NCBI RefSeq assembly: GCF_014205135.1 | Contig: NZ_JACHMY010000001.1 | Coordinates: forward strand, 2,170,001-2,234,000 | Length of the DNA stretch: 64,000 nt | Direction: 5' to 3' | Source: Kribbella italica | GTDB lineage: Bacteria; Actinomycetota; Actinomycetes; Propionibacteriales; Kribbellaceae | Shown: one piece after another, positions 1 through 64,000 of the stretch | Layout of the letters: the number at the start of each line of letters is the position of its first letter | Numbering within the stretch: the stretch's first letter is position 1 | Position numbers and translations under genes: made by a program | The notes under the pieces: generated by a model | Told to the model about the DNA's origin: nothing | The model's input: only the letters and a program-made list of their open reading frames with translations | The model's database searches: none

Positions 1-407
1 GACAGGGCGTTCACGACCGAGGCGCCGACGCCGTGCAGACCACCGGAGGCGTTGTACGACCCGCCGCCGAACTTGCCGCCGGCGTGCAGCTTGGTGAAGA
101 CCACCTCGACACCGGTCATCTTCGTCTTGGGCTCGATGTCGACCGGGATGCCGCGGGCCTTGTCGCGCACCTCGACCGAGCCGTCCTGGTGCAGCACGAC
201 GTCGATCCGGTCGCCGTGACCGGCCAGGGCCTCGTCGACGGCGTTGTCGATGATCTCCCACAGGCAGTGCATCAGGCCGCGGCTGTCGGTCGAGCCGATG
301 TACATCCCCGGGCGTTTGCGGACCGCCTCCAGCCCCTCGAGCACGAGCAGGTTGCGGGCGTTGTACGTCGGGTCGAGCTCGGTACTGCGAGGCGTCGGGG
401 CGGCCAC
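1..407 (-). CDS. parE: DNA topoisomerase IV / gyrase-type subunit B, N-terminal part (cut by window edge)
   Basis: ATPase subunit of a type IIA topoisomerase, which uses ATP to pass one DNA duplex through another. Only the first 135 codons lie in the window. They hold the GHKL ATPase signature: [11 protein letters not shown], then the Bergerat motif [11 protein letters not shown], and the glycine-rich GGLHGVG lid. The GTG start is preceded by AAGGAG. Linkage to a DUF7455 gene and a principal sigma factor resembles, from memory, the actinobacterial ParE-like copy rather than the gyrB beside dnaA, so parE is preferred over gyrB. That choice is inference; the family assignment is direct. Confidence 0.88.
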
Positions 408-874
408 AGGGCTCCTTCACTGGTTCACAAGCAGACATCCGTACGACGACTCCGCCGCCGTACGAGTGACAGCCTACGAGGCCCCGCCCCCAAAACCTGG
501 CAGGAGGTGGCCGTGGTGGATTTGGGTTGGTCGGCATCATGGCGGGGTACCGAACCAGCACAACTGAACGCAGTGGGATCCCCAGCCAGATAGGTGTTTC
601 GGAAGATATCGATCCGGACTCGATCACCGGGAATTCCGACACTCGGATCTGAACGCGCAGTGAGCGTCCCGTGGCGCACAGTGAAAGAGGACACGCCCGA
701 CACCCGCCGGAAACAACAGATCGCCCGAATCCGAAACGATTCCCCGTCAATATGCGTCATAAGGGAACAGGTGGTTCGTCTCACATTCGGACACGCTGCA
801 CCTACCGGGAAGCGATCCGCATGTCAGGATGTTGCTATCTGGTGAGTACGGAACTAGATGAGATGAGGCCTCAA
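408..874. other. Intergenic region between parE and the DUF7455 gene
   Basis: A 467-base gap between divergent genes that should contain both promoters. It is less GC-rich than its surroundings. The open frames that cross it lack actinobacterial codon bias, so I call no gene here. No clear operator palindrome was found. Confidence 0.5.
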
Positions 875-1108
875 GTGACTACAGCACTCGCCCCGAGTTC
901 GACCCTGTCGGCTGCGGACCGTTGTGACCGCTGCGGCGCGCAGGCCTACGTCCGTGTCACCCTGACCAGCGGTGGGGAGCTCCTCTTCTGCGCCCACCAC
1001 GGCCGGGAACACTCGGAGAAGCTGCGCGACATCGCTATCACCATCCACGACGAGACCGGTCGGCTCGAAGCCGTCACCCCGGTCCCGGCCGCGGAAGAGG
1101 AGCGGTAA
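875..1108 (+). CDS. DUF7455 domain protein, small probable zinc-binding protein
   Basis: A 77-residue protein of a family conserved in actinobacteria, of unknown function. It has two cysteine pairs or ligand clusters, CDRCGAQ near residue 14 and FCAHHG near residue 34, which look like a zinc ribbon. The chosen start is GTG at 875, because GAGG lies six bases upstream and because the family begins just before this serine/threonine-rich stretch. In-frame starts at 842 and 863 are possible but have poorer ribosome sites. It sits between parE and, further on, the principal sigma factor. Confidence 0.75.
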   Translation: MTTALAPSSTLSAADRCDRCGAQAYVRVTLTSGGELLFCAHHGREHSEKLRDIAITIHDETGRLEAVTPVPAAEEER

Positions 1109-1159
1109 CCCCAGGCCTCGTAGGCGCCAACGACGGCGCAGACCCCACACACACTGAGC

Positions 1160-1193
1160 GATGGCGGTCACCCCGGACAGGGTGGCCGCCATC
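1160..1193. terminator. Hairpin between convergent genes
   Basis: GATGGCGG and CCGCCATC form an 8-bp stem, extended by a CACCC/GGGTG pairing, around a short loop. It lies after the DUF7455 stop and before the end of the convergent MocR gene. There is no strong T-run, so it may act in both directions. Confidence 0.6.
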
Positions 1194-1231
1194 AGTCCTG
1201 TCCGGGACCGGCCAGTTTTCTGTTGGCTATC

Positions 1232-2740
1232 TCACACCATCGGTACGCCGGGCGCCGGCCCGTGCCGGCGGAACTCCTGCCACGCGCCGGCCAGCCGGTC
1301 CACCGCGTCGACCAGCACCTCCGGCGCGTAGGCGAACGGCAGCCGCAGGTAGTTGTCGTGGTCACCGGTCGGGTCCATCGCGTGGCCCGCCACGACCTCG
1401 ACGCCGTGCCGCAGCGCGATCTGCGCGAACACCCGCGCGTCCGTGTCCGGCAGCCGCACCCACAACGCCGATCCGCCGGCCGGTTCCTCCCACGTCCATT
1501 CGGGCAGCCGATCGCGCAGCAGTTCGCCGATGTGCGCGCGGCGTCCGGTGGCCAGCCGGGCACGTTCGGCGGTCACGTCGCCGAGTCGAGGCAACAGTCG
1601 CGCGGTGAGTGCCTGATCGATCACCGGACTCCCGAGATCGGCCAGCGCTTTGTGCCGCGCGAGCCGGTCGGCCAAGGGTCGCGGCGCGCGAATCCACCCG
1701 ATCCGCAATCCGCCCCAGACCGCTTTCGACACCGAGCCGATCGTCAGTATCTCCGCAGGACCTTGCGCGAACGCGGCGAGCGGCGGTGGAATGTCCGGTC
1801 CGGCCGGATCGCCGGCGGAATAGGCGTTGTCCTCGACAACGACCACGCCGTACCGGCCGGCGATTTCGGCGACCTGCCGGCGTCGCGCCGGTGACATCAG
1901 CCGGCCGGTCGGATTGTGGAACGTCGGCATCACGAAGAGCATTGCGGGCTGGTGCTCCTTGAGCGCCGCCGTCAGCAGGTCGGGCCGGATCCCGGCGTCG
2001 TCCAGCGGTACGCCGACCACGCGCCCGCCCGCCGCGCCGAACAGGTCGAAACAGCCCGGCCAGCTCGGCTGCTCGATCACGACCGCGGCTCCGGTCCGCA
2101 GGTACATCTGCGTGACCAGCGCGATCGCCTGGTGCGCGCCGCTGGTGACGACGATCTCGTCCCGGCTGGTCGGCAGGCCGGACTGCTCGAAGTGCTCGGC
2201 GATCCGCTGCCGCAGCGGTTCGATCCCGCGCGGGTGGTAGCCGACGTCCTGGAGCAACGTGGGCAGGTCGGTCCGCGCCAGGTCCTCGACCTCGGCCGCG
2301 AGGTCGGGGATGCCGGGATCGACGGCGTACGTCATCGAGATCACGTCGCCCGGGCCGACCGTGATCCGGTGGAACAGCGACTCGCCGTACCCGATCGGCA
2401 TCCGCTTGTCGGCGGTCGACCGTCCACGGCTCGCAGAGCGCGCGACCGTCGTACCGCTGCCGCGGCGGCTCTCGACGAGGCCGCGGGCGCGCAGTTCGTC
2501 GTACGCCGCGACGACGGTGCTCCGGCTGACCGCGAGCGCCTCGGCGAGCCGGCGTTCGGCCGGGAGCTTGGCGCCGACCGGCAGCTCGGTCGAGCCCATC
2601 AGCGCGGCGAGTGCGTCGGCCAGGCGCCGGTACAGGCCGCCGGAGCGACCGGTGAGGCGGCGCCCGATCAGGTCGGCCAGGACGGCGGGATCTCCGGAAC
2701 GGTCCACTTCTCCTCGGATTGGCTCGGGTGGACTGGGCAT
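1232..2740 (-). CDS. MocR-type GntR regulator with aminotransferase domain
   Basis: A 502-residue transcription factor of the MocR/PdxR type. Residues about 25-100 form a GntR winged helix (LPAERRLAEALAVSRSTVV, then a wing ending in RRGSGTTV). The rest is a fold-type I aminotransferase domain with the PLP lysine in IGSVSKAVWGGLRIGW. Such proteins usually sense PLP or an amino compound and regulate a neighbour. Here the neighbour is a divergent LysE-family exporter only 54 bases away, so control of amino-acid export is the likely job. A TAGCCT element lies nine bases before the ATG. Confidence 0.9.
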   Translation of the reverse strand: MPSPPEPIRGEVDRSGDPAVLADLIGRRLTGRSGGLYRRLADALAALMGSTELPVGAKLPAERRLAEALAVSRSTVVAAYDELRARGLVESRRGSGTTVARSASRGRSTADKRMPIGYGESLFHRITVGPGDVISMTYAVDPGIPDLAAEVEDLARTDLPTLLQDVGYHPRGIEPLRQRIAEHFEQSGLPTSRDEIVVTSGAHQAIALVTQMYLRTGAAVVIEQPSWPGCFDLFGAAGGRVVGVPLDDAGIRPDLLTAALKEHQPAMLFVMPTFHNPTGRLMSPARRRQVAEIAGRYGVVVVEDNAYSAGDPAGPDIPPPLAAFAQGPAEILTIGSVSKAVWGGLRIGWIRAPRPLADRLARHKALADLGSPVIDQALTARLLPRLGDVTAERARLATGRRAHIGELLRDRLPEWTWEEPAGGSALWVRLPDTDARVFAQIALRHGVEVVAGHAMDPTGDHDNYLRLPFAYAPEVLVDAVDRLAGAWQEFRRHGPAPGVPMV

Positions 2741-2794
2741 CGAGCCGACAGGCTAGTCGCGGAAGCAGTCCAGTTGAAGAGCGTGAGGGTGATC

Positions 2795-3427
2795 ATGGGG
2801 ATCGGGCAGCTGCTCGGGTTCGTCGGGGCGACGGTCGTCCTGGTCGGGATGCCGGGGCCGAACAACATCTACATCTCGCTGCGCAGCCTGACCCAGGGCC
2901 GGCGCGCGGGTGTCGTGTCGGCGTTCGCGATCGAGACCGGGTCGGTGGTCTACATCCTGGTCACGGCGCTCGGGCTGGTCGCTGTGCTGGAGGCTTCGCC
3001 GGAGCTGTTCACGGTGATCTCGCTGGCCGGTGCGGCGTACTTGGCGTACCTCGGGGTGAAGACCCTGCGATCCTCGGGCAGTTCGTCCGGGCTCGGCACC
3101 CTGCGGGCGGAGCCGCTGGGCCGGGTCTTCAGGGCCGGAGTGCTGGTCAATCTCCTGAATCCGAAGGCGGCCCTGTTCTTCCTCGCCTTCCTGCCGCAGT
3201 TCACGACGCGCGACGCGGGGGCGGGTCAGGTACGGACCGAGATGCTGCTGCTCGGGCTGGCGGTGCTCGTGATCGGGCTGGCGCTCGACCTCTGCTACGC
3301 CGTCGGCGCGGACGCGATCGGCCGGCGCTTCCGCTCGCCGCGCAGCACCACGATCCAGCGCTACCTGGCGGGCGGAAGCTATCTCGCCGTCTCCTTGGTC
3401 GCGGCCCTCACCGCGGTGAAGCTCTAG
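2795..3427 (+). CDS. LysE/RhtB-family amino-acid exporter
   Basis: A 210-residue inner-membrane protein, the normal length for LysE/RhtB transporters, which export amino acids by proton antiport. The family signature VGMPGPNNIYISLRSLTQGRRAG is near the N-terminus, and NLLNPKAALFFLAFLPQF lies in the middle. About six hydrophobic segments are visible. ATG 2795 is chosen because GAGGG sits six bases upstream; an in-frame GTG two codons earlier is less likely. Its stop codon shares the four bases CTAG with the convergent debranching gene. Confidence 0.88.
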   Translation: MGIGQLLGFVGATVVLVGMPGPNNIYISLRSLTQGRRAGVVSAFAIETGSVVYILVTALGLVAVLEASPELFTVISLAGAAYLAYLGVKTLRSSGSSSGLGTLRAEPLGRVFRAGVLVNLLNPKAALFFLAFLPQFTTRDAGAGQVRTEMLLLGLAVLVIGLALDLCYAVGADAIGRRFRSPRSTTIQRYLAGGSYLAVSLVAALTAVKL

Positions 3428-5409
3428 CTCAAGGTGAGACTTCCATCGGTGGACTCGACCGTCAGAGTTCGCTCTCCCACACGCACACCCTCAAGACGCA
3501 GTGACCGCCAGGGGAAGTCGCTCGCGGGCGTGATGTCGAGGGTGCCGGCCGGGACGTTGGGTTCGATGCCCAGCGCCGCCACGATCACCGCAACTGCTGA
3601 CGCGGCTGCCCAGGCCTGAGGACGGCAGGACAGGGGGTACGGCGTGGGGCTGCTTTCCTCTGCCGACCCCGCTCCCCCGTACAACTCGGGCAGCCGATAG
3701 CCGAAGGACTCCGCGGCTTCCAGCAGACCGCGCGTGTACGTCGTGGCCACAGCGGATCGGCCGGCGGCGTACAGGCCTTGCACGGTCATCGCGGTGTCGT
3801 GCGGCCAGACACTGCCGGTGTGGTAGCCGAGCGGGTTGAAGCCGGACAGCTCGGTCGTCAACGTCCGGAGCCCGAAACCGGAGTCCAGTTGCCGGTCGCC
3901 GAGCAGCGCCGCGACGGTTGCTTCCTCGTCGGCGTCGAGCAGTCCGGTGCCGAGCAGATGACCCATGTTGGACGCCGGCCCCGCGACCGGACGCTTGGCG
4001 CCGTCGAGCGCGATCGCCGGATACCCGTCGACCCAGAACTTCTCCCGGAACCTGGTCTTGAGCGCTGCCGCCCAGACCCGCCAGTCATCACCACCCTCCT
4101 CCTCAAACGCATCCAACAGCTCTGCGCCGGCCAATGCGGCGGCGTACGCATAGCCCTGGACCTCGCACAGAGCGATCGGCGCGGTGGCGATCGTGCCGTC
4201 GGGCCACTGGACGGAGTCGCTGGAGTCCTTCCAGCCCTGGTTGGCCAGGCCGTGGCCGGACTCGTCGATGTACTCGAAGAAGCCGTCCCCGTCGGGATCG
4301 GCGTAGTCGCGCATCCAGGTGAGCGCCCGTTGCAGGTTCGGCAGCAGCGCGCGCACCTCGTCGGCGGGCATCCCCCAGCGCCACGCCTTGTGCAGCGTCG
4401 TGATCCAGAGCTGGGTCGCGTCGTGCGTTCCGTAGTACGCCGCCGGCAGCACCAGCCCGCCGCCGTGATCGGCGACCTCGGCGCGCAACTCGTGCGGGAT
4501 CTTGCCGGGTTGCTCGGCCGCGTCGGCGTCGACCTTCGTGCCCTGCCGTTGGGCGAGCGCCCGCAGCGTGCCGGCGGCAAGCTCCGGATCCACCGGAATC
4601 AGCATCCCCGAAGAGATCAAGGAGTCCCGCCCAAAGAGGGTGAGATACCAAGGCGGCCCAGCCCCGAGATAGCGCTCACTGTCAGTGCCCAGCTGCAGGG
4701 CGGCGAGGTCGTCCAGCGAGCGGCGCAGCCAGCGTTCCACGCGGGTGTCCGAGCAGGACAGCGCGATCTCGTCGTACGCCGGACGCTCGGCCGGCGCCTT
4801 GATCTCGAAGCCCGTCGCCGCCGGGAACTCCGCGGTCACCCGCAGCGTGATCGTCGACTCGTCGCCGGGCTTGAGCTGCAACTGCCACCGCATTCCCCCG
4901 CCCTCGAGAGCAGGCTCGCGATCGGCGAGAGCGCTCACCCGCGTCCCCGCCTTCTCCCAGCGCAGCGCGTCGCCGTCGACCACGGGAGTCAGCGCGGGAA
5001 GCTCCACGGCCGCCTCGCTCCGGACCTCGGCCGTCCCCGCAAGGTCGGTGCCGAGAGCAACATTCACCGTGCAGCCGACAGTCTGGTGCGAGTTGTTGAC
5101 CACCGTCAGACTCTCGGTGAGACCCTCACCACTCACCGTTCGGGTCCGCCGCAACCGCACCGTCGGATCGTGCCCACCGTCGCCCAGCCCCTCGATCACC
5201 GCCCCGAAGACGGTCACCCCTCCGCCGGACTCGTCCACCTGGACCGGCAGCGGTTCCCGGCCGTCGACCGTCACCACCAACCGGGACAGGATCCGGCGGT
5301 CCCGGGCGTAGACACCCTCGGCTCCGGTCCCGGTGAGTTGCCCCGAGCGGGGCGACAGCACCACCCAGGGCGCGGCGAGTGTGGTGACCAATTCATGAAG
5401 GGCAGCCAT
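3424..5409 (-). CDS. Glycogen debranching-like enzyme (amylo-alpha-1,6-glucosidase type)
   Basis: A 661-residue protein with an N-terminal glycogen-debranching beta domain (about 1-200, including GVYARDRRILSRL) and a C-terminal (alpha/alpha)6 barrel of the GH15/GH63-like clan with WYLTLFGRDSLISS and later TGSVWPHDTA. The family acts on alpha-1,6 or related glucosidic bonds of oligosaccharides; the substrate cannot be read here. The ATG lies six bases after a TAGTGT -10 on the minus strand, so it is probably leaderless and not co-transcribed with neighbours. Confidence 0.82.
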   Translation of the reverse strand: MAALHELVTTLAAPWVVLSPRSGQLTGTGAEGVYARDRRILSRLVVTVDGREPLPVQVDESGGGVTVFGAVIEGLGDGGHDPTVRLRRTRTVSGEGLTESLTVVNNSHQTVGCTVNVALGTDLAGTAEVRSEAAVELPALTPVVDGDALRWEKAGTRVSALADREPALEGGGMRWQLQLKPGDESTITLRVTAEFPAATGFEIKAPAERPAYDEIALSCSDTRVERWLRRSLDDLAALQLGTDSERYLGAGPPWYLTLFGRDSLISSGMLIPVDPELAAGTLRALAQRQGTKVDADAAEQPGKIPHELRAEVADHGGGLVLPAAYYGTHDATQLWITTLHKAWRWGMPADEVRALLPNLQRALTWMRDYADPDGDGFFEYIDESGHGLANQGWKDSSDSVQWPDGTIATAPIALCEVQGYAYAAALAGAELLDAFEEEGGDDWRVWAAALKTRFREKFWVDGYPAIALDGAKRPVAGPASNMGHLLGTGLLDADEEATVAALLGDRQLDSGFGLRTLTTELSGFNPLGYHTGSVWPHDTAMTVQGLYAAGRSAVATTYTRGLLEAAESFGYRLPELYGGAGSAEESSPTPYPLSCRPQAWAAASAVAVIVAALGIEPNVPAGTLDITPASDFPWRSLRLEGVRVGERTLTVESTDGSLTLS

Positions 5410-5415
5410 GCGCCC

Positions 5416-5421
5416 ACACTA
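5416..5421 (-). promoter_or_regulatory. -10 element for leaderless debranching gene
   Basis: TAGTGT on the minus strand, six bases before the ATG at 5409. There is no ribosome-binding sequence, so the transcript probably begins at the start codon. Confidence 0.5.
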
Positions 5422-5451
5422 AGCCGAGCGTTGTACGGCAGAGTGGGGGGC

Positions 5452-5937
5452 GTGAACTCCGTTGCGACGTTCCTGGTCGGCGTGGCGATCTTCGTCGGCA
5501 TCATCGGCATCGTGGTCCCGGTGCTGCCCGGCGCGCTGCTCAGCCTCGCCGCGATCCTGATCTGGGCGCTGGAGGAACAGAGCCCGACCGGCTGGGCCGT
5601 GCTGGCCGCGGCGGTGGTCCTGATCGGTGCGAGCCAGGTGGTGAAGTACATCGTTCCGGAGCGCAGGCTCCGAGAGTCCGGCGTCCCTCGACGATCCATG
5701 TTCGTCGGAGTGCTGCTCGGGATCGTCGGGTTCTTCGTGATCCCGGTGGTCGGCATGTTCGTCGGGTTCCCGCTGGGTGTCTACCTGTCGGAGCGGCAGC
5801 GCCTCGGCACGCACCCGGACGCCTGGACGTCGACCAAGCACGCGCTGCGGGCGACCGGCCTGTCGATCCTGATCGAGTTCATCGGTACGGCGCTCGCGGC
5901 CGCCGTCTGGCTGGTCGCCGTCCTGTTCCTGGTCTGA
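5452..5937 (+). CDS. DUF456 family membrane protein
   Basis: A 161-residue integral membrane protein of unknown function. It has long hydrophobic stretches near residues 5-45, 50-70, 80-105 and 130-160, with the family's glycine-rich segments (GIIGIVVPVLPGALL and GIVGFFVIPVVGMFVGFPLG). The GTG start at 5452 follows a G-rich stretch. It is followed by a 111-base gap holding direct repeats and two hairpins before the next gene. Confidence 0.85.
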   Translation: MNSVATFLVGVAIFVGIIGIVVPVLPGALLSLAAILIWALEEQSPTGWAVLAAAVVLIGASQVVKYIVPERRLRESGVPRRSMFVGVLLGIVGFFVIPVVGMFVGFPLGVYLSERQRLGTHPDAWTSTKHALRATGLSILIEFIGTALAAAVWLVAVLFLV

Positions 5938-5938
5938 C

Positions 5939-5955
5939 TGCCAGGGTTTTGCCAG
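5939..5955. promoter_or_regulatory. TGCCAG direct repeats, 11-bp phasing (site 1)
   Basis: TGCCAG occurs at 5939 and 5950, one helical turn apart. The same pair recurs at 6634 and 6645 before the response regulator gene. Eleven-base direct repeats are the usual target form for OmpR/PhoB-type regulators, so this is a candidate binding site for the regulator encoded just downstream. Confidence 0.5.
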
Positions 5956-6003
5956 CCTCGCGGGAGGCTCGTCTCAGGTCGGCGTCGCAGGGTGGGACGA
6001 CCA

Positions 6004-6025
6004 GTACCAGGTGACGGCCTGGTAC
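6004..6025 (+). promoter_or_regulatory. Stem-loop in the leader of the DUF5666-like gene
   Basis: GTACCAGG and CCTGGTAC form a perfect 8-bp stem around TGACGG. It ends nine bases before the GGGAGG ribosome site, so it may influence translation or mRNA stability. Confidence 0.4.
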
Positions 6026-6048
6026 GTCGTACCGGGAGGCAGTTGCAG

Positions 6049-6603
6049 ATGGCGTCGTTCGAGAAACTCACCGACAAACCGTGGCGGATCGCCGGCACCG
6101 TCGCGGCGGTGGTCGTCACCACGGCGGCCGGCGGAGTCGCCTGGGCCACCACCAACGCCGACCCGTCCCCCGCACCCTCGGCCAGCCCGTCCGCGTCGCC
6201 CTCGGCACCCGCTGATCCGGCCAAGCCGGGCCCCGGCGGACCCGGCGGCCCGGGACGGCACGGCGAGTTCGGGCTCGGGATGGGCGCGCTGCACGGCGAG
6301 TTCGTGGTCGAGAAGGAGGGCGGCGGCTACCAGACCGTGGCGACCCAGCGCGGTGAGGTCACCGCGGTCAGCAAGGACAAGCTCACGGTGAAGAGCGCCG
6401 ACGGCTACAGCCGCGAGTACACGCTGACCGAGGACACCTTGGTGAACGCCGCCCGCGACGGCATCGACGACGTGAAGACCGGCAACCAGGTCACCGTGTC
6501 GGCGGTCGTCGCGAACAACGTCGCCACCGCGACCACGGTCAACGACGGGACCACGCGCGACGCGGCCCGCGAGAAGTGGGGTCTCAAGCGCGGTCCACGC
6601 TGA
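6049..6603 (+). CDS. Membrane-anchored or secreted DUF5666-like protein
   Basis: A 184-residue protein with one N-terminal hydrophobic segment (about residues 11-32, IAGTVAAVVVTTAAGGVAWA), a Pro/Ser/Ala and Gly-rich linker, and a C-terminal beta-rich domain with GEVTAVSKDKLTVKSADG, typical of DUF5666. It should sit outside the membrane. The start is fixed by GGGAGG at 6034. It directly precedes a two-component system, and both carry the same upstream TGCCAG repeats, so it may be a target of, or an envelope sensor partner for, that system. Function unknown. Confidence 0.72.
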   Translation: MASFEKLTDKPWRIAGTVAAVVVTTAAGGVAWATTNADPSPAPSASPSASPSAPADPAKPGPGGPGGPGRHGEFGLGMGALHGEFVVEKEGGGYQTVATQRGEVTAVSKDKLTVKSADGYSREYTLTEDTLVNAARDGIDDVKTGNQVTVSAVVANNVATATTVNDGTTRDAAREKWGLKRGPR

Positions 6604-6633
6604 CCACACCCACGGGCAGGACTCACAGGCAAC

Positions 6634-6650
6634 TGCCAGGAAGGTGCCAG
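6634..6650. promoter_or_regulatory. TGCCAG direct repeats, 11-bp phasing (site 2)
   Basis: TGCCAG at 6634 and 6645, matching site 1 at 5939-5955. It lies about 35 bases before the response regulator start, consistent with autoregulation. Confidence 0.5.
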
Positions 6651-6671
6651 GGTTCGCACGGTTCACCGGTG

Positions 6672-6677
6672 CAGACT
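6672..6677 (+). promoter_or_regulatory. Possible -10 for the response regulator
   Basis: CAGACT ends seven bases before ATG 6685 and supports that start over the GTG at 6679. Confidence 0.35.
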
Positions 6678-6684
6678 GGTGGGC

Positions 6685-7386
6685 ATGAGCCCGCACCTCC
6701 TGGTCGTCGACGACGAGCCGAACATCGTCGAGCTGCTGTCCGCGAGCCTGCGCTTCGCCGGGTACGACGTGACCACAGCCACCCACGGCGCCGAGGCGCT
6801 GAAGAAGGCCCGTGAGGTCGAGCCCGACCTCGTCGTCCTCGACGTGATGATGCCCGGGCTGGACGGTTTCGAGGTCGTCCGGCGGCTGCGGGGAGAGGAC
6901 CGGCACGTCCCGGTCCTCTTCCTGACCGCCCGGGACGCCGTCGAGGACAAGGTGCTCGGCCTGCACACCGGCGGCGACGACTACGTGACCAAGCCGTTCA
7001 GCCTGGACGAGCTGGTCGCGCGGGTGCGCGCTCTGCTGCGCAGGTCCGGGCATCGCGAGCAGGCCGCGACCGAACCGGCGATCCTCAAGTACGCCGACCT
7101 CGAGCTCAACGAGGACAGCTACGAGGTGTTCAAGTCCGGTACGGCGGTGCAGCTGTCGCTGACCGAGTTCAAGCTCCTGCGCTGTCTGCTGGAGAACGCC
7201 GAGCGGGTGATGTCGAAGGGCCAGATCCTCTCCGCGGTCTGGAACTACGACTTCGCCGGTGACGCCGGCGTGGTCGAGTCGTACATGTCCTACCTGCGCC
7301 GCAAGGTCGACACCGGCGACCAGAAGCTGCTGCACACCGTCCGCGGTGTCGGCTACGTCCTCCGTACGCCGAGAGGCCCCAACTGA
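6685..7386 (+). CDS. OmpR/PhoB-family response regulator
   Basis: A cytoplasmic DNA-binding regulator of 233 residues. The receiver domain has acidic residues DDE at 9-11, phosphoacceptor Asp53 in VVLDVMMPG, and the conserved TAR and KPF signals. The C-terminal winged helix has the OmpR-type ending (SYMSYLRRKVD...TVRGVGYVLR). It forms an operon with the histidine kinase: its TGA overlaps the kinase ATG by one base. A proposed binding site lies just upstream. Confidence 0.93.
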   Translation: MSPHLLVVDDEPNIVELLSASLRFAGYDVTTATHGAEALKKAREVEPDLVVLDVMMPGLDGFEVVRRLRGEDRHVPVLFLTARDAVEDKVLGLHTGGDDYVTKPFSLDELVARVRALLRRSGHREQAATEPAILKYADLELNEDSYEVFKSGTAVQLSLTEFKLLRCLLENAERVMSKGQILSAVWNYDFAGDAGVVESYMSYLRRKVDTGDQKLLHTVRGVGYVLRTPRGPN

Positions 7387-8981
7387 TGCTGGGCCACCGG
7401 CGCTTCACCGAGCGGTACCCGCTGCGCATCACCATCGTGCTGGTGCTGCTCACGCTGGTGACCGCCGCGCTGCTCGCCTCCGGTGTCGTTGCCACGACGA
7501 TCATGCGCGGGTACCTGATCGACCGCGTCGACACCCAGCTCACCGACGCGTCGCGGCAGATCGTCAACCGCCCGGCCCCGCGACCGTTCGAAGGCCGTGG
7601 GGGTCCGCCGCGGTTGCCCAGCGCGTTCGTCGTCCAGGAGTTTCTCGCCGACGGCACCGAGACCAAGGACGGGCCGATCCGCGAACCGCTCCGTGAGGGT
7701 GAGGGACAGCCCGCGCTGCCGACGCTGACCCTGGCGGAGGTAGTTGCCAAGCACAACCAAGCGTTCGACACCAAGGCGACGACCGGTGGTGACACCTGGC
7801 GGGTGCTCGCCGTGCCGCTGAAGTCGGGTGACGGCTACCTGATGATCGGCCAGAGCCTGAGCGACATGGACCACACCCTCGAACAACTCGTCGGGGTGCA
7901 GATCGCGGCCGGGGTGATCCTGCTCGTGCTGCTCGCGGGCGTCGCGACGTACGTCGTACGGCGCAGTCTGCGCGGGCTCGAGGACGTCGAGCACACCGCG
8001 GTCGCGATCGCCGGTGGCGACCTGAGTCGCCGTGTGCCTCAGCGCGACCCACGCACCGAGGTCGGGCGGCTGTCGCTCGCGCTGAACCAGATGCTCGGCC
8101 AGATCGAGACCGCCTTCGCCCAGCGCACGGCCAGCGAGTCCGCGGCCCGGCGCTCGGAGGAGTCGGCCCGCCGCTCCGCCGAGCTCGCGCGGCAGTCCGA
8201 AGAGGTCGCGCGCCGGTCCGAGGAAGCCGCGAAGCAGTCGGAGGAAGTCGCCCGGCAGTCGGAGGACGACGCGCGCCGCTCCGAGGAGCACGCGCGGCAG
8301 TCCGAGGACCGGATGCGGCGGTTCGTCGCGGACGCGAGTCACGAGCTGCGGACGCCGCTGACCTCGATCCGCGGGTTCGCCGAGCTGACACGGCAGCGCG
8401 GCGGCGCGATGGAGCCGGCCACGACGAAGCGGATCGAGGACGAGGCGAAGCGGATGGGATTGCTCGTCGACGACCTGCTGCTGCTGGCCCGGCTTGACCA
8501 GCAGCGACCGCTGCAGTACCAGCCCGTCGACCTGCTCACGCTCGCGGGCGACGCCGTCCACGACGTCGAAGCGGTGCAGCCGGAACGCACGATCAGCCTG
8601 CGCATCCTCCCGGACTCCGGCGCCCCGGTGGTCCAGGGCGACGAAGCGCGCCTGCGGCAAGTCCTCGGCAACCTGGTCAGCAACGCGTTGCACCACACGC
8701 CGATCGAGGCGCCGGTGACGGTCTCGGTCGGGACGCGCGACGGGCACGCCGTACTGGAGGTCGCCGACACCGGTCAGGGGCTGAGTGAGGAGCAGAAGGC
8801 CCGCGTCTTCGAGCGGTTCTACCGGGCCGACTCGGCCAGGACCAGAGTCACCGGCGGCTCCGGGCTCGGGCTCTCGATCGTCGCCGCCCTGGTCGCCGCA
8901 CACCGCGGCCAGGTGAAGGTCGCGGACACGCCGGGCGGCGGCGCGACCTTCACCGTCTCCCTGCCGTTGACGGACAACTAG
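7386..8981 (+). CDS. Sensor histidine kinase with a long heptad coiled coil
   Basis: A 531-residue membrane kinase. A transmembrane helix (about 13-37) is followed by an extracellular sensor region, a second helix (about 168-192), HAMP, and then an inserted coiled coil of eight 7-residue repeats (about 251-312) of the form ARxSEEx. The dimerisation domain has phosphoacceptor His319 in DASHELRTPL. The catalytic domain carries NLVSNALHH, DTGQGL and GGSGLGLSIV. It is translationally coupled to the response regulator. The heptad insert is longer than the usual HAMP-to-DHp linker and is encoded by a clear DNA repeat. Confidence 0.93.
   Translation: MLGHRRFTERYPLRITIVLVLLTLVTAALLASGVVATTIMRGYLIDRVDTQLTDASRQIVNRPAPRPFEGRGGPPRLPSAFVVQEFLADGTETKDGPIREPLREGEGQPALPTLTLAEVVAKHNQAFDTKATTGGDTWRVLAVPLKSGDGYLMIGQSLSDMDHTLEQLVGVQIAAGVILLVLLAGVATYVVRRSLRGLEDVEHTAVAIAGGDLSRRVPQRDPRTEVGRLSLALNQMLGQIETAFAQRTASESAARRSEESARRSAELARQSEEVARRSEEAAKQSEEVARQSEDDARRSEEHARQSEDRMRRFVADASHELRTPLTSIRGFAELTRQRGGAMEPATTKRIEDEAKRMGLLVDDLLLLARLDQQRPLQYQPVDLLTLAGDAVHDVEAVQPERTISLRILPDSGAPVVQGDEARLRQVLGNLVSNALHHTPIEAPVTVSVGTRDGHAVLEVADTGQGLSEEQKARVFERFYRADSARTRVTGGSGLGLSIVAALVAAHRGQVKVADTPGGGATFTVSLPLTDN
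8132..8316 (+). repeat. 21-bp coding repeat giving eight heptads in the kinase
   Basis: Degenerate 21-base units built on CGG/CAG TCG/TCC GAG GA codons encode ARRSEES, ARQSEEV, ARRSEEA, AKQSEEV and related heptads. Hydrophobic positions are mainly Ala and Val, with charged flanks. Confidence 0.75.
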
Positions 8982-8996
8982 AGCACGGGAAAGGCG

Positions 8997-9905
8997 CTAG
9001 AGCGCCGGGAAGCTCCGGTTCGCCGACTCGCCGTGCTCGAGGACCTGCGCGGCCGGGCCGAGGATCTTCGAGTCGACGGTCCCGACCAGCTCGTGGTCCT
9101 TGTCGGAGTAGTCGTACAGCGAAAGCACGTGCCGCATCGCCTCCAGCCGGGCGCGCTTCTTGTCGTTGCTCTTCACCACCGTCCACGGCGCGTACGGCGT
9201 GTCGGTGTAGTGGAACATCGCTTCCTTGGCCTCGGTGTAGGCGGCCCACTTGTCCAGCGACGCGAGGTCGGTCGGCGACAGCTTCCACTGCCGGACCGGG
9301 TCGATCTGGCGGATCGTGAACCGGGTCTGCTGCTCGGCCTGCGACACCGAGAACCACAGCTTGACCAGCAGGATGTCCGACCGGACCAGCATCCGCTCGA
9401 ACTCCGGCGCCTGCCGCATGAACTCCAGGTACTCGTCCTCGCCGCAGTAGCCCATCACCCGCTCGACGCAGGCCCGGTTGTACCAGGACCGGTCGAACAG
9501 CACCATCTCGCCGGCGGCCGGCAGGTGCTCGACGTACCGCTGGAAGTACCACTGGGTCTGCTCGCGCTCGGTCGGCTTCTCCAGCGCCACGATCCGGGCG
9601 CCGCGCGGGTTCAGGTGCTCCATGAACCGCTTGATCGTGCCGCCCTTGCCGGCCGCGTCCCGGCCCTCGAAGACGATCACGAGCTTCTTCTTCGAGCGCT
9701 TCACCCAGTACTGCAGCTTGAGCAGCTCGATCTGCAGCAGCCGCTTGTCGCGGTCGTAGACCTCGCGGCTGAGGCGTTCGCCGTACGGGTAGCCCTCGCG
9801 CCAGGTGTCGACCGGCGTGCCGTCGGCGCGCAGCAGCACCGGGTCGTCGTCCTCCTCGTCGAGGACGCGGAAGCCGAGCTCTTGCACGAGGTCAGGGGTG
9901 TTCAT
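8997..9905 (-). CDS. ppk2: Polyphosphate kinase 2
   Basis: A 302-residue PPK2-family kinase, which transfers phosphate between polyphosphate and nucleotides. It has the P-loop VIVFEGRDAAGKGGTIKR, the lid-side FDRSWYNRACVERVMG, and the usual WKLSPTDLASLDKW region. One kinase domain is present, as in the short class. Direction of the reaction and nucleotide preference cannot be read. The ATG at 9905 is chosen; an in-frame GTG five codons upstream is possible. It is convergent with the histidine kinase, 15 bases away. Confidence 0.93.
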   Translation of the reverse strand: MNTPDLVQELGFRVLDEEDDDPVLLRADGTPVDTWREGYPYGERLSREVYDRDKRLLQIELLKLQYWVKRSKKKLVIVFEGRDAAGKGGTIKRFMEHLNPRGARIVALEKPTEREQTQWYFQRYVEHLPAAGEMVLFDRSWYNRACVERVMGYCGEDEYLEFMRQAPEFERMLVRSDILLVKLWFSVSQAEQQTRFTIRQIDPVRQWKLSPTDLASLDKWAAYTEAKEAMFHYTDTPYAPWTVVKSNDKKRARLEAMRHVLSLYDYSDKDHELVGTVDSKILGPAAQVLEHGESANRSFPAL

Positions 9906-9960
9906 GAGCCCTAGGTTCACCGCGAGCGATGAACCTGAGGGATCCTCATGATGAACAGTC

Positions 9961-10608
9961 TCAGCGCCGGCGGACCTTGACCGTGCTGTCGCGGCGGGTG
10001 ATCGGTACGCCGTCGCGCATCACCTGCGCGCGGTCGTGCACCTCGCTGACCAGGATCTCCCACTCGCCGTCGGTCAACGCCAGGCCCTCGACCACCTCGT
10101 CAGGAGTCGGGAAGTGGACGTCCGGATGGGGGTTGTGCGCCTCGTGCTCACCCTGCGCCTCACTGGACGGAAAGGCCATATGCCCTTCGATCAACAGCAC
10201 TCCCCCACGCGCGACGGCGCCGGCGGCGCGGCGCAGGATCGCGTCGCGGTCGAGCTCGGTCTTGGAGTGCAGGAACTGCGCGGACACCAGGTCGAACTCG
10301 CCGTCGGGGAACGACGTGCCCAGCTCGTGCAGCTGCCACTCGATCCGGTCGCCGACCCCGGCGTCCTCGGCGTGCTCGGCCGCCCGGCCCAGCGCGACCG
10401 ACGAGATGTCGACGCCCGTGACGGCCCAGCCCTGCTGAGCCAGCCAGATCGCGTCGGCGCCTTCGCCGCAGCCGAGGTCGAGCGCCCGCCCGGGCGTCAG
10501 GCCGGCGACCTCGCCGACCAGGACGGCGTTCGGCTTGCCGCTCCAGATCTGGTCGCGCTCGGCGTAGAAGGTGTTCCACCACTCGTCGGGGAGTTGTTCA
10601 GTCGTCAT
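9961..10608 (-). CDS. Class I SAM-dependent methyltransferase
   Basis: A 215-residue protein with the Rossmann-type methyltransferase core: motif I ALDLGCGEGADAIWLA near residue 40, the acidic loop GVDISSVAL, and motif DLVSAQFLH. It resembles the tellurite-resistance/thiopurine methyltransferase-like group that begins with WWNTFY. The substrate is not known. The start is taken at ATG 10608 because homologous proteins begin near EQLPDEWWN; longer in-frame starts exist. Confidence 0.85.
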   Translation of the reverse strand: MTTEQLPDEWWNTFYAERDQIWSGKPNAVLVGEVAGLTPGRALDLGCGEGADAIWLAQQGWAVTGVDISSVALGRAAEHAEDAGVGDRIEWQLHELGTSFPDGEFDLVSAQFLHSKTELDRDAILRRAAGAVARGGVLLIEGHMAFPSSEAQGEHEAHNPHPDVHFPTPDEVVEGLALTDGEWEILVSEVHDRAQVMRDGVPITRRDSTVKVRRR

Positions 10609-10650
10609 GGGACCGATCGTCCACGGCCTTCGCCGGACGCGCAAACATCC

Positions 10651-10665
10651 TTGCCGGATCGGCAA
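10651..10665. promoter_or_regulatory. Short inverted repeat upstream of the methyltransferase
   Basis: TTGCCG and CGGCAA flank three bases. It lies about 45 bases upstream of the methyltransferase start and could be an operator. Short and unsupported otherwise. Confidence 0.25.
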
Positions 10666-10709
10666 AAGCCCGCACCGCCGGGATCGTCGACCCCGGCGGC
10701 GCGAGCAGC

Positions 10710-12791
10710 TCAGCCCAGCATCTTCGCGATGACCTCCAGGTCGATCGGCGTCGCCTTCAGCCGGTAGTCGGGCGGGGTGACACCGGCCACGTGCTGCAGC
10801 AGGTGGTTCCAGCGACGCCGTACGACGTGATGCTCGTAGCCCAGCAGCACGTGCTCGCCACGCGGCACGATCAGCAGGTCGAAGTCCTTGTCGGCGGCAA
10901 TCAAACGCTCGACGAACCGGAGCGTGTGATGCGGCTGCACGTTGTCGTCCAGCCCGCCGTGCACGAGTAGCAGCCGGCCCTCGATCCGCTCGGCCAGGTC
11001 GAGCTCGGAGACCTCCGCGTAGTCCTGCTCACCGGCCGGACCGGCGTACGTCTCACCCCACTGCTGCAGGTAGACCCGGTTGTCGAGGTTGCCTGACTCG
11101 GCGACGCCGGCCTTGAAGAAGTCCGGGAACTCCCCCATCGCCCGGACCGTCGCGAACGCTCCGCCCGACATCCCGTACACGCCGACCCGGTCGAGATCCA
11201 TCCACGGCCGCGCCTCGGCCAGCTGCTTGATCGCCGCGACGTGGTCGACGATGCCGGCGGTCTGCAGATTCCGGTACGACGCGTCGTGGAACTCCTTGCT
11301 CCGGCCCGGCGTGCCACGCCCTTCGACGGCCACGACCACGAACCCGAGCGCGGCGAACGCCTCGGCGTCGGGGCCGAAGTGCCCGGGATCGAAGCCGGGC
11401 GTGGTCCGGTTGATGTGCGGACCGGGGTACGGGCTGTTGAGCACCGGGTAGCTCGCAGCCGGGTCGAAGTCGTGCGGCGTGTGGATGAGGCCGAAGATCT
11501 CGGTCACGCCGTCGGCCGCGGGCGCGCGGAACTCCTCGGGCGGCTGCCACCCCGTCGCGAGCAGCCGGGAGACGTCGGCCTGCTCCAGCCCGACCAGCAC
11601 CTCGCCCGTCCAGGAGCGGACCGTGCTGACCGGCGGTTGGGCGACGGTCGACGCAGTGTCGACGAAGTACTGGCCGTTGGGTGCGGCGGAGACGTCGTGG
11701 TGCAAGTCGTCGTCGGTGATCCGGGCGAAGCCGGTGCCGTCCAGGTTCACTCGGCAGACGGTTTGGCGATAGGGGCTATCAGCAACCATTCCGACCGCGA
11801 GGAAGTAGACGACCCGCTCGGCCTCGTCGACGTGCAGGATCCGGCGTACGCCCCACTCGCCCGATGTCACCTGGCCGAGCAGCTCGCCGGTGCGCAGGTC
11901 GTACCGGTAGAGGTGCGGCCGGCCGTCGCGCTGCGAGTACCAGAGCAGGTCGTTGCCGGCAGCGCGAGTGACCGCGGCCTCCTGGCCGTACTGGTTCGGC
12001 TCGAGCCGGGTGTTGCCTGTCTCGGTCAGCACCTCCTCGACCGCGCCGGTCGTGGGGTCGAGCCGCCTCAGCGTCAGGCTGCGCTGGTCGCGAGGCTGCT
12101 CGAGGAAGTAGACGGCGTCGCCGGACCACCAGGCCCACTTGATCGTGATCGGCGACAGAACGCCCACCAGCTGCGGCTCACCTTGGGCGCGGACGGGAGA
12201 ACCACCGCCGATGTCCAGTACGACGTACCGCTGCTCCGGCACGTGCTCGTCGTCGGGGAAGGCGTAGCGCTGGGTCAGCAACTGCGGCGCTCCGTCACCG
12301 TCGGGCAGTACGTCGATCAGGTGCGTCTCGCGAACCTTGCGGCGATCGAGCTGGTGGGTCAGGACGCGGGTCGAGTCCGGGGACCATACCGCCGCCGGCG
12401 GCAGGTGCGGGATGCCGATCTTGCCGAGCAGTACGTCGACGGAGAACGAGTTCGTGCCGTACTCGTGGTCGGTCTCGCCGTCGGTGGTCAGCGGCCGCTC
12501 GGTGCCGTCGGCCACGGTCCGCAGCCACAGGTCCGGGCCGCGGCGGATCACCTCGTACTTGCCGTCGGGCGAGACGACCGCGAGGAAGTCGCCGGTGCCG
12601 GGCTGACCGGGAGGCGCGTCCACCTCCGTGCGGGTGCGGGCGAGCGGGTCGACGGCGTACAGCTTGTTCTCGCCGTCGCGGGCGACCTGGTAGGCGAATC
12701 CGTCATCGGTCCACTGCGGGGTCACCTTGTCGGCGTCGATCAGCTGGGAGCGGTTGGTGCGGAGGAGAGCTTCGGCAGCCTGCAGATTCAT
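10710..12791 (-). CDS. S9 family peptidase (dipeptidyl peptidase IV-like)
   Basis: A 693-residue serine peptidase with an N-terminal beta-propeller (about 20-430) and a C-terminal alpha/beta hydrolase domain. The nucleophile is Ser542 in YGMSGGAFATVR; the catalytic Asp lies in HGGLDDNVQPHH and the His in PRGEHVLLGYEHH. These enzymes release dipeptides or cleave short peptides in the cytosol. The gene follows the exporter gene by nine bases on the same strand, so both are likely under the TetR regulator across the divergent gap. No signal peptide is visible. Confidence 0.9.
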   Translation of the reverse strand: MNLQAAEALLRTNRSQLIDADKVTPQWTDDGFAYQVARDGENKLYAVDPLARTRTEVDAPPGQPGTGDFLAVVSPDGKYEVIRRGPDLWLRTVADGTERPLTTDGETDHEYGTNSFSVDVLLGKIGIPHLPPAAVWSPDSTRVLTHQLDRRKVRETHLIDVLPDGDGAPQLLTQRYAFPDDEHVPEQRYVVLDIGGGSPVRAQGEPQLVGVLSPITIKWAWWSGDAVYFLEQPRDQRSLTLRRLDPTTGAVEEVLTETGNTRLEPNQYGQEAAVTRAAGNDLLWYSQRDGRPHLYRYDLRTGELLGQVTSGEWGVRRILHVDEAERVVYFLAVGMVADSPYRQTVCRVNLDGTGFARITDDDLHHDVSAAPNGQYFVDTASTVAQPPVSTVRSWTGEVLVGLEQADVSRLLATGWQPPEEFRAPAADGVTEIFGLIHTPHDFDPAASYPVLNSPYPGPHINRTTPGFDPGHFGPDAEAFAALGFVVVAVEGRGTPGRSKEFHDASYRNLQTAGIVDHVAAIKQLAEARPWMDLDRVGVYGMSGGAFATVRAMGEFPDFFKAGVAESGNLDNRVYLQQWGETYAGPAGEQDYAEVSELDLAERIEGRLLLVHGGLDDNVQPHHTLRFVERLIAADKDFDLLIVPRGEHVLLGYEHHVVRRRWNHLLQHVAGVTPPDYRLKATPIDLEVIAKMLG

Positions 12792-12800
12792 GATGGCCTT

Positions 12801-14291
12801 TCAGTGCGTGAGTTGGGTGGCCTGCTGGGTTTCGGCGACCGGCTTCTTGTCGCGCAGCAGGAAGAAGGCGATGACGGAGGAGGCCAGTACGGCGACGGCG
12901 CCCGCGACGAACGTGCTCGACATCGCGTCGGCGAAGGTGGTCCGGGCGACGCCGGCGAGAGCGCTGTCTCCCGTGGCCGAAGCGACCGCCAGTGCCTCGC
13001 CGATCGAGCCGCGCGCCGCTTCCGGCGTACCGGCGGGCATGCCGGAGGTGAAGCGCTCGGCCATCGCGCTGCCGAGGATCGCGACACCGAGCGCGGCGCC
13101 GGCCTGCTGCATCGTGTCGTTCAGCGCGGAGCCGACCCCTGCGTGCTCGTGCGGTACGGCGCCCATCAGCGCGGCCGTCGCGGCCGGCTGGGCGAACCCG
13201 CCGCCCGCGCCGCAGACCAGCAGGGCCAGTATCACCTTGGCGAAGCTGTCGTCCGCGTCGAGCATCGCCATCAGCGCGAAGCCACCGGACAGCACTACCA
13301 GGCCGACCACGGTCATCGGCCGGTTGCCGACCTTCTGGCCGAGCGTCGCTCCGAGGCCGTTGACCACGACCACGCCGACCGCCATCGGAACCATCGCCAG
13401 GCCCGCCTTGGTGGCGGAGAAGCCGAGCACGAACTGCAGGTACTGCATCAGCGCGAGGATGAGACCGCCGTTGCCGACCTGGACGAGCACCAGCGAGAGC
13501 GATCCCCCGCTGAAGTTGCGGTCGCGGAACAGCTGCAGCGGGACCATCGGCTCCGGCGTCCGGAGCTCCCAGGCGACGAACGCGGTCAGACCGCCGACGG
13601 CGACGACGAGCGCGGGCCACGAGACGCCGTGCTCGGGCAGCTCGATGATGAACCAGACCAGCGCGACCAGACCGGCCGTGGACAGCACGGCGCCGAGCGG
13701 GTCGGGCTTGCGCCACGGACCCTTCGACTCCGGCATCCAGATCACCGCGGCGGCGATCGCCAGGACGACGACCGGGACGTTGATCAGGAACACCGAGCCC
13801 CACCAGAAGTGCGCGATCAGCGCGCCGCCGAGCACCGGACCACCGATCAGGCCGACCATCAGCACCGAGCTCCAGATCGACATCGCCTTGCGGCGTTCTT
13901 CGTCGTCGAAGACGGTGATCATGATCGAGAGCGTGCTCGGCATCACCAGCGCTCCCCCGATGCCCATCAGCACCCGGCCGGCGATCAGCGTCTCCGGGCT
14001 GCCGGCGTACGTCGCGACCAGTGAGGCGAGTCCGAAGATCGCCAGGCCGACGATCATCACGCGGCGCCGTCCGTACCGGTCGGACAGGCTGCCGGCGGTC
14101 AGCAGCAGGCCGGCGAAGACCAGGATGTAGCTGGCGACGATCCACTGGATGTCCTGCGCGGTGGCGCCGAGATCCTGCGTGAGCGCCGGGATCGCGACGT
14201 TCAGCACGCCGTTGTCCAGGACGAGAACGAACGTGCTGAGGCACAGCACGACCAGGATGAGCCAGCGGCGCGGGTGACGCTCGGCAGTCAT
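12801..14291 (-). CDS. DHA2-type MFS drug or peptide exporter
   Basis: A 496-residue, probably 14-helix major facilitator of the EmrB/QacA type. Motif A-like LSDRYGRRRVMIVG follows the second helix, and motif C-like segments are present. The start at 14291 has GAGGGGG upstream; a longer open frame crosses the operator region and is not credible. It is transcribed with the S9 peptidase and faces a TetR gene across four operator-like sites, the standard set-up for inducible export. Confidence 0.9.
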   Translation of the reverse strand: MTAERHPRRWLILVVLCLSTFVLVLDNGVLNVAIPALTQDLGATAQDIQWIVASYILVFAGLLLTAGSLSDRYGRRRVMIVGLAIFGLASLVATYAGSPETLIAGRVLMGIGGALVMPSTLSIMITVFDDEERRKAMSIWSSVLMVGLIGGPVLGGALIAHFWWGSVFLINVPVVVLAIAAAVIWMPESKGPWRKPDPLGAVLSTAGLVALVWFIIELPEHGVSWPALVVAVGGLTAFVAWELRTPEPMVPLQLFRDRNFSGGSLSLVLVQVGNGGLILALMQYLQFVLGFSATKAGLAMVPMAVGVVVVNGLGATLGQKVGNRPMTVVGLVVLSGGFALMAMLDADDSFAKVILALLVCGAGGGFAQPAATAALMGAVPHEHAGVGSALNDTMQQAGAALGVAILGSAMAERFTSGMPAGTPEAARGSIGEALAVASATGDSALAGVARTTFADAMSSTFVAGAVAVLASSVIAFFLLRDKKPVAETQQATQLTH

Positions 14292-14313
14292 CGGGACCCC
14301 CTCGGGTGAGTTG

Positions 14314-14391
14314 AATTGAACGGTGTTCAGTTGACGTGAACAGTGTGCAATTAGAATTGAACGGCGGTCAAGTCCTGCACGGTGTTCAATT
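14314..14391. promoter_or_regulatory. Four tandem 19-bp operator-like sites
   Basis: Sites start at 14314, 14334, 14355 and 14373. They match the palindrome AATTGAACGGTGTTCAATT at 18, 15, 16 and 15 of 19 positions. They are packed end to end with spacing of 18-21 bases and lie between the MFS and TetR start codons. The TetR protein encoded next is the obvious ligand; that is inference. Confidence 0.75.
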
Positions 14392-14427
14392 CTTGGCGTA
14401 CGATGGCGGGACCTACAGCGGAGGTGA

Positions 14428-15162
14428 ATGGTGGCGGAGGAGATCGAGTCGGTCTGGACCCGGCCGAAGCGCGGACGGCGGCGCGAGCAGCCGGCGCTCA
14501 GCCAGGAGCAGATCGTCGGTGCGGCGATCAAGCTGCTGGATGCCGACGGACTGGACGCGCTCAGCATGCGCAAGCTCGGCGCCGAGCTCGGCGCGGTCGC
14601 CACTGCCGTCTACTGGCACGTCGCGAACAAGGACGAGCTGCTCGAACTGGTCGTCGACCAGGTGTACGGCGAGTTCGAGGTGCCGGTGATCACCGAGGCG
14701 TCGCAGTGGCGCGACGGCGCGACGGCGACCGCGAGCAGCCTGCGCGGGATCATCCGGCGCCATCCCTGGCTGGCCGCGACGCTGGCCGACGTCGGCGTCA
14801 CCTTCATCGGGCCGAACCTGATGAAGGTCTCCGACCGGCTGCTGGCCCTGTACGAGACCGCCGGCTTCCCGCCGATCGAGGCCGACCAGGCGTCCAAGAC
14901 GGTCATCGGCTTCGTGCTCGGCGTGGCCGGCAACGAGGCGGCCACGCTCACCAAGCTGGCCCGGACGGGCGAGACGGTCGAGCAGTGGCTCGCCAAGTCC
15001 ATGCCCGCCGCCGAACGCGCCGCACAGGACCATCCCCGGATGCGCGCCCTGTACGCCGCCTACGCGGACCACGACTGGAGCACGGCCGACGACGACACCT
15101 TCACCTACGGCCTGGAACGAATCCTCGACGGTCTGGAGCTGCGCCTCGCCCAGCTGACCTGA
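14428..15162 (+). CDS. TetR-family repressor (TetR_C type)
   Basis: A 244-residue regulator. Residues about 23-70 form the helix-turn-helix (IVGAAIKLLDADGLDALSMRKLGAELG...ALYWH-type segment, here TAVYWHVANKDELLE). The C-terminal ligand domain is of the TetR_C class that often controls exporters. GGAGG lies only two bases before ATG 14428; the GTG at 14431 is equally possible. It is divergent from the MFS/peptidase pair and probably represses both itself and that pair. Confidence 0.9.
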   Translation: MVAEEIESVWTRPKRGRRREQPALSQEQIVGAAIKLLDADGLDALSMRKLGAELGAVATAVYWHVANKDELLELVVDQVYGEFEVPVITEASQWRDGATATASSLRGIIRRHPWLAATLADVGVTFIGPNLMKVSDRLLALYETAGFPPIEADQASKTVIGFVLGVAGNEAATLTKLARTGETVEQWLAKSMPAAERAAQDHPRMRALYAAYADHDWSTADDDTFTYGLERILDGLELRLAQLT

Positions 15163-15171
15163 CCCAGCGGC

Positions 15172-15177
15172 TATCGT
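15172..15177 (+). promoter_or_regulatory. -10 element for leaderless small gene
   Basis: TATCGT ends seven bases before GTG 15185, with no ribosome site between. Confidence 0.35.
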
Positions 15178-15184
15178 CACGCGC

Positions 15185-15667
15185 GTGGCAGAACCTGGCG
15201 ACCGTACCCCGGAGCAGGACGACGCGGCCCGCGTCGCGGACACCCGTCGCGCGATGGAGCTGGGCATGCCACCTGCGCGCGGCACCACGGCCCCCGGCCA
15301 CGGGCGGGCGAGGGACGACGACCAGACCGCCGACCGGCCGCACGACGGCGTACGCCATCTGGACGACCAACGGAGTCTCCGCGAGGAGGCCGCAGGTGGT
15401 GCCACCGGAGGTGGCGGTGCTGCGGCCGGAGGAGCAGCCGCGGCGGCCGCTGGGCCGCCGATTGGAATGGCCGCGGAGAAGGCCAAAGAGGCGGTCGAAA
15501 AGGTGCGGGCCGCCACTGACGCCCACACGGCCGAAGAGATCTGGAAGGCCTCCGAGCCGTCCTCCCAGGGCGCCGCGCCCGAGCATCGTCGCCGGCCCGG
15601 CCAGGGGCGGCCGCCCAACCAGCAGAGCGATCGCTCGGGTCCAGGTCATCGCGGCCCGAACCGCTGA
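15185..15667 (+). CDS. Hypothetical hydrophilic protein with Gly/Ala-rich centre
   Basis: A 160-residue protein that I do not recognise. The N-terminal half is charged (EQDDAARVADTRRAMELGMPP), the centre is a Gly/Ala run, then a short helix (AAEKAKEAVEKVRAATDAHTAEEIWKASE) and an Arg/Pro/Gln-rich tail. No membrane segment or signal peptide. Third-position GC is high in this frame, which supports coding, but antisense frames are also open. It follows the TetR gene by 22 bases. Confidence 0.5.
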   Translation: MAEPGDRTPEQDDAARVADTRRAMELGMPPARGTTAPGHGRARDDDQTADRPHDGVRHLDDQRSLREEAAGGATGGGGAAAGGAAAAAAGPPIGMAAEKAKEAVEKVRAATDAHTAEEIWKASEPSSQGAAPEHRRRPGQGRPPNQQSDRSGPGHRGPNR

Positions 15668-15726
15668 CGATCGCGCGCTGAGCACCGCCGGGCGCGCTCA
15701 CTCAGCGGCCCGGCGGCTTCCTGCGG

Positions 15727-16404
15727 TCAGCGCAGGAGAATCGCCCGCTCGACGACCGTCCACGTGGTCGTGGTCAGCAGGTAGAGCCCCGCGGCCAACG
15801 GGATGAACGCCGCGGTGAGCAGCGTGCCGAACGGCAGCAGCCGCGCGAGGTTGCGGTTCATCGGCGTCGCCGTCTCGTCCAGGCGCGCCAGCTGACGGCG
15901 TGCGGAGAAGAACGCGACGACGGCGAGCAGCACCGCCAGTCCGACGTACGCCGGCGTGGTCGCGAAGACCGGCCAGTGCACGCCGATCGGGGCGCCGAAC
16001 AACGTCCCCGCGAGCAGTTCGTTCGGCTCACCGCCGACGACCGCGCGCGAGAACAGGCTGTAGAGCGCCCAGAAGAACGGCAGCTGCGCGAACATCGGCA
16101 GGCACCCGGCGAGCAACGTCGTGCCGGAATCGGCCTGCAGCTTCGCGATCTCCTTCTGGGCCCGCTCGGGGTTCTTCGAGTGCAACTTGCTGATCTCCTG
16201 GATCTGCGGCATCAGCACCGCACGGGACTTCTCACCGCGGACCGCCCGCAGACTGAGCGGCAGCAGCAGCAACCGGACGGCGAGGGTGAAGGCAATGATC
16301 GCCAGCGCCGCGGCGTACGGACCGCCGACGGGTTCGAGCACTCCGGCGATCCAGGAGACGAGCTGGTACGCGCCGTTGATCGGCGCATCGAGAAAGGAAG
16401 GCAT
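15727..16404 (-). CDS. YidC/Oxa1-family membrane protein insertase (second type)
   Basis: A 225-residue protein with five or so hydrophobic segments. It has the hydrophilic-groove Arg in FTLAVRLLLLPLS, the cytoplasmic helical hairpin (MPQIQEISKLHSKNPERAQKEIAKL), and MFAQLPFFWALYSLF. The family inserts or folds membrane proteins. It is not beside rpmH/rnpA, so it is probably a paralogue of the main YidC. It is last in the order sigma factor, DUF6412, YidC. The ATG at 16404 follows GGAGCT. Confidence 0.88.
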   Translation of the reverse strand: MPSFLDAPINGAYQLVSWIAGVLEPVGGPYAAALAIIAFTLAVRLLLLPLSLRAVRGEKSRAVLMPQIQEISKLHSKNPERAQKEIAKLQADSGTTLLAGCLPMFAQLPFFWALYSLFSRAVVGGEPNELLAGTLFGAPIGVHWPVFATTPAYVGLAVLLAVVAFFSARRQLARLDETATPMNRNLARLLPFGTLLTAAFIPLAAGLYLLTTTTWTVVERAILLR

Positions 16405-16456
16405 GACTGAGCTCCACAAGAACAAAGGGATTCGGACCGGTCGCGAGGAAGTGCGA

Positions 16457-16710
16457 CTACAGCCCGGGAGCTCTGGGACGTGGCCGTCCGGCCGTGTCCG
16501 GATCACGCAGCGGGACGTACGCCGTCCGCGCCGACTGCTCGCGCAGGGTCAGCGCGACCAGCGGCGTCACCACCGGCGTACGGCGCGAGGTGCGGCCGGC
16601 CAGCAGTACCGCGAACAGCAGGGCCGCCGCCGTGAACACGGCGGCGGCCAGAGTTGCCGCATCGAGGGCAGGGATCACCAGCGACAGCGCGCCGGCGATC
16701 ACCTGGTGCA

Positions 16711-16711
<1 letters not shown>
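16457..16711 (-). CDS. DUF6412 family small membrane protein
   Basis: An 84-residue protein with an N-terminal hydrophobic helical region (about 4-40) and a basic, proline-rich tail containing AYVPLRDPDTAGRPRPRAPG, typical of this actinobacterial family. Function unknown. Its ATG overlaps the TGA of the principal sigma factor gene, so it is translated by coupling, and YidC follows 52 bases later. That order suggests a link to membrane-protein insertion. Confidence 0.75.
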
Positions 16712-18036
<1,325 letters not shown>

Positions 18037-18198
18037 GAATTACCTCTCGTCTGACGCAGGGTTTTCTGTACGGCGGAACTGGTGGAACAGGTGGTACACG
18101 AATTCTGCGCTGCGCACCGGCTTCTGTGCTCGTCTGCGATCGTGTTCGCTGGTCAGCAGTTATTCACCGGGATGCCCGTCAGGCGGCAGCAACACTAC

Positions 18199-18204
18199 AT
18201 TGTA
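18199..18204 (-). promoter_or_regulatory. Possible -10 for the principal sigma factor
   Basis: TACAAT on the minus strand, about 165 bases before the GTG start, in an AT-richer patch of the gap. No good -35 partner was found, so it is tentative. Confidence 0.3.
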
Positions 18205-18306
18205 ATCCGCCGAGCAACCCGAACCCACGCGCGACCCCCGTCCGGGCGTGGCACGCCCGGTGCCCGCACGCCCCCGCGGGCCGGCACCGGTCCTGTCCTT
18301 GAGTCC

Positions 18307-18927
18307 TCAACTGTTCCTGGTCTGCCGTAGTGGCCGGGCGACAACCCGTTGCTGGGCGACCTGCTGGGCGGCCTTGAACTGCCGCACCTTCACCAGCGAC
18401 GCCACGTCGATCACGTCCGCGACCGACTTGTACGCACCGTCCTCGCCGTACGGCTCGGACGCCTCGCGCCAGCCGCGCGGCCGGACCTTCAGCTGCTTGC
18501 CGAGCAGCGCGACGAAGATCTTCGCCTTCTGCGCGCCGAAGCCGGGCAGCGCCGACAACCTGGCCAGCAGGTCGTCACCGGACTTCACGTCGGCCCACAC
18601 GCCCGAGGCGTTGCCGCCGTACTCCTCGTCCAGGTGCTTGGCCAGCGTCTGGATCCGGGCGGCCATCGCGGTCGGGAACCGGTGCACCGCGGGCGGTCCG
18701 GTCACCACCTCGACGAAACCGTCCGGGTCGTAGGCGGCGACCGTGCACGGATCGAACGAACCTTCCATCCGCTTGGCGATCAGGACCGGGCCGGCGAAGG
18801 CGCGCTCCATCGGGATCTGCTGGTCGAGCAGCATGCCGACCATCAGCGCGAAAGGGTCCCTGCTCAGCATCTCGTCGGCGTCGGGCTGCTGCGCCAGGCA
18901 CAGTTTCTTGCTGCGTGTCGAAGTCAC
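18307..18927 (-). CDS. HhH-GPD base-excision DNA glycosylase-like protein
   Basis: A 206-residue protein of the HhH-GPD superfamily, which removes damaged bases. The early segment FALMVGMLLDQQIPMERAFAG and the hairpin region LSALPGFGAQKAKIF fit. It is shorter than Nth or MutY and has no iron-sulfur cysteine cluster. GTG 18927 is preferred because GGAGG precedes it. The start lies one base after the stop of the universal stress gene, so the two form an operon. Confidence 0.8.
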   Translation of the reverse strand: MTSTRSKKLCLAQQPDADEMLSRDPFALMVGMLLDQQIPMERAFAGPVLIAKRMEGSFDPCTVAAYDPDGFVEVVTGPPAVHRFPTAMAARIQTLAKHLDEEYGGNASGVWADVKSGDDLLARLSALPGFGAQKAKIFVALLGKQLKVRPRGWREASEPYGEDGAYKSVADVIDVASLVKVRQFKAAQQVAQQRVVARPLRQTRNS

Positions 18928-18928
18928 G

Positions 18929-19357
18929 TCAGTCCTCCTCCCCATCAATCAACTCAGCCTCTGCCTTGACGGCGAGTACCGGACACGGAGCGTCGAGCAG
19001 CACCCGCTGGGCGTTGCTGCCGAGGATGAGCTTGCCGACCGGTGACCGGCGCCTCAGGCCGATCACGATGAACTCCGCGTGCACCTGCTCGGCGACGGCC
19101 ACCAGGTCCTCCGCCGGGTCGAGTCCACGCACCAGTTGCCGCACCTCGTACGGCACTCCGGTCGAGTCGAGCTGCTCACGCACCTCCGTCAACGCGGCCT
19201 CACTGGCCGCGGCCTCGTCGCTGTCGAAGCTGCGCCCGCCACGGTGGGAGTTCACCACCACCAGCTTGGCGTCGCGGAGCGTCGCCTCCTCCGCCGCCCT
19301 TCGAAGAGCAGCACGCCCTTCGGCCTTCGGCACATAACCCACGACGATGGTCGTCAT
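18929..19357 (-). CDS. Universal stress protein, single UspA domain
   Basis: A 142-residue cytoplasmic UspA protein. It has the ATP-binding pattern at the C-terminal side (IGLRRRSPVGKLILGSNAQRVL), so it probably binds ATP. GGAGG precedes the ATG. It leads a two-gene unit with the glycosylase-like gene, suggesting a damage or stress link. Confidence 0.9.
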   Translation of the reverse strand: MTTIVVGYVPKAEGRAALRRAAEEATLRDAKLVVVNSHRGGRSFDSDEAAASEAALTEVREQLDSTGVPYEVRQLVRGLDPAEDLVAVAEQVHAEFIVIGLRRRSPVGKLILGSNAQRVLLDAPCPVLAVKAEAELIDGEED

Positions 19358-19637
19358 CGACTTGCCTCACCTCCGGGTGTCTGTCGACCCGTTCCGAACG
19401 ATACTGCCCTGAACCGCTACCGGCATCTGTGGAAAAGCACCATCTGTGTCGCGACCGTGACCGTTAGGCAGTTGTGTCCGCAACGAGACCGTGTCCACCC
19501 CGGGCAGGCAGTTCGGTTGGAACCTGCATACCCGCAGCCGTGGCTTCTAACCCTCCCCCGGGGCCGCCTTGGCCGACACCCTTGCAGGGTCCGGGGCCGA
19601 CGCGCCAGTCCCATGCCGTTGCCTTCGGCAAGGGGAC
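19358..19637 (+). other. Structured intergenic region, possible non-coding RNA
   Basis: The gap before the universal stress gene holds no credible gene. From about 19465 the plus strand can form several hairpins: GTTG/CAAC, GCAGG/CCTGC at 19505-19526 extended by CGGG/CCCG, and ACCCT/AGGGT at 19578-19590 flanked by GGCC. These lead into the terminator at 19638. No promoter is convincing and no known RNA family was recognised. Confidence 0.4.
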
Positions 19638-19678
19638 GGGCCGGTGTCCTACGTTGTCTGTGGTCCGGCCCCTTTCTT
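19638..19678 (+). terminator. Rho-independent terminator-like hairpin
   Basis: GGGCCGG and CCGGCCC pair over a 20-base loop, followed by TTTCTT on the plus strand. No plus-strand protein gene precedes it, which is why an RNA gene is suspected. It may also end the convergent minus-strand ligase transcript. Confidence 0.5.
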
Positions 19679-19699
19679 CACGCCGGTGGGCTAACCGGT

Positions 19700-21178
19700 T
19701 CAGTCGACCGGCCACTCGTGCACCGGGGTGTTGTCGTGCATGTGGTCGCGGTAGCGGCCCAGCATTCCTCGCAGAGCGTCACGACGATCGTGCGAGCCTT
19801 TGGTGTACAGGCGGTGGAACTCGTCGGCCTGCCAGGACGCACCGTTGCGGTGGGTGAGGCACCGTTGCTCGATGATGCCCAGCAGCCGGTCCCGTACGTC
19901 GGGAGCAACCCCCCACGCGTCCAGTCCCTGCGATGCCAACGGCAACAGGCGCCGCAGGACCAGCTCGGTCGCCCGCACCGTCCCGATCCCCGGCCAGAAC
20001 ACTTCCGCGTCGATGCCCTGCCGGGCCGCCTCGTGGAAGTTCTCCTCCGCCGCGCTGAACGACATCTGCGACCAGATCGGGCGCTCGTCGTCGGCCAGCG
20101 CGCGGACCAGGCCGAAGTAGAAGGCGCCGTTGGCCATCGTGTCGACGACGGTCGGGCCGGCCGGCAGCACCCGGTTCTCGACCCGCAGGTGCGGCTTGTC
20201 CCGGACAACGTCGTACACGGGACGGTTCCAGCGGTAGATCGTCCCGTTGTGCAGGCGAAGCTCCGAAAGAGCTGGGGCGTCGCCGCGATCGAGCACCGCG
20301 ATCGGGTCCTCGTTGGACGTCACCGGCAGCAGCGCCGGGTAGTAGCGCGAGTTCTCCTCGAACAGGTCGAAGATCGAGGTGATCCATCGTTCACCGAACC
20401 AGACCCGTGGCCGGACGCCCTGCGTCTTCAGCTCGTGGGTGCGGGTGTCGGCGGCCTGCTCGAACAACGCGATCCGGGTCTCGCGCATCAGCTCCTTGCC
20501 GAACAGGAACGGCGAGTTCGCCCCGACCGCGAGCTGGACGCCGGAGATCGCCTGGGCCGCGTTCCAGTACTTCGGGAACGCCTCGGGCGTCACCTGCAGG
20601 TGGAACTGCGTCGACGTACAGGCGGCTTCGGGCACGATGCTGTCGGCGGTGACGGCCAGCCGTTCGACGCCGTCGATGGAGATCTGCACGTCCTCGCCGC
20701 GGGCCTGGAAGATCTGGTCGTTCAGCAACGCGTAGCGCGGGTTGGTGCTGAGCGCCTCGCGGTGGATGTGCTCGGTCAGCAGCGTCGGCAGGATGCCGAC
20801 CACCACCATCGACGACCCGGTCCGCTGCGCCTTCTCCTCGGCCGCGTTCAGGCTGGCCCGGATCGAGGCCTCCATCGTGTCCAGCCCGTCGCCGTCGATC
20901 TGGCCGGGCGGCACGTTGATCTCGATGTTGAACTGGCCGAGCTCGGTCTGGAACGCGTCGTCCTCGATCGCGCTCAGCACCTCGGCGTTCTTGAACGCCG
21001 GGTCGCAGCGCTCGTCGACCAGGTTCAGCTCGATCTCGATCCCGGTCATCGGCCGTTCGGCGTCGAACCGTGCCTCCCGCAGCATCCGTGCGAAGGCGTC
21101 CAGGTTGCGATGGACCTGGTTGCGGAACGCCGTACGGTCCGCCCGGGTGAACTCGACCCGGTCGACTTCCTCGCCCAT
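19700..21178 (-). CDS. Glutamate-cysteine ligase-like protein (GCS2 family)
   Basis: A 492-residue ATP-dependent carboxylate-amine ligase of the GCS2 superfamily, whose members join glutamate to cysteine or another amine. Typical features are MTGIEIELNLVDE, GQFNIEINVPP and TSTQFHLQV with SPFLFGKEL later. Actinobacteria of this type make mycothiol rather than glutathione, so the product may not be gamma-glutamylcysteine; ergothioneine or another thiol route is possible. Not in an obvious operon. Confidence 0.82.
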   Translation of the reverse strand: MGEEVDRVEFTRADRTAFRNQVHRNLDAFARMLREARFDAERPMTGIEIELNLVDERCDPAFKNAEVLSAIEDDAFQTELGQFNIEINVPPGQIDGDGLDTMEASIRASLNAAEEKAQRTGSSMVVVGILPTLLTEHIHREALSTNPRYALLNDQIFQARGEDVQISIDGVERLAVTADSIVPEAACTSTQFHLQVTPEAFPKYWNAAQAISGVQLAVGANSPFLFGKELMRETRIALFEQAADTRTHELKTQGVRPRVWFGERWITSIFDLFEENSRYYPALLPVTSNEDPIAVLDRGDAPALSELRLHNGTIYRWNRPVYDVVRDKPHLRVENRVLPAGPTVVDTMANGAFYFGLVRALADDERPIWSQMSFSAAEENFHEAARQGIDAEVFWPGIGTVRATELVLRRLLPLASQGLDAWGVAPDVRDRLLGIIEQRCLTHRNGASWQADEFHRLYTKGSHDRRDALRGMLGRYRDHMHDNTPVHEWPVD

Positions 21179-21298
21179 CTGGCCTCCCCTGTCGCGGTAC
21201 CGCCGTGGGTACGGCGTACTTCTCAGTACCTGGCGACAGTCTGCCTGAACCGCGCCCCGGATGTGACGTGGATCGCGTCGCCGATCATCAGGTGGTCC

Positions 21299-22069
21299 TC
21301 AGCGCGGGACCACGATGAAGTGGTCGTGGACCAGCCGGCGTGGCTCCGGGCCCGCAGCGGTCAGCGCTTCGTCCAGCTCGGTCAGCGTCTCCGGGGCGAG
21401 CTCCAACGGGTGCTCGCCGGGATGTTCGGCGGCGCCCATCACGTAGTCCTCCCCCGGCCGGTCCGTCAGCTCGATGTGCGCGCCGAGCACCCGTTCCACC
21501 GGATTGCCCGCGGCAACGAATCCGGCCAGCCGCCGGATGCTGCTCCGGTACGACGACCAGTCGGGCACGTACAACCGGCCCGGGTACAACGAGTCGCCGG
21601 TCAGCAGCAGCCGCGTCTCCCGGTCGTAGACCGCGACGTCGCTCCCCTGGTGCCCCGGGATCGGGATCACGTCGAGAACGCGCTCTCCGAGGTCGAAGGT
21701 GACGATCTCGTCGGGCCAGGACGTGATCCCGAAGAACGCTGCGACCTCCTCCACCGACCTGCCGACCACGCGGTCGAACTGGTCGTCGCCACCGACATGG
21801 TCGCCGTGCCCGTGGGTGTGGGCGACCGCCAGCTCGAGGTCCCGACCGGCCAGCAGCTCGTCGACGACCGCGCGCAGATTCGCGTGCCCGGTCCCGGTGT
21901 CCAGCAGGAGAGCGCGCTCCGACCCGATCAGCAGGTAGAGGAACGGTCCCTCGAAGTTGGTGTGCAGCGCCTGGCGGATGATCACCGTCCGCTCGTCGTA
22001 CCAGTGCACCTGATGATCCGGCCCGTCGGCCGTCGTACCGTCGTCCCACCGGTCAGGGAAGCTCGCCAT
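21299..22069 (-). CDS. MBL-fold metallo-hydrolase
   Basis: A 256-residue metallo-beta-lactamase-fold enzyme. The metal motif is AHTHGHGDHVGG, with a further His in IPGHQGSDVAVY, an Asp in LLTGDSLYPG, and a late GAHIELTDRPG. It is cytosolic, since there is no signal peptide. The group includes glyoxalase II-like and other hydrolases; the substrate cannot be fixed. A CAGAAT element lies six bases before the ATG, so it may be leaderless. Confidence 0.85.
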   Translation of the reverse strand: MASFPDRWDDGTTADGPDHQVHWYDERTVIIRQALHTNFEGPFLYLLIGSERALLLDTGTGHANLRAVVDELLAGRDLELAVAHTHGHGDHVGGDDQFDRVVGRSVEEVAAFFGITSWPDEIVTFDLGERVLDVIPIPGHQGSDVAVYDRETRLLLTGDSLYPGRLYVPDWSSYRSSIRRLAGFVAAGNPVERVLGAHIELTDRPGEDYVMGAAEHPGEHPLELAPETLTELDEALTAAGPEPRRLVHDHFIVVPR

Positions 22070-22075
22070 GCCCGG

Positions 22076-22081
22076 ATTCTG
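22076..22081 (-). promoter_or_regulatory. Possible -10 for leaderless MBL gene
   Basis: CAGAAT on the minus strand, six bases before the ATG at 22069. Confidence 0.3.
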
Positions 22082-22140
22082 TCAGCCGGCTCCCCGCTCC
22101 CGCCCCCGGAACTGTCGGTGGCACCAGGGAGACTGTCGAC

Positions 22141-23484
22141 GTGCGTGCCGATCCATCGATCCTGCATGTCGACCTGGACGCGTTCTTCGCGGCGGTCGAG
22201 CAGCGGGACAAGCCCTCCCTGCGCGGCAAACCCGTCGTCGTGGGTGGGATCGGGCTGCGCGGAGTGGTCTCGACGGCGTCGTACGAGGCGCGCAAGTACG
22301 GCGTCCGCTCGGCGATGTCGACGGCCGAGGCGCGCTCGCGCTGCCCGCACGCGGCGTACCTGTGGCCGCGGTTCGAGGTGTACCGGGCGACCAGCCAGGC
22401 GGTGATGGCACAGATGCGGGCGCTGTCCCCGCTGGTCGAGCCGCTGTCGCTGGACGAGGCGTTCGTCGACCTGTCCGCGGCGGGCCTGCACGACCTGACC
22501 GTCGACGACGTCCAGGCGATCGCCGACGACCTGAAGGACGCGATCAAGGAAGCCAGCGGCGGACTGACCGCCTCGGTCGGCGCCGGGACGTCGAAGCTGA
22601 TCGCGAAGATCGCCAGCGACCTCGACAAGCCCGACGGCGTCGTCGTCGTACCGCCCGGGACGGAGGCGGAGTTCCTCGCGCCGATGCAGGTCACCGTGAT
22701 CCCCGGGGTCGGCCCGGCGACCGCGCAACGACTCAGCATGGCCGGCGTCCGGACGGTCGCGGACCTGCAGCTGCTCGACGAGGACGAGCTGATCCGTCAG
22801 GTCGGATCGGCCCACGGCACGAGCCTGCACCGGCTCGCCGTCGCCGCCGACGACCGCCCGGTGGTGAGCGACCGCGAGACGAAGTCGGTCAGCATCGAGG
22901 ACACCTTCGAGACCGACATCATCGATCGCTCGCTGCTGACCGCGATCAGCGAACGGATGGCCCACCGCGTCGCCGAACGCCTCCGCAAGGCCCAGCTCTC
23001 CGGCCGCACCGTCACCGTGAAGACGCGGATGCACGACTTCACCACCCACACCCGCTCGTCCACCCTGGCCGGCCCGACCGACGACCCCCGCGTGGTCGCC
23101 CGCGTCGCCCGCCGCCTCCTCGACGACAGTGACATCTCCGGCGGCATCCGCCTGCTCGGCGTCGGCGTCTCGTCCCTGGCCGACTGGATCCAGGACGACC
23201 TGTTCACCGAGTCCGAAGCCGACGAAGCAGCCGAGGCCGCCGTCGACCTCCCCGAAGTCCCCGTCCGCCCCCGCGAACGCGACACCGGCTACCACCCGGG
23301 CCAGGACGTCACCCACCCGACGTACGGCGCCGGCTGGGTCTGGGGCGCCGGCCGAGGCCGAGTCACCGTCCGCTTCGAGACCCCCGAGACGCGGGGTCCG
23401 ATCCGCACGTTCGCCCTCGAGGACCCAGAACTCACCAAGCTCAAGCACCCCAGCGCGGACGATTCCGAGGAACCCGCCGACTAG
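22141..23484 (+). CDS. dinB: DNA polymerase IV (Y family) with an extra C-terminal domain
   Basis: A 447-residue translesion polymerase. The catalytic motifs are ILHVDLDAFFAAVEQ, then SYEARKYGVRSAM and PLSLDEAFVDLS, with the helix-hairpin-helix VIPGVGPATAQRL. The little-finger domain ends near residue 355. A linker and a further segment (about 385-440, containing DVTHPTYGAGWVWGAGRGRVTVRFE) look like a small Tudor/SH3-like module as at the end of UvrD/PcrA. I see no LexA box upstream. A GGGAG motif lies before the GTG. Residues 356-384 are acidic with no canonical clamp-binding motif recognised. Confidence 0.92.
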   Translation: MRADPSILHVDLDAFFAAVEQRDKPSLRGKPVVVGGIGLRGVVSTASYEARKYGVRSAMSTAEARSRCPHAAYLWPRFEVYRATSQAVMAQMRALSPLVEPLSLDEAFVDLSAAGLHDLTVDDVQAIADDLKDAIKEASGGLTASVGAGTSKLIAKIASDLDKPDGVVVVPPGTEAEFLAPMQVTVIPGVGPATAQRLSMAGVRTVADLQLLDEDELIRQVGSAHGTSLHRLAVAADDRPVVSDRETKSVSIEDTFETDIIDRSLLTAISERMAHRVAERLRKAQLSGRTVTVKTRMHDFTTHTRSSTLAGPTDDPRVVARVARRLLDDSDISGGIRLLGVGVSSLADWIQDDLFTESEADEAAEAAVDLPEVPVRPRERDTGYHPGQDVTHPTYGAGWVWGAGRGRVTVRFETPETRGPIRTFALEDPELTKLKHPSADDSEEPAD

Positions 23485-23500
23485 GCGGTAGGTCTGTTGA

Positions 23501-24268
23501 TCAGTGGCGGAGGCGGACCGACAGGCAGGTGACGCAGCCTTCGAGCTTTTCGAATTCGGTGATGTCGACGGGGACCGGGGTGTAGCCGAGGGTGGTGAAG
23601 AGGGCGGCGGTGCGGGGTGCTGAGGCGGCCATCAGCAGGTGGGTGTCGTCGAGCAGTACGACGTGGGAGCCGGCTTCCTCGGGGACGGCGCGGAAGGTGG
23701 GGAAGGCTGCCGGGTCGTCGACGAGCGGCTCGTAGCCGATGACCGTTCCGTCGGGGAGGGCGGTGACGGCGGACTTGAGGTGGAGGACCTTGCGGACCGG
23801 TACGGCGACGACCTGCGCGCCGAGCGGTTCGAGGTGGGTGCGGAGCTGGTCGAAGCCGGACCGGTTGGTGCGACCGCCCTGGCCGACGTACACGGTGGTG
23901 CCGACCTTCAGGATGTCGCCGCCGTCGAAGGTGCCGGGGGCATCGACGTAGGCCAGGCGGTAGCCCTGGGCCTCGACCGCTTCGGCGGCGGCCGCGGCTT
24001 CCGGGCGTCGCTCGGTGGCGCCGGCGCGGGCGATCACCGCGAGGTCGCCGTACACGACCATCGTGTCCTCGACGAACACGCCATCCGGGCATTCGTCGAC
24101 CGGCGGGACCTCGACGGTCGTCCAGCCGGCGGCGGTCAGCGCGTCGACGTACTGCTGCCACTGCCGTACGGCGAGGTCGGCGTCGACCGGGACCCGTTCG
24201 AGGTGGGTGAGCAGACCCTCGGCGAGACGCGGGCTGGGACGGCGGACGAGCGCGCGGGTAGTGGCCAT
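23501..24268 (-). CDS. Dimethylarginine dimethylaminohydrolase-like amidinotransferase-fold enzyme
   Basis: A 255-residue guanidino-modifying enzyme. The catalytic Cys248 is near the C-terminus (GCVTCLSVRL), with the His in VLHLKSAVTALPDG and acidic substrate contacts in VFVEDTMVVYGD and DGGDILKVG. DDAH converts methylated arginine to citrulline and methylamines; ornithine or arginine deiminase relatives are shorter fits. A nitric oxide synthase is encoded 32 kb away. The ATG lies six bases after TACGCT, so the gene is probably leaderless; a longer in-frame reading is rejected. Confidence 0.85.
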   Translation of the reverse strand: MATTRALVRRPSPRLAEGLLTHLERVPVDADLAVRQWQQYVDALTAAGWTTVEVPPVDECPDGVFVEDTMVVYGDLAVIARAGATERRPEAAAAAEAVEAQGYRLAYVDAPGTFDGGDILKVGTTVYVGQGGRTNRSGFDQLRTHLEPLGAQVVAVPVRKVLHLKSAVTALPDGTVIGYEPLVDDPAAFPTFRAVPEEAGSHVVLLDDTHLLMAASAPRTAALFTTLGYTPVPVDITEFEKLEGCVTCLSVRLRH

Positions 24269-24274
24269 GCCCGG

Positions 24275-24280
24275 AGCGTA
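24275..24280 (-). promoter_or_regulatory. -10 element for leaderless DDAH gene
   Basis: TACGCT on the minus strand, six bases before the ATG at 24268. It decides the start codon. Confidence 0.5.
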
Positions 24281-24419
24281 ACCGGCGGCAACGGACGTGT
24301 CCGGGCCTCGTGCAACGGTCTGGAACTCACCCGGCAGGACCGTATGCATGGCGCGCCGATCGGCGGGTACCGGCAGGTCGATCCCGGTGTGGTTGCCGGG
24401 CACTGACTTGGAGGGTTCG

Positions 24420-24944
24420 ATGCCGAAGATCCTGCAGCACACCGGTGGTGACGTGGTCGAGGTCATCCTGGCCGATCACCGCTGGTTCGAGGAGGCGCTG
24501 CGCGAGCTGCGGGACGTCGGGAGCGACCGGGCCGCCGTACTGGCCGATCTCGCGACCGTCCTGATCGCGCACGCGGAGGCCGAGGAGTCGAAGGTCTACC
24601 CCCAGCTGCGGAAGAAGGACGCGATCGACGCCGACGAGGTCGAGCACTCCGAGCGCGAGCACGACGAGGGCAACGAGGCCCTGCTCGAGCTGATGGAGGT
24701 CGAGGACCCCGCGTCGGAGGAGTTCGGCGACAAGACGCACGAGTTGTCCGAGGCGCTGTCGCACCACCTCGACGAGGAGGAGCGCGACGTGCTCAACCCG
24801 GCGCGGACCGAAGTCTCCCAGGAGGTCCGTGACGACCTCGGGGAGAAGTTCGCGGCCGAGCGTGCCCGGCTGATCGACTCCGGTGCGGGCTCGATCGAGA
24901 ACGTGCGCAAGCTGGTCGAGGCGGCCAAGAAGAAGTCCTCCTGA
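24420..24944 (+). CDS. Hemerythrin HHE domain protein
   Basis: A 174-residue helical protein that probably binds a di-iron centre for oxygen or NO, or in iron handling. Expected ligands are the His in LADHRWFEE, the HAEAEE motif near residue 50, the His in EHSEREHDEGN, and HHLDEEE near residue 118. The chosen ATG has GGAGG eight bases upstream; a 41-codon upstream extension is not supported. A Lys-rich tail (AAKKKSS) ends the protein. No obvious operon partner. Confidence 0.88.
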   Translation: MPKILQHTGGDVVEVILADHRWFEEALRELRDVGSDRAAVLADLATVLIAHAEAEESKVYPQLRKKDAIDADEVEHSEREHDEGNEALLELMEVEDPASEEFGDKTHELSEALSHHLDEEERDVLNPARTEVSQEVRDDLGEKFAAERARLIDSGAGSIENVRKLVEAAKKKSS

Positions 24945-25061
24945 TCCGCCGTACCGTCCCCGCGACCAAGAGCGCGGGTCAGTCGCCGGACTCGGCGTGA
25001 GCGCGACTGGCCCGTGCCCCAGGTTCCGGGGACGGACCGCCGGCTGAATCCGGGCGCTGGG

Positions 25062-25067
25062 TAGGGT
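25062..25067 (+). promoter_or_regulatory. -10 element for leaderless MFS gene
   Basis: TAGGGT ends six bases before ATG 25074; no ribosome site is present. Confidence 0.5.
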
Positions 25068-25073
25068 CCGGGC

Positions 25074-26309
25074 ATGAATCGCCGGTGGCCGTTGCTCGGG
25101 TACCCGGCGTTTCTCCGGTTCTGGGCCGCGGACGCGATCTCGATGGCCGGTACGTCGATCACGACGGTGGCGCTGCCGGCGATCGCGATCTTCACGCTCG
25201 GCGCCTCCGACAGCGAGGTCGGCCTGATCAGCGCCGCGCGCTGGTTCCCCTACCTGCTGCTCGGCCTGCTGGCCGGCGTCTTCGTCGACCGGCACCGCCG
25301 CAAGCCGATCCTGGTCACCGCCGACCTGGCGCGTGGTTTAGTGCTCGCACTGATCCCGCTCTGCGCCGTACTCGACGTACTCTCGATGCCGCTGCTGATC
25401 GCGATCGTGCTCGTGTTCGGCGCGCTGTCCCTCGGGTACGACGCTGCACACCAGTCGTTCCCGCCCGTCCTGGTCCCGACCGCCCTGCTCACCCCGGCGT
25501 GGTCGCGCCTCATGCAGACCGACGCCGTCGCCTCGACCGGCGGACCGGCCATGGCCGGGTTCCTGGTCCAGCTGATCAGCGCACCGATCGCGATCCTGGT
25601 CGACGCACTCTCCTACCTGATCTCCGGCCTGCTCCTGCTCACCGTCCGGCCGCTCGGCCCGGAAGTTGCCCCCGGCAAGGACATTCCGCGGGACCTGCGC
25701 CAGGAGATCCGCGACGGTCTGGCCTGGGTCTACCGCGACCGGACCACCGGCCCGCTGGCGGTGACCGGGCACGTGTGGTTCGTGTTCCAGGGCATCATCG
25801 TCACGGCGTACACGGTCTTCGCGTACAAGACCCTCGGGCTGAGCGTCGGCGCGGTCGGGGTGACGCTGGCGATCGGCGGCGTCGGCTCGGTGATCGGCGC
25901 GACGGCGTCGGGCTGGTTCGGGCGGCGGATGGGCGTCGGGCCGGCGATCGTCCTCTGCCGCTGGATGACCCCGTTCGGCTACCTGCTGATCCCGCTGGCC
26001 GGCGACAACGCGCTCGGCTTCGCCATGCTGTGCGTGAGCCAGTTCGTCTTCGGGCTCTCGATCGGCATCGACAGCCCGATCGAGATGGGCTACCGCCAGT
26101 CCATCACGCCGTCCGGGCTGCTCGGCCGGCTGCATGCCACCTTGCGCTCGGTCAACCGCGCGTCGCTCACCGCGGGCCTGGTGCTCGGCGGCGTCCTGGC
26201 CGAACACCTCGGCCGCCGGGAGACGCTCTGGATCGGCGTCGCCGGCATGGTCCTGCAGGCCGTGCTCCTGCACCGCTCGGCCTTCCGCCACGCGAGGCTC
26301 GCCGCCTAG
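25074..26309 (+). CDS. MFS transporter (MFS_3/enterobactin-exporter-like type)
   Basis: A 411-residue integral membrane transporter with about 12 helices. It starts with YPAFLRFWAADAISMAGTSI and has the cytoplasmic motif LLAGVFVDRHRRKPIL after helix 2. These members usually export small hydrophobic compounds or siderophores. It stands alone on the plus strand. Its TAG shares CTAG with the stop of the convergent MBL gene. Confidence 0.88.
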   Translation: MNRRWPLLGYPAFLRFWAADAISMAGTSITTVALPAIAIFTLGASDSEVGLISAARWFPYLLLGLLAGVFVDRHRRKPILVTADLARGLVLALIPLCAVLDVLSMPLLIAIVLVFGALSLGYDAAHQSFPPVLVPTALLTPAWSRLMQTDAVASTGGPAMAGFLVQLISAPIAILVDALSYLISGLLLLTVRPLGPEVAPGKDIPRDLRQEIRDGLAWVYRDRTTGPLAVTGHVWFVFQGIIVTAYTVFAYKTLGLSVGAVGVTLAIGGVGSVIGATASGWFGRRMGVGPAIVLCRWMTPFGYLLIPLAGDNALGFAMLCVSQFVFGLSIGIDSPIEMGYRQSITPSGLLGRLHATLRSVNRASLTAGLVLGGVLAEHLGRRETLWIGVAGMVLQAVLLHRSAFRHARLAA

Positions 26310-27037
26310 CTCAGGTCGAGCACGAGCCCTTCCTCCGCGGCGATCACGTCACCGGCGAAGTTCTCCCGCGCCTGGGTCACCGAGAGAGCGCGATCCGAGC
26401 CGGGCCAGAAGTGCGTCAGCAGCAACCGCTTCGCCCCGGTGGCGAACGTGCCGGCCTCCCGCGCGGTCATCAGGAACCGCGGTCCCTCGGCCGGCGGTTC
26501 CTGATGCGTCGCGTCGCAGATGAACAGATCCGCGCTGTCAGCCAGCCGAGCCAACTCAGGCGACGGCCCACTGTCGCCCGTGTAGGAAACCGTCAGCCCC
26601 GGCGCACTCAGCCGTACGCCGAAGTTCGTCTTGTAGTGCGGCAAGAGAACGCTCTCCAGCCGGAACGGCCCGATCTCCGTCGCCGTCGCCAGGTCGTGCA
26701 CGGCAAAGACCGTCGCCGGATCAGGATTCGGTTCCAGCGCCCGCAGTACGGCGAGCACGCCCGGCGGGCAGTACAGCGGGATCGGCGCGGCCTCGGGCGC
26801 CTGGTAGTGCCGGACCCGCGCGAGGGCGCTCACGTCGACGCAGTGGTCGGGATGCTCGTGGGTCACCACGACCGCGTCGACCTCGCCGTCCGGGCAGTGC
26901 TCGAGCAACCGCGGCAGCGTCGCGTACCCGAGATCCAGCACAACCTTGAACCCGTCGTACTCGAGCAGGAAGCCGGCGCACGCCCGGCCCGCCTCGGGCC
27001 AGGCACCGCACGACCCGAGCACGGTCAGCGACCTCAT
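26306..27037 (-). CDS. MBL-fold metallo-hydrolase (RNase Z/phosphonate-type group)
   Basis: A 243-residue metallo-beta-lactamase-fold hydrolase with THEHPDHCVDVSAL as metal site, YTGDSGPSPEL carrying an Asp ligand, ATHQEP and LLLTHFWPGSD with late His. The layout resembles RNase Z-like and other cytosolic hydrolases. Its ATG overlaps the YccF stop by 4 bases (ATGA). It is the last gene of a five-gene minus-strand operon. Confidence 0.87.
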   Translation of the reverse strand: MRSLTVLGSCGAWPEAGRACAGFLLEYDGFKVVLDLGYATLPRLLEHCPDGEVDAVVVTHEHPDHCVDVSALARVRHYQAPEAAPIPLYCPPGVLAVLRALEPNPDPATVFAVHDLATATEIGPFRLESVLLPHYKTNFGVRLSAPGLTVSYTGDSGPSPELARLADSADLFICDATHQEPPAEGPRFLMTAREAGTFATGAKRLLLTHFWPGSDRALSVTQARENFAGDVIAAEEGLVLDLS

Positions 27038-27426
27038 CGGATGCCGAAGGCCTCGTCCGTGGAGACGATGTCCTTGCCCAGCGGCAGCAGCGAGATCGGG
27101 ATCAGCTTGAAGTTGGCCAGGCCGAGCGGGATCCCGATGATGCTGACGCACAGCGCGATGCCGGTGACCAGGTGGCCCAGCGCCAGCCACCAGCCGGCGA
27201 CGATCACCCAGATGATGTTGCCGAGCACCGACCCGGCGCCCGCGCCGCGGCGGTCGACGACGGTCCGGCCGAACGGCCAGAGCGCGAACCCGGCGATCCG
27301 GAACGACGCGATGCCGAACGGGATGGTGACGATCAGGATGCAGCAGATCAGGCCGGCGATCGCGTAGCCGACCGCCAGCCAGAATCCGGCCAGCATCAGC
27401 CAGATCAGGTTCAGGAGCGTTCTCAT
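27034..27426 (-). CDS. yccF: YccF domain membrane protein
   Basis: A 130-residue protein with two copies of the YccF inner-membrane motif: LNLIWLMLAGFWLAVGYAIA with IPFGIASFRIAGFALWPFGR, then NIIWVIVAGWWLALGHLVT with IPLGLANFKLIPISLLPLGK. Function unknown. It overlaps the hydrolase gene upstream and the MBL gene downstream by 4 bases each, so all are made together. Confidence 0.92.
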   Translation of the reverse strand: MRTLLNLIWLMLAGFWLAVGYAIAGLICCILIVTIPFGIASFRIAGFALWPFGRTVVDRRGAGAGSVLGNIIWVIVAGWWLALGHLVTGIALCVSIIGIPLGLANFKLIPISLLPLGKDIVSTDEAFGIR

Positions 27427-28286
27427 ACCTGCCAGCCTGCCACCCGCCGGGTGTGCTCGAGGGTCAACCGGGCGACAAGTCCGGGATCGTTCCGGGGCAA
27501 CCAGTGCCCTCCCCTGACCACTTGGACGCTGAGATTGGGGGCCCAGCGCGCGACGTCGGTCTGCAGCGGTGTCGTCACGAACGCGTCGCCGTCCGGAGAC
27601 ACCGCGAGCACCGGTACGTCGGTACGCCGTGCCCGCGGCCGCAGCAGCCGAGGGAGCACGTTGGCGCGGTAGAGCTGCAGACCGTTCACGTAGTCCGGGA
27701 GAGAGCGTTCTCCGTCCGGCGCCGCACGTCCTCCCGCGCTCAGCTCCATCTTGGCCGTGGCGCGCTGCCCCCACCCCGTCCGCCAGCCGAGCTCGGGCAC
27801 CCAGGGCAGCTGGAAGTAGAGGATGTACCAGGAGTGCGCGAGCTGGGAGAGCTTCTCCCGCCGCGGCCGGCGATCGCGGAAGAAGTAGCCGGCGTGATCG
27901 AGCGACGGCCCCGAGATCGACACGAACGACTCGATCCGCCCGCGCAACCGCTCACTGGTCACGAAGTGCCAGGACTGGATCGAGCCCCAGTCGTGCGCGA
28001 GCAGCTGCACCGCCTGGTCACCGGCGACCGCGTCGAGCACGGCGGTGAAGTCCTCCTCCAGCCGATCGAGCCGGTACGCCGTACGCCCGCGCGGGTGGTC
28101 GGAGTTCCCCGCGCCGCGGACGTCGTACGTGACGACGTGGAAGTGCTCGGCGAGCCGTTGCGCAACAGGCTCCCAGAGGCGGGCGTTGTCCGGGTACCCG
28201 TGCACGCAGACGAGCACGGGCGCGGACGGGTCGCCGTACTCGTAGAGCGCGATCTGCGTCCCGTCGGCCGATCTCACCCGGCGCAC
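27423..28286 (-). CDS. Alpha/beta hydrolase, epoxide hydrolase-like
   Basis: A 287-residue alpha/beta hydrolase. The oxyanion region is CVHGYPDNARLWEP and the nucleophile elbow reads LLAHDWGSIQSW, with Asp in the place taken by Ser in esterases, as in epoxide hydrolases or dehalogenases. A late His appears in RGGHWLPRNDPG. GTG 28286 is chosen because GAGGAG lies upstream and the previous gene stops five bases earlier. Confidence 0.88.
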   Translation of the reverse strand: MRRVRSADGTQIALYEYGDPSAPVLVCVHGYPDNARLWEPVAQRLAEHFHVVTYDVRGAGNSDHPRGRTAYRLDRLEEDFTAVLDAVAGDQAVQLLAHDWGSIQSWHFVTSERLRGRIESFVSISGPSLDHAGYFFRDRRPRREKLSQLAHSWYILYFQLPWVPELGWRTGWGQRATAKMELSAGGRAAPDGERSLPDYVNGLQLYRANVLPRLLRPRARRTDVPVLAVSPDGDAFVTTPLQTDVARWAPNLSVQVVRGGHWLPRNDPGLVARLTLEHTRRVAGWQV

Positions 28287-28288
28287 GC

Positions 28289-29449
28289 TCAGTACTCCTC
28301 GGTCGAGATCACCCGGAAGCTGATGCCTGCGGCAACCAACCGGTCGCGCAACGCCGGGCCCATCGCCGAGGCGGTCGTCACCTGGCCGGCCGTCGTCGGG
28401 AGGTCGTCGAGCGCCAGTGAGAGCGCGCACTCGCCGAGCATCTTCGCGGTCTCGTCGTACCCCGGATCACCGCCGGCGACCTCGGTGACGACGCGCGTGC
28501 CGCCGCCCGAGCCGATGAACCGCGCCTTGAACCACGACTTCGCCCGCCGTTCCGGCGACGGCCCGTCCCCGGCCTTGATCCGGTCGATCAGCGCCTTGCG
28601 CGCCGGCGGGACCTGAGCGGCAGCGACCAGCAGGCCCATCCCGACGATGCCCCCGGCAACCATCGGCAACCGCTTCACGGCCGCGTAGTGCGAGTACGTG
28701 AAGGCGGGTCCGTACGCGTCGAGCAGCATCGCCGAACGACGGACGATCTGCGGGTCGACCGTCGGCAGCGGGACCGCCCAGAAGCCCTGCAAGCGGTGGA
28801 TCCGGCCGGCGGACAGCTTCACCGAGCGGTCGGTCAGGCGTTCCTCGGCACGCCGCCGGGCCTTGTGCGCGTCGAGGTTCTGCTTGCCGCGGGAGAACGC
28901 GGTGATCGCGGTCTCCCAGGTTCCGCCCGACGGTTTGCCGCCGGCACGGATCATGCCGTCGACCTTGATCGGCACGCGGCGCGGCAGCTGCTCGACGGTG
29001 AACTGCACGCCCAGGTCGTACGGGATCGAGTCGAAACCGCAGCAGTGGATCAACCGCGCGCCGGTCTCGACGGCCTTCGCGTGGTGGGCGACGTACATCT
29101 TGTCGACGAACTCCGACTCGCCGGTCAGGTCGAGGTAGTCGGTCCCCGCCGCGGCGCAAGCCGCGACCAGCGGTTCGCCGTACCGGATGTACGGGCCGAC
29201 GGTGGTGACGACGATGCGGGTCGACTCGGCGACCGCTCTCAGCGACTCCGGGTCCTCGACGTCTGCAGGCAGGAGGTCGAGCTCGGGAGCCTTCAGGTCG
29301 TCGCGGAGCTTCTCCAGCTTCGCGTTGTTCCGGCCCGCGAGCGCGAGCTTCAGGCCGGGCGGCGCGTGCTTCACGAGGTACGCCGCGGTGAGCGCTCCCG
29401 TGAAGCCGGTCGCGCCGAGCAGCACCACGTCGTACTGGCGTTCACTCAT
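28289..29449 (-). CDS. Saccharopine dehydrogenase-like / trans-acting enoyl reductase-type protein
   Basis: A 386-residue protein with an N-terminal Rossmann fold (DVVLLGATGFTGALTAAYL) and the family segments VVTTVGPYIRYGEPLVAACA, YLDLTGE and HCCGFDSIPYDLG. Mycobacterial relatives reduce double bonds of lipids (phthiocerol/phenolphthiocerol type), others are of unknown role. A lipid-modifying role beside an SDR and a hydrolase is plausible. Its ATG overlaps the SDR stop by four bases. Confidence 0.85.
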   Translation of the reverse strand: MSERQYDVVLLGATGFTGALTAAYLVKHAPPGLKLALAGRNNAKLEKLRDDLKAPELDLLPADVEDPESLRAVAESTRIVVTTVGPYIRYGEPLVAACAAAGTDYLDLTGESEFVDKMYVAHHAKAVETGARLIHCCGFDSIPYDLGVQFTVEQLPRRVPIKVDGMIRAGGKPSGGTWETAITAFSRGKQNLDAHKARRRAEERLTDRSVKLSAGRIHRLQGFWAVPLPTVDPQIVRRSAMLLDAYGPAFTYSHYAAVKRLPMVAGGIVGMGLLVAAAQVPPARKALIDRIKAGDGPSPERRAKSWFKARFIGSGGGTRVVTEVAGGDPGYDETAKMLGECALSLALDDLPTTAGQVTTASAMGPALRDRLVAAGISFRVISTEEY

Positions 29450-30336
29450 CCGCGGGCACCTTTGGCCTTGGCCGTGTCCGCGAGGCCGCCGGCACCGGAC
29501 GCACGGGACGAGACGTCGGCACCGCGGGCCTCGATGTCGGCCAGGGCGGCGCGGTCGGCCTTGGCGACCGACCTCCGGCTGCCCAGCTCGACGAGGTGCG
29601 GGATCAGCGCGCGGAAGATCTTCATCGGGCCGATCCAGCCGGGCACGTGCACCACGCGAGAGCGCTTCCTGATGCCGGCGGTGAACTTCTCGACGGCGAG
29701 TTCCAGCGGGTAGACGCGGCTCGCGAACGGGATCCCGGTCCGGACCTTGCCGAACACCGGGTGGTCGTCGACGCCGCGCACCATGTCGGTGTCGACGAAG
29801 GTCATGTGCGCGACGCCGACCCGGACGCCGAGGTGCCGCAGCTCGGCGCGCAGGCTGTTGCCCATCGCTTCGACCCCGGCCTTGGCCGTGTTGTACGACG
29901 CGAGCCCGGGGATGTGCACGACGGCCGCGAGCGACGAGACGAGCAGCAGGTAGCCCTTGCTCTCGATCAGGTGCGGCAACGTCAGGTGAACGGTCCGCCA
30001 GACGCCGTACAGGTCGACGTCGAGAACGCGCTCCCAGACGGCCGGGTCCATGCTCCGGGTGAAGCCCGGCGCCGCGATGCCCGCGTTCGCGACGACGACG
30101 TCGATCCGGCCGTACCGCTCGCGAACGCCCTCGACCGCGGCGCGCAGCGACTCCAGGTCGGTGACGTCGGCCTCCCACCAGCCGGCGTCCGGGCCGCAGT
30201 CCTCGGCGACCTTCTTCAGCTCGTCGGGTTCCAGCCCGACCAGCGCCAGTGTGTCGCCCTCGCTCGCCAGCCGGCGAGCCACCGCCGCACCGATCCCCCG
30301 GGACGCGCCTGTGACGAGTACGACCTTGCCGGCCAT
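29446..30336 (-). CDS. Short-chain dehydrogenase/reductase
   Basis: A 296-residue SDR, first gene of the operon. The cofactor motif is VTGASRGIGAAVA, NAG is in VVVANAGIA, the catalytic Ser is in LLVSSLAAVV and the Tyr/Lys pair in YNTAKAG. The C-terminal 70 residues are basic. The family oxidises or reduces alcohol/ketone pairs; here probably a lipid or hydrophobic substrate. GGAGG precedes the ATG, and two palindromic operators lie upstream. Confidence 0.9.
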   Translation of the reverse strand: MAGKVVLVTGASRGIGAAVARRLASEGDTLALVGLEPDELKKVAEDCGPDAGWWEADVTDLESLRAAVEGVRERYGRIDVVVANAGIAAPGFTRSMDPAVWERVLDVDLYGVWRTVHLTLPHLIESKGYLLLVSSLAAVVHIPGLASYNTAKAGVEAMGNSLRAELRHLGVRVGVAHMTFVDTDMVRGVDDHPVFGKVRTGIPFASRVYPLELAVEKFTAGIRKRSRVVHVPGWIGPMKIFRALIPHLVELGSRRSVAKADRAALADIEARGADVSSRASGAGGLADTAKAKGARG

Positions 30337-30350
30337 CGCGGACCTCCGTC

Positions 30351-30399
30351 TGTTGAGTCGATACTCAACAGTAAGTGCTTGTTGAGCTGATACTCAATA
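30351..30399. promoter_or_regulatory. Twin TetR-type operators between SDR operon and TetR gene
   Basis: Two 20-bp palindromes, TGTTGAGTCGATACTCAACA at 30351-30370 and TGTTGAGCTGATACTCAATA at 30380-30399. The first has perfect 8-bp arms. They are 29 bases apart, and the second overlaps the -10 of the TetR gene. A dimer of that protein on each site would repress both directions. Confidence 0.8.
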
Positions 30400-30403
30400 G
30401 ACT
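30398..30403 (+). promoter_or_regulatory. -10 element for leaderless TetR gene
   Basis: TAGACT ends six bases before ATG 30410 and is partly covered by the second operator. Confidence 0.5.
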
Positions 30404-30409
30404 GTCCCT

Positions 30410-31003
30410 ATGAGTCAAGCCTCAGAGCACCGCGCACCCCGGTTGCGGCCGGACGAACGGCGGGCGCAGATCCTCGACGCCGCGCGCCGGGTGCTCGAGG
30501 CCGATCCGCACGGCGACCTGAGCGTCGAACGCGTCGCCGCCGAGGCCCACGTCTCCCCCGCCCTGCTCTTCCACTACTTCGGCTCGAAGAAGAAGTTCCA
30601 GTACGCCGTGATCGAGGAGGCCGCCTCCGAGCTGATGCTCCGGACCGCTCCCGACCTCTCCCTCCCGCCCGACCAGCGGCTGCGCTCCGGCATCCGCGCC
30701 TTCGTCCGCGCCGTTCTCGAAGCCCCTCAGCTCTACCGCGCGACGCTGCTGATGTCGGCCGCGGGCGATCCCGCCGTACGGGCTCTGCACTCCGAGCTGC
30801 GGCAGGTCTTCAGCCGCTGGGTCATCGACGCCCTCGCGCAGCAGGGCGTCGAGACCACGCCCAAGGTCGAGTTGGCGTGCTTGGGCTGGCAGGGATACAT
30901 CGAGCAGCTCCTGCTCACCTGGATCGACAACCCGACCGTCGCCGAGGACGAGGTCGAGGAGCTCTGCGAGCGATCGCTCTCCGCCCTTCTCACCACCCTC
31001 TGA
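30410..31003 (+). CDS. TetR/AcrR-family repressor
   Basis: A 197-residue regulator. The helix-turn-helix (about 18-65) contains RAQILDAARRVLEADPHGDLSVERVAAEA and HYFGSKKKFQYAVI. The C-terminal domain is a normal ligand-binding bundle. It is divergent from the SDR operon and separated from it only by the twin palindromes. The operon content suggests a lipid-like ligand, which is inference. Confidence 0.9.
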   Translation: MSQASEHRAPRLRPDERRAQILDAARRVLEADPHGDLSVERVAAEAHVSPALLFHYFGSKKKFQYAVIEEAASELMLRTAPDLSLPPDQRLRSGIRAFVRAVLEAPQLYRATLLMSAAGDPAVRALHSELRQVFSRWVIDALAQQGVETTPKVELACLGWQGYIEQLLLTWIDNPTVAEDEVEELCERSLSALLTTL

Positions 31004-31038
31004 CGGTGAGGCGGTACGGCGTACCGCTCGAACGCCGC

Positions 31039-31044
31039 TAGGGT
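31039..31044 (+). promoter_or_regulatory. -10 element for leaderless exonuclease gene
   Basis: TAGGGT ends seven bases before GTG 31052. Confidence 0.45.
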
Positions 31045-31051
31045 TACGGGC

Positions 31052-31855
31052 GTGCTCAAGGTTGCCACGGTGAATGTGAACGGGGTTCGGGCGGCGTACC
31101 GGCGGGGCATGGCTCCGTGGCTGGAGCAGACCGATCCGGATCTCCTGCTGCTGCAGGAGGTTCGCGCGACCGACGAGGTCCTGCGCGACCACCTCGGCGG
31201 CGACTGGCACCTCGCGCACGCCGAGCCCGCGATCGAGGGCAGCAAGGGCCGCGCCGGTGTCGCGATCGCGAGCCGGCGGCCGATCAAGCTGGAGCGGACC
31301 GATCTCGGGCCGGAGCGGTTCGACGGGTCCGGCCGGTGGGTCGAGGCGGACGTCGTGCTCGACGACGGGTCGACGCTGACGGCGGTCAGCACCTACGTGT
31401 TCACCGGCGAGTTCGAGACGCCGCCGCGACAGGAGGAGAAGTACGCCTTCCTCGATGCGATCACCGCACGACTGACCGAGCTGCGCGCCGACGGGCGGCA
31501 CGTGCTGATGTGCGGTGACCTGAACATCGCGCACCGGGAGGAGGACCTGAAGGCCTGGAAGGCGAACCGCAAGAAGAGCGGTTTCCTGCCCGAGGAACGC
31601 GCCTGGATGGATCGTTTGTTCGAGGCCGGCTGGGTCGACCTCGGCCGCCGGTTCGGCGGCGACGGCCCCGGTCCGTACTCGTGGTGGTCGTGGCGCGGCA
31701 AGGCGTTCGACAACGACGCCGGCTGGCGGATCGACTACCAGATCGCCTCTCCCGGCCTGGCCGCCGCGGCCACCGGCTGCGCGATCCACCGCGCGCCGAC
31801 GTACGCCGAGCGCTGGAGCGACCACGCGCCGGTGGTGGCGACCTACAGCCTCTGA
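31052..31855 (+). CDS. xthA: Exodeoxyribonuclease III / AP endonuclease
   Basis: A 267-residue EEP-superfamily nuclease that cuts DNA at abasic sites and degrades 3' ends. Key segments are TVNVNGVRAAYRRG, LLLQEVRATDE with catalytic Glu, VSTYVF, MCGDLNIAHREEDL with Asp and Asn, and WRIDYQIASPGL plus WSDHAPVVATY with the terminal His. Length is normal. It stands beside a peptidase with which it has no clear link. Confidence 0.92.
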   Translation: MLKVATVNVNGVRAAYRRGMAPWLEQTDPDLLLLQEVRATDEVLRDHLGGDWHLAHAEPAIEGSKGRAGVAIASRRPIKLERTDLGPERFDGSGRWVEADVVLDDGSTLTAVSTYVFTGEFETPPRQEEKYAFLDAITARLTELRADGRHVLMCGDLNIAHREEDLKAWKANRKKSGFLPEERAWMDRLFEAGWVDLGRRFGGDGPGPYSWWSWRGKAFDNDAGWRIDYQIASPGLAAAATGCAIHRAPTYAERWSDHAPVVATYSL

Positions 31856-31867
31856 CACGGGCGCGGG

Positions 31868-31873
31868 TAGTCT
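31868..31873 (+). promoter_or_regulatory. -10 element for leaderless oligopeptidase gene
   Basis: TAGTCT ends six bases before ATG 31880. Confidence 0.5.
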
Positions 31874-31879
31874 CCCCAC

Positions 31880-33955
31880 ATGCCTGAGTTGACTCCCCCT
31901 GTCGCCGCCAAGAAGCCGGTCGAACGTACCCACCACGGCGACGTGTTCGTCGACGACTACGAGTGGTTGCGCGACAAGACCAACGACGAGGTTCTCGACC
32001 ACCTGCGCGCCGAGAACAGCTACACAGAGGCCCGCACCGCGCACCTGGAATCGTTGCGTGAGGCAATCTTCGGCGAGATCTCCGCGCGCACCCTCCAGAC
32101 CGACCTGAGCGTGCCCTCACGGCTGGGCGGCTACTGGTACTACACCCGCACGGTCGAGGGCCAGCAGTACGCGATCAGCTGCCGGGTGCCCGCCGACGGC
32201 GACCAGCCGCCGGCCACCGACGGCGAGATCCCCGGCGAGGAGGTCATGCTCGACGGCAACGTGCTGGCCGGCGACTCGGAGTTCTTCTCGCTCGGCACCG
32301 TCGACGTCTCCCCCGACGGCAACCTGCTGGCGTACTCGGTCGACCTCAAGGGCGACGAGCGGTTCACGCTGCGGATCAAGGACCTGCGCACCGGCGAGCT
32401 GCTGCCCGACGAGCTGCCCGAGGTGCACTACGGGTCGGCCTGGTCGGCCGACGGCTCGACCATCTTCTACACGAAGGTCGACGACGCGTGGCGGCCGTTC
32501 CAGGTCTGGCGGCACGCGCTCGGCGCCTCCGGCGACGACGTCCTGGTCAAGGAGGAGGCCGACGAGCGGTACTGGATCGGCGTCGACCTGACCCGTAACG
32601 AGCAGGCCATCCAGATCGCCCTCGGCAGCAAGCTGACCAGCGAGGTCTGGCTGCTCGACGCGCAGGACCCGACCGGCGAGCCGGTCGTCGTCCGGCCGCG
32701 CGTCGAGGGCGTCGAGTACGACGTGGAGCACGCCGGCGACCAGCTGCTGATCACGCACAACGCCGACGCCGAGAACTTCTCGCTGGCCACCGCTCCGCTG
32801 GACAAGCCGGGCGACTGGACCACGCTGATCGAGGGCGACGAGTCGAGCCGGCTGCTCGGCGTCGACGCGTTCGCCCAGCATGTCGTGCTGTACCGGCGCC
32901 GGGACGCGCTGACCGAGCTGGCCATCATGCGCCGCGACGGCGACGGCTTCGCCGCCGCGCAGGGCCTCACCTTCGACGAGCCGATCTACACGGTCGGCCC
33001 GGGCCGCAACGACGAGTGGGAAGACACCCGGTACCGGTTCGGCTACACGTCGCTGGTCACGCCCGGTTCGACGTACGACGTGGACGTGGCGACCGGCGAG
33101 CGGCGGTTGCTCAAGCAGCAGCCCGTGCTCGGCGGCGTCGACCTGAGCGCCTACACGCAGTACCGGGAGTGGGCGACGGCCTCCGACGGGACGCAGGTGC
33201 CGGTCTCGATCGTCGCCCGCAAGGACGTCGCCAAGGACGGCAACGCGCCGGTCGTGCTCTACGGCTACGGCTCGTACGAGTCCTCGATGGACCCCTGGTT
33301 CTCGATCCCGCGGCTGTCGCTGCTGGACCGCGGCGTGGTGTTCGCGATCGCGCACGTGCGCGGCGGCGGCGAGCTCGGGCGGCACTGGTACGACAACGGC
33401 AAGACGCTGACCAAGCGGAACACGTTCACCGACTTCGTCGCGGTCGCCGAGCACCTGGCCAAGGACGGCTGGAGCCGGCCGGAGCGGATCGTCGCGCAGG
33501 GCGGCAGCGCCGGCGGGCTGCTGATGGGCGCGGTCGCGAACCTGGCGCCGCAGGCGTTCGGCGGGATCGTCGCGGAGGTGCCGTTCGTGGACGCGCTGAC
33601 GACGATTCTCGACCCGTCGCTGCCGCTGACCGTGATCGAGTGGGAGGAGTGGGGCAATCCGCTCGAGGACCCCGAGGTCTACCGGTACATGAAGTCCTAC
33701 TCGCCGTACGAGAACGTGACGGCTCAGCAGTACCCGCGAATTCTCGCGATCACGAGCCTGAACGACACCCGGGTGTTCTTCGTCGAGCCGGCCAAATGGG
33801 TCGCCAAGTTGCGGGAGACCGCCGCCGGTGACGTCGACGTCCTGCTGAAGACCGAGATGGAGGCCGGCCACGGCGGCCGCAGCGGCCGGTACGACGCGTG
33901 GCGCGAAGTCGCCTTCACGCTCGCCTGGGAGCTCGACACCCTGGGTTTGGCCTAA
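31880..33955 (+). CDS. ptrB: Oligopeptidase B (S9A family)
   Basis: A 691-residue cytosolic serine oligopeptidase. It begins with the family motif DDYEWLRD, carries a seven-bladed propeller (about 75-410), and a hydrolase domain with YGYGSYESSMDPWF, RGGGELGRHWYDNG and nucleophile Ser543 in AQGGSAGGLLMGA. The acidic and histidine triad members lie near LNDTRVFFVEP and AGHGGRSGRYDA. Such enzymes cut short peptides after basic residues. Confidence 0.9.
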   Translation: MPELTPPVAAKKPVERTHHGDVFVDDYEWLRDKTNDEVLDHLRAENSYTEARTAHLESLREAIFGEISARTLQTDLSVPSRLGGYWYYTRTVEGQQYAISCRVPADGDQPPATDGEIPGEEVMLDGNVLAGDSEFFSLGTVDVSPDGNLLAYSVDLKGDERFTLRIKDLRTGELLPDELPEVHYGSAWSADGSTIFYTKVDDAWRPFQVWRHALGASGDDVLVKEEADERYWIGVDLTRNEQAIQIALGSKLTSEVWLLDAQDPTGEPVVVRPRVEGVEYDVEHAGDQLLITHNADAENFSLATAPLDKPGDWTTLIEGDESSRLLGVDAFAQHVVLYRRRDALTELAIMRRDGDGFAAAQGLTFDEPIYTVGPGRNDEWEDTRYRFGYTSLVTPGSTYDVDVATGERRLLKQQPVLGGVDLSAYTQYREWATASDGTQVPVSIVARKDVAKDGNAPVVLYGYGSYESSMDPWFSIPRLSLLDRGVVFAIAHVRGGGELGRHWYDNGKTLTKRNTFTDFVAVAEHLAKDGWSRPERIVAQGGSAGGLLMGAVANLAPQAFGGIVAEVPFVDALTTILDPSLPLTVIEWEEWGNPLEDPEVYRYMKSYSPYENVTAQQYPRILAITSLNDTRVFFVEPAKWVAKLRETAAGDVDVLLKTEMEAGHGGRSGRYDAWREVAFTLAWELDTLGLA

Positions 33956-34169
33956 CCCTTTAAGACGCTCGCGCCCGGCCCCCGGTTGTCCTGTTTTCAC
34001 GGGAATCCGGCGGGTACCGGGCGCGTTGCTACGGGTGGCAACGAAGGACGATGTGTGGTGTGACACATTCAGTAATGATTTTCAGCAGTTCCCCGCTGAC
34101 CAGCGGTTCCTGAAGGCGTGACTGCCGGGAACTCTCAGGGAACGTTCAGGCTGTTTACACACTCGTCGT

Positions 34170-34195
34170 GGAATCTTGAACCTCACTCGAGCGTT
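34170..34195 (+). promoter_or_regulatory. GGAAT-N18-GTT promoter of the sigma-R/SigH type
   Basis: GGAAT at 34170-34174 and GTT at 34193-34195, exactly 18 bases apart, the Streptomyces sigma-R consensus. It lies about 30-55 bases upstream of the group 2 sigma start, as known for sigma-R targets such as hrdD. The match is seen; the regulation is inferred. Confidence 0.6.
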
Positions 34196-34225
34196 GCTCT
34201 CCATGTAACGACGAAGGGAGTTTCG

Positions 34226-35185
34226 GTGGCTCGCATGGCTCGTGTCCGGTCAATGGACGAAGGTATCGACGGCAAGGACAGCGTCGGTCTCTACCTGGAA
34301 GAGATCGCGCGCACTCCTCTGCTGACGGCAGAAGAGGAAGTCGAGCTCGCTGAGACGGTCGAGGCAGGACTCCTGGCGGAGCAACTGCTGGCCGAGGGGC
34401 GGGTTGGACGCAAGAAGGGCGGCGCGCCGAAGTACGCGACGCAGGAGGAGCTGGAGTGGCTGGCCGCGGAAGGCCAGAAGGCCCAGCAGCGGTTCGTCAC
34501 CGCCAACCTGCGGCTCGTGGTGTCGATCGCCCGCCGGTACGGACGATCCCAGATGCCGCTGCTGGACCTGGTCCAGGAGGGCAACACGGGACTGATCCGC
34601 GCGGTGGAGAAGTTCGACTACCGCAAGGGCTTCAAGTTCTCGACGTACGCGACGTGGTGGGTTCGCCAGGCGATCACCCGCGGGATCGCGCAGCAGGCCC
34701 GCGTGGTCCGGCTGCCGGTGCACGTGGTCGAGCAGCTGAACCAGATCGGCTCGGCCCGGCGCACGTTGGAGCGCAAGCTCGGCCGTGAGCCGGAGATCGA
34801 CGAGATCGCCGCCGAGCTGGACCTGGACCCGGAACGCGTGACGGAGCTGATCCGGATCGGCCGGGACCACATCAGCCTGGACAACCCGATCGACGACGAG
34901 GGCGAGACCTCGCTGGGCGACCTGATCGCGGCCGAGACCGCGCCGGGCCCCGACCAGCTGGTCGCGGACGCCTCCGACCGGTCCGGACTGTTCAGCCTGG
35001 TCGACCAGCTCGACCCGCGGTCGGCGGACGTGATCCGTCGCCGCTACGGGCTGCACGACGGCCGGCAGGCCAAGCTGGCCGACATCGGCGCGGTGCACGG
35101 CATCTCGGCGGAGCGGGTCCGGCAGATCGAGCGCGAGGCACTGGGGCGCCTCCGCCTGATGGCCGACCCGACGCTGGCCGCCTAG
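34226..35185 (+). CDS. Group 2 (principal-like) sigma factor, HrdD/SigB type
   Basis: A 319-residue sigma-70 factor without the long N-terminal extension of the principal one. It starts with [24 protein letters not shown] (region 1.2), then [27 protein letters not shown] and [23 protein letters not shown] (region 2), and a region 4 with [25 protein letters not shown] 34226 is chosen because AAGGGAG lies upstream; a longer frame is not supported. It probably serves as an alternative or stress factor. Confidence 0.92.
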
Positions 35186-35230
35186 GTCTGAGCCGCCCAG
35201 GCAGCCGTAGCCAACCAAACCCCATTCAGG

Positions 35231-35258
35231 ACCCCCGGGCCTTTCGAGGCCCGGGGGT
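35231..35258. terminator. Strong bidirectional hairpin
   Basis: A perfect 12-bp stem, ACCCCCGGGCCT with AGGCCCGGGGGT, closed by a TTCG tetraloop. It lies between the sigma gene and the convergent HAD gene and can end both transcripts. Confidence 0.85.
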
Positions 35259-35263
35259 TCTGT

Positions 35264-35965
35264 CTATGTCCAGGAGTCCAGCACGCCGGGGAGCTCGGAC
35301 AGGCGCTGGATGGTGGCGTCCGGTGCGCCTTCCGTGTGGCCGACCTGGTTGGTCGGGATGTTGCTGTGCGGGATGTGCACCGCGCGCATGCCGACGTTCT
35401 GGGCGCCCCAGACGTCGTCGAACAGCCGGTCGCCGACGAACACGCAGCTCTTCGGGTCACTGGCGCCCGCTGCCCGCATCGCGGCCAGGAACGTCTCCGG
35501 GTGCGGCTTCGTCCACGGCACCTCGCTGGTGTAGACCGCGCCGTCGATCAGCTCGAGCACGGCGTCGCGCGCAAAGATGTCCTCGTGCCGCTGCCGGGAC
35601 CAGATCGTGTTCGACAGGACGCCGATCCGGTAGCCGCGGTGGCGGAGCTCCTTCAGCATGCCGATCGCGTCCGGGTCGAGCTCGGTGTGCGGGTGCCACT
35701 GACGCTCGTACTCGGCCAGCGCCGCCGGGGTCATCACCACGTCGGCGGCCAGGCAGACCGCCTCGAGCGTCGTACTGACGTGCTCGTCGCGGGACCGTAG
35801 CCAGGCGGCGTCCTCCGCGGCGACCAGCTTCGCCGCGAGCTCGTCGGCGCGGGTCTCGTCGATCAGTACGGCGACCGAGCGCCACACGGCGTACAGGTCG
35901 ATGTCGTGCCAGGTGGCCAGGGTGCCGCCCCAGTCGAACAGGACGGTGTCGATGTTGTTCGTCAC
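35264..35965 (-). CDS. HAD-superfamily hydrolase
   Basis: A 233-residue HAD phosphatase. Motif I is VLFDWGGTLATW, where the second Asp is replaced by Gly (DWGGT), a form seen in several HAD subgroups. Motif II is in GVLSNTIWS, Lys in TKPHPETF, and motif IV VFVGDRLFDDVWGA. The substrate is unknown. A CAGCCT element lies seven bases before the GTG. Confidence 0.85.
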   Translation of the reverse strand: MTNNIDTVLFDWGGTLATWHDIDLYAVWRSVAVLIDETRADELAAKLVAAEDAAWLRSRDEHVSTTLEAVCLAADVVMTPAALAEYERQWHPHTELDPDAIGMLKELRHRGYRIGVLSNTIWSRQRHEDIFARDAVLELIDGAVYTSEVPWTKPHPETFLAAMRAAGASDPKSCVFVGDRLFDDVWGAQNVGMRAVHIPHSNIPTNQVGHTEGAPDATIQRLSELPGVLDSWT

Positions 35966-36019
35966 GGCCGACAGGCTGCCAGATCGCACCGACAATCGCC
36001 GCTGGTTTTCATCCGGCCT

Positions 36020-37273
36020 CTACTGACTGACGGTCGCGACCTTCCGGCGTTCGGCCAGCCAGACCACGCCCACCGCGTAGACGGCCAGGGCGGGGATGTC
36101 ACTGACCAGCAGCGTCCACGGAGCACCGCCCTGGTCGGCCCAGCTGTCGAGCTGACCAGTTGCCGCGGGCAACATGAACGCGAACAGGTTGTTCAGCACG
36201 TGCAGGCCGATCGCGGCCTCGATCCCGCCGGTGCGGACGGTCAGCCAGCCGACCGTCATCGCGAACAGGAAGATGTCGGCCATCGCCCAGCCGGTGTAGC
36301 CGTGCGCGGAGACGAACAGCGCGCTGCTGATGACGAGTGCCGGCCACGGCGTACGGAGTGCTCGCCAGATCACGCGGGTGACGGCGTTGCGCGCGTCGCT
36401 GCCCGGTGCGTAGGCGCCGATCGCCTGGATCAGCCAGCCGCGGAACACGAACTCCTCGGCCGCGGACTGGAACGGGACGAGGCACAGGATCAGCAGGGCC
36501 GGACCGATGAACGCGGCGAAGCCGACCCAGGTGCCCTCGTCAGCGGGCGCCGGGTCGGCGTTCGGGAAGAGCGACTCGGTCACCAGACCGAGGCCGACGG
36601 ACACCGCGAGGTAGCCCAGGGCCGGCAGGCAGGCGAGGAGCAGCCACTTCCAGCGGATCTTGTTGAGGACCGACGCGACGCTCCAGGGTGGGCGGCGCTG
36701 GATCGCCCAGGCGGTGAAGACGACGGCCGGGGTGAGGATCGCCAGCATCACGAGCGTGCTGGCGAGGTTCTCCAGGTCGTTCGGGAAGAAGTTGTTGCCT
36801 TCCGACTCGGGGAAGTCGCCGGTGATCGCGCTGTGCGCGATCATCCAGACCAGGAGGACGGCGATCGTCGCGAAGAAGGCGAACGCGGCGAGGGTCAGGG
36901 TGCCGACGAGTGGGCGCCACCACTTGTGGTGGGCGTTGCGCGCGAGCTGGTGGAACGGCGTGCCGGGCGGGGCCGGGAGCTGGCGCTGCTCGGGCGGGCG
37001 CAGGTTGTAGGGCATCGAGCCGTAGGGCTGCTGGCCGTACGGGGGTTGGCCGTACGGCGGTTGCTGCGGCGGGTAAGGCGGGGGTTGCTGTTGGTAGGGC
37101 TGTTGCGGACCCGTCCACGGAGGCGGTTGCTGAGGAGACCAGAAGCCCGGACCGTCGCCCGGCAGCGGCTGCCCACTCGGCACCGGCGGCGTACCGTAGC
37201 CGGGCTGCCGCGGCTGATCCTGGACAGGCTCGTGCGGCGGTTGGTTCTGCGGTGGTCCTCCCTGCGACGCCAT
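36020..37273 (-). CDS. CPBP-family intramembrane metalloprotease with Pro-rich N-terminus
   Basis: A 417-residue membrane protein. Residues 1-105 are low complexity, rich in Pro, Gln, Gly and Tyr (PPYGQPPYGQQPYG). About seven to eight hydrophobic segments follow. The CPBP/Rce1 motifs are EEFVFRGWLIQ, SSALFVSAHGYTG, and LHVLNNLFAF, giving the glutamate and His/Asn active-site set. The Pro/Tyr-rich tail is probably cytoplasmic and may bind partners. Substrate unknown. Confidence 0.87.
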   Translation of the reverse strand: MASQGGPPQNQPPHEPVQDQPRQPGYGTPPVPSGQPLPGDGPGFWSPQQPPPWTGPQQPYQQQPPPYPPQQPPYGQPPYGQQPYGSMPYNLRPPEQRQLPAPPGTPFHQLARNAHHKWWRPLVGTLTLAAFAFFATIAVLLVWMIAHSAITGDFPESEGNNFFPNDLENLASTLVMLAILTPAVVFTAWAIQRRPPWSVASVLNKIRWKWLLLACLPALGYLAVSVGLGLVTESLFPNADPAPADEGTWVGFAAFIGPALLILCLVPFQSAAEEFVFRGWLIQAIGAYAPGSDARNAVTRVIWRALRTPWPALVISSALFVSAHGYTGWAMADIFLFAMTVGWLTVRTGGIEAAIGLHVLNNLFAFMLPAATGQLDSWADQGGAPWTLLVSDIPALAVYAVGVVWLAERRKVATVSQ

Positions 37274-37279
37274 GCCGTG

Positions 37280-37285
37280 ACTCTA
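37280..37285 (-). promoter_or_regulatory. -10 element for leaderless CPBP gene
   Basis: TAGAGT on the minus strand, six bases before the ATG at 37273. Confidence 0.5.
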
Positions 37286-37358
37286 TGAGATCGGCTCAAG
37301 TCGAGGCCCTGTGGACGAAGCTCGACACGCTTCGGCCTTCTTTTGGCATGCTTCCGCC

Positions 37359-38681
37359 ATGTCAGTTGAGCAGGCACGACGAGTGCGGATCGGCTATGCC
37401 CTGGGCTCGGTCGCGACCGGGTCCTTCGGCACGGTTCCGGGTCTGCTGCTGCTCCCCTACCTGACCGACACCCTCGGCATCGCCGCCGGAGCGGCCGGCG
37501 CGATCGTGCTGCTGCCGAAGGCGCTCGACGTCCTGCTCAACCCGGTCGCCGGCCGGATCAGCGACCACCACCAGTCGCCGCTCGGTCCGCGGCGCCCGTT
37601 CCTGCTGCGCGGCGGCCTCGGGCTGGCGATCTGCTTCGCGCTGCTCTTCGCGGCACCCGACCTCGGCTCGAAGACACTGAACGCGACCTGGGTGCTGCTC
37701 GGGTTCCTCGCCTGCGCGACGTCGTACGCGTTCTTCCAGGTCCCGTACGTCGCGATGCCCGCCGAGATCACCGACGACTACGCCGAACGCACCCGCCTGA
37801 TGTCGTGGCGGGTCGCGTTCCTGACACTCGCCATCCTGATCAGCGGCGGCGCCTCTCCCGCGATCCGCGACGCCATCGGCGGCCGCGACGGGTACCGGGT
37901 GATGGGCCTGACCGTCGCCGTCCTGCTCGCCCTCGGCACCATCGGCGCGTACGTCGGCACGCGGCGCGCCCCGATCGGCCGGCCGCAGGAGACCACCGGC
38001 ACACTGCGCGACCAGCTCCGGCTCGTCGCCCGCGTCGCCGACTTCCGCTGGCTGCTGATCACGCTGATGCTGCAGGCGCTGGCGATCGGATCGATGCTGG
38101 CCGGGATCGATTACCTCGCGCGGTACGTGCTGCGCGACCCCGGCGCGGCGACGATCGGCTTCGTCTGCGTGGTCGGTCCGGCGTTGCTGGTCAGTCCGTT
38201 GTGGCTGGCCTTCGGTCAACGCTTCGGCAAGCGCGCCGGGTTCCTGGCCGCGTCCGGCGTACTCGGGCTGGGCGCTTTGGCGTTGTCGAGCGCGCAGCAC
38301 GTGCCGACGTGGTGCGTGTACGTCGCGACCGGCATCGTCGGGATCGGGTTCACGGGTGCGCAGGTGTTCCCGCTGGCGATGCTGCCCGACGTGGCCGCGG
38401 TCGATTCCGCGCGCAGCGGCGTACGGCGGGCCGGTGTGTTCACCGGGGTCTGGACGGCCGGCGAAACTCTTGGGCTGGCGCTCGGGCCTGGGCTCTATGC
38501 GCTGGTGCTCGCGCTGGGTGGGTACGTGTCGTCGACCGACCGGTCCGCAGTCCAGCCAGATTCCGCGGTGACCGCGATCGTCGTGGGTTTGTCGCTGGTG
38601 CCCGCCGTACTGATCGCTCTGAGCTTCTTCTCGTTGACCCGCTACCGGCTGACCGCCGACGAAGTCCTGGAGGCCCGATGA
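37359..38681 (+). CDS. GPH-type MFS sugar/cation symporter-like transporter
   Basis: A 440-residue membrane protein with about 12 helices of the glycoside-pentoside-hexuronide symporter family (MFS_2), close in form to bacterial lysophospholipid or sugar symporters. Motifs include LLPKALDVLLNPVAGRISDHHQSPLGPRRPFLL and YVAMPAEITDDYAERTRLMSWR. ATG 37359 is chosen near the hydrophobic start. It overlaps the next gene by four bases (ATGA), so the two form an operon. Confidence 0.85.
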   Translation: MSVEQARRVRIGYALGSVATGSFGTVPGLLLLPYLTDTLGIAAGAAGAIVLLPKALDVLLNPVAGRISDHHQSPLGPRRPFLLRGGLGLAICFALLFAAPDLGSKTLNATWVLLGFLACATSYAFFQVPYVAMPAEITDDYAERTRLMSWRVAFLTLAILISGGASPAIRDAIGGRDGYRVMGLTVAVLLALGTIGAYVGTRRAPIGRPQETTGTLRDQLRLVARVADFRWLLITLMLQALAIGSMLAGIDYLARYVLRDPGAATIGFVCVVGPALLVSPLWLAFGQRFGKRAGFLAASGVLGLGALALSSAQHVPTWCVYVATGIVGIGFTGAQVFPLAMLPDVAAVDSARSGVRRAGVFTGVWTAGETLGLALGPGLYALVLALGGYVSSTDRSAVQPDSAVTAIVVGLSLVPAVLIALSFFSLTRYRLTADEVLEAR

Positions 38682-40090
38682 CCAACGTCCTCGCCCGGCT
38701 GCGCGCGTTGCAGGAAGGCGACCTGCCGACGCACGGCGGGAGCACGCTCGCCTACGTCTACGACTCCGGCCTGGCCGAGGCCGACGAGATCGGCCGCGCC
38801 GCGCTCGCACAGTACGGCGCGACGAACGGGCTCGATCCCACGGTCTTCCCGAGCCTGCGCACGCTGGAGAACGACCTGGTCGGCTGGGCGGCACGCCTGC
38901 TGAACGGCGAGACCGCCGTCGGCACGGTCACCTCCGGCGGCACCGAGTCAGTCCTGCTCGCGGTCCAGGCAGCTCGCGATGCCGCCAACTCGCCGACCCC
39001 CAACATGGTGATCCCTTCGACCGCCCATGCTGCTTTCCACAAAGCTGCCCACTACTTCAAGGTCCCTGCCGTCGTGGTCGACGTCGATCCAGTCACCTTC
39101 ACCCCTGACCCCGCCGACATCGCCGCGGCCATCGACGACAACACCGTCCTCGTCGTCGCCAGCGCCCCGTCGTACGCGCACGGCGTCGTCGACCCCGTCC
39201 GGGAGATCGCCGCCATCGCCGCCGACCGCGGCGTCCGCTGCCACGTCGACGCCTGCATCGGCGGCTGGATCCTTCCGTACGTGCGTCTCGACGGCATCGA
39301 GGTGCCGGACTTCGACTTCGCCGTCCCCGGCGTCACCAGCATCTCGGTCGACCTCCACAAGTACGCCTACACGCCCAAGGGCGCGTCCATCCTCCTCCAC
39401 CGCGATGCTTCCCTGCGCAAGGCGCAGTTCTTCGCCAGCGCCGCCTGGCCCGGCTACACGATGCTCAACTCGACGATGCAGTCCACCAAGTCCGGCGCTC
39501 CCCTCGCCGCCGCCTGGGCCGTCATTCACCACATCGGCGACCAGGGCTACCAACGCCTCGCCCGCACCGCCCACGACGCGACCCTGGACCTGGCCAAGCG
39601 CATCGATGCCATCGACGGCCTCACTCTCGTCGCCACCCCAGCCACCACCCTCGTAGCCGTCCGCACCGACGCTCGCTCCGACGTCTTCACCCTCGCCGAC
39701 GAAATGACCACCCAAGGCTGGTTCGTCCAACCCCAGCTCAGCTTCCGCGACCAGCCCCCGTCCCTCCACCTCACCGTCAGCGCCGCCACAGCCCTCCGCC
39801 TGGACGAACTGGTAGACGCCTTGACCGCAGCAACCCGATCCGCCCAACAACTCGGCCCCGCCCACGTCTCCCCGGACCTGGCCGCAGCAGCCACCACCCT
39901 GGACCCCACAACCCTCGACGACGCCGCCTTCGACGGCCTCCTCACCATCGCCGGCCTAGCCGACACGGCCGCCACCGGCACCCTCCCCACCCGCATGGCC
40001 CCCATCAACGCCCTCCTAGACGTAGCACCCCCACCCCTCCGAGAAGCCCTCCTCACCGCCTTCCTCGACCACCTCATGCGCCCGGCGTGA
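38678..40090 (+). CDS. PLP-dependent lyase/decarboxylase, sphingosine-1-phosphate lyase-like
   Basis: A 470-residue group II decarboxylase-fold enzyme. The glycine-rich TSGGTESVLLAVQAARD binds the cofactor phosphate, CHVDACIGGW carries the Asp, and SVDLHKYAYTPKG the PLP lysine. The best relation is to sphingosine-1-phosphate lyase-like proteins. Coupled to a GPH transporter, it may act on an imported phospho-amino-alcohol. The 3' quarter is C-rich and uses CTA and GTA codons more than neighbours. Confidence 0.85.
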   Translation: MTNVLARLRALQEGDLPTHGGSTLAYVYDSGLAEADEIGRAALAQYGATNGLDPTVFPSLRTLENDLVGWAARLLNGETAVGTVTSGGTESVLLAVQAARDAANSPTPNMVIPSTAHAAFHKAAHYFKVPAVVVDVDPVTFTPDPADIAAAIDDNTVLVVASAPSYAHGVVDPVREIAAIAADRGVRCHVDACIGGWILPYVRLDGIEVPDFDFAVPGVTSISVDLHKYAYTPKGASILLHRDASLRKAQFFASAAWPGYTMLNSTMQSTKSGAPLAAAWAVIHHIGDQGYQRLARTAHDATLDLAKRIDAIDGLTLVATPATTLVAVRTDARSDVFTLADEMTTQGWFVQPQLSFRDQPPSLHLTVSAATALRLDELVDALTAATRSAQQLGPAHVSPDLAAAATTLDPTTLDDAAFDGLLTIAGLADTAATGTLPTRMAPINALLDVAPPPLREALLTAFLDHLMRPA

Positions 40091-40224
40091 CCCACTGACC
40101 CAAGCCACCCCACACCAACTCCCCGCATCCGACCCGCACAACAGCATCCCGGCCAACCGACACCGGCCCGACCGCGCACAGCAGGGCCCGCCGCTCACCG
40201 CTCGCCTCGCTCCTCTTACTCTTC

Positions 40225-40281
40225 CGGCCGCAGCGACCTCAACCCCCGACAACCTCCCCGGCCGCATCCCCACCAACCAGC
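40225..40281. repeat. 57-bp direct repeat, copy 1
   Basis: Begins CGGCCGCAGCGACCTCAACC and ends CCCCACCAACCAGC. It differs from copy 2 only at 40254-40258. Confidence 0.85.
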
Positions 40282-40341
40282 CCCACCACCAACCGCCGGC
40301 CACCTCCGCACTCCCAGTAGCCAACTCCACCCGCCCTTCCT

Positions 40342-40398
40342 CGGCCGCAGCGACCTCAACCCCCGACAACCCACCCGGCCGCATCCCCACCAACCAGC
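40342..40398. repeat. 57-bp direct repeat, copy 2
   Basis: Same orientation as copy 1, 117 bases downstream of it. The high identity outside a gene suggests recent duplication or gene conversion. Confidence 0.85.
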
Positions 40399-40531
40399 AC
40401 CCAAGGGGCCTGCCGACCCGAGGTAACCCCGCCCTCCCGGCCGACCGGCTCGCGAGGACCCAATGTGTCTCCTCGACAGACCTTTCCTGCATGCTGACTC
40501 CAGTACGTCGTACGACCTGAAGGAGCCCAAA

Positions 40532-41488
40532 ATGGTGACCGAACCGACCGCCTCGACGAGCGCGCTGCCGCAGTCGGTGCTGATGCCGTTGACCGGTTCG
40601 GCGATCTTTCTCGTCGTCCGCATCGAGCCCAACGGCGAGGAGACAGCGCGCGACCTGCTGGAGCGGGTCGCCGGCCTGACCCGTTCGGTCGGCTTCCGCG
40701 TACCGTCCGGCAACCTGTCCTGCGTCACCAGCATCGGCTCCGACGCCTGGGACCGCCTCTTCAGCGGACCGAAGCCCCGCGCCTTGCACCCGTTCATCGA
40801 GCTCGACGGCGGCAAGCACAAAGCCGTGTCCACACCGGGCGACCTCCTCTTCCACATCCGCGCCGCACACCTCGACCAGTGCTTCGAGCTGGCACAGCAG
40901 ATCATGAAGGTGCTCGACGGCGCCGCCACGGTCGTCGACGAGGTCCACGGCTTCAAGTACTTCGAGATGCGCGACCTACTCGGCTTCGTCGACGGCACCG
41001 AGAACCCCAGCGGCCGCGACGCCGAGGACGCCGTTGTCATCGGCTCCGAGGACCCGGACTTCGCTGGCAGCAGCTATGTGATCGTCCAGAAGTACCTCCA
41101 CGACATGAAGGCCTGGAACGCCCTCACCGTCGAGCAGCAGGAGCTGGCCATCGGCCGCACCAAGCTCGAGGACATCGAACTCGACGACGACGCCAAACCG
41201 TCCAACGCCCACATCGCCCTCAACGTCATCGAGGACGAGGACGGCAACGAACTGAAGATCCTCCGCGACAACATGCCCTTCGGCTCGATCGGCGAGCAGG
41301 AGTTCGGCACGTACTTCATCGGCTACGCCAAGGACCCCGCCGTCACCGAACTCATGCTCCGCCGCATGTTCCTCGGCGAGCCCGACGGCAACTACGACCG
41401 TATCCTCGACTTCTCCACCGCCGTCACCGGCACCCTCTTCTTCACCCCCTCCGCCGATTTCCTCGACGATCTCCCCAAACTCCCCTGA
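40532..41488 (+). CDS. DyP-type heme peroxidase
   Basis: A 318-residue dye-decolorising peroxidase of the short (B-like) class. The distal motif is GFVDGTENP with Asp154, the proximal His is probably His227 (NAHIAL), and distal Arg is Arg245 (LKILRDNMPF). There is no Tat or Sec signal, so it is cytosolic. AAGGAG precedes ATG 40532. Some such enzymes are encapsulin cargo, but no encapsulin gene is in the window. Confidence 0.92.
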   Translation: MVTEPTASTSALPQSVLMPLTGSAIFLVVRIEPNGEETARDLLERVAGLTRSVGFRVPSGNLSCVTSIGSDAWDRLFSGPKPRALHPFIELDGGKHKAVSTPGDLLFHIRAAHLDQCFELAQQIMKVLDGAATVVDEVHGFKYFEMRDLLGFVDGTENPSGRDAEDAVVIGSEDPDFAGSSYVIVQKYLHDMKAWNALTVEQQELAIGRTKLEDIELDDDAKPSNAHIALNVIEDEDGNELKILRDNMPFGSIGEQEFGTYFIGYAKDPAVTELMLRRMFLGEPDGNYDRILDFSTAVTGTLFFTPSADFLDDLPKLP

Positions 41489-41537
41489 CCCCTCGGAACT
41501 CCCAAAATCTGTCGGTGCCATGAGTGAGACTGGGTCC

Positions 41538-43073
41538 ATGTTGCTCGCCGACGTGGTTGCCACCTCCAGCGCTCTCAGCGGGACCAGGTCGCGCCTGGCG
41601 AAGGCCGGCTTCATCGCCGAGCTGCTGGCGGCTGTGACCGATCCCGTGGAGACCGAGGTCGTCGTCACCTACCTGTCCGGTGAGCTGCGCCAGCGGCGGA
41701 CGGGCGTCGGTTGGCGCACGCTGACCGAGGTCCCCGCACCGGCGACCGACCCCTCGCTGACCGTCGAGGAGGTCGACCAGGCCTTCGCCGACCTCTCCGA
41801 AATCTCCGGCACCGGTTCCCAGGCCCGCAAGCGAGCAGCCGTCGACGCACTGTTCGCAAGAGCCACCGAGGCCGAGCAACAGTTCCTCAGACTCCTGGTC
41901 GCGGGTGAGCTGCGCCAAGGAGCACTCGACGGCGTGATGGCCGACGCCGTGGCAAAGGCCACCGGCATCCCTCTGGACAAGATCCGGGCGGCCACCATGC
42001 TCCGAGGCGCGGCGGCGCCCGTGGCGGTCGCCGTACTGACCGAAGGCGAAGCCGGGCTCGCCCAGTTCGGCCTCGAAGTCGGCCGCGGCGTCCAGGCGAT
42101 GCTCGCCCAATCAGCAACCTCCGTCGCCGAGGCGATGACGAAGACCGGCGCGCCCGCGGCGCTCGAGTGGAAGCTGGACGGCATCCGCATCCAGGTCCAC
42201 CGCAACGGCGCGGACGTCGTCGTCTACACGCGCACCCTCGACGACATCACCGCCCGCGTCCCCGAGGTCGTCGCCGCGACCCTCGAGCTCAAGGCCGACC
42301 AGCTCGTGCTCGACGGCGAACTGATCGCCCTCCGCGCCGACGGCCGCCCCGAAGCGTTCCAGGTGACCGGCTCCCGTACGGCGACGCGCGCGGCGACCGG
42401 TCCCGAAACCGTGCCGCTCACGCCGTACTTCTTCGACATCCTGCACCTCGACGGACAGGACCTGCTCGGCCTCGGCGGCGCCGAGCGGCACGAGTGGCTG
42501 AGCAAACTCGTCCCCGAGCACCGGCGGATCCCCCGGCTGGTCACCGACGACGCCGACGCGGGACAGGCGTTCTTCGCCGACGCGGTGAAGCGCGGGCACG
42601 AAGGTGTGATGGTCAAGTCCCTCACGGTCCCGTACGAGGCGGGCCGGCGCGGTTCGGGCTGGGTGAAGGTCAAGCAAACCCACACCCTCGACCTGGTCGT
42701 CCTCGCCGCCGAGTGGGGCCACGGCCGCCGTACCGGTTGGCTGTCGAACCTCCACCTCGGCGCCCGCGACGAGACCACCGGCGAGTTCGTGATGATGGGC
42801 AAGACCTTCAAGGGCCTGACCGACGAACTCCTGCGCTGGCAGACCGAACGCTTCCAGGAGATCGAAGCCGGCCGCGACAACTACACGGTGTACCTGCGCC
42901 CGGAGATCGTCGTCGAGATCGCCTTCGACGGCGTCCAGTCGTCGCCACGCTATCCAGCCGGCATGGCCCTACGCTTCGCCCGCGTCCTGCGCTACCGCGA
43001 CGACAAGACCCCGTCCGAAGCCGACACTGTCCAGACCCTGCAAGCCATCCACCAACCAGACGAGGCTCCATGA
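41538..43073 (+). CDS. ligB: ATP-dependent DNA ligase
   Basis: A 511-residue ligase close in length to mycobacterial LigB. The N-terminal DNA-binding domain (about 1-195) is followed by the nucleotidyltransferase domain with adenylation lysine in LEWKLDGIRIQVHR, then FDILHLDG, GVMVKSL and WVKVKQ, and an OB domain. ATG 41538 is preferred because LigB proteins start at MLLADV; ATG 41520 is in frame. The TGA overlaps the next ATG by four bases, coupling it to the repeat-bearing methyltransferase. Confidence 0.9.
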   Translation: MLLADVVATSSALSGTRSRLAKAGFIAELLAAVTDPVETEVVVTYLSGELRQRRTGVGWRTLTEVPAPATDPSLTVEEVDQAFADLSEISGTGSQARKRAAVDALFARATEAEQQFLRLLVAGELRQGALDGVMADAVAKATGIPLDKIRAATMLRGAAAPVAVAVLTEGEAGLAQFGLEVGRGVQAMLAQSATSVAEAMTKTGAPAALEWKLDGIRIQVHRNGADVVVYTRTLDDITARVPEVVAATLELKADQLVLDGELIALRADGRPEAFQVTGSRTATRAATGPETVPLTPYFFDILHLDGQDLLGLGGAERHEWLSKLVPEHRRIPRLVTDDADAGQAFFADAVKRGHEGVMVKSLTVPYEAGRRGSGWVKVKQTHTLDLVVLAAEWGHGRRTGWLSNLHLGARDETTGEFVMMGKTFKGLTDELLRWQTERFQEIEAGRDNYTVYLRPEIVVEIAFDGVQSSPRYPAGMALRFARVLRYRDDKTPSEADTVQTLQAIHQPDEAP

Positions 43074-44074
43074 CGCAGAAGGACGCCGCTTCCCACGACG
43101 CGACGGACCCCAGCACGGCAAACACGGCAGACGCCCGTACGACGAACTCGGCGGACGTCGGCACGGCCAACTCGGCGAACGGCGGCACGACGAACTCAGC
43201 GAACGCCGGCACGGCCAACGCCGGCACGGCCAACTCGGCGGACGCCGGTACGACGAACTCGGCGAACGCCGGCACCGCGACCTCGGCGAACGCCGACACG
43301 GCCGACTCGCCAGACGCCGGTACGACGAACTCGGCAGACGCCGGCACGGCCAACTCGGCAGACGCCGACACGGCGACGTCGCCGGACTCCGCAGCCGCCG
43401 CCAACCAGGACCCTGACGTCGCCTCGCGTCACCTGGCGCACAAGGCGCTTGAAGCCGACGACCCAACCGGCTGGTTCGAGGAGCTGTACTCCGCCGCCGC
43501 GGACGGCCGCGCCGTCGTTCCATGGGATCGCGGCATGGCGCACCCCCTCCTCGTCGACTGGATCTCGACCGCCCAGCCCGACGGCGCAGGCAAGCGCGCA
43601 CTCATCGTAGGCGCAGGCACAGGCTGGGACGCCGAACTGATCGCCGACCTCGGCTACGACACGATCGCCTTCGACATCTCCCCCACCGCGGTCGAGGCCG
43701 CCCAGCAGGCCCACCCCGATTCCAAGGCGCACTACCAAGTCGCCGACCTGCTCGACCCACCCGCCGACTGGCACCGCGCGTTCGACCTGGTCATCGAGAT
43801 CTTCACCGTCCAGGCCCTCCCGATCGCGATCCAACCGGCGGCCACCCACCAGGTCGGCGAACAGGTCCGCGCCGGCGGCACCATGATCGTCATCGCCTTC
43901 GCCCGCGAGGACGACGTCCCCGACGAAACTCTCGAAGGCCCACCCTGGCCCCTCACCCGAGCCTCCATCGACGCCTTCGCCAAGGACGACCTCCGCCTGA
44001 TCCAACTCGACCGAGCCCCCAGCCCCACCGACCCCAACACCTACCGCTGGCGAGCCGAGTACCTCCGCGACTAA
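43070..44074 (+). CDS. SAM-dependent methyltransferase with a tandem-repeat N-terminus
   Basis: A 334-residue protein. Residues about 18-110 are a tandem 8-residue repeat of Thr, Asn, Ser, Ala, Asp and Gly (TANSADAG, TTNSANAG and variants), likely disordered. From about 120 a class I methyltransferase follows, with WFEELYSAA, motif I ALIVGAGTGWDAELIA and FDISPTAVEAA. It resembles thiopurine/tellurite-type methyltransferases. It is coupled to the ligase gene upstream. The substrate is unknown. Confidence 0.83.
   Translation: MTQKDAASHDATDPSTANTADARTTNSADVGTANSANGGTTNSANAGTANAGTANSADAGTTNSANAGTATSANADTADSPDAGTTNSADAGTANSADADTATSPDSAAAANQDPDVASRHLAHKALEADDPTGWFEELYSAAADGRAVVPWDRGMAHPLLVDWISTAQPDGAGKRALIVGAGTGWDAELIADLGYDTIAFDISPTAVEAAQQAHPDSKAHYQVADLLDPPADWHRAFDLVIEIFTVQALPIAIQPAATHQVGEQVRAGGTMIVIAFAREDDVPDETLEGPPWPLTRASIDAFAKDDLRLIQLDRAPSPTDPNTYRWRAEYLRD
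43124..43392 (+). repeat. 24-bp coding tandem repeat in methyltransferase
   Basis: About eleven imperfect units of 24 bases, each near ACGGCCAACTCGGCGGACGC, encode one 8-residue unit. One unit is shortened (TANAG). The array is in frame, so copy number can vary without disrupting the reading frame. Confidence 0.85.
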
Positions 44075-44788
44075 CCAGCACGGCGAACAGCAGCGCTCCC
44101 ACCCGAGCTGCCCAGCGAAAGCGGGCGGGGCTCGGGCGCGGGCATCGGCAGCTCACGGCGGACAGGGGTCGCGCGCAGGCGGCTCGTGCGCAGGCGAGCC
44201 TCGGCGGGGCGCGGGCGCGGGCACGGGCACCGGCTGCTCGCGGCGGGCACGCAGCTCGTGCGTAGGCGGGCCTCGACGGGCGGGGCTCGGCCGCAGGCAT
44301 CGGCGGCTCACGGCGAGTACGGGTCGTGCGCACGCAGCTCGTGCGCACGCGGCTCGTGCACGGGCGGGCGGACCTCAGCGGGCGCGGGTCATGGGCGAGG
44401 GTGGGATGCGGGCGGCTGGTCGTCGGCGGCATCGTCGCCGGCCTGGTCACCGCCCTCGCCGTCGCTCGCCCCGGACGAACTTCGCGAACCGGAACGAGCT
44501 GAAGTCGGCGCCGAACGACCTTCAGCCCACCTGGTCGAGCACGGCACCGAGCCGCGGCCGGCGCCGCACGGCGGGGGCCAGCCAGCCTGTCGAACGCGGT
44601 GCCGAGCCGCACCGCACCGATCAGCCAGCCTGGCCCTCCGCACGGGCTCGCCCTGCTGGCCGACGAGTTCGCCGACGCCGACCTGACCGATCCGGACACC
44701 TCGGCGCGAGTTCGCCCCACCAAATCACGAGACTCCTCCGGCTCCCCCACGTACGCTCGCGGCGTCGCCGAGCTGCTGGGGAGCAACC
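44075..44788. other. GC-rich repeat tract, no intact gene
   Basis: 714 bases with no credible gene. The left half holds the imperfect tandem repeat at 44121-44400. From about 44640 a plus-strand frame reads LALLADEFADADLTDPDTSARV and later GVAELLGS, which may be a gene remnant. Another short plus frame near 44408 reads like one membrane helix (RLVVGGIVAGLVTALAV). These could be decayed coding sequence. Confidence 0.45.
44121..44400. repeat. Imperfect ~155-bp tandem repeat
   Basis: A segment starting CGGGCGGGGCTCGG and running through GGCATCGGC and GCTCACGGCG is seen at about 44121 and again at about 44276. Smaller units around GCTCGTGCGCA recur within. Divergence is moderate. Confidence 0.6.
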
Positions 44789-45288
44789 ATGACGTCCACC
44801 ATCCGACCGCTGACCGCCTCGGACCCCGCGGCGATCTTCGCGGCCTTCAACGTCGCCGGCTGGGAGAAGCCGCTCAGCACCTTCGCGACCTACCTGGAGG
44901 ACGAACAGCCGGCCGCCGGAGTACCCTCGTCGCCACGCAGGACGACCAGATCGCCGGCTGCGTGACGGTCAACTGGAGTTCGGCGTACGAACCGTTCGAC
45001 GGCATGCCGGAGATCCAGGACTTCATCGTGCTCCCGGCGTACCGACGGCGTGGGATCGGCGGCAGCTTGATGGACGCCGCGGAGGCGCTCGTCGCCGAGC
45101 GGTCGGACGTCGTCGGTTTGGGGGTCGGGCTCTACCCGGACTACGGCACCGCGCAGCGCATGTACGTCCGTCGCGGCTACCTGCCGGACGGCCGCGGTGT
45201 CATCTACGACCATCGCCAAGTACCGCCCGGTGAGTTGGTCCGGCTCGATGACGACGCCGTGCTCATGTTCACGAAATCACTCCTCTGA
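44789..45288 (+). pseudogene. GNAT acetyltransferase, broken by a -1 frameshift
   Basis: The frame from ATG 44789 encodes a GNAT start (TIRPLTASDPAAIFAAFNVAGW) but ends early. The rest of the domain lies in another frame from about 44920: LVATQDDQIAGCVTVNW, the acetyl-CoA loop VLPAYRRRGIGGSLM, and QRMYVRRGYLPDGRGV. Adding one base near 44915-44920 restores a single frame of about 166 residues. It may be a real pseudogene or a sequencing error. Confidence 0.75.
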
Positions 45289-45325
45289 CCTCATTCGTCC
45301 CATCTGTCACAGATTACCAGACGAT

Positions 45326-45341
45326 TCGAACATCTGTTCGA
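45326..45341. promoter_or_regulatory. Perfect LexA-type SOS box
   Basis: TCGAACATCTGTTCGA, an exact match to the actinobacterial LexA consensus TCGAAC-N4-GTTCGA. It lies at the -35 position of the following gene, so LexA would block transcription. Confidence 0.75.
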
Positions 45342-45349
45342 TCTTGCTG

Positions 45350-45355
45350 TAAACT
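45350..45355 (+). promoter_or_regulatory. -10 element for leaderless XRE gene
   Basis: TAAACT ends six bases before ATG 45362, 18 bases after the left half of the SOS box. Confidence 0.5.
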
Positions 45356-45361
45356 AGTGCC

Positions 45362-46249
45362 ATGGCCGGCCGAAACGAGCCGGGGCCGACGGCCCTGCGC
45401 ATCATGCTGGGCGCGCACCTGCGACGACTGCGGGAGCGCGCCGGGATGAGTCGCGCCGACGCCGGCTGGGCGATCCGCGGTTCGGAGTCGAAGATCAGCC
45501 GGCTCGAGCTCGGCCGCGTCGGGTTCAAGGAACGCGACGTGCTCGACCTGCTCACGCTGTACGACGTACGCGACGAGCCCGAGCGCGATCGCCTTGTCCA
45601 GCTCGCCCGCGACGCGAACTCCCCGGGCTGGTGGCACCAGTACGGCGACGTCACGCCGGACTGGTTCGACGCCTATCTCGGACTGGAGGCCGCGGCGGAA
45701 CTGATCCGCACGTACGAGATCCAGTTCGTGCCGGGACTGCTGCAGATCCCGGAGTACACCCGAGCTGTCGCGAAGCTGACCCCCGCCGCCGACCGGTCCG
45801 ACGAGGAGATCGAGCAGCTCGTCGCGCTCCGCCGGACGCGGCAGGTGATGTTCGACCGGGAGCCGCCGCTCAGATTCTGGGCGATCGTCGAGGAATCCGC
45901 TCTCCAGCGCCCGATCGGCGGACCCGACGTGCAGCGCGCGCAGCTGAACGCCTTGCTCGAGGCGATCAAACGCCCGAACATCACGCTCCAGATCATCCCG
46001 ACAGCGAGCGCCGGTCACGCCGCGTCGGGCGGAGCCTTCAGCGTGCTGCGCTTCCCGAAGCCCGACCTGCCGGACGTCGTCTACCTGGAGCACTTCACCA
46101 GCGCCCTGTACCTGGAGAAGCGCGACGACGTCGACGCGTACACGAAGATCCTCGACACGCTGGCGGTCAGCATTCCGCCACCTCAGGAGACTCCGGCGCT
46201 GCTGAGAACCCTTCTCCGCAAGGTCCGCCGTCAGACCAAGCCGACCTGA
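45362..46249 (+). CDS. XRE helix-turn-helix regulator with DUF5753 domain
   Basis: A 295-residue regulator of the abundant actinobacterial Scr1/WhiJ-like type. The XRE domain (about 13-65) has LGAHLRRLRERAGMSRADAG and SKISRLELGR. The DUF5753 domain follows (SPGWWHQYGD...IQFVPGLLQIPEYTRAVAK and LEHFTSALYLE). Such genes usually neighbour a small DUF397 protein. I find none here. A perfect SOS box covers its promoter, so it may be induced by DNA damage. Confidence 0.9.
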   Translation: MAGRNEPGPTALRIMLGAHLRRLRERAGMSRADAGWAIRGSESKISRLELGRVGFKERDVLDLLTLYDVRDEPERDRLVQLARDANSPGWWHQYGDVTPDWFDAYLGLEAAAELIRTYEIQFVPGLLQIPEYTRAVAKLTPAADRSDEEIEQLVALRRTRQVMFDREPPLRFWAIVEESALQRPIGGPDVQRAQLNALLEAIKRPNITLQIIPTASAGHAASGGAFSVLRFPKPDLPDVVYLEHFTSALYLEKRDDVDAYTKILDTLAVSIPPPQETPALLRTLLRKVRRQTKPT

Positions 46250-46346
46250 GCTGAGCTGGTCAGGTGAGGCAGTTCGAGGTGGTCGGTGGGTCGCGTCCGG
46301 CCAGCGGGATCCGGGGAAGACTTGAGCGGGGCGATCAGCCCGTGGG

Positions 46347-46904
46347 TTAGCTCGTCAGCTCAGTCAGCTCCGTCAGTGTCTCGCGGATGACCGCGACTGG
46401 GTCCTCCTCCGCGCCCTCCACCCAGCGCTCAAAGGCCACCCGGAAAACCGTGATGCCCGTCTCGGCCGCCAGCAACGCCCGAGCCGGCGCGACGCCGCGC
46501 TCCCGCAGCGCCGCGCTGAACGCCGTGACCAGCGAAGCCATCTTGATGAACTCGCGCTCCCGAAGCTCCGGCGTCGCCGAGACCACCTCGTACCGCTGCC
46601 GCGAGAAGTCCCGCCGCCCGGCAAACGCCTCCCCCGCGGCCAGCACCCCCGCCGCGACCGCCTCCATCGGCCCAGCCGACGCGGGCGCCGAAACCAGCGC
46701 CTCCACCATCACCTGCTCCAACGACTCCGAGCCCGCGAACAGCACCTCGCGCTTGTCCGCGAAATGCCGGAAGAACGTCCGCGCGGTCACGCCGGCCCGG
46801 TCGGCGATCTGCGCGACCGTCGTCCCGTCGTACCCCTGCTCGGCGTACAGCGCCATCGCCGCGACGCGCAGCCGCTCCGCCGCACCCGGCTCCCAACGCA
46901 CCAT
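46347..46904 (-). CDS. TetR-family repressor
   Basis: A 185-residue regulator. The helix-turn-helix has RVAAMALYAEQGYDGTTVAQIADRAGVTARTFFRHFADKREVL (positions about 12-55). Start ATG 46904 is chosen because a TAGGAT -10 ends seven bases upstream and because a start at 46928 would put an operator inside the gene. It is divergent from the SDR gene with two mirror-image operators between. Confidence 0.88.
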   Translation of the reverse strand: MVRWEPGAAERLRVAAMALYAEQGYDGTTVAQIADRAGVTARTFFRHFADKREVLFAGSESLEQVMVEALVSAPASAGPMEAVAAGVLAAGEAFAGRRDFSRQRYEVVSATPELREREFIKMASLVTAFSAALRERGVAPARALLAAETGITVFRVAFERWVEGAEEDPVAVIRETLTELTELTS

Positions 46905-46911
46905 GACCCCG

Positions 46912-46917
46912 ATCCTA
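46912..46917 (-). promoter_or_regulatory. -10 element for leaderless TetR gene
   Basis: TAGGAT on the minus strand, seven bases before the ATG at 46904. It decides the start codon. Confidence 0.5.
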
Positions 46918-46920
46918 TGC

Positions 46921-46975
46921 GATGTCATCGTGTGACATCAAAGGTGTAGCCTGGGTGATGTCACACGATGACATC
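46921..46975. promoter_or_regulatory. Two mirror-image 19-bp operators
   Basis: GATGTCATCGTGTGACATC at 46921-46939 and its exact reverse complement, GATGTCACACGATGACATC, at 46957-46975. Centres are 36 bases apart. The first is beside the -10 of the TetR gene, the second just before the ribosome site of the SDR gene. Confidence 0.8.
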
Positions 46976-46992
46976 ACCGAAAGGAACCACCG

Positions 46993-47895
46993 ATGCGCGT
47001 CTTCATCACCGGAGCGACCGGCCACCTCGGCTCCGCCCTGGTCCCCGAACTCCTGCAGCACGACCACGAGGTCATCGGCCTGGCCCGCTCCGACGACTCC
47101 GCCGACCGCCTCACCAAGTGGGGCGCCGACGTCGTCCGCGGCGAGCTGGGCGACCTCGACACGATCAGCTCCACCGCCGCAGCGGCCGACGGCGTGATCC
47201 ACCTGGCCTTCCGCCACGACGCCATGCAGGTCGGCGACATGACCGGCGCCGCCGACTCCGACCTCGCCGCCATCCGAGCGATCGCCGAGACCCTCGAAGG
47301 CACCGGCAAACCATTCGTCGGTACGTCGGGCACCGGCCTGGTCGCCGCCGCCGGCCTCGACCACCCCGGCACCGAGGACGACACCCTCGCCGGCGGTTAC
47401 CGCATCGACGCGGAGAACTTCGTCGTCGACCTGGCCGCCAAAGGCATCCGCTCGTCGGTCGTCCGCCTGCCGATCGTCCACGGCCCGCTCGACACCGGCT
47501 TCCTCACCTCGCTGGTCGAGTTCGCCCGCCGCAACGGCTTCTCGGCGTACATCGGCGACGGCACCAACCGCTGGTCGTCGGTCCACACGAACGACGCGGC
47601 TCGCCTCTACCGCCTCGCTCTGGAGAAGGCCCCGGCCGGTTCCCGCCTGCACGCCGTCCACGACGGAGGCGTCGCGCTCCGCCAGATCGCCGAGGCGATC
47701 GGCCGCGGACTCGATCTCCCGGCCCGCTCGATCACGGCGGACCAGGCACCCGAGTACGTCGGGTACCTGGCCCACTTCGCCGCCATCGACAACCCCACCA
47801 CCGCGACCCGCACCCGCGAGCTGCTCGACTGGCAGCCCACCGAGATCGGCCTGCTCGAAGACCTTGCCCTAGGCCACTACTTCCGGCAGGGCTAG
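46993..47895 (+). CDS. Extended SDR / NAD-dependent epimerase-like oxidoreductase
   Basis: A 300-residue atypical or extended SDR with cofactor motif FITGATGHLGSALV and a Rossmann fold. The usual YxxxK pair is replaced by YRIDAENF, so it may be an atypical NAD(P)-binding protein rather than a classic epimerase. AAAGGAACC precedes the ATG. It is probably repressed by the divergent TetR. Its TAG shares CTAG with the stop of the convergent gene. Confidence 0.87.
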   Translation: MRVFITGATGHLGSALVPELLQHDHEVIGLARSDDSADRLTKWGADVVRGELGDLDTISSTAAAADGVIHLAFRHDAMQVGDMTGAADSDLAAIRAIAETLEGTGKPFVGTSGTGLVAAAGLDHPGTEDDTLAGGYRIDAENFVVDLAAKGIRSSVVRLPIVHGPLDTGFLTSLVEFARRNGFSAYIGDGTNRWSSVHTNDAARLYRLALEKAPAGSRLHAVHDGGVALRQIAEAIGRGLDLPARSITADQAPEYVGYLAHFAAIDNPTTATRTRELLDWQPTEIGLLEDLALGHYFRQG

Positions 47896-48887
47896 CTCAG
47901 TACGGGGGCGATCGTCTTCGTGCGAGCGCCCTCGTACGCCGCCAGCAGGATCCCGAGCACGGCGATCCCCTCTTCCTCCGTGTGCAGCGGCCGCGTCTTC
48001 CCCAGCAGCGAGTCGGCGAAGTGCCCGATCTCGGCGACGAACCCGTCGACCGGCTCGAGCTCGATCGTCTCGACCTCACCGGACCGCGGCCGGATCGTCA
48101 ACGAGTTCCCGTCGCTGTGCAACGCACCCTCCGACCCGACGACCGAGAACCGCTCGGTCACCGCGGCCGGCTGATACGCCCAACTCGTCACCAGCTGACC
48201 GACGACGCCGTTGTCGAACCGCACCAGCACCTGCGCGGAGTCCTCACCCTCCATGAACTTCAGCCGGTGCGTCGACAGCATCGCCGTCGCCTCGACCGGC
48301 TTGCCACCCGCCAGGTGCAGCAGCAGGTACGTCGGGTGGTAGCCGGTGTCGATCAGCTCGCCACCGCCACTCGTCGCAGCGCTCGCCCGCCATCCCATCG
48401 TCGACGGATCGAAGTCGTTGTAGAAGCTGTCCGTCGTACGCACCTCGAACACGGTCCCGATCGTGCCGGCGTCCAGCAATTCCTTGGCCTTGGCAACGGC
48501 CGGCAGGAACAACTGGTTGTGCGCACACATCAGCGTCACGCCGGCCGCCGAAACCGCCGCCCGGACGTCCGCGGCCTCGGCCGCCGTCAAGCACAACGGC
48601 TTCTCGCACAGGATGTGCTTGCCCGCCTCGGCCGCGGCGACGATCGCGTCGCGGTGCAGATGATGCGGCAGACAGATGTCCACCGCGTCGAGCTCCTCGG
48701 CTTCGAGCATCTGCCGATAGTCCGCGTACGGCGTGGCGCCCAGCTCCTCGGCCCGCGCAGCCACAGCCTCTGGGACGACGTCGGCCACCGCGGTGACACC
48801 GATTCGCGCGGCGTGCTCGCGGTAACCCCGGATGTGCGCGCCCGCGATCCCGCCCGCGCCGATCAGTCCGACCTTGATCTCCGGCAT
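47892..48887 (-). CDS. Gfo/Idh/MocA-family oxidoreductase
   Basis: A 331-residue NAD(P)-dependent sugar or inositol dehydrogenase-like enzyme. The Rossmann motif is VGLIGAGGIAGAHIRGY; the family EKPL segment is HILCEKPLCLT, and the catalytic-side Asp/His occur in GGGELIDTGYHPTYLLLHLAGG. It follows a paralogous gene with a one-base gap and should act in the same sugar pathway. GAGGAG lies before the ATG. Confidence 0.9.
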   Translation of the reverse strand: MPEIKVGLIGAGGIAGAHIRGYREHAARIGVTAVADVVPEAVAARAEELGATPYADYRQMLEAEELDAVDICLPHHLHRDAIVAAAEAGKHILCEKPLCLTAAEAADVRAAVSAAGVTLMCAHNQLFLPAVAKAKELLDAGTIGTVFEVRTTDSFYNDFDPSTMGWRASAATSGGGELIDTGYHPTYLLLHLAGGKPVEATAMLSTHRLKFMEGEDSAQVLVRFDNGVVGQLVTSWAYQPAAVTERFSVVGSEGALHSDGNSLTIRPRSGEVETIELEPVDGFVAEIGHFADSLLGKTRPLHTEEEGIAVLGILLAAYEGARTKTIAPVLS

Positions 48888-48888
48888 G

Positions 48889-49902
48889 TCAGCTCCTCGC
48901 TCCGGCGTACTGGACGACCTTGCCCTGCTCCGCGGCTTCGTTGGCCGCGACCACCATCCGGGTCAGCTCGACCGCCCGCGCGATGTTGTCGTCGGCCCGG
49001 GTCCCGTCGTTGATGTGGTCCACCCACTGCCCGAACGGGTCCAGGCTGTGCTCGGGCACCGGTAGTTGCCGGGCCTCCCCGAACGCCGGGCCGAAGACCC
49101 GCAGTACGTTGCCGTCGTCGCTGTACGTCAGGCTTCCGGTGGTCCCGAAGAGCTCGATCGTGAACGGATTGCCACTCGCGAACCCGGCCTCGATCACACC
49201 GATCCGCTGGTCGCCGTACCCGACCGTCACCACCGCGTTGTCCTCCAACCCGAGTCCTGCAACCGATCGGTACGTCGCGCTGACGGTCTCGGGCTCGGCT
49301 CCCAGGAAGAGCTGCGTCAGGTAGACCGGGTGGCAGCCGAGGTCGGTGAGCGCTCCCCCGATCGCGGTCTTCGGGTCGAAGAAGCGCTCGGGCAACCAAC
49401 CGCCCTTGCCGCCGTCCGACACCGCACCGTCGTGGGACAGCCGGACCCGGCCGTACGTGATCGTGCCCAGGTCGCCGCTGTCGATCACCTCGCGGATCGC
49501 CTGGGTGTACCCGTGCGCGAGCCGCGGCAGCGAGACGACCAGCTTCACGCCGTTCGCGTCGGCCGCGGCGACGATCTCCTCGGCCTCGGCCACGGTCGGC
49601 GCGAGCACCTTCTCGGTGAAGATGTGCTTCCCGGCGTTCGCGACCTTCACCATCAGGTCGCGGTGGACGTCGGTCGACGTGGTCACGGTGACGCCGTCGA
49701 GGTCGTCGCGGGCCAGCAACGCGTCCAGGTCGTCGGTGTACGGCACCCCGAACTTCTCGGCCCCGGCCTGACCGAGCGCCGGGTCGTCGTCCCACACCGC
49801 GACCAGCTCCGTCCCCGGATGCTCCTGCGCTTGCCTCGAGTAGTCCCCCGCATGCACGTGCCAGAATCCCAGGGCCGCGATCTTGAGCGGTTTCGACACC
49901 AT
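48889..49902 (-). CDS. Gfo/Idh/MocA-family oxidoreductase (second type)
   Basis: A 337-residue relative. The dinucleotide fold starts with IAALGFWHVHAGDYS, lacking the usual GxGxxG glycine pattern (GFWHVH), which points to a distinct subgroup. The family region HIFTEKVLAPT has Val after the EK, in place of EKPL. GGALTDLGCHPVYLTQLFLG carries the Asp/His pair. GGAGA precedes the ATG. A LacI-type operator-like sequence lies upstream. Confidence 0.87.
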   Translation of the reverse strand: MVSKPLKIAALGFWHVHAGDYSRQAQEHPGTELVAVWDDDPALGQAGAEKFGVPYTDDLDALLARDDLDGVTVTTSTDVHRDLMVKVANAGKHIFTEKVLAPTVAEAEEIVAAADANGVKLVVSLPRLAHGYTQAIREVIDSGDLGTITYGRVRLSHDGAVSDGGKGGWLPERFFDPKTAIGGALTDLGCHPVYLTQLFLGAEPETVSATYRSVAGLGLEDNAVVTVGYGDQRIGVIEAGFASGNPFTIELFGTTGSLTYSDDGNVLRVFGPAFGEARQLPVPEHSLDPFGQWVDHINDGTRADDNIARAVELTRMVVAANEAAEQGKVVQYAGARS

Positions 49903-49927
49903 CTTCTCCTCGCACCAGGTCGATCAG

Positions 49928-50029
49928 TGGAAAACGATCTCCGACCTACCTAACCAAGGCCCGCACCCCGGCGCGGGTCCTACCGGCGGTTCGTCTCAGC
50001 ATCCGACCCGGAATCTTGGAAACGATTCC
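49928..50029. promoter_or_regulatory. Two LacI-type operator-like sequences upstream of the dehydrogenase pair
   Basis: GGAAACGATTCC at 50018-50029, a CG-centred palindrome typical of LacI/GalR proteins, also part of a GGAATC/GATTCC repeat from 50010. A weaker copy, GGAAAACGATCTCC, starts at 49929. No LacI gene is in the window. Confidence 0.45.
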
Positions 50030-50062
50030 GTTTTCGCCGGAGCAGGTGTCCAACCCACCCCC

Positions 50063-50392
50063 TCAGTACTCGACGATCGGCCGCACCTCGACCGCGCCGT
50101 ACGACGCGGTCGGGATCATCGCCGCCCACACCTCGGCCGCCTCGGCGTCGGCGACGTCGACGAGGTAGTAGCCCGCGAGCACCGGCGTACCGGTCGCTCC
50201 ACCCTGCTCGCTCGAGGTCTTCCCGTCGCGCACGCGCACGGTCCGGGCCCGCGAGACCGAGTGGAAACCGGCCTCGTGCACGAATACCCCGGCCTTGCGG
50301 ACGGCGGCGTCGAAGGCCAGCCAGTCGAGCAGTTCCTCCTTCGTCGGACCGGCGACGGCGGGGTCGTAGTAGTACAGCAGAGCGAACTGCAT
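50063..50392 (-). CDS. YciI-family protein
   Basis: A 109-residue ferredoxin-like-fold protein of the YCII/DGPF group, common in actinobacteria. It starts MQFALLYYYDPA, has the central DGPF-type replaced segment, and the conserved end AEVWAAMIPTASYGAVEVRPIVEY. Enzymatic role uncertain. GGAAGGA precedes ATG 50392; a longer frame reads into a non-family stretch and is rejected. Many relatives pair with ECF sigma factors; none is here. Confidence 0.82.
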   Translation of the reverse strand: MQFALLYYYDPAVAGPTKEELLDWLAFDAAVRKAGVFVHEAGFHSVSRARTVRVRDGKTSSEQGGATGTPVLAGYYLVDVADAEAAEVWAAMIPTASYGAVEVRPIVEY

Positions 50393-50481
50393 GAGGGTCC
50401 TTCCGGCAGCGGCGAGTGGCAGCCACCAGTCAACCGGACAACGCTTGCTCGACCCCAACCCCTTGACAGCTCGTGATCGCT

Positions 50482-50523
50482 TGACAACCATGTGTCACGT
50501 CACCGCCCATGACAAGGTTGTCA
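50482..50523. promoter_or_regulatory. Inverted repeat upstream of the secreted protein gene
   Basis: TGACAACC at 50482-50489 and GGTTGTCA at 50516-50523, a perfect 8-bp inverted repeat. TTGACA, a good -35, occurs at 50463. Could be an operator. Confidence 0.35.
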
Positions 50524-50610
50524 GAGCCGCCTGCCAGGCCGACGACCCGCTCCGCCCCCGGTGTGCTCATGGGCGAATTCCGTGCAAGTGAGGATCGGAA
50601 GGAAAGACCT

Positions 50611-51180
50611 ATGAGGAATCTCCAGCGCGTCACGGTGCTGTTCGCGGCAGTGGCGGCCACCGTTCTCGGATCGGTTCCCGCGGCGTCGGCGTACGACCAG
50701 CCCGAGACCGCACCGACCGCCCAGAGCACCCAGAGCACCCAGCTCATGACCGCAGCCGCCGACGACGAGCACGGCACCGACGCCCACGGCGTCCAGCTGG
50801 TGCCCGGCAAGGCCGCCCCGATGCCGGCCAAGATCCTTGGCTGGGACGTCCCGAGCGCCCGCTCGTACACGATCACCGCCTCCTGCTCGCAGTACGCCGG
50901 CGCGATCCGCCAGGGCGCGGCCGCCTGGAACGGCCTGACCGAAGGCGGCGGCACACCCGTCTCCTGCCAGGACGGCTACATCACCGACTGCGGCGCGGGG
51001 ACCGTCATCGGCTGTAACTACGGCGCCGGACAGCGCATCACCCTGGTCGCCAGCGCCGTCGGCGACGTCGCCCTGCTCGCGGCCCACGAGTTCGGCCACG
51101 ACTGGTACGGCCACTCCGGCACCGGCTGCGCCAACTGGAACAGCCCGGCCGACGTGATGAGGACCAGTATCTGCGGCTGA
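50611..51180 (+). CDS. Secreted metalloprotease-like protein with HEFGH motif
   Basis: A 189-residue preprotein. The signal peptide is clear (basic start MRNLQR, hydrophobic VTVLFAAVAATVLGS, cleavage near ASA-YDQ). The mature part has six cysteines and the zinc motif HEFGHDWYGHSG, with a His five residues after the second His. That resembles snapalysin-type proteases, but the third ligand spacing is unusual. GGAAGGA precedes ATG 50611. It is probably an extracellular protease. Confidence 0.68.
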   Translation: MRNLQRVTVLFAAVAATVLGSVPAASAYDQPETAPTAQSTQSTQLMTAAADDEHGTDAHGVQLVPGKAAPMPAKILGWDVPSARSYTITASCSQYAGAIRQGAAAWNGLTEGGGTPVSCQDGYITDCGAGTVIGCNYGAGQRITLVASAVGDVALLAAHEFGHDWYGHSGTGCANWNSPADVMRTSICG

Positions 51181-51190
51181 CCGCCCCGAT

Positions 51191-51232
51191 CTGCGGCATC
51201 CGCCGGGCGCAGGGTCCCGACGGATGCCGCAG
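51191..51232 (+). terminator. Perfect 12-bp hairpin after the secreted protein gene
   Basis: CTGCGGCATCCG pairs with CGGATGCCGCAG over an 18-base loop, ten bases after the stop codon. There is no T-run. Confidence 0.65.
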
Positions 51233-51661
51233 CCGCATGCCCGGAGGCCGCCGATGTTTCAGCCGCTGCCCGGTGCCCGTTACAGGTTGTCCACAACCAT
51301 CCACAGATTGTGCATCGAGCCTCCCGGAGCCTGTGGACAAACCAGCGAATCGGGCCTCGATGACCGCCTCGGCAGATAACCTCTCTATACCGGTGACACA
51401 CACCGGGGGCGGGGAACTACTATTGAGCCCGTGGGCTTGACGCCCCCGCACCGCTGATCCCGCCGCGACCACTTCGCCCGGGGCTGGAACTCACGGCCGT
51501 CTACCCGTCGTCCCGCACGACAGCCAGTTCCGCCGGAGGGTCCTCGGCCGCTCGACGAGTCGATGAACCGTGCTCGTACGCCGGTTCTTCGAGTCCGTCG
51601 ACGGCGTACGGCGGTGCTGTTGTGCCGCGGCACCGTGCCGTGGTTGCTCTGAGGAGGATTC
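51233..51661. other. Intergenic region with DnaA-box-like sequences
   Basis: 429 bases before the helicase. No credible gene. TTGTCCACA at 51287-51295 and its reverse complement TGTGGACAA at 51332-51340 are exact actinobacterial DnaA boxes; ATCCACAG near 51299 is a partial one. The stretch around 51370-51390 (GATAACCTCTCTATACC) is AT-richer. The helicase promoter should also be here. Confidence 0.5.
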
Positions 51662-54166
51662 TTGGCCAACCGAGGTCGTCGCCAGACCGGAACCGACGCG
51701 CAGCGCGGCGGTTCGTCCGGCGCTTCGCGTGGTGGTTCGACGAGCGGTGGGTCCCGTGGGGGCTCGACCGCGGCTGCGCGCGAGGGAGCCGTCAGTTCCG
51801 GCGGCGCCGCGCGGGGCAGCTCGAACGGCGGGTCCCGGGGAGGATCTGGTGCCGGTTCGCGAGGTCCCTCGGACGGAGCTCGGGGAGGATCCGGCGCCGG
51901 TTCGCGAGGTCCCTCGGACGGAGGCCGCGGCGCATCGGCCAACGCGTCCCGCGGCGGATCGACCGGCGGAGGATCGCGCTCAGGCGGTGGCCGCGGCGGA
52001 GCCTCGCGGGGTTCCGGTGGCGGCTCCCGCGGCAGCGCCGGTGGCTCGTCCCGCGGGTCGGGTGGCGCCTCCCGCGGCGGATCGGGCGGCGGGACGCGGC
52101 GCAAGCGCCGTACCGACGATGCCGACGGCCTGATCCCGGTCCTCGCGCGGGCCGTACGGGAGGTCGAGGCGGCCGTCGAGCGCGGTGCGATCGCGCCCTC
52201 GATCCGGACGAAGTTCCAGGTCATCGGCCTGCTGGTCCGCCAGGAGCGGGCCCAGGTCAACGGCGACGCCACGGCCACCGACGCCTACCGCGCCGAGCAG
52301 CTGCGGCGGCTCGACGGGGTCGCGACGATTCTGGCCAAGACCGCCGCGCGCGAGCCCTCGCTGCTCGCGCTGCTCGCCGAGGACGCGGTGATGTCCGAGG
52401 CGGCCGTCGCGCTGCAGCGCGAGATGCTGCTCGCCGCGGGTCTCGAAGCGCCTGTGGAAAAGCCCAAGCCGGTCGAGCAGCCCATCGAGACCGCGCCGCC
52501 GCGCCAGGTCGTGCCGCAGTCGGTCGTCTCCCGCCAGCTGGCGAACCCGTTCCTCGCTCCCGACTTCTCGGCCGCTCCGCAGAAGGAGGCCAAGCCGCGC
52601 CGCCTGGCCGGCTGGGAGCTGATCGGTCCGCTGCTGCGGTCCTTCGAGCAGGCCGGCGCGTCCGCCAGCATGCACCTGCCCGACCCGTCGTCGCTGAACG
52701 CCGCAGGTGGTCGCGAGCTGATGCTGCACCAGGCGCAGCTGATCGCCTCCGCCTCGGACGGACACCGGACCTTCCTGCTGGCCGACGAGCCCGGTCTGGG
52801 CAAGACGGCGCAGGCGCTGCTCGCCGCCCAGGCGGCGCAGGCCTATCCGCTGCTTGTCGTCGTACCGAACGTGGTCAAGACGAACTGGGCCCGCGAGGCC
52901 GACCTGTGGACGCCGAAGCGCAAGGCGACCGTGATCCAGGGCGACGGCGACACGATCGACGGCTTCGCCGACATCGTCGTGGTGAACTACGAGGTCCTCG
53001 ACCGGCACGTCGGCTGGCTGGTCGACTTCGGCTTCCGCGGCATGGTCGTCGACGAGGCGCACTTCATCAAGAACAAGAAGTCGCACCGCTCGCGCAACGT
53101 GCTGCACCTGTCGGAGCGGATCCGGTCGCGGACCGCGCGGCCGCTGCTGATGGCCCTGACCGGTACGCCGCTGATCAACGACATCGAGGACTTCACCGCG
53201 ATCTGGCAGTACCTGGGCTGGATCGAGGAGCGCTCTCCCGGCGCCGTCCTGATGGAGAAGCTCGAGGAGACCGACCTCACGCCGGCCGACCCCGCGTTCT
53301 ACCCGGCGGCCCGGTCGAGCGTGATCGACATGGGCATCGTCCGCCGTCGCAAGGTCGACGTCGCGGCCGACATCCCCGCCCGCCGGATCGCCAACCTGCC
53401 GGTCGAGCTCGACGGTTCGGTCGGCCGCTCGATCCGCGAGGCCGAGCGCGAGCTGGCCGGGCGCCTGGTCGCGCGGTACCGCCTGGCCCTGGAGACCCGC
53501 AGCTCCGGTGTCGTTGTCGACGGCATCGATCACGCGCTGGTCCACCAGGTCGCCGAGTGGGAACGCACCGAGATGTCGACGGCGAAGACGGGCGAGAACG
53601 TCTTCACGCTCGTCCGGCGGATCGGAAAGGCCAAAGCCGGCCTGGCCGCCGACTACGCCGCCCAGCTGGCGCACAACGTCGGCAAGGTCGTGTACTTCGC
53701 GCGCCACATCGAGGCGATGGACACGGCCGAGGAGCTGTTCGCGGATCGCGGCATCAAGTACGCGTCGATCCGGGGCGACCAGTCCCCCACCGCCCGGCAG
53801 AAGAACATCGACGCGTTCGTCAACGACCCGGACGTCTCGATCGTGGTCTGCTCGCTGCTGACCGCCGGCGTCGGCCTGAACCTCCAGGTCGCGTCGAACG
53901 TCGTACTGGCCGAATTGTCCTGGACCAACGCCGAGCAGACCCAGGCGATCGACCGGGTCCACCGGATCGGCCAGCAGGAGCCCGTCACGGCCTGGCGCGT
54001 CATCGCCGCCCAGACCATCGACACCCGCATCGCCGACCTGATCGACTCGAAGGCCGGGCTGGCGGCCGTCGCCCTGGACGGCGCGGACGCCGACGAGCTC
54101 GCGACCACCGACATCCAGGTCGAGGCGCTGGCGACGCTCCTCACGAACGCGCTCGAAGCCGAGTAG
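51662..54166 (+). CDS. SNF2-type helicase with RG/SG-rich N-terminal tail
   Basis: An 834-residue protein. Residues 1-150 are low complexity, rich in Gly, Ser and Arg (RGGS, SRGG), with a 15-residue tandem duplication near 59-88. A SNF2-type ATPase follows: motif I ADEPGLGKTAQALLAA, motif II VVDEAHFIKN, LTGTPLINDIEDF, and motif VI QAIDRVHRIGQQEP. No Zn or HNH module is visible. The start is TTG 51662, set by a strong GAGGAGG site. Likely role: remodelling DNA or DNA-protein complexes. Confidence 0.87.
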   Translation: MANRGRRQTGTDAQRGGSSGASRGGSTSGGSRGGSTAAAREGAVSSGGAARGSSNGGSRGGSGAGSRGPSDGARGGSGAGSRGPSDGGRGASANASRGGSTGGGSRSGGGRGGASRGSGGGSRGSAGGSSRGSGGASRGGSGGGTRRKRRTDDADGLIPVLARAVREVEAAVERGAIAPSIRTKFQVIGLLVRQERAQVNGDATATDAYRAEQLRRLDGVATILAKTAAREPSLLALLAEDAVMSEAAVALQREMLLAAGLEAPVEKPKPVEQPIETAPPRQVVPQSVVSRQLANPFLAPDFSAAPQKEAKPRRLAGWELIGPLLRSFEQAGASASMHLPDPSSLNAAGGRELMLHQAQLIASASDGHRTFLLADEPGLGKTAQALLAAQAAQAYPLLVVVPNVVKTNWAREADLWTPKRKATVIQGDGDTIDGFADIVVVNYEVLDRHVGWLVDFGFRGMVVDEAHFIKNKKSHRSRNVLHLSERIRSRTARPLLMALTGTPLINDIEDFTAIWQYLGWIEERSPGAVLMEKLEETDLTPADPAFYPAARSSVIDMGIVRRRKVDVAADIPARRIANLPVELDGSVGRSIREAERELAGRLVARYRLALETRSSGVVVDGIDHALVHQVAEWERTEMSTAKTGENVFTLVRRIGKAKAGLAADYAAQLAHNVGKVVYFARHIEAMDTAEELFADRGIKYASIRGDQSPTARQKNIDAFVNDPDVSIVVCSLLTAGVGLNLQVASNVVLAELSWTNAEQTQAIDRVHRIGQQEPVTAWRVIAAQTIDTRIADLIDSKAGLAAVALDGADADELATTDIQVEALATLLTNALEAE
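51837..51926 (+). repeat. 45-bp tandem duplication in helicase tail
   Basis: Two nearly identical 45-base units, each with GCCGGTTCGCGAGGTCCCTC, encode GGSGAGSRGPSDG-type units. In frame. Confidence 0.8.
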
Positions 54167-54685
54167 ACGCCGCGGGCCGGGGCAACGCCTTGGCCCGTAG
54201 CAAGGTGCGCGCACCGAAGTCAACGGCCGGGATCACCGTCGGCTATTCGGCATCTTTATGACCGTTGTCCCACGATGTGGAGTTATTCCGGGGCAGACCG
54301 GTAATAGCCGGCCGGTGTAGACCAATTCGCACCGGCCGCCGCGCCGCACGGCAAATCGGCACCTGACCTGCGCAGACGCAAGTCGTTGCCCTTAGCCCCT
54401 TTTCGTCCTGCCCGGATCAGCAGGAAACCGCCCGGATCGCAAGGAGTTGGGCGGATCCAGAATTTCGAGACTTTTGAGTCCTTTCAACGGTTTAGCCCGC
54501 TGGACCACGGGTAGATCGGGAAAGTCGAAGGACAGAACAGACTCGGGAACTGGATTGGGAGGGAACCCTTGTCAACGCAACACCTGCCGGCATGCGCCGC
54601 CGGCAACCCGGAACACGTGTGGGCCCCGAACGGAACGTTTGCTTTCCTCGAAGAGCCGCCGATTCGGGACAGATAGCGATTTCCG
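54167..54685. other. Intergenic region before the globin/NOS operon
   Basis: 519 bases without a credible gene, AT-richer at 54440-54570. It holds repeated CCCGGATC elements near 54410-54440, a CCGCCC/GGGCGG hairpin, and TGCCGGC/GCCGGCA at 54585-54605. The operon promoter must lie here, but no clear NO- or redox-responsive operator was recognised. Confidence 0.45.
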
Positions 54686-55987
54686 ATGGATGCACAGGCT
54701 CTGCAACGCAGTTGGGACCAGGTCACCGAGCACGGCGAGCAGGTCCCGTTGTACTTCTACTCGCACCTGTTCGTGTCGTACCCCGAAGTGCGGCCGATGT
54801 TCCCGCTGTCGATGGCGAACCAGCGCGACAAGTTCGTCGGTGCCCTCGGCCGCATCGTCAGCCACGCCGACCAGATCGAGCACGACGCGGCCTTCCTGCA
54901 GCACCTGGGCCGCGACCACCGCAAGTACGCCGTCCTGGCGGAGCACTACAACGCCGTCGGCGCCTCGCTCTGCGCGACCCTGATGCACTTCCTGGGGCCG
55001 GAGTGGGACGAGGAGCTCGCCGCGCACTGGACCGCGGCGTACCAGGTGGTCGCGCGGATCATGGTCGAGGCGGCGGAGGACGCGTCGGAGTCCACCCCGG
55101 ACTGGTGGGACGCGGACGTGCTCTCGGCCGAGCGGCGGACCATGGACCTCACGCTGCTGACGGTCCGCCCCCGGCGGCCGTTCCCGTTCCGCCCCGGCCA
55201 GTCGATCTCGATGGAGATCCCGCAACGCCCACGCCAGTGGCGGTACTTCAGCCCCGCCAACGCACCCCGCGCGGACGGCTCGATCGATCTGCACGTCCAG
55301 CAGATCGACGGCGGCCAGGTGAGCCCGACCGTCGTACGGTCGCTGAAGGCGGGTGACACCGTGAAGCTGGGTGCACCGGTCGGCGAGCGACTGACGCTGC
55401 GCGACACCGCGGCGAGGGAACTGCTGCTGGTCGCGGGCGGGACCGGGCTGGCTCCGCTGCTGGCCCTGCTCGAGCAGATCGACGGCGAGTGGCACCGGTC
55501 GGGCAACGGACCCCTCGTCCACCTGCTGCACGGCGTACGGATGCCTTGGCATCTGTACGACCGGCCCCGGCTGCGCGAGCTCGCCAAGACGCGGTCGTGG
55601 TTCGAGTACACCGAGGTCGTCTCGGACGACCCGTCGTACCCGGGGACGCGCGGGAAGGTCGGCACGGTCGCGGCCCGGCAGTTGCTGCACGGGCGGACGG
55701 CGATGGTGTGCGGCGGCCCGCAGATGGTCGCGCACACGCTCGAGCGGCTGGCCGCGGCCGGCATGTCGCCCGAGCACATCAAGTACGAGCACTTCTACTA
55801 CGCGGCCGCGGGCGAGCACGCCGCCGGGCCACCGTTACCAGGGCAGGAGACACCCAGTGAGGACCAGCAAACACCGTCACGGCTCCCCACAGCAGACGCC
55901 GCGGTCGATCCGGGACGAGACCTTCCAGAAGCGGATCCGTGGGCTCGACGCGAGCGAGGTCTACGGGTACCTCGATCGGCTGGCTGA
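54686..55987 (+). CDS. Flavohemoglobin-like globin with FAD/NAD(P)H reductase domain
   Basis: A 433-residue protein. The globin domain (about 1-135) has B10 Tyr in YFYSHLF and proximal His78 in GRDHRKY. A FAD domain follows (PFRPGQSISME, RYFSPANAP) and an NAD(P)H domain (LLVAGGTGLAPLLALLE, MVCGGPQMVAHTL). Such proteins turn NO into nitrate. The last 43 residues lie in the next gene's 5' end and are Pro/Asp/Arg-rich, unlike the family. It leads the DivIVA and NOS operon, so it may also supply electrons to NOS. Confidence 0.9.
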   Translation: MDAQALQRSWDQVTEHGEQVPLYFYSHLFVSYPEVRPMFPLSMANQRDKFVGALGRIVSHADQIEHDAAFLQHLGRDHRKYAVLAEHYNAVGASLCATLMHFLGPEWDEELAAHWTAAYQVVARIMVEAAEDASESTPDWWDADVLSAERRTMDLTLLTVRPRRPFPFRPGQSISMEIPQRPRQWRYFSPANAPRADGSIDLHVQQIDGGQVSPTVVRSLKAGDTVKLGAPVGERLTLRDTAARELLLVAGGTGLAPLLALLEQIDGEWHRSGNGPLVHLLHGVRMPWHLYDRPRLRELAKTRSWFEYTEVVSDDPSYPGTRGKVGTVAARQLLHGRTAMVCGGPQMVAHTLERLAAAGMSPEHIKYEHFYYAAAGEHAAGPPLPGQETPSEDQQTPSRLPTADAAVDPGRDLPEADPWARRERGLRVPRSAG

Positions 55988-56453
55988 CCAGATGCAGGCG
56001 ATGGACCAGGCGCTCGGTGAGAGCCGGTCCAAGAACGAACGCCTCCAGGCCGAGCTGCAGCGCGTACAGGCCGAGCTGGACCAGTACGAGGAAGCCGGCG
56101 ACCGCGTGAACGAGCAGGTCGTGCAGATGTTCAGCCAGGCCCAGCTCGTGGTCGAGGAGATGGTCCAGGACGTCAGCCGGGACGCGCGCGAGCGGATCGG
56201 CCAGGCGCGCGAGCACGAGCGCAGGATCGTCGCCGAGGCGATGGACACGGCCGGGCAGCAGGTCCGCTCGTACGCGCAAACGGCCCAGGTGCAGATGCAG
56301 ACGATCGTGAACTCGTTCGCGACCGAGGTCGAGCACCTCGGCGACACGACGACACCGCCGCCGCCCGTCGAGCCGACGCCCGGTTCGTTCTTCGACGACA
56401 CGGATTCGCACACCCGTTTTCGCAACGGGCGCGGTCCGGGTACTCCAGGCTAG
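55857..56453 (+). CDS. DivIVA-domain coiled-coil protein
   Basis: A 198-residue protein. It starts with a DivIVA-type membrane-targeting segment (RDETFQKRIRGLDASEVYGYLDRLADQM), followed by a long coiled coil (about 50-150) and a Pro-rich tail. DivIVA proteins mark curved or polar membrane and recruit partners. GTG 55857 has GGAGA upstream, and no later start keeps the domain, so the 131-base overlap with the globin gene is real. NOS starts nine bases after its stop. Confidence 0.88.
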   Translation: MRTSKHRHGSPQQTPRSIRDETFQKRIRGLDASEVYGYLDRLADQMQAMDQALGESRSKNERLQAELQRVQAELDQYEEAGDRVNEQVVQMFSQAQLVVEEMVQDVSRDARERIGQAREHERRIVAEAMDTAGQQVRSYAQTAQVQMQTIVNSFATEVEHLGDTTTPPPPVEPTPGSFFDDTDSHTRFRNGRGPGTPG

Positions 56454-56462
56454 GACCGGGCC

Positions 56463-57944
56463 GTGAGACCCGCACAGCACCGCCCCCTTGTGGTTCTCCT
56501 CCTCGCAGTGGCCGGACTGGCCGCTGCCCTTGATTGGACTGGCATCTCAGCGTTCGTCGTACTGGCACTCGTTCTGTTCCTCTTCATCTGCACCCCTCAG
56601 CTCGTCGGTGCCGAACGCCTGCTCCAAGTCGGAGACCGCCCGTGGCACAAGGCCCCCCGCTCCGGCCGCCGCGCGTCGCCGGGCCCCGGCAGAGTCCAGG
56701 CAAGACCCGTCCATCCCGTACGCCGACCCGACGCCGAAGCGCCTCCGCCTCCCGCACCTCGCTGCCCGGCCCACGCTCAAGCCCCCGCCCCGATCACCGC
56801 TCCGCCCCTGCGCACCCCAGAATCCGACGACATAAAAGCCGCAGCCCAAGAATTCCTAGAGCTCTTCGCCGCCGAGAATCCCCGAGCCGACCGCATAGGC
56901 CCCCGCATCGCCGCAGCCATGCGGGAGATCGATCTCACCGGCACCTACTGGCACACCCCCGAAGAGCTCGCCTTCGGCGCCAGGGTCGCCTGGCGCAACA
57001 ACGCCCGCTGCATTGGCCGCCTCTACTGGCGCAGCCTCCAGGTCCGCGACCTCCGCACAGTCGGCGACGCCGCCTCCGTAGCAGCCCACTGCTTCGACCA
57101 TCTCCAAGCCGCCCACAACGGCGGCAAGATCCGCCCGATGATCACCATCTTCGCCCCCGAAACCCCTGGGAAGCCCGCCCCCAGAATCTGGAACGAACAG
57201 CTAATCCGCTACGCCGGCTACAACCAGCCCGACGGCCGAGTCCTAGGCGATCCCCGCTACCGCGCCCTAACCACCGAACTGATCCGCCGAGGCTGGCAGC
57301 CCCCCGCTGTCCCAGGAGCCTTCGACGTACTCCCCCTAGTCGTAGAAACCCCCGACGAGGGCCCCCAACTCTTCAAACTCCCCGCAACCGCAATCCACGA
57401 AGTCCCTCTCGAACACCCCGACCTCCCCTGGTTCGCCGACCTGAACCTCCGCTGGCACGCCGTACCGGTCATCAGCAACAACCGCCTGGACATCGGCGGC
57501 ATCTCGTACCCCGCCGCCCCCTTCAACGGCTGGTACATGGGCACCGAAATCGGAGCCCGCAACCTGGGCGACGAAGACCGCTACGCCCTGGTTCCCGAGG
57601 TAGCCCAACGCCTAGGCCTCGACACCTCAACCGAAGCCACCCTCTGGCGAGACCGAGCCCTGGTCGAACTCAACCGAGCCGTCCTCCACTCCTTCCACTC
57701 CAACGGCATCAGCATCACCGACCACCACACAGAATCCCGCCGCTTCCTCGTCCACCTCGACCGAGAACAACGAGCCGGCCGCCACTGCCCCACCGACTGG
57801 ACCTGGATCGTCCCACCCATGTCCGGCTCCCAGACCCCGGTCTTCCACCGCCACTACGACAACGAAGACCAGGTCCCCAACTTCTTCACCGACAACGACA
57901 CCGTCTCCCGAGCTGTCCGAGGCAGCCCCCCGGCCTTCCTCTGA
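56463..57944 (+). CDS. nos: Nitric oxide synthase oxygenase with N-terminal membrane anchor
   Basis: A 493-residue protein. Residues 1-45 form two hydrophobic helices (VVLLLAVAGLAAAL and AFVVLALVLFLFI). A Pro/Arg-rich linker (about 60-120) leads into the NOS oxygenase domain (about 123-493). The heme thiolate is Cys183 in WRNNARCIGR, the arginine-binding Glu362 is in GWYMGTEIG, and pterin/heme contacts are in DWTWIVPPMSGS. No reductase domain. It oxidises arginine to citrulline and NO. The GTG start lies nine bases after divIVA. Codons CTA, GTA and ATA become frequent only in the oxygenase part. Confidence 0.88.
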   Translation: MRPAQHRPLVVLLLAVAGLAAALDWTGISAFVVLALVLFLFICTPQLVGAERLLQVGDRPWHKAPRSGRRASPGPGRVQARPVHPVRRPDAEAPPPPAPRCPAHAQAPAPITAPPLRTPESDDIKAAAQEFLELFAAENPRADRIGPRIAAAMREIDLTGTYWHTPEELAFGARVAWRNNARCIGRLYWRSLQVRDLRTVGDAASVAAHCFDHLQAAHNGGKIRPMITIFAPETPGKPAPRIWNEQLIRYAGYNQPDGRVLGDPRYRALTTELIRRGWQPPAVPGAFDVLPLVVETPDEGPQLFKLPATAIHEVPLEHPDLPWFADLNLRWHAVPVISNNRLDIGGISYPAAPFNGWYMGTEIGARNLGDEDRYALVPEVAQRLGLDTSTEATLWRDRALVELNRAVLHSFHSNGISITDHHTESRRFLVHLDREQRAGRHCPTDWTWIVPPMSGSQTPVFHRHYDNEDQVPNFFTDNDTVSRAVRGSPPAFL

Positions 57945-57948
57945 AGCC

Positions 57949-57990
57949 CGCCGGCTCGTGGTGAACCACATCGCAGCACCCGAGCCGGCG
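57949..57990 (+). terminator. Hairpin after the NOS gene
   Basis: CGCCGGCTCG and CGAGCCGGCG form a 10-bp stem, with an inner GTGG/CCAC hairpin. It directly follows the NOS stop and precedes the RidA promoter. No T-run. Confidence 0.6.
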
Positions 57991-58030
57991 GCGCTACGCT
58001 GCCCGAGAGCGCGAGACCAGGAGGCCGGTC

Positions 58031-58411
58031 ATGCCACGACAAGTCATCACGACTCCGAACGCACCCGCGTCGCCGCTCTACAGCCAGGACGTCAAGGCCG
58101 GACCTCATCTGATCCTCTCCGGCATCGTCGGGATGGAGCCACACACCGGCAAGCTCGCCGGAGACTCAATCCAAGCCCAGACCAGACAGGCCTTCAGCAA
58201 CTGCCAGGCCATCCTCCAAGCCGGCGAGGCCGACCTGGACGACGTCCTCGAGGTAGGCATCCTACTCACCGACCCCACCGACTTCGCCGGTCTGAACGAG
58301 GAATACACCCGCTGGTTCCCCACCGACCCACCAGCCCGCTACGTCACCAAACTCGGCGTCGACCTCCCCGGCCTCCGCGTCTCGATCCGCACGACCGCCT
58401 ACGTCGACTAA
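58031..58411 (+). CDS. RidA-family imine deaminase-like protein
   Basis: A 126-residue Rid/YjgF protein. It has the family opening NAPASPLYSQDVKAGPHLILSGIVG, RQAFSNCQAIL, and the end RVSIRTTAYVD. The family hydrolyses reactive enamine/imine products of PLP enzymes; the conserved Arg is present near ARYVTKLGVD, which is altered, so activity is not certain. AGGAGG precedes the ATG. TACGCT upstream is a possible -10. It overlaps the convergent EcsC stop by four bases. Confidence 0.87.
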   Translation: MPRQVITTPNAPASPLYSQDVKAGPHLILSGIVGMEPHTGKLAGDSIQAQTRQAFSNCQAILQAGEADLDDVLEVGILLTDPTDFAGLNEEYTRWFPTDPPARYVTKLGVDLPGLRVSIRTTAYVD

Positions 58412-59466
58412 GCCTCCCAAGCTTTCCATTTGAACCGCACGCCCGAGATGGGCACTAGCTGTCCGGAGGCATCCCGCTCGGCGTCGAGCACCGCCATGAC
58501 GTCCACTGCGGCCTCTCCGGCAGCATCATCGTTCTCCGGGGAGGGGGAGCGGGGCATCCATTCCTCTGGGTCGATTCCGTAGGTCTCCGACAGCGTTCGG
58601 AGGCGGTAGACCGCCTGAGCGCGGCGGAAGGTCCGCTCGGTCAGACTGGCGCTGAGCGCCGCGTTCAACCCGACGCCCACGAAGGGCACCGTCTGCGCAA
58701 GCTTCTTCTGAGTGAGTCGCAGGCCGAGGATCTGGTAGACCTTGCCGATCGCGCGAACGAGAAGGTGCTCGTTCAACTGCTTCCACGTCGCTTGACGCAT
58801 CATCTGCTGGGTCAACCGCGACAGCGCCGCAAGAGCCTGCGTCTTCGCACCCAACGAGCCTGCTACCCCGAGCGAGAGAACGCCCATCGCGAACAGTTCC
58901 TCGTCCGGGAGCCGGACGTCGTATCCGTAGCCAGATGCCACCGCGCCGATGGTGCGTCCCATCATCGCCATCGAGGCCACTGCGTCGGCGGCCACTGCTC
59001 CGATCGCCACTGCTGCCGTAGTACCAGCAGTGACCGTCGTGGCCACCTCCGCTCCGGTGACGGCCAATGCTGTCGCCGCGCCTTGTCCGGCCGACCCCAG
59101 GGTGTAGCCAAACCTCGGCGGCATCATCGTGTCGCGCGACTCGAGCGGCAATTCCCGGATCTGCTCATAGGTTCCGATCTCGGGGTACTTCTGGGCATAG
59201 CGCTTCACGACCGAGGCAGGCCGGGTGCTGCGAAGCGCGGGCTGGAAGGTCAGCGCAAGCGTTCCCTCGAACGCTCTGTTCACGATCTCCCTCGCGGATT
59301 CCGCCCCAGGAAGGTCGCCGACCTTGCCAGCAACCCAGGACGCGGTTGACGAGAGCCGTTCCCGGACCTTCCTCGAAACAACCGTTTGGCGCGGCGACTC
59401 GTGAAGCAGATCGAGCGAGCGCTGCCAGGCCGCCCGCTCGTACGGCGTCATCTCCTCGAAACCCAC
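58408..59466 (-). CDS. EcsC-family protein
   Basis: A 352-residue protein with the EcsC domain. It starts MTPYERAAWQRSLDLLHE and has a long Ala/Gly/Thr-rich amphipathic segment (ALAVTGAEVATTVTAGTTAAVAIGAV) and GKVYQILGLRLTQKKLAQTVPFVGVGLNAAL. EcsC proteins are linked to membrane or lipid processes but have no settled function. Codon use is less GC-biased than in neighbours, suggesting later acquisition. GGGAGG precedes the GTG. Confidence 0.85.
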   Translation of the reverse strand: MGFEEMTPYERAAWQRSLDLLHESPRQTVVSRKVRERLSSTASWVAGKVGDLPGAESAREIVNRAFEGTLALTFQPALRSTRPASVVKRYAQKYPEIGTYEQIRELPLESRDTMMPPRFGYTLGSAGQGAATALAVTGAEVATTVTAGTTAAVAIGAVAADAVASMAMMGRTIGAVASGYGYDVRLPDEELFAMGVLSLGVAGSLGAKTQALAALSRLTQQMMRQATWKQLNEHLLVRAIGKVYQILGLRLTQKKLAQTVPFVGVGLNAALSASLTERTFRRAQAVYRLRTLSETYGIDPEEWMPRSPSPENDDAAGEAAVDVMAVLDAERDASGQLVPISGVRFKWKAWEA

Positions 59467-59654
59467 TGGGCCTCCCCTCGAGGCCCCGCGAGTCCCCCCT
59501 CGCCGGCGCCGCCGAACAGGCTACACGGACCATTCGGCGCGAAGGTGCCTGCCAGCCAACTGCCTGGCCGCACCCAAACGCCGACAGCAACCAGGCACTC
59601 ACCAATCTATCTGTGCTTTGGTCTTTGCATTTCAGTTCTGTTTTGTTTGCTCTC

Positions 59655-60983
59655 TTACCTGATCCGCATGCCGGAGATCGCTCGGGAGATGACCAAGCGC
59701 TGAATCTCCGAGGTGCCTTCGAAGATGGTGTAGATCTTGGCGTCTCGGTGCATTCGTTCTACTGGGTACTCGCGGGTGTAGCCGTTGCCGCCTAGGATTT
59801 GGATGGCTTCTTCGGTGACCTTGACGGCTACCTCGCCGGCTTTGAGTTTGGCCATGGAGCCTTCGCCGTGGCGGTAGTTGGGGGTTTCGCCTCGCATGAG
59901 GGCTGAGGACATGTTGGCGGCTCGCCAGACCAACAGCCTTGCGGCGTCGATTTCCAGGGCCATGTCGGCGAGTTTGAAGGCTATGCCCTGGTTGTCGATG
60001 ATGGGGCGGCCGAACTGTTCGCGGCCTTTGGCGTAGTCGAGGGCGAATTCGTAGGCCGCTCGGGCGATGCCGATGGCTTGGGCGCCGACGATGTGGCGGG
60101 TCATTTCGAAGGTGGCCATCGAGGCGTTGCGGGCCGGACCGGAAGAGTCGCGGGGTTCGCGGGCCTTGGCCAGGCGGGCGTCGAGTTTTTCCTTGCCGCC
60201 TAGGACGTTGGCGGCGGGGATGCGGACGTTGTCGAAGAAGACGTCTGCGGTGTGGGAGGCGCGGAGGCCGTGTTTTTTGAGTTTGGTGCCTTGGGCCAGG
60301 CCGGATACTTCGGATTTGGGGACTACGAAGGCGGCCTGGCCCTTGGTGCCGAGGGAGGGGTCGACGGTGGCGACTACGACGTGGATGTCGGCGATGCCGC
60401 CGTTGGTGGCCCAGGCCTTCTGGCCGTTGATGACCCACTCGTCGGTTTTCTCGTCGTACGTCGCGCGGGTGCGGATCGCGGAGACGTCCGAGCCGGCGCC
60501 GGGCTCGGAGGAGCAGAACGCGGCGACCTGGACGTCGTCGGGGGTGCCGTAGCAGCGTGGGAGCCACTGGCTCCACTGTTCCGGCGTACCGTTCGAGAAG
60601 ATCGCGGATGACGCGAGGCCGGTGCCCATCAGGGACATGCCGATGCCGGCGTCGCCCCAGAACAGTTCCTCGTGGACCAGGGGCATCAGGAGGCCGGACG
60701 GGTCGATGAACAGGTTGATGTTCGAGTCCAGCGAGTACAGCCCGATCTTCGCGGCCTCCTGGATCACCGGCCACGGTGTCTCTTCGCGCTCGTCCCACTC
60801 GGCGGCGGCCGGGCGCATCACGTCGGCGGCGAAGGTGTGCGCCCAGTCGCGGATCTCGACCTGGTCGTCGTTCAGGTCCAGGGAGAACGAGCTCCAGCCC
60901 GGCTTGGCCCGCTCGGCGCCGAGCTCGCCGGCCAGGGACATCACGTCCGCGGAGACAGTCGGCTTGGGGTCGGTCATGGTCAT
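59655..60983 (-). CDS. Acyl-CoA dehydrogenase (FadE5-like)
   Basis: A 442-residue FAD enzyme that makes the first double bond in acyl-CoA breakdown. It has CSSEPGAGSDVSAIRTRA, INGQKAWATNGG and the C-terminal QILGGNGYTREYPVERMHRDAKIYTIFEGTSEIQ, where Glu in IFEGTSE is the likely base. It faces a TetR gene and the fadA/fabG pair, as in the mycobacterial fadE5-fadA2-fabG4 locus. GAGGA precedes the ATG. Confidence 0.92.
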   Translation of the reverse strand: MTMTDPKPTVSADVMSLAGELGAERAKPGWSSFSLDLNDDQVEIRDWAHTFAADVMRPAAAEWDEREETPWPVIQEAAKIGLYSLDSNINLFIDPSGLLMPLVHEELFWGDAGIGMSLMGTGLASSAIFSNGTPEQWSQWLPRCYGTPDDVQVAAFCSSEPGAGSDVSAIRTRATYDEKTDEWVINGQKAWATNGGIADIHVVVATVDPSLGTKGQAAFVVPKSEVSGLAQGTKLKKHGLRASHTADVFFDNVRIPAANVLGGKEKLDARLAKAREPRDSSGPARNASMATFEMTRHIVGAQAIGIARAAYEFALDYAKGREQFGRPIIDNQGIAFKLADMALEIDAARLLVWRAANMSSALMRGETPNYRHGEGSMAKLKAGEVAVKVTEEAIQILGGNGYTREYPVERMHRDAKIYTIFEGTSEIQRLVISRAISGMRIR

Positions 60984-61089
60984 CGAGTCCTCCGAGGAGC
61001 GCGCAGGGGAAGCGCGAAACAGGGGTTCAGCACCGGCAACAACTACACAGCAGTACGGCGAACGGACGGCAACGCCATCCAGCAGCGAT

Positions 61090-61107
61090 GTTACCCACGA
61101 GTGTAAC
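61090..61107. promoter_or_regulatory. TetR-type operator between acyl-CoA dehydrogenase and TetR
   Basis: GTTACCCACGAGTGTAAC, with arms GTTAC and GTAAC and 7 of 9 arm positions paired. It lies 44 bases before the TetR start and 107 bases before the dehydrogenase start. Confidence 0.6.
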
Positions 61108-61138
61108 CGTCGTTTGCACCAGGGGGTACCACTGCGAC

Positions 61139-61144
61139 TAAGAT
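61139..61144 (+). promoter_or_regulatory. -10 element for leaderless TetR gene
   Basis: TAAGAT ends six bases before ATG 61151. Confidence 0.5.
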
Positions 61145-61150
61145 CGGTGC

Positions 61151-61951
61151 ATGAGCTCCGCGTTGCTCGCGATCGGACGCCGCCGGACCACGGCGGAGCG
61201 TCGTCGCGACCGGGAGCGGGACATCATCCGCTGCACCCGCGAGCTGTTCGACGAACGCGGCTCGATCGACGCTCAGATCGACGACATCGCCAAGCGTGTC
61301 GGCATCAACAAGGCGCTGATCTACCGGCACTTCGCCGGCAAGGAAGAGCTGTTCGCGCTCACCCTGGTCGACTACCTCAACGAGCTCGACGACCGACTCG
61401 CCGGGGTCGACAGCTCTCGCCGTACACCGATGAACCGGCTCAAGGCGCTGAGCGAGGTGTTCGTCGACTTCTGCCTGGAGTACCCGGCCTTCGCCGATTG
61501 CGCGATGAGCCTGCTCCGGCGGACCGGGGACGAGCTGTTCGGGGAGATCACCGAGCCGGTGATGCTCAAGCTCGGTACGGCGATGGGCAGCGCGCTGCGG
61601 CGGATCTCGACCATCCTCGTCGCCGGCCAGCGGACCGGGGTGTTCGACGACGTCGATGCCGACTACTTGGCCAACCACCTCTACACCCAGACGCTCGGGT
61701 CGCTGCACATGGCGCGGATGGGGCTGATCGTGTCGGCCTCGCAGCCCGGGCACCCGGTCGTGCACCAGGCCGACATCGCGACCGTCCGCGAAACAGCGAT
61801 CACCGCGACACTGGCCACCGCTGTCGGGCGTCAGGCCCTGGGCGCCACAAGCAAAGCCACCAAGACCAGCAAAAGAACCCCCAAGACTTCCGCCAAGCCC
61901 TCCACGGCTTCCGCCGGCCGCACTTCCAGCAGCACAGGAGAATCCCAGTGA
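61151..61951 (+). CDS. TetR-family regulator of the fad block, Lys/Ser/Thr-rich tail
   Basis: A 266-residue regulator. The helix-turn-helix (about 17-65) reads RDIIRCTRELFDERGSIDAQIDDIAKRVGINKALIYRHF. The ligand domain follows, and residues about 232-266 are a basic tail (SKATKTSKRTPKTSAKPSTAS) not usual for TetR proteins. The GTGA overlap couples it to the thiolase. It likely controls the fad genes through the palindrome upstream. Confidence 0.9.
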   Translation: MSSALLAIGRRRTTAERRRDRERDIIRCTRELFDERGSIDAQIDDIAKRVGINKALIYRHFAGKEELFALTLVDYLNELDDRLAGVDSSRRTPMNRLKALSEVFVDFCLEYPAFADCAMSLLRRTGDELFGEITEPVMLKLGTAMGSALRRISTILVAGQRTGVFDDVDADYLANHLYTQTLGSLHMARMGLIVSASQPGHPVVHQADIATVRETAITATLATAVGRQALGATSKATKTSKRTPKTSAKPSTASAGRTSSSTGESQ

Positions 61952-63225
61952 CCGAACCCCGCAAGGTCGCCGTTGTCGCAGGCAACCGCATCCCGTTCGC
62001 ACGCCAGGACAAGAACTACCGCCACGCGTCGAACTCGGACATGCTCACCGCCGCCCTCAACGGCCTGGTCGACCGCACCGGTCTGGGCGGTCAGGAGCTC
62101 GGCGAGGTGGTCGCCGGTGCCGTCCTCAAGCACGCCCGCGACTGGAACATGGTCCGCGAGGTCGTGCTCGGTTCGAAGCTGGCCGCCACCACCCCGGCGT
62201 ACGACCTGCAGCAGGCGTGCGGGACCGGGCTCGAGGCGGCGATCCTGGTCGGGAACAAGATCGCGCTCGGCCAGATCGAGGCCGGTGTCGCGGGCGGCGT
62301 GGACACCGCGTCCGACGCGCCGATCGCGGTCAACGACAAGCTGCGCTCGATCCTGCTCGACCTCAACCGGGCCAGGTCGGCACCGGACCGGCTCAAGGTC
62401 CTCGCACGGGTCCGTCCCAAGGACATCGTCCCGGAGATCCCGCGCAACGCCGAACCGCGGACCCGCAAGTCGATGGGTGAGCACGCCGCGCTGACCGCGC
62501 TCGAGTGGGGTGTCACCCGCGAGGCGCAGGACGAGCTCGCGTACCGCTCACACGTGAACCTGGCGGCGTCGTACGACCGGGGCTTCCACGACGACCTGAT
62601 CACGCCTTACCTGGGCCTGGACAAGGACCAGAACCTGCGGCCCGACACGACGCTCGAGAAGCTGGCCAAGCTCAAGACCGTGTACGGCAAGGGCGAGACC
62701 GCGACGATGACGGCGGGCAACTCTACGCCGCTGACCGACGGCGCGTCGGCCGTGCTGCTGTCGACCGACGAGTGGGCCGCCGAGCGCGGCCTGCGCCCGC
62801 TGGCCTACCTGACCCACGCGCAGACCGCCGCGGTCGACTACGTGAAGGGCGCCGAGGGGTTGCTGATGGCGCCGGCGTACGCCGTACCGAAGATGCTCGC
62901 GCGGGCCGGTCTGACGCTGCAGGACTTCGACTACTACGAGATCCACGAGGCGTTCGCGTCGCAGGTGCTGGCGACGCTGAAGGCGTGGGAGGACCCGATC
63001 TTCTGCAAGGAACGGCTCGGCCTGGACGCACCGCTCGGCGAGATCGACCGCGCCAAGCTGAACGTCAACGGCAGCTCGCTGGCCGCCGGCCACCCGTTCG
63101 CCGCGACCGGCGGGCGGATCGTGGCCGCGCTGGCCAAGCAGCTGGACGAGAACGGTGGCGGTCGCGGCCTGATCTCGATCTGCGCCGCCGGTGGCCAGGG
63201 CGTCGTCGCCATCCTCGAGAAGTAG
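61948..63225 (+). CDS. Acetyl-CoA acetyltransferase / thiolase (FadA2-like)
   Basis: A 425-residue thiolase. The nucleophile Cys is in YDLQQACGTGLEAA, the His in the NGSSLAAGHPFAATGGR segment, and the second catalytic Cys in SICAAGGQGVV. It cleaves 3-oxoacyl-CoA or makes acetoacetyl-CoA. GTG 61948 follows AGGAG and overlaps the TetR stop. A much longer open frame upstream crosses the regulator and is rejected. fabG4-like gene follows after 12 bases. Confidence 0.92.
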   Translation: MTEPRKVAVVAGNRIPFARQDKNYRHASNSDMLTAALNGLVDRTGLGGQELGEVVAGAVLKHARDWNMVREVVLGSKLAATTPAYDLQQACGTGLEAAILVGNKIALGQIEAGVAGGVDTASDAPIAVNDKLRSILLDLNRARSAPDRLKVLARVRPKDIVPEIPRNAEPRTRKSMGEHAALTALEWGVTREAQDELAYRSHVNLAASYDRGFHDDLITPYLGLDKDQNLRPDTTLEKLAKLKTVYGKGETATMTAGNSTPLTDGASAVLLSTDEWAAERGLRPLAYLTHAQTAAVDYVKGAEGLLMAPAYAVPKMLARAGLTLQDFDYYEIHEAFASQVLATLKAWEDPIFCKERLGLDAPLGEIDRAKLNVNGSSLAAGHPFAATGGRIVAALAKQLDENGGGRGLISICAAGGQGVVAILEK

Positions 63226-63237
63226 GAGCCTGAAGAG

Positions 63238-64000
63238 ATGACGGATCGCTACCAGACCTTCACGCGGACGCCGCTCGGCCAGGCCCTGGTCAAGAACCTC
63301 GGCCTGCCCGACCCCACCCCGCTCCCCCGCTGGCGCGACGGCGCGCGGGTGATCGACGGGCCGGTCGTCTTCGGCTCGATCGGCGAGACCGACACCGGCA
63401 AGGCCATCCAGGCGCTGCTGCGCGACGTCGGAGCGAACTTCAGTACGGCGGCCGAAGGCGTCGCCTCCAGCGAGCTGCGCCCGAAGGCCCTGGTGTTCGA
63501 CGCGACCGGCGCAGCCAGTACGGCGGACCTCAGCTCGCTGCAGCGCTTCTTCTCCCCCGTGATCCGCCAGCTCGGCGCGGCCGGCCGCGTGATCGTCGTC
63601 GGCCGCACCCCCGAGCTCGCCGCGTCGCCCGAGCAGCAGATCGCGCAGCGCGCGCTCGAGGGCTTCACCCGGTCGCTCGGCAAGGAGGTCAAGCGCGGCG
63701 CCACGGTCAACCTCGTGTACGCCGCGCCCGACGCGCACGACCAGCTCGAGTCGACGCTGCGGTTCTTCCTGTCGCCGAAGTCGGCGTACGTCGACGGCCA
63801 GGTCGCCCGGATCGGCACCGGGCCGCTGGTCGCGACCGACCCGACCCAGCCGCTCGCCGGCCAGATCGCGCTCGTCACGGGCGCTGCCCGCGGGATCGGT
63901 GCCGCGATCGCGGACACGCTGGCCCGCGACGGCGCGACCGTGATCGGCGTCGACGTACCGCAGAACGCGAACGACCTGCGCAAGGTGATCACGAAGGTCG
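63238..64000 (+). CDS. 3-oxoacyl-ACP/CoA reductase, FabG4-like (cut by window edge)
   Basis: The first 254 codons of a high-molecular-weight FabG. Residues 1-205 form the N-terminal flavodoxin-like domain, which lacks a cofactor motif. The reductase domain starts near residue 210 with ALVTGAARGIGAAIADTLA. In mycobacteria FabG4 reduces 3-oxoacyl-CoA with NADH and lies beside fadA2 and fadE5, as here. The catalytic Ser-Tyr-Lys is outside the window. GAAGAG precedes the ATG. Confidence 0.9.
   Translation, partial: MTDRYQTFTRTPLGQALVKNLGLPDPTPLPRWRDGARVIDGPVVFGSIGETDTGKAIQALLRDVGANFSTAAEGVASSELRPKALVFDATGAASTADLSSLQRFFSPVIRQLGAAGRVIVVGRTPELAASPEQQIAQRALEGFTRSLGKEVKRGATVNLVYAAPDAHDQLESTLRFFLSPKSAYVDGQVARIGTGPLVATDPTQPLAGQIALVTGAARGIGAAIADTLARDGATVIGVDVPQNANDLRKVITKV

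Follow-up and report, generated by a model that had tools for sequence, protein, structure and literature searches.

In Kribbella italica, the genes for a flavohemoglobin-type globin-reductase (FHB), a DivIVA-family protein (DIV) and a nitric oxide synthase oxygenase (NOS) form a compact, closely coupled block. The content and order of the block are the same in every NOS-bearing genome of the genus that was compared, its linkage is independent of the surrounding genes, and it is never found in one genome with an alternative version that includes a truncated hemoglobin (trHb), trHb-FHB-DIV. We judge the chances to be about even that the three genes form an operon with translational coupling whose products would make NO and clear it at one place.

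The window, that is, the whole stretch of 64,000 nucleotides that was analyzed, spans positions 2,170,001-2,234,000 of an 8.9 Mb single-contig genome. An earlier note on this DNA had described three same-strand genes, the first two overlapping by 131 bases and the third following after a 9-base gap, and had recognized globin, FAD and NAD(P)H motifs in the first product, a DivIVA segment plus coiled coil in the second, and a reductase-less NOS in the third. The open reading frames bore out this arrangement on the plus strand (Table 1), with the 9 nt between DIV and NOS at 56454-56462, and the Pfam and TIGR03544 matches agreed with the domain assignments. Promoter and terminator scans found nothing useful. 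Upstream of the block, at 51662-54166 (+), is a gene for an SNF2-type helicase with a Ser/Gly/Arg-rich N-terminal low-complexity tail of approximately 150 residues containing SRGGS/RGG-like repeats.

Table 1. Features of the three-gene block (window positions).
Feature	Position	Strand	Evidence
FHB, flavohemoglobin-type globin-reductase, probable NO dioxygenase	54686..55987	+	Pfam globin, FAD and NAD(P)H domains; invariant residues
DIV, DivIVA-family protein	55857..56453	+	GTG start with AGGAG-type ribosome site just 5'; PF05103, TIGR03544, 2wuj profile match, AlphaFold model
FHB/DIV overlap, 131 nt, probably from an ancestral 4-nt (A/G)TGA overlap	55857..55987	+	Third-position GC; overlaps in relatives
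NOS, nitric oxide synthase oxygenase without reductase domain	56463..57944	+	NO_synthase PF02898 (4e-151), bacterial NOS structures, invariant residues
NOS N-terminal extension: hydrophobic segment(s) at about residues 8-48 and Arg/Pro-rich linker with RSGRRASPGPGR	56463..56815	+	TM-like segments, RxGR(R/S), codon-position pattern, low-confidence model

Thirty-eight genomes of the genus Kribbella were compared, 28 with NOS and 10 without. FHB-DIV-NOS was present in all 28 of the NOS-bearing genomes in identical order and on the same strand; the earlier note had proposed conserved linkage in relatives as a check on its reading, and this linkage was found. The genes flanking the block vary between species. 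The SNF2 gene that lies upstream in the window adjoins the block in only two of the compared relatives, and the downstream Rid gene lies beside it in none of them. Since neither gene is generally conserved beside the block, an operon reaching to either one was rejected. In many relatives the NOS start is within a few nucleotides of the DIV stop or overlaps it, often by 4 nt. Nine of the 10 NOS-less genomes carry trHb-FHB-DIV, located near ftsY in the compared loci, with FHB 56-58% and DIV approximately 30-36% identical to those of the window. The trHb gene was present in exactly these 9 genomes and in 0 of the 28 NOS-bearing ones. The two versions are mutually exclusive, no genome among the 38 having both, and one fragmented assembly (G036) has neither.

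We scanned for named relatives with an FHB profile and kept the best 80 of 577. A DIV-family gene was directly downstream of FHB in all 80 of these best-scoring loci (each E <= 5e-12 in a local scan), a count that applies to a subfamily and not to all flavohemoglobins because the FHBs used to build the query profile were linked to DIV, although DIV played no part in the retrieval. The arrangement was trHb-FHB-DIV in 46 of the 80, FHB-DIV in 15, FHB-DIV-NOS in 11, and FHB-DIV-trHb in 8. Genera with the FHB-DIV pair include Kribbella, Nocardioides, Actinopolymorpha, Mumia, Agromyces, Arthrobacter, Sinomonas, Microbacterium, Nocardia, Nocardiopsis, Microbispora, Nonomuraea, Amycolatopsis, Micromonospora, and Modestobacter, and searches with a DIV profile extended trHb-FHB-DIV to additional families within the order and the class. 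In three Nocardia loci (L305, L307 and L314), FHB-DIV is followed by a short single-domain globin-like match, so that another globin joins the DIV gene. Because DIV accompanies FHB in 80 of 80 loci, usually without NOS, DIV would belong first with the globin-reductase. By these comparisons, FHB-DIV is the widespread and presumably old core and NOS the apparent newcomer. The localized NO module proposed in the earlier note is partly supported, its predicted linkage being conserved, but its emphasis shifts to a core that usually occurs without NOS. Its suggestion that DivIVA could place both enzymes is plausible. Each of the protein families is known. Our search of the literature open without subscription found no description of an FHB-DivIVA pair or of the addition of NOS to it, and both the conserved pair and its extension by NOS seem to be undescribed.

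NOS was detected in 51 of 346 genomes of the class. As a control, 50 NOS loci outside the window were inspected over approximately 6 kb on either side where the contig allowed. FHB and a DIV-profile match were beside NOS in only 1 of the 50, G207, with the order NOS-FHB-coiled coil, the second and third genes overlapping by 4 nt. The coiled-coil protein of G207 scores under the Pfam DivIVA cut-off and is therefore classed as a divergent or analogous member of the DIV group. NOS occurs in 57 of 121 genomes of the family to which G207 belongs, and an FHB-DIV-like arrangement was beside NOS in 0 of the 30 loci fetched from that family. The FHB tree placed G207 elsewhere on a long branch, and it is apparently an independent case. 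FHBs from the FHB-DIV-NOS blocks of Kribbella and Nocardioides gansuensis grouped in one clade (support 100/100) apart from the FHBs of NOS-less Kribbella, and the NOS proteins of the genus formed one clade in the NOS tree (support 100). The N. gansuensis locus (L280, 5001-8269) is a Kribbella-type FHB-DIV-NOS block with an FHB 83% identical to that of the window, and it probably reflects horizontal transfer or an early branch. A locus from "Streptomyces sp. SID13031" (L272) groups inside Kribbella in both the FHB and NOS trees, and the strain is probably misnamed. Among other NOS loci, one has a tandem NOS pair approximately 300 bases apart (L260, from G481, 112-2604), and another has NOS divergent from two adjoining globin-reductase-like genes with no DIV gene (L237, from G361, 3955-7324).

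Flavohemoglobins oxidize NO to nitrate. FHB has the three domains of this family in one chain (globin, 2e-14; FAD_binding_6, 3e-10; NAD_binding_1, 2e-11), together with a proximal His and distal Tyr and Gln. In an alignment of 11 FHBs of the subfamily, Y25, Q46, H78, Y88, GTG at 252-254, and C342 were invariant. From alignment with solved flavohemoglobins and family knowledge, we take Y25, Q46, H78, and Y88 to be the B10 Tyr, E7 Gln, F8 His, and G5 Tyr, respectively. The H23 Glu of the heme-pocket triad falls at a gap or offset in the alignment with FHP and is not clearly conserved across the FHB subfamily alignment, which leaves the efficiency of NO dioxygenation uncertain. FHB scored 119 bits against the Hmp equivalog NF009805, well below the cut-off of 432 bits, and it is accordingly assigned to a distinct subfamily and not to Hmp itself. 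Among its named relatives, the FHB of Kribbella sp. ALI-6-A is the closest (94% over 371 columns). Judged by its domains and residues, FHB is a probable NO dioxygenase.

The earlier note had left two roles for FHB, either feeding electrons to NOS or limiting NO. We regard the first of these as unlikely. FHB would then be the missing NOS reductase, its FAD/NAD(P)H domain passing electrons to the NOS heme while DIV joins both proteins; this would fit the lack of a reductase domain in NOS and the fact that each NOS of the genus shares an operon with FHB. However, the FHB-DIV pair occurs without NOS in most actinomycetes, 49 of the 50 other actinomycete NOS loci are without FHB-DIV, and FHB has its own globin as electron acceptor. 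Moreover, bacterial NOS is known to use general flavodoxin-type reductases. Since this FHB is present in most actinomycetes in the absence of NOS, and the majority of actinomycete NOS genes do not have such an FHB beside them, the NO-limiting role is favored.

DIV has the N-terminal DivIVA domain and following coiled coil of its family. The match to PF05103 (DivIVA, 3e-11) was above the gathering score, TIGR03544 (DivI1A_domain) exceeded its cut-off, and the DIV profile matched the solved DivIVA N-domain 2wuj (5e-7). The AlphaFold model consists of a helix at 15-22, a beta turn, and one long helix at 32-163, with high pLDDT over most of its length. A Foldseek search with this model returned no match, which carries no information when the model is one long helix. 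The DIV proteins diverge rapidly in sequence, and a scaffold is a plausible role for the protein. The third-position GC of the 131-nt overlap is 0.86 in the DIV frame and 0.49 in the FHB frame, marking DIV as the constrained frame. The FHB stop and DIV start overlap by 4 nt, a classical sign of translational coupling, in 51 of the 80 named loci (best 80 of 577 relatives). Overlaps of 116-134 nt were found in 8 of the 11 named NOS-bearing loci and are confined to part of the NOS-bearing clade. The last approximately 43 residues of FHB (after about residue 390) are thus probably a run-on, most simply explained by an ancestral 4-nt overlap in which the frame slipped, given the low third-position GC in the FHB frame and the short overlap in most relatives.

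Doubtful, too, is the reading of the module as a gas or redox sensor for polar growth, in which FHB, alone or with trHb, would respond to O2 or NO and alter DIV, with NOS supplying the NO signal. In its favor, several kinds of globin recur around DIV, including trHb upstream or downstream and the single-domain globins of Nocardia; the full reductase kept in FHB suggests catalysis instead, and DIV showed no regulatory domain. A scaffold for an enzyme that removes NO is the role for DIV that we prefer.

NOS makes NO from arginine. The window NOS, from its sequence, would make NO from L-arginine, as it has the oxygenase domain, heme Cys, and substrate-binding Glu of a bacterial-type NOS, and no reductase domain was matched by Pfam. 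The closest solved structures are the bacterial NOS 2flq and 2an2, and Cys183, Glu362, and core residues were invariant in 12 NOS relatives. Ahead of this domain is an N-terminal extension of approximately 118 residues with a hydrophobic segment, which the earlier note had not included. The extension varies in length within the genus, with one or two TM-like segments in 17 of the 28 NOS proteins and none in 11, and the RxGR(R/S) motif of the Arg/Pro-rich linker is in 16 of the 28. Substitutions in the extension are concentrated at codon position 3, so it behaves as expected of coding sequence. The model of NOS has helices at 7-22 and 28-58 with low confidence and is otherwise too poor to interpret. 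NOS is predicted to be anchored in the membrane. GpsB-type adaptors bind (S/T)RxxR(R/K) peptides near the membrane (PMC6335420). That the Arg motif of NOS docks in a similar way into the groove of DIV is kept as speculation only: the Asp35-equivalent of the groove is Asp in 25 of 28 NOS-bearing and 0 of 9 other DIVs of the genus, and it does not co-vary with RxGR(R/S).

Several actinomycete NOS genes are in nitration clusters (PMC10831120), which would favor a NOS that serves biosynthetic nitration, as in the thaxtomin or lajollamycin clusters, with FHB and DIV incidental. We consider this highly improbable here, since no P450, PKS or NRPS was among the Pfam-tested window neighbors and the three genes stay together while their flanks vary between species. 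Chance proximity of same-strand neighbors, for which no supporting point was found, is refuted by the linkage counts (28 of 28 for the genus block, 80 of 80 for FHB-DIV among the best 80 of 577, and a DIV match in only 1 of 50 control NOS neighborhoods).

In the coupled operon that we propose, FHB would oxidize NO to nitrate with O2 and NAD(P)H. The DIV coiled coil would oligomerize and hold FHB, and NOS in the genomes that have it, at the membrane, perhaps at the septum or a growing tip. Downstream of FHB-DIV, the Kribbella lineage would have gained a NOS gene, with the trHb of the older trHb-FHB-DIV version absent. NOS could then convert arginine to NO beside its scavenger FHB, possibly with hand-over of the substrate, and the NO would act only nearby or go on to nitrate. 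More tentatively, and with less than even confidence, we suggest that in actinomycetes the globins that handle gases (FHB, alone or with trHb) have a dedicated scaffold of the DivIVA family, to which a NOS anchored in the membrane has been added in one lineage, yielding a confined source and sink of NO at the pole or septum that, so far as the literature searched shows, is not described in bacteria. In the genomes compared, the Kribbella NOS always travels with a candidate NO remover and a candidate scaffold. The NOS-less Kribbella with the parallel trHb-FHB-DIV module are natural controls. The FHB-DivIVA pair across actinomycetes suggests that the handling of NO or O2 may be physically tied to the polarity or division machinery.

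Each protein resembles a known system yet departs from it. In its domain order (globin, FAD, NAD(P)H), key residues of the heme pocket, and flavin motifs, FHB matches Hmp-type flavohemoglobins (E. coli 1gvh, Cupriavidus FHP 1cqx/3ozu); unlike them, it belongs to an actinomycete subfamily with an adjoining DIV gene in all of the best 80 of 577 named relatives. DIV has the N-terminal DivIVA domain and long coiled coil of DivIVA, Wag31, and GpsB, but it is dedicated, fast-evolving, and coupled to globin genes, and it has conserved segments of its own (SQAQ-type and a C-terminal VR...SVL...V..LG). NOS has the full oxygenase domain, heme Cys, and substrate Glu of the Bacillus oxygenases (2flq/2an2), but differs in the hydrophobic segment and basic linker at the N terminus in most genus members and in sharing an operon with FHB and DIV. 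Like TxtD-type NOS of nitration clusters, it is an actinomycete NOS oxygenase, but no nitrating P450 or biosynthetic genes were among the tested window neighbors. SyNOS of Synechococcus PCC 7335, a globin-NOS-reductase fusion (PDB 9q05), is a precedent for a single protein that unites NOS with a globin NO dioxygenase (PMC6104048, PMC12922734). As in the window block, a NOS oxygenase is tied to an NO-dioxygenase globin and flavin reductase modules, and the globin domain of the window FHB weakly matches SyNOS by sequence. However, SyNOS is a single polypeptide that includes a diflavin reductase and a C2 domain. The Kribbella block is not such a fusion; its NOS is without a reductase, and it consists of separate genes with only an FHB-type reductase and a DivIVA-family protein between the two enzymes.
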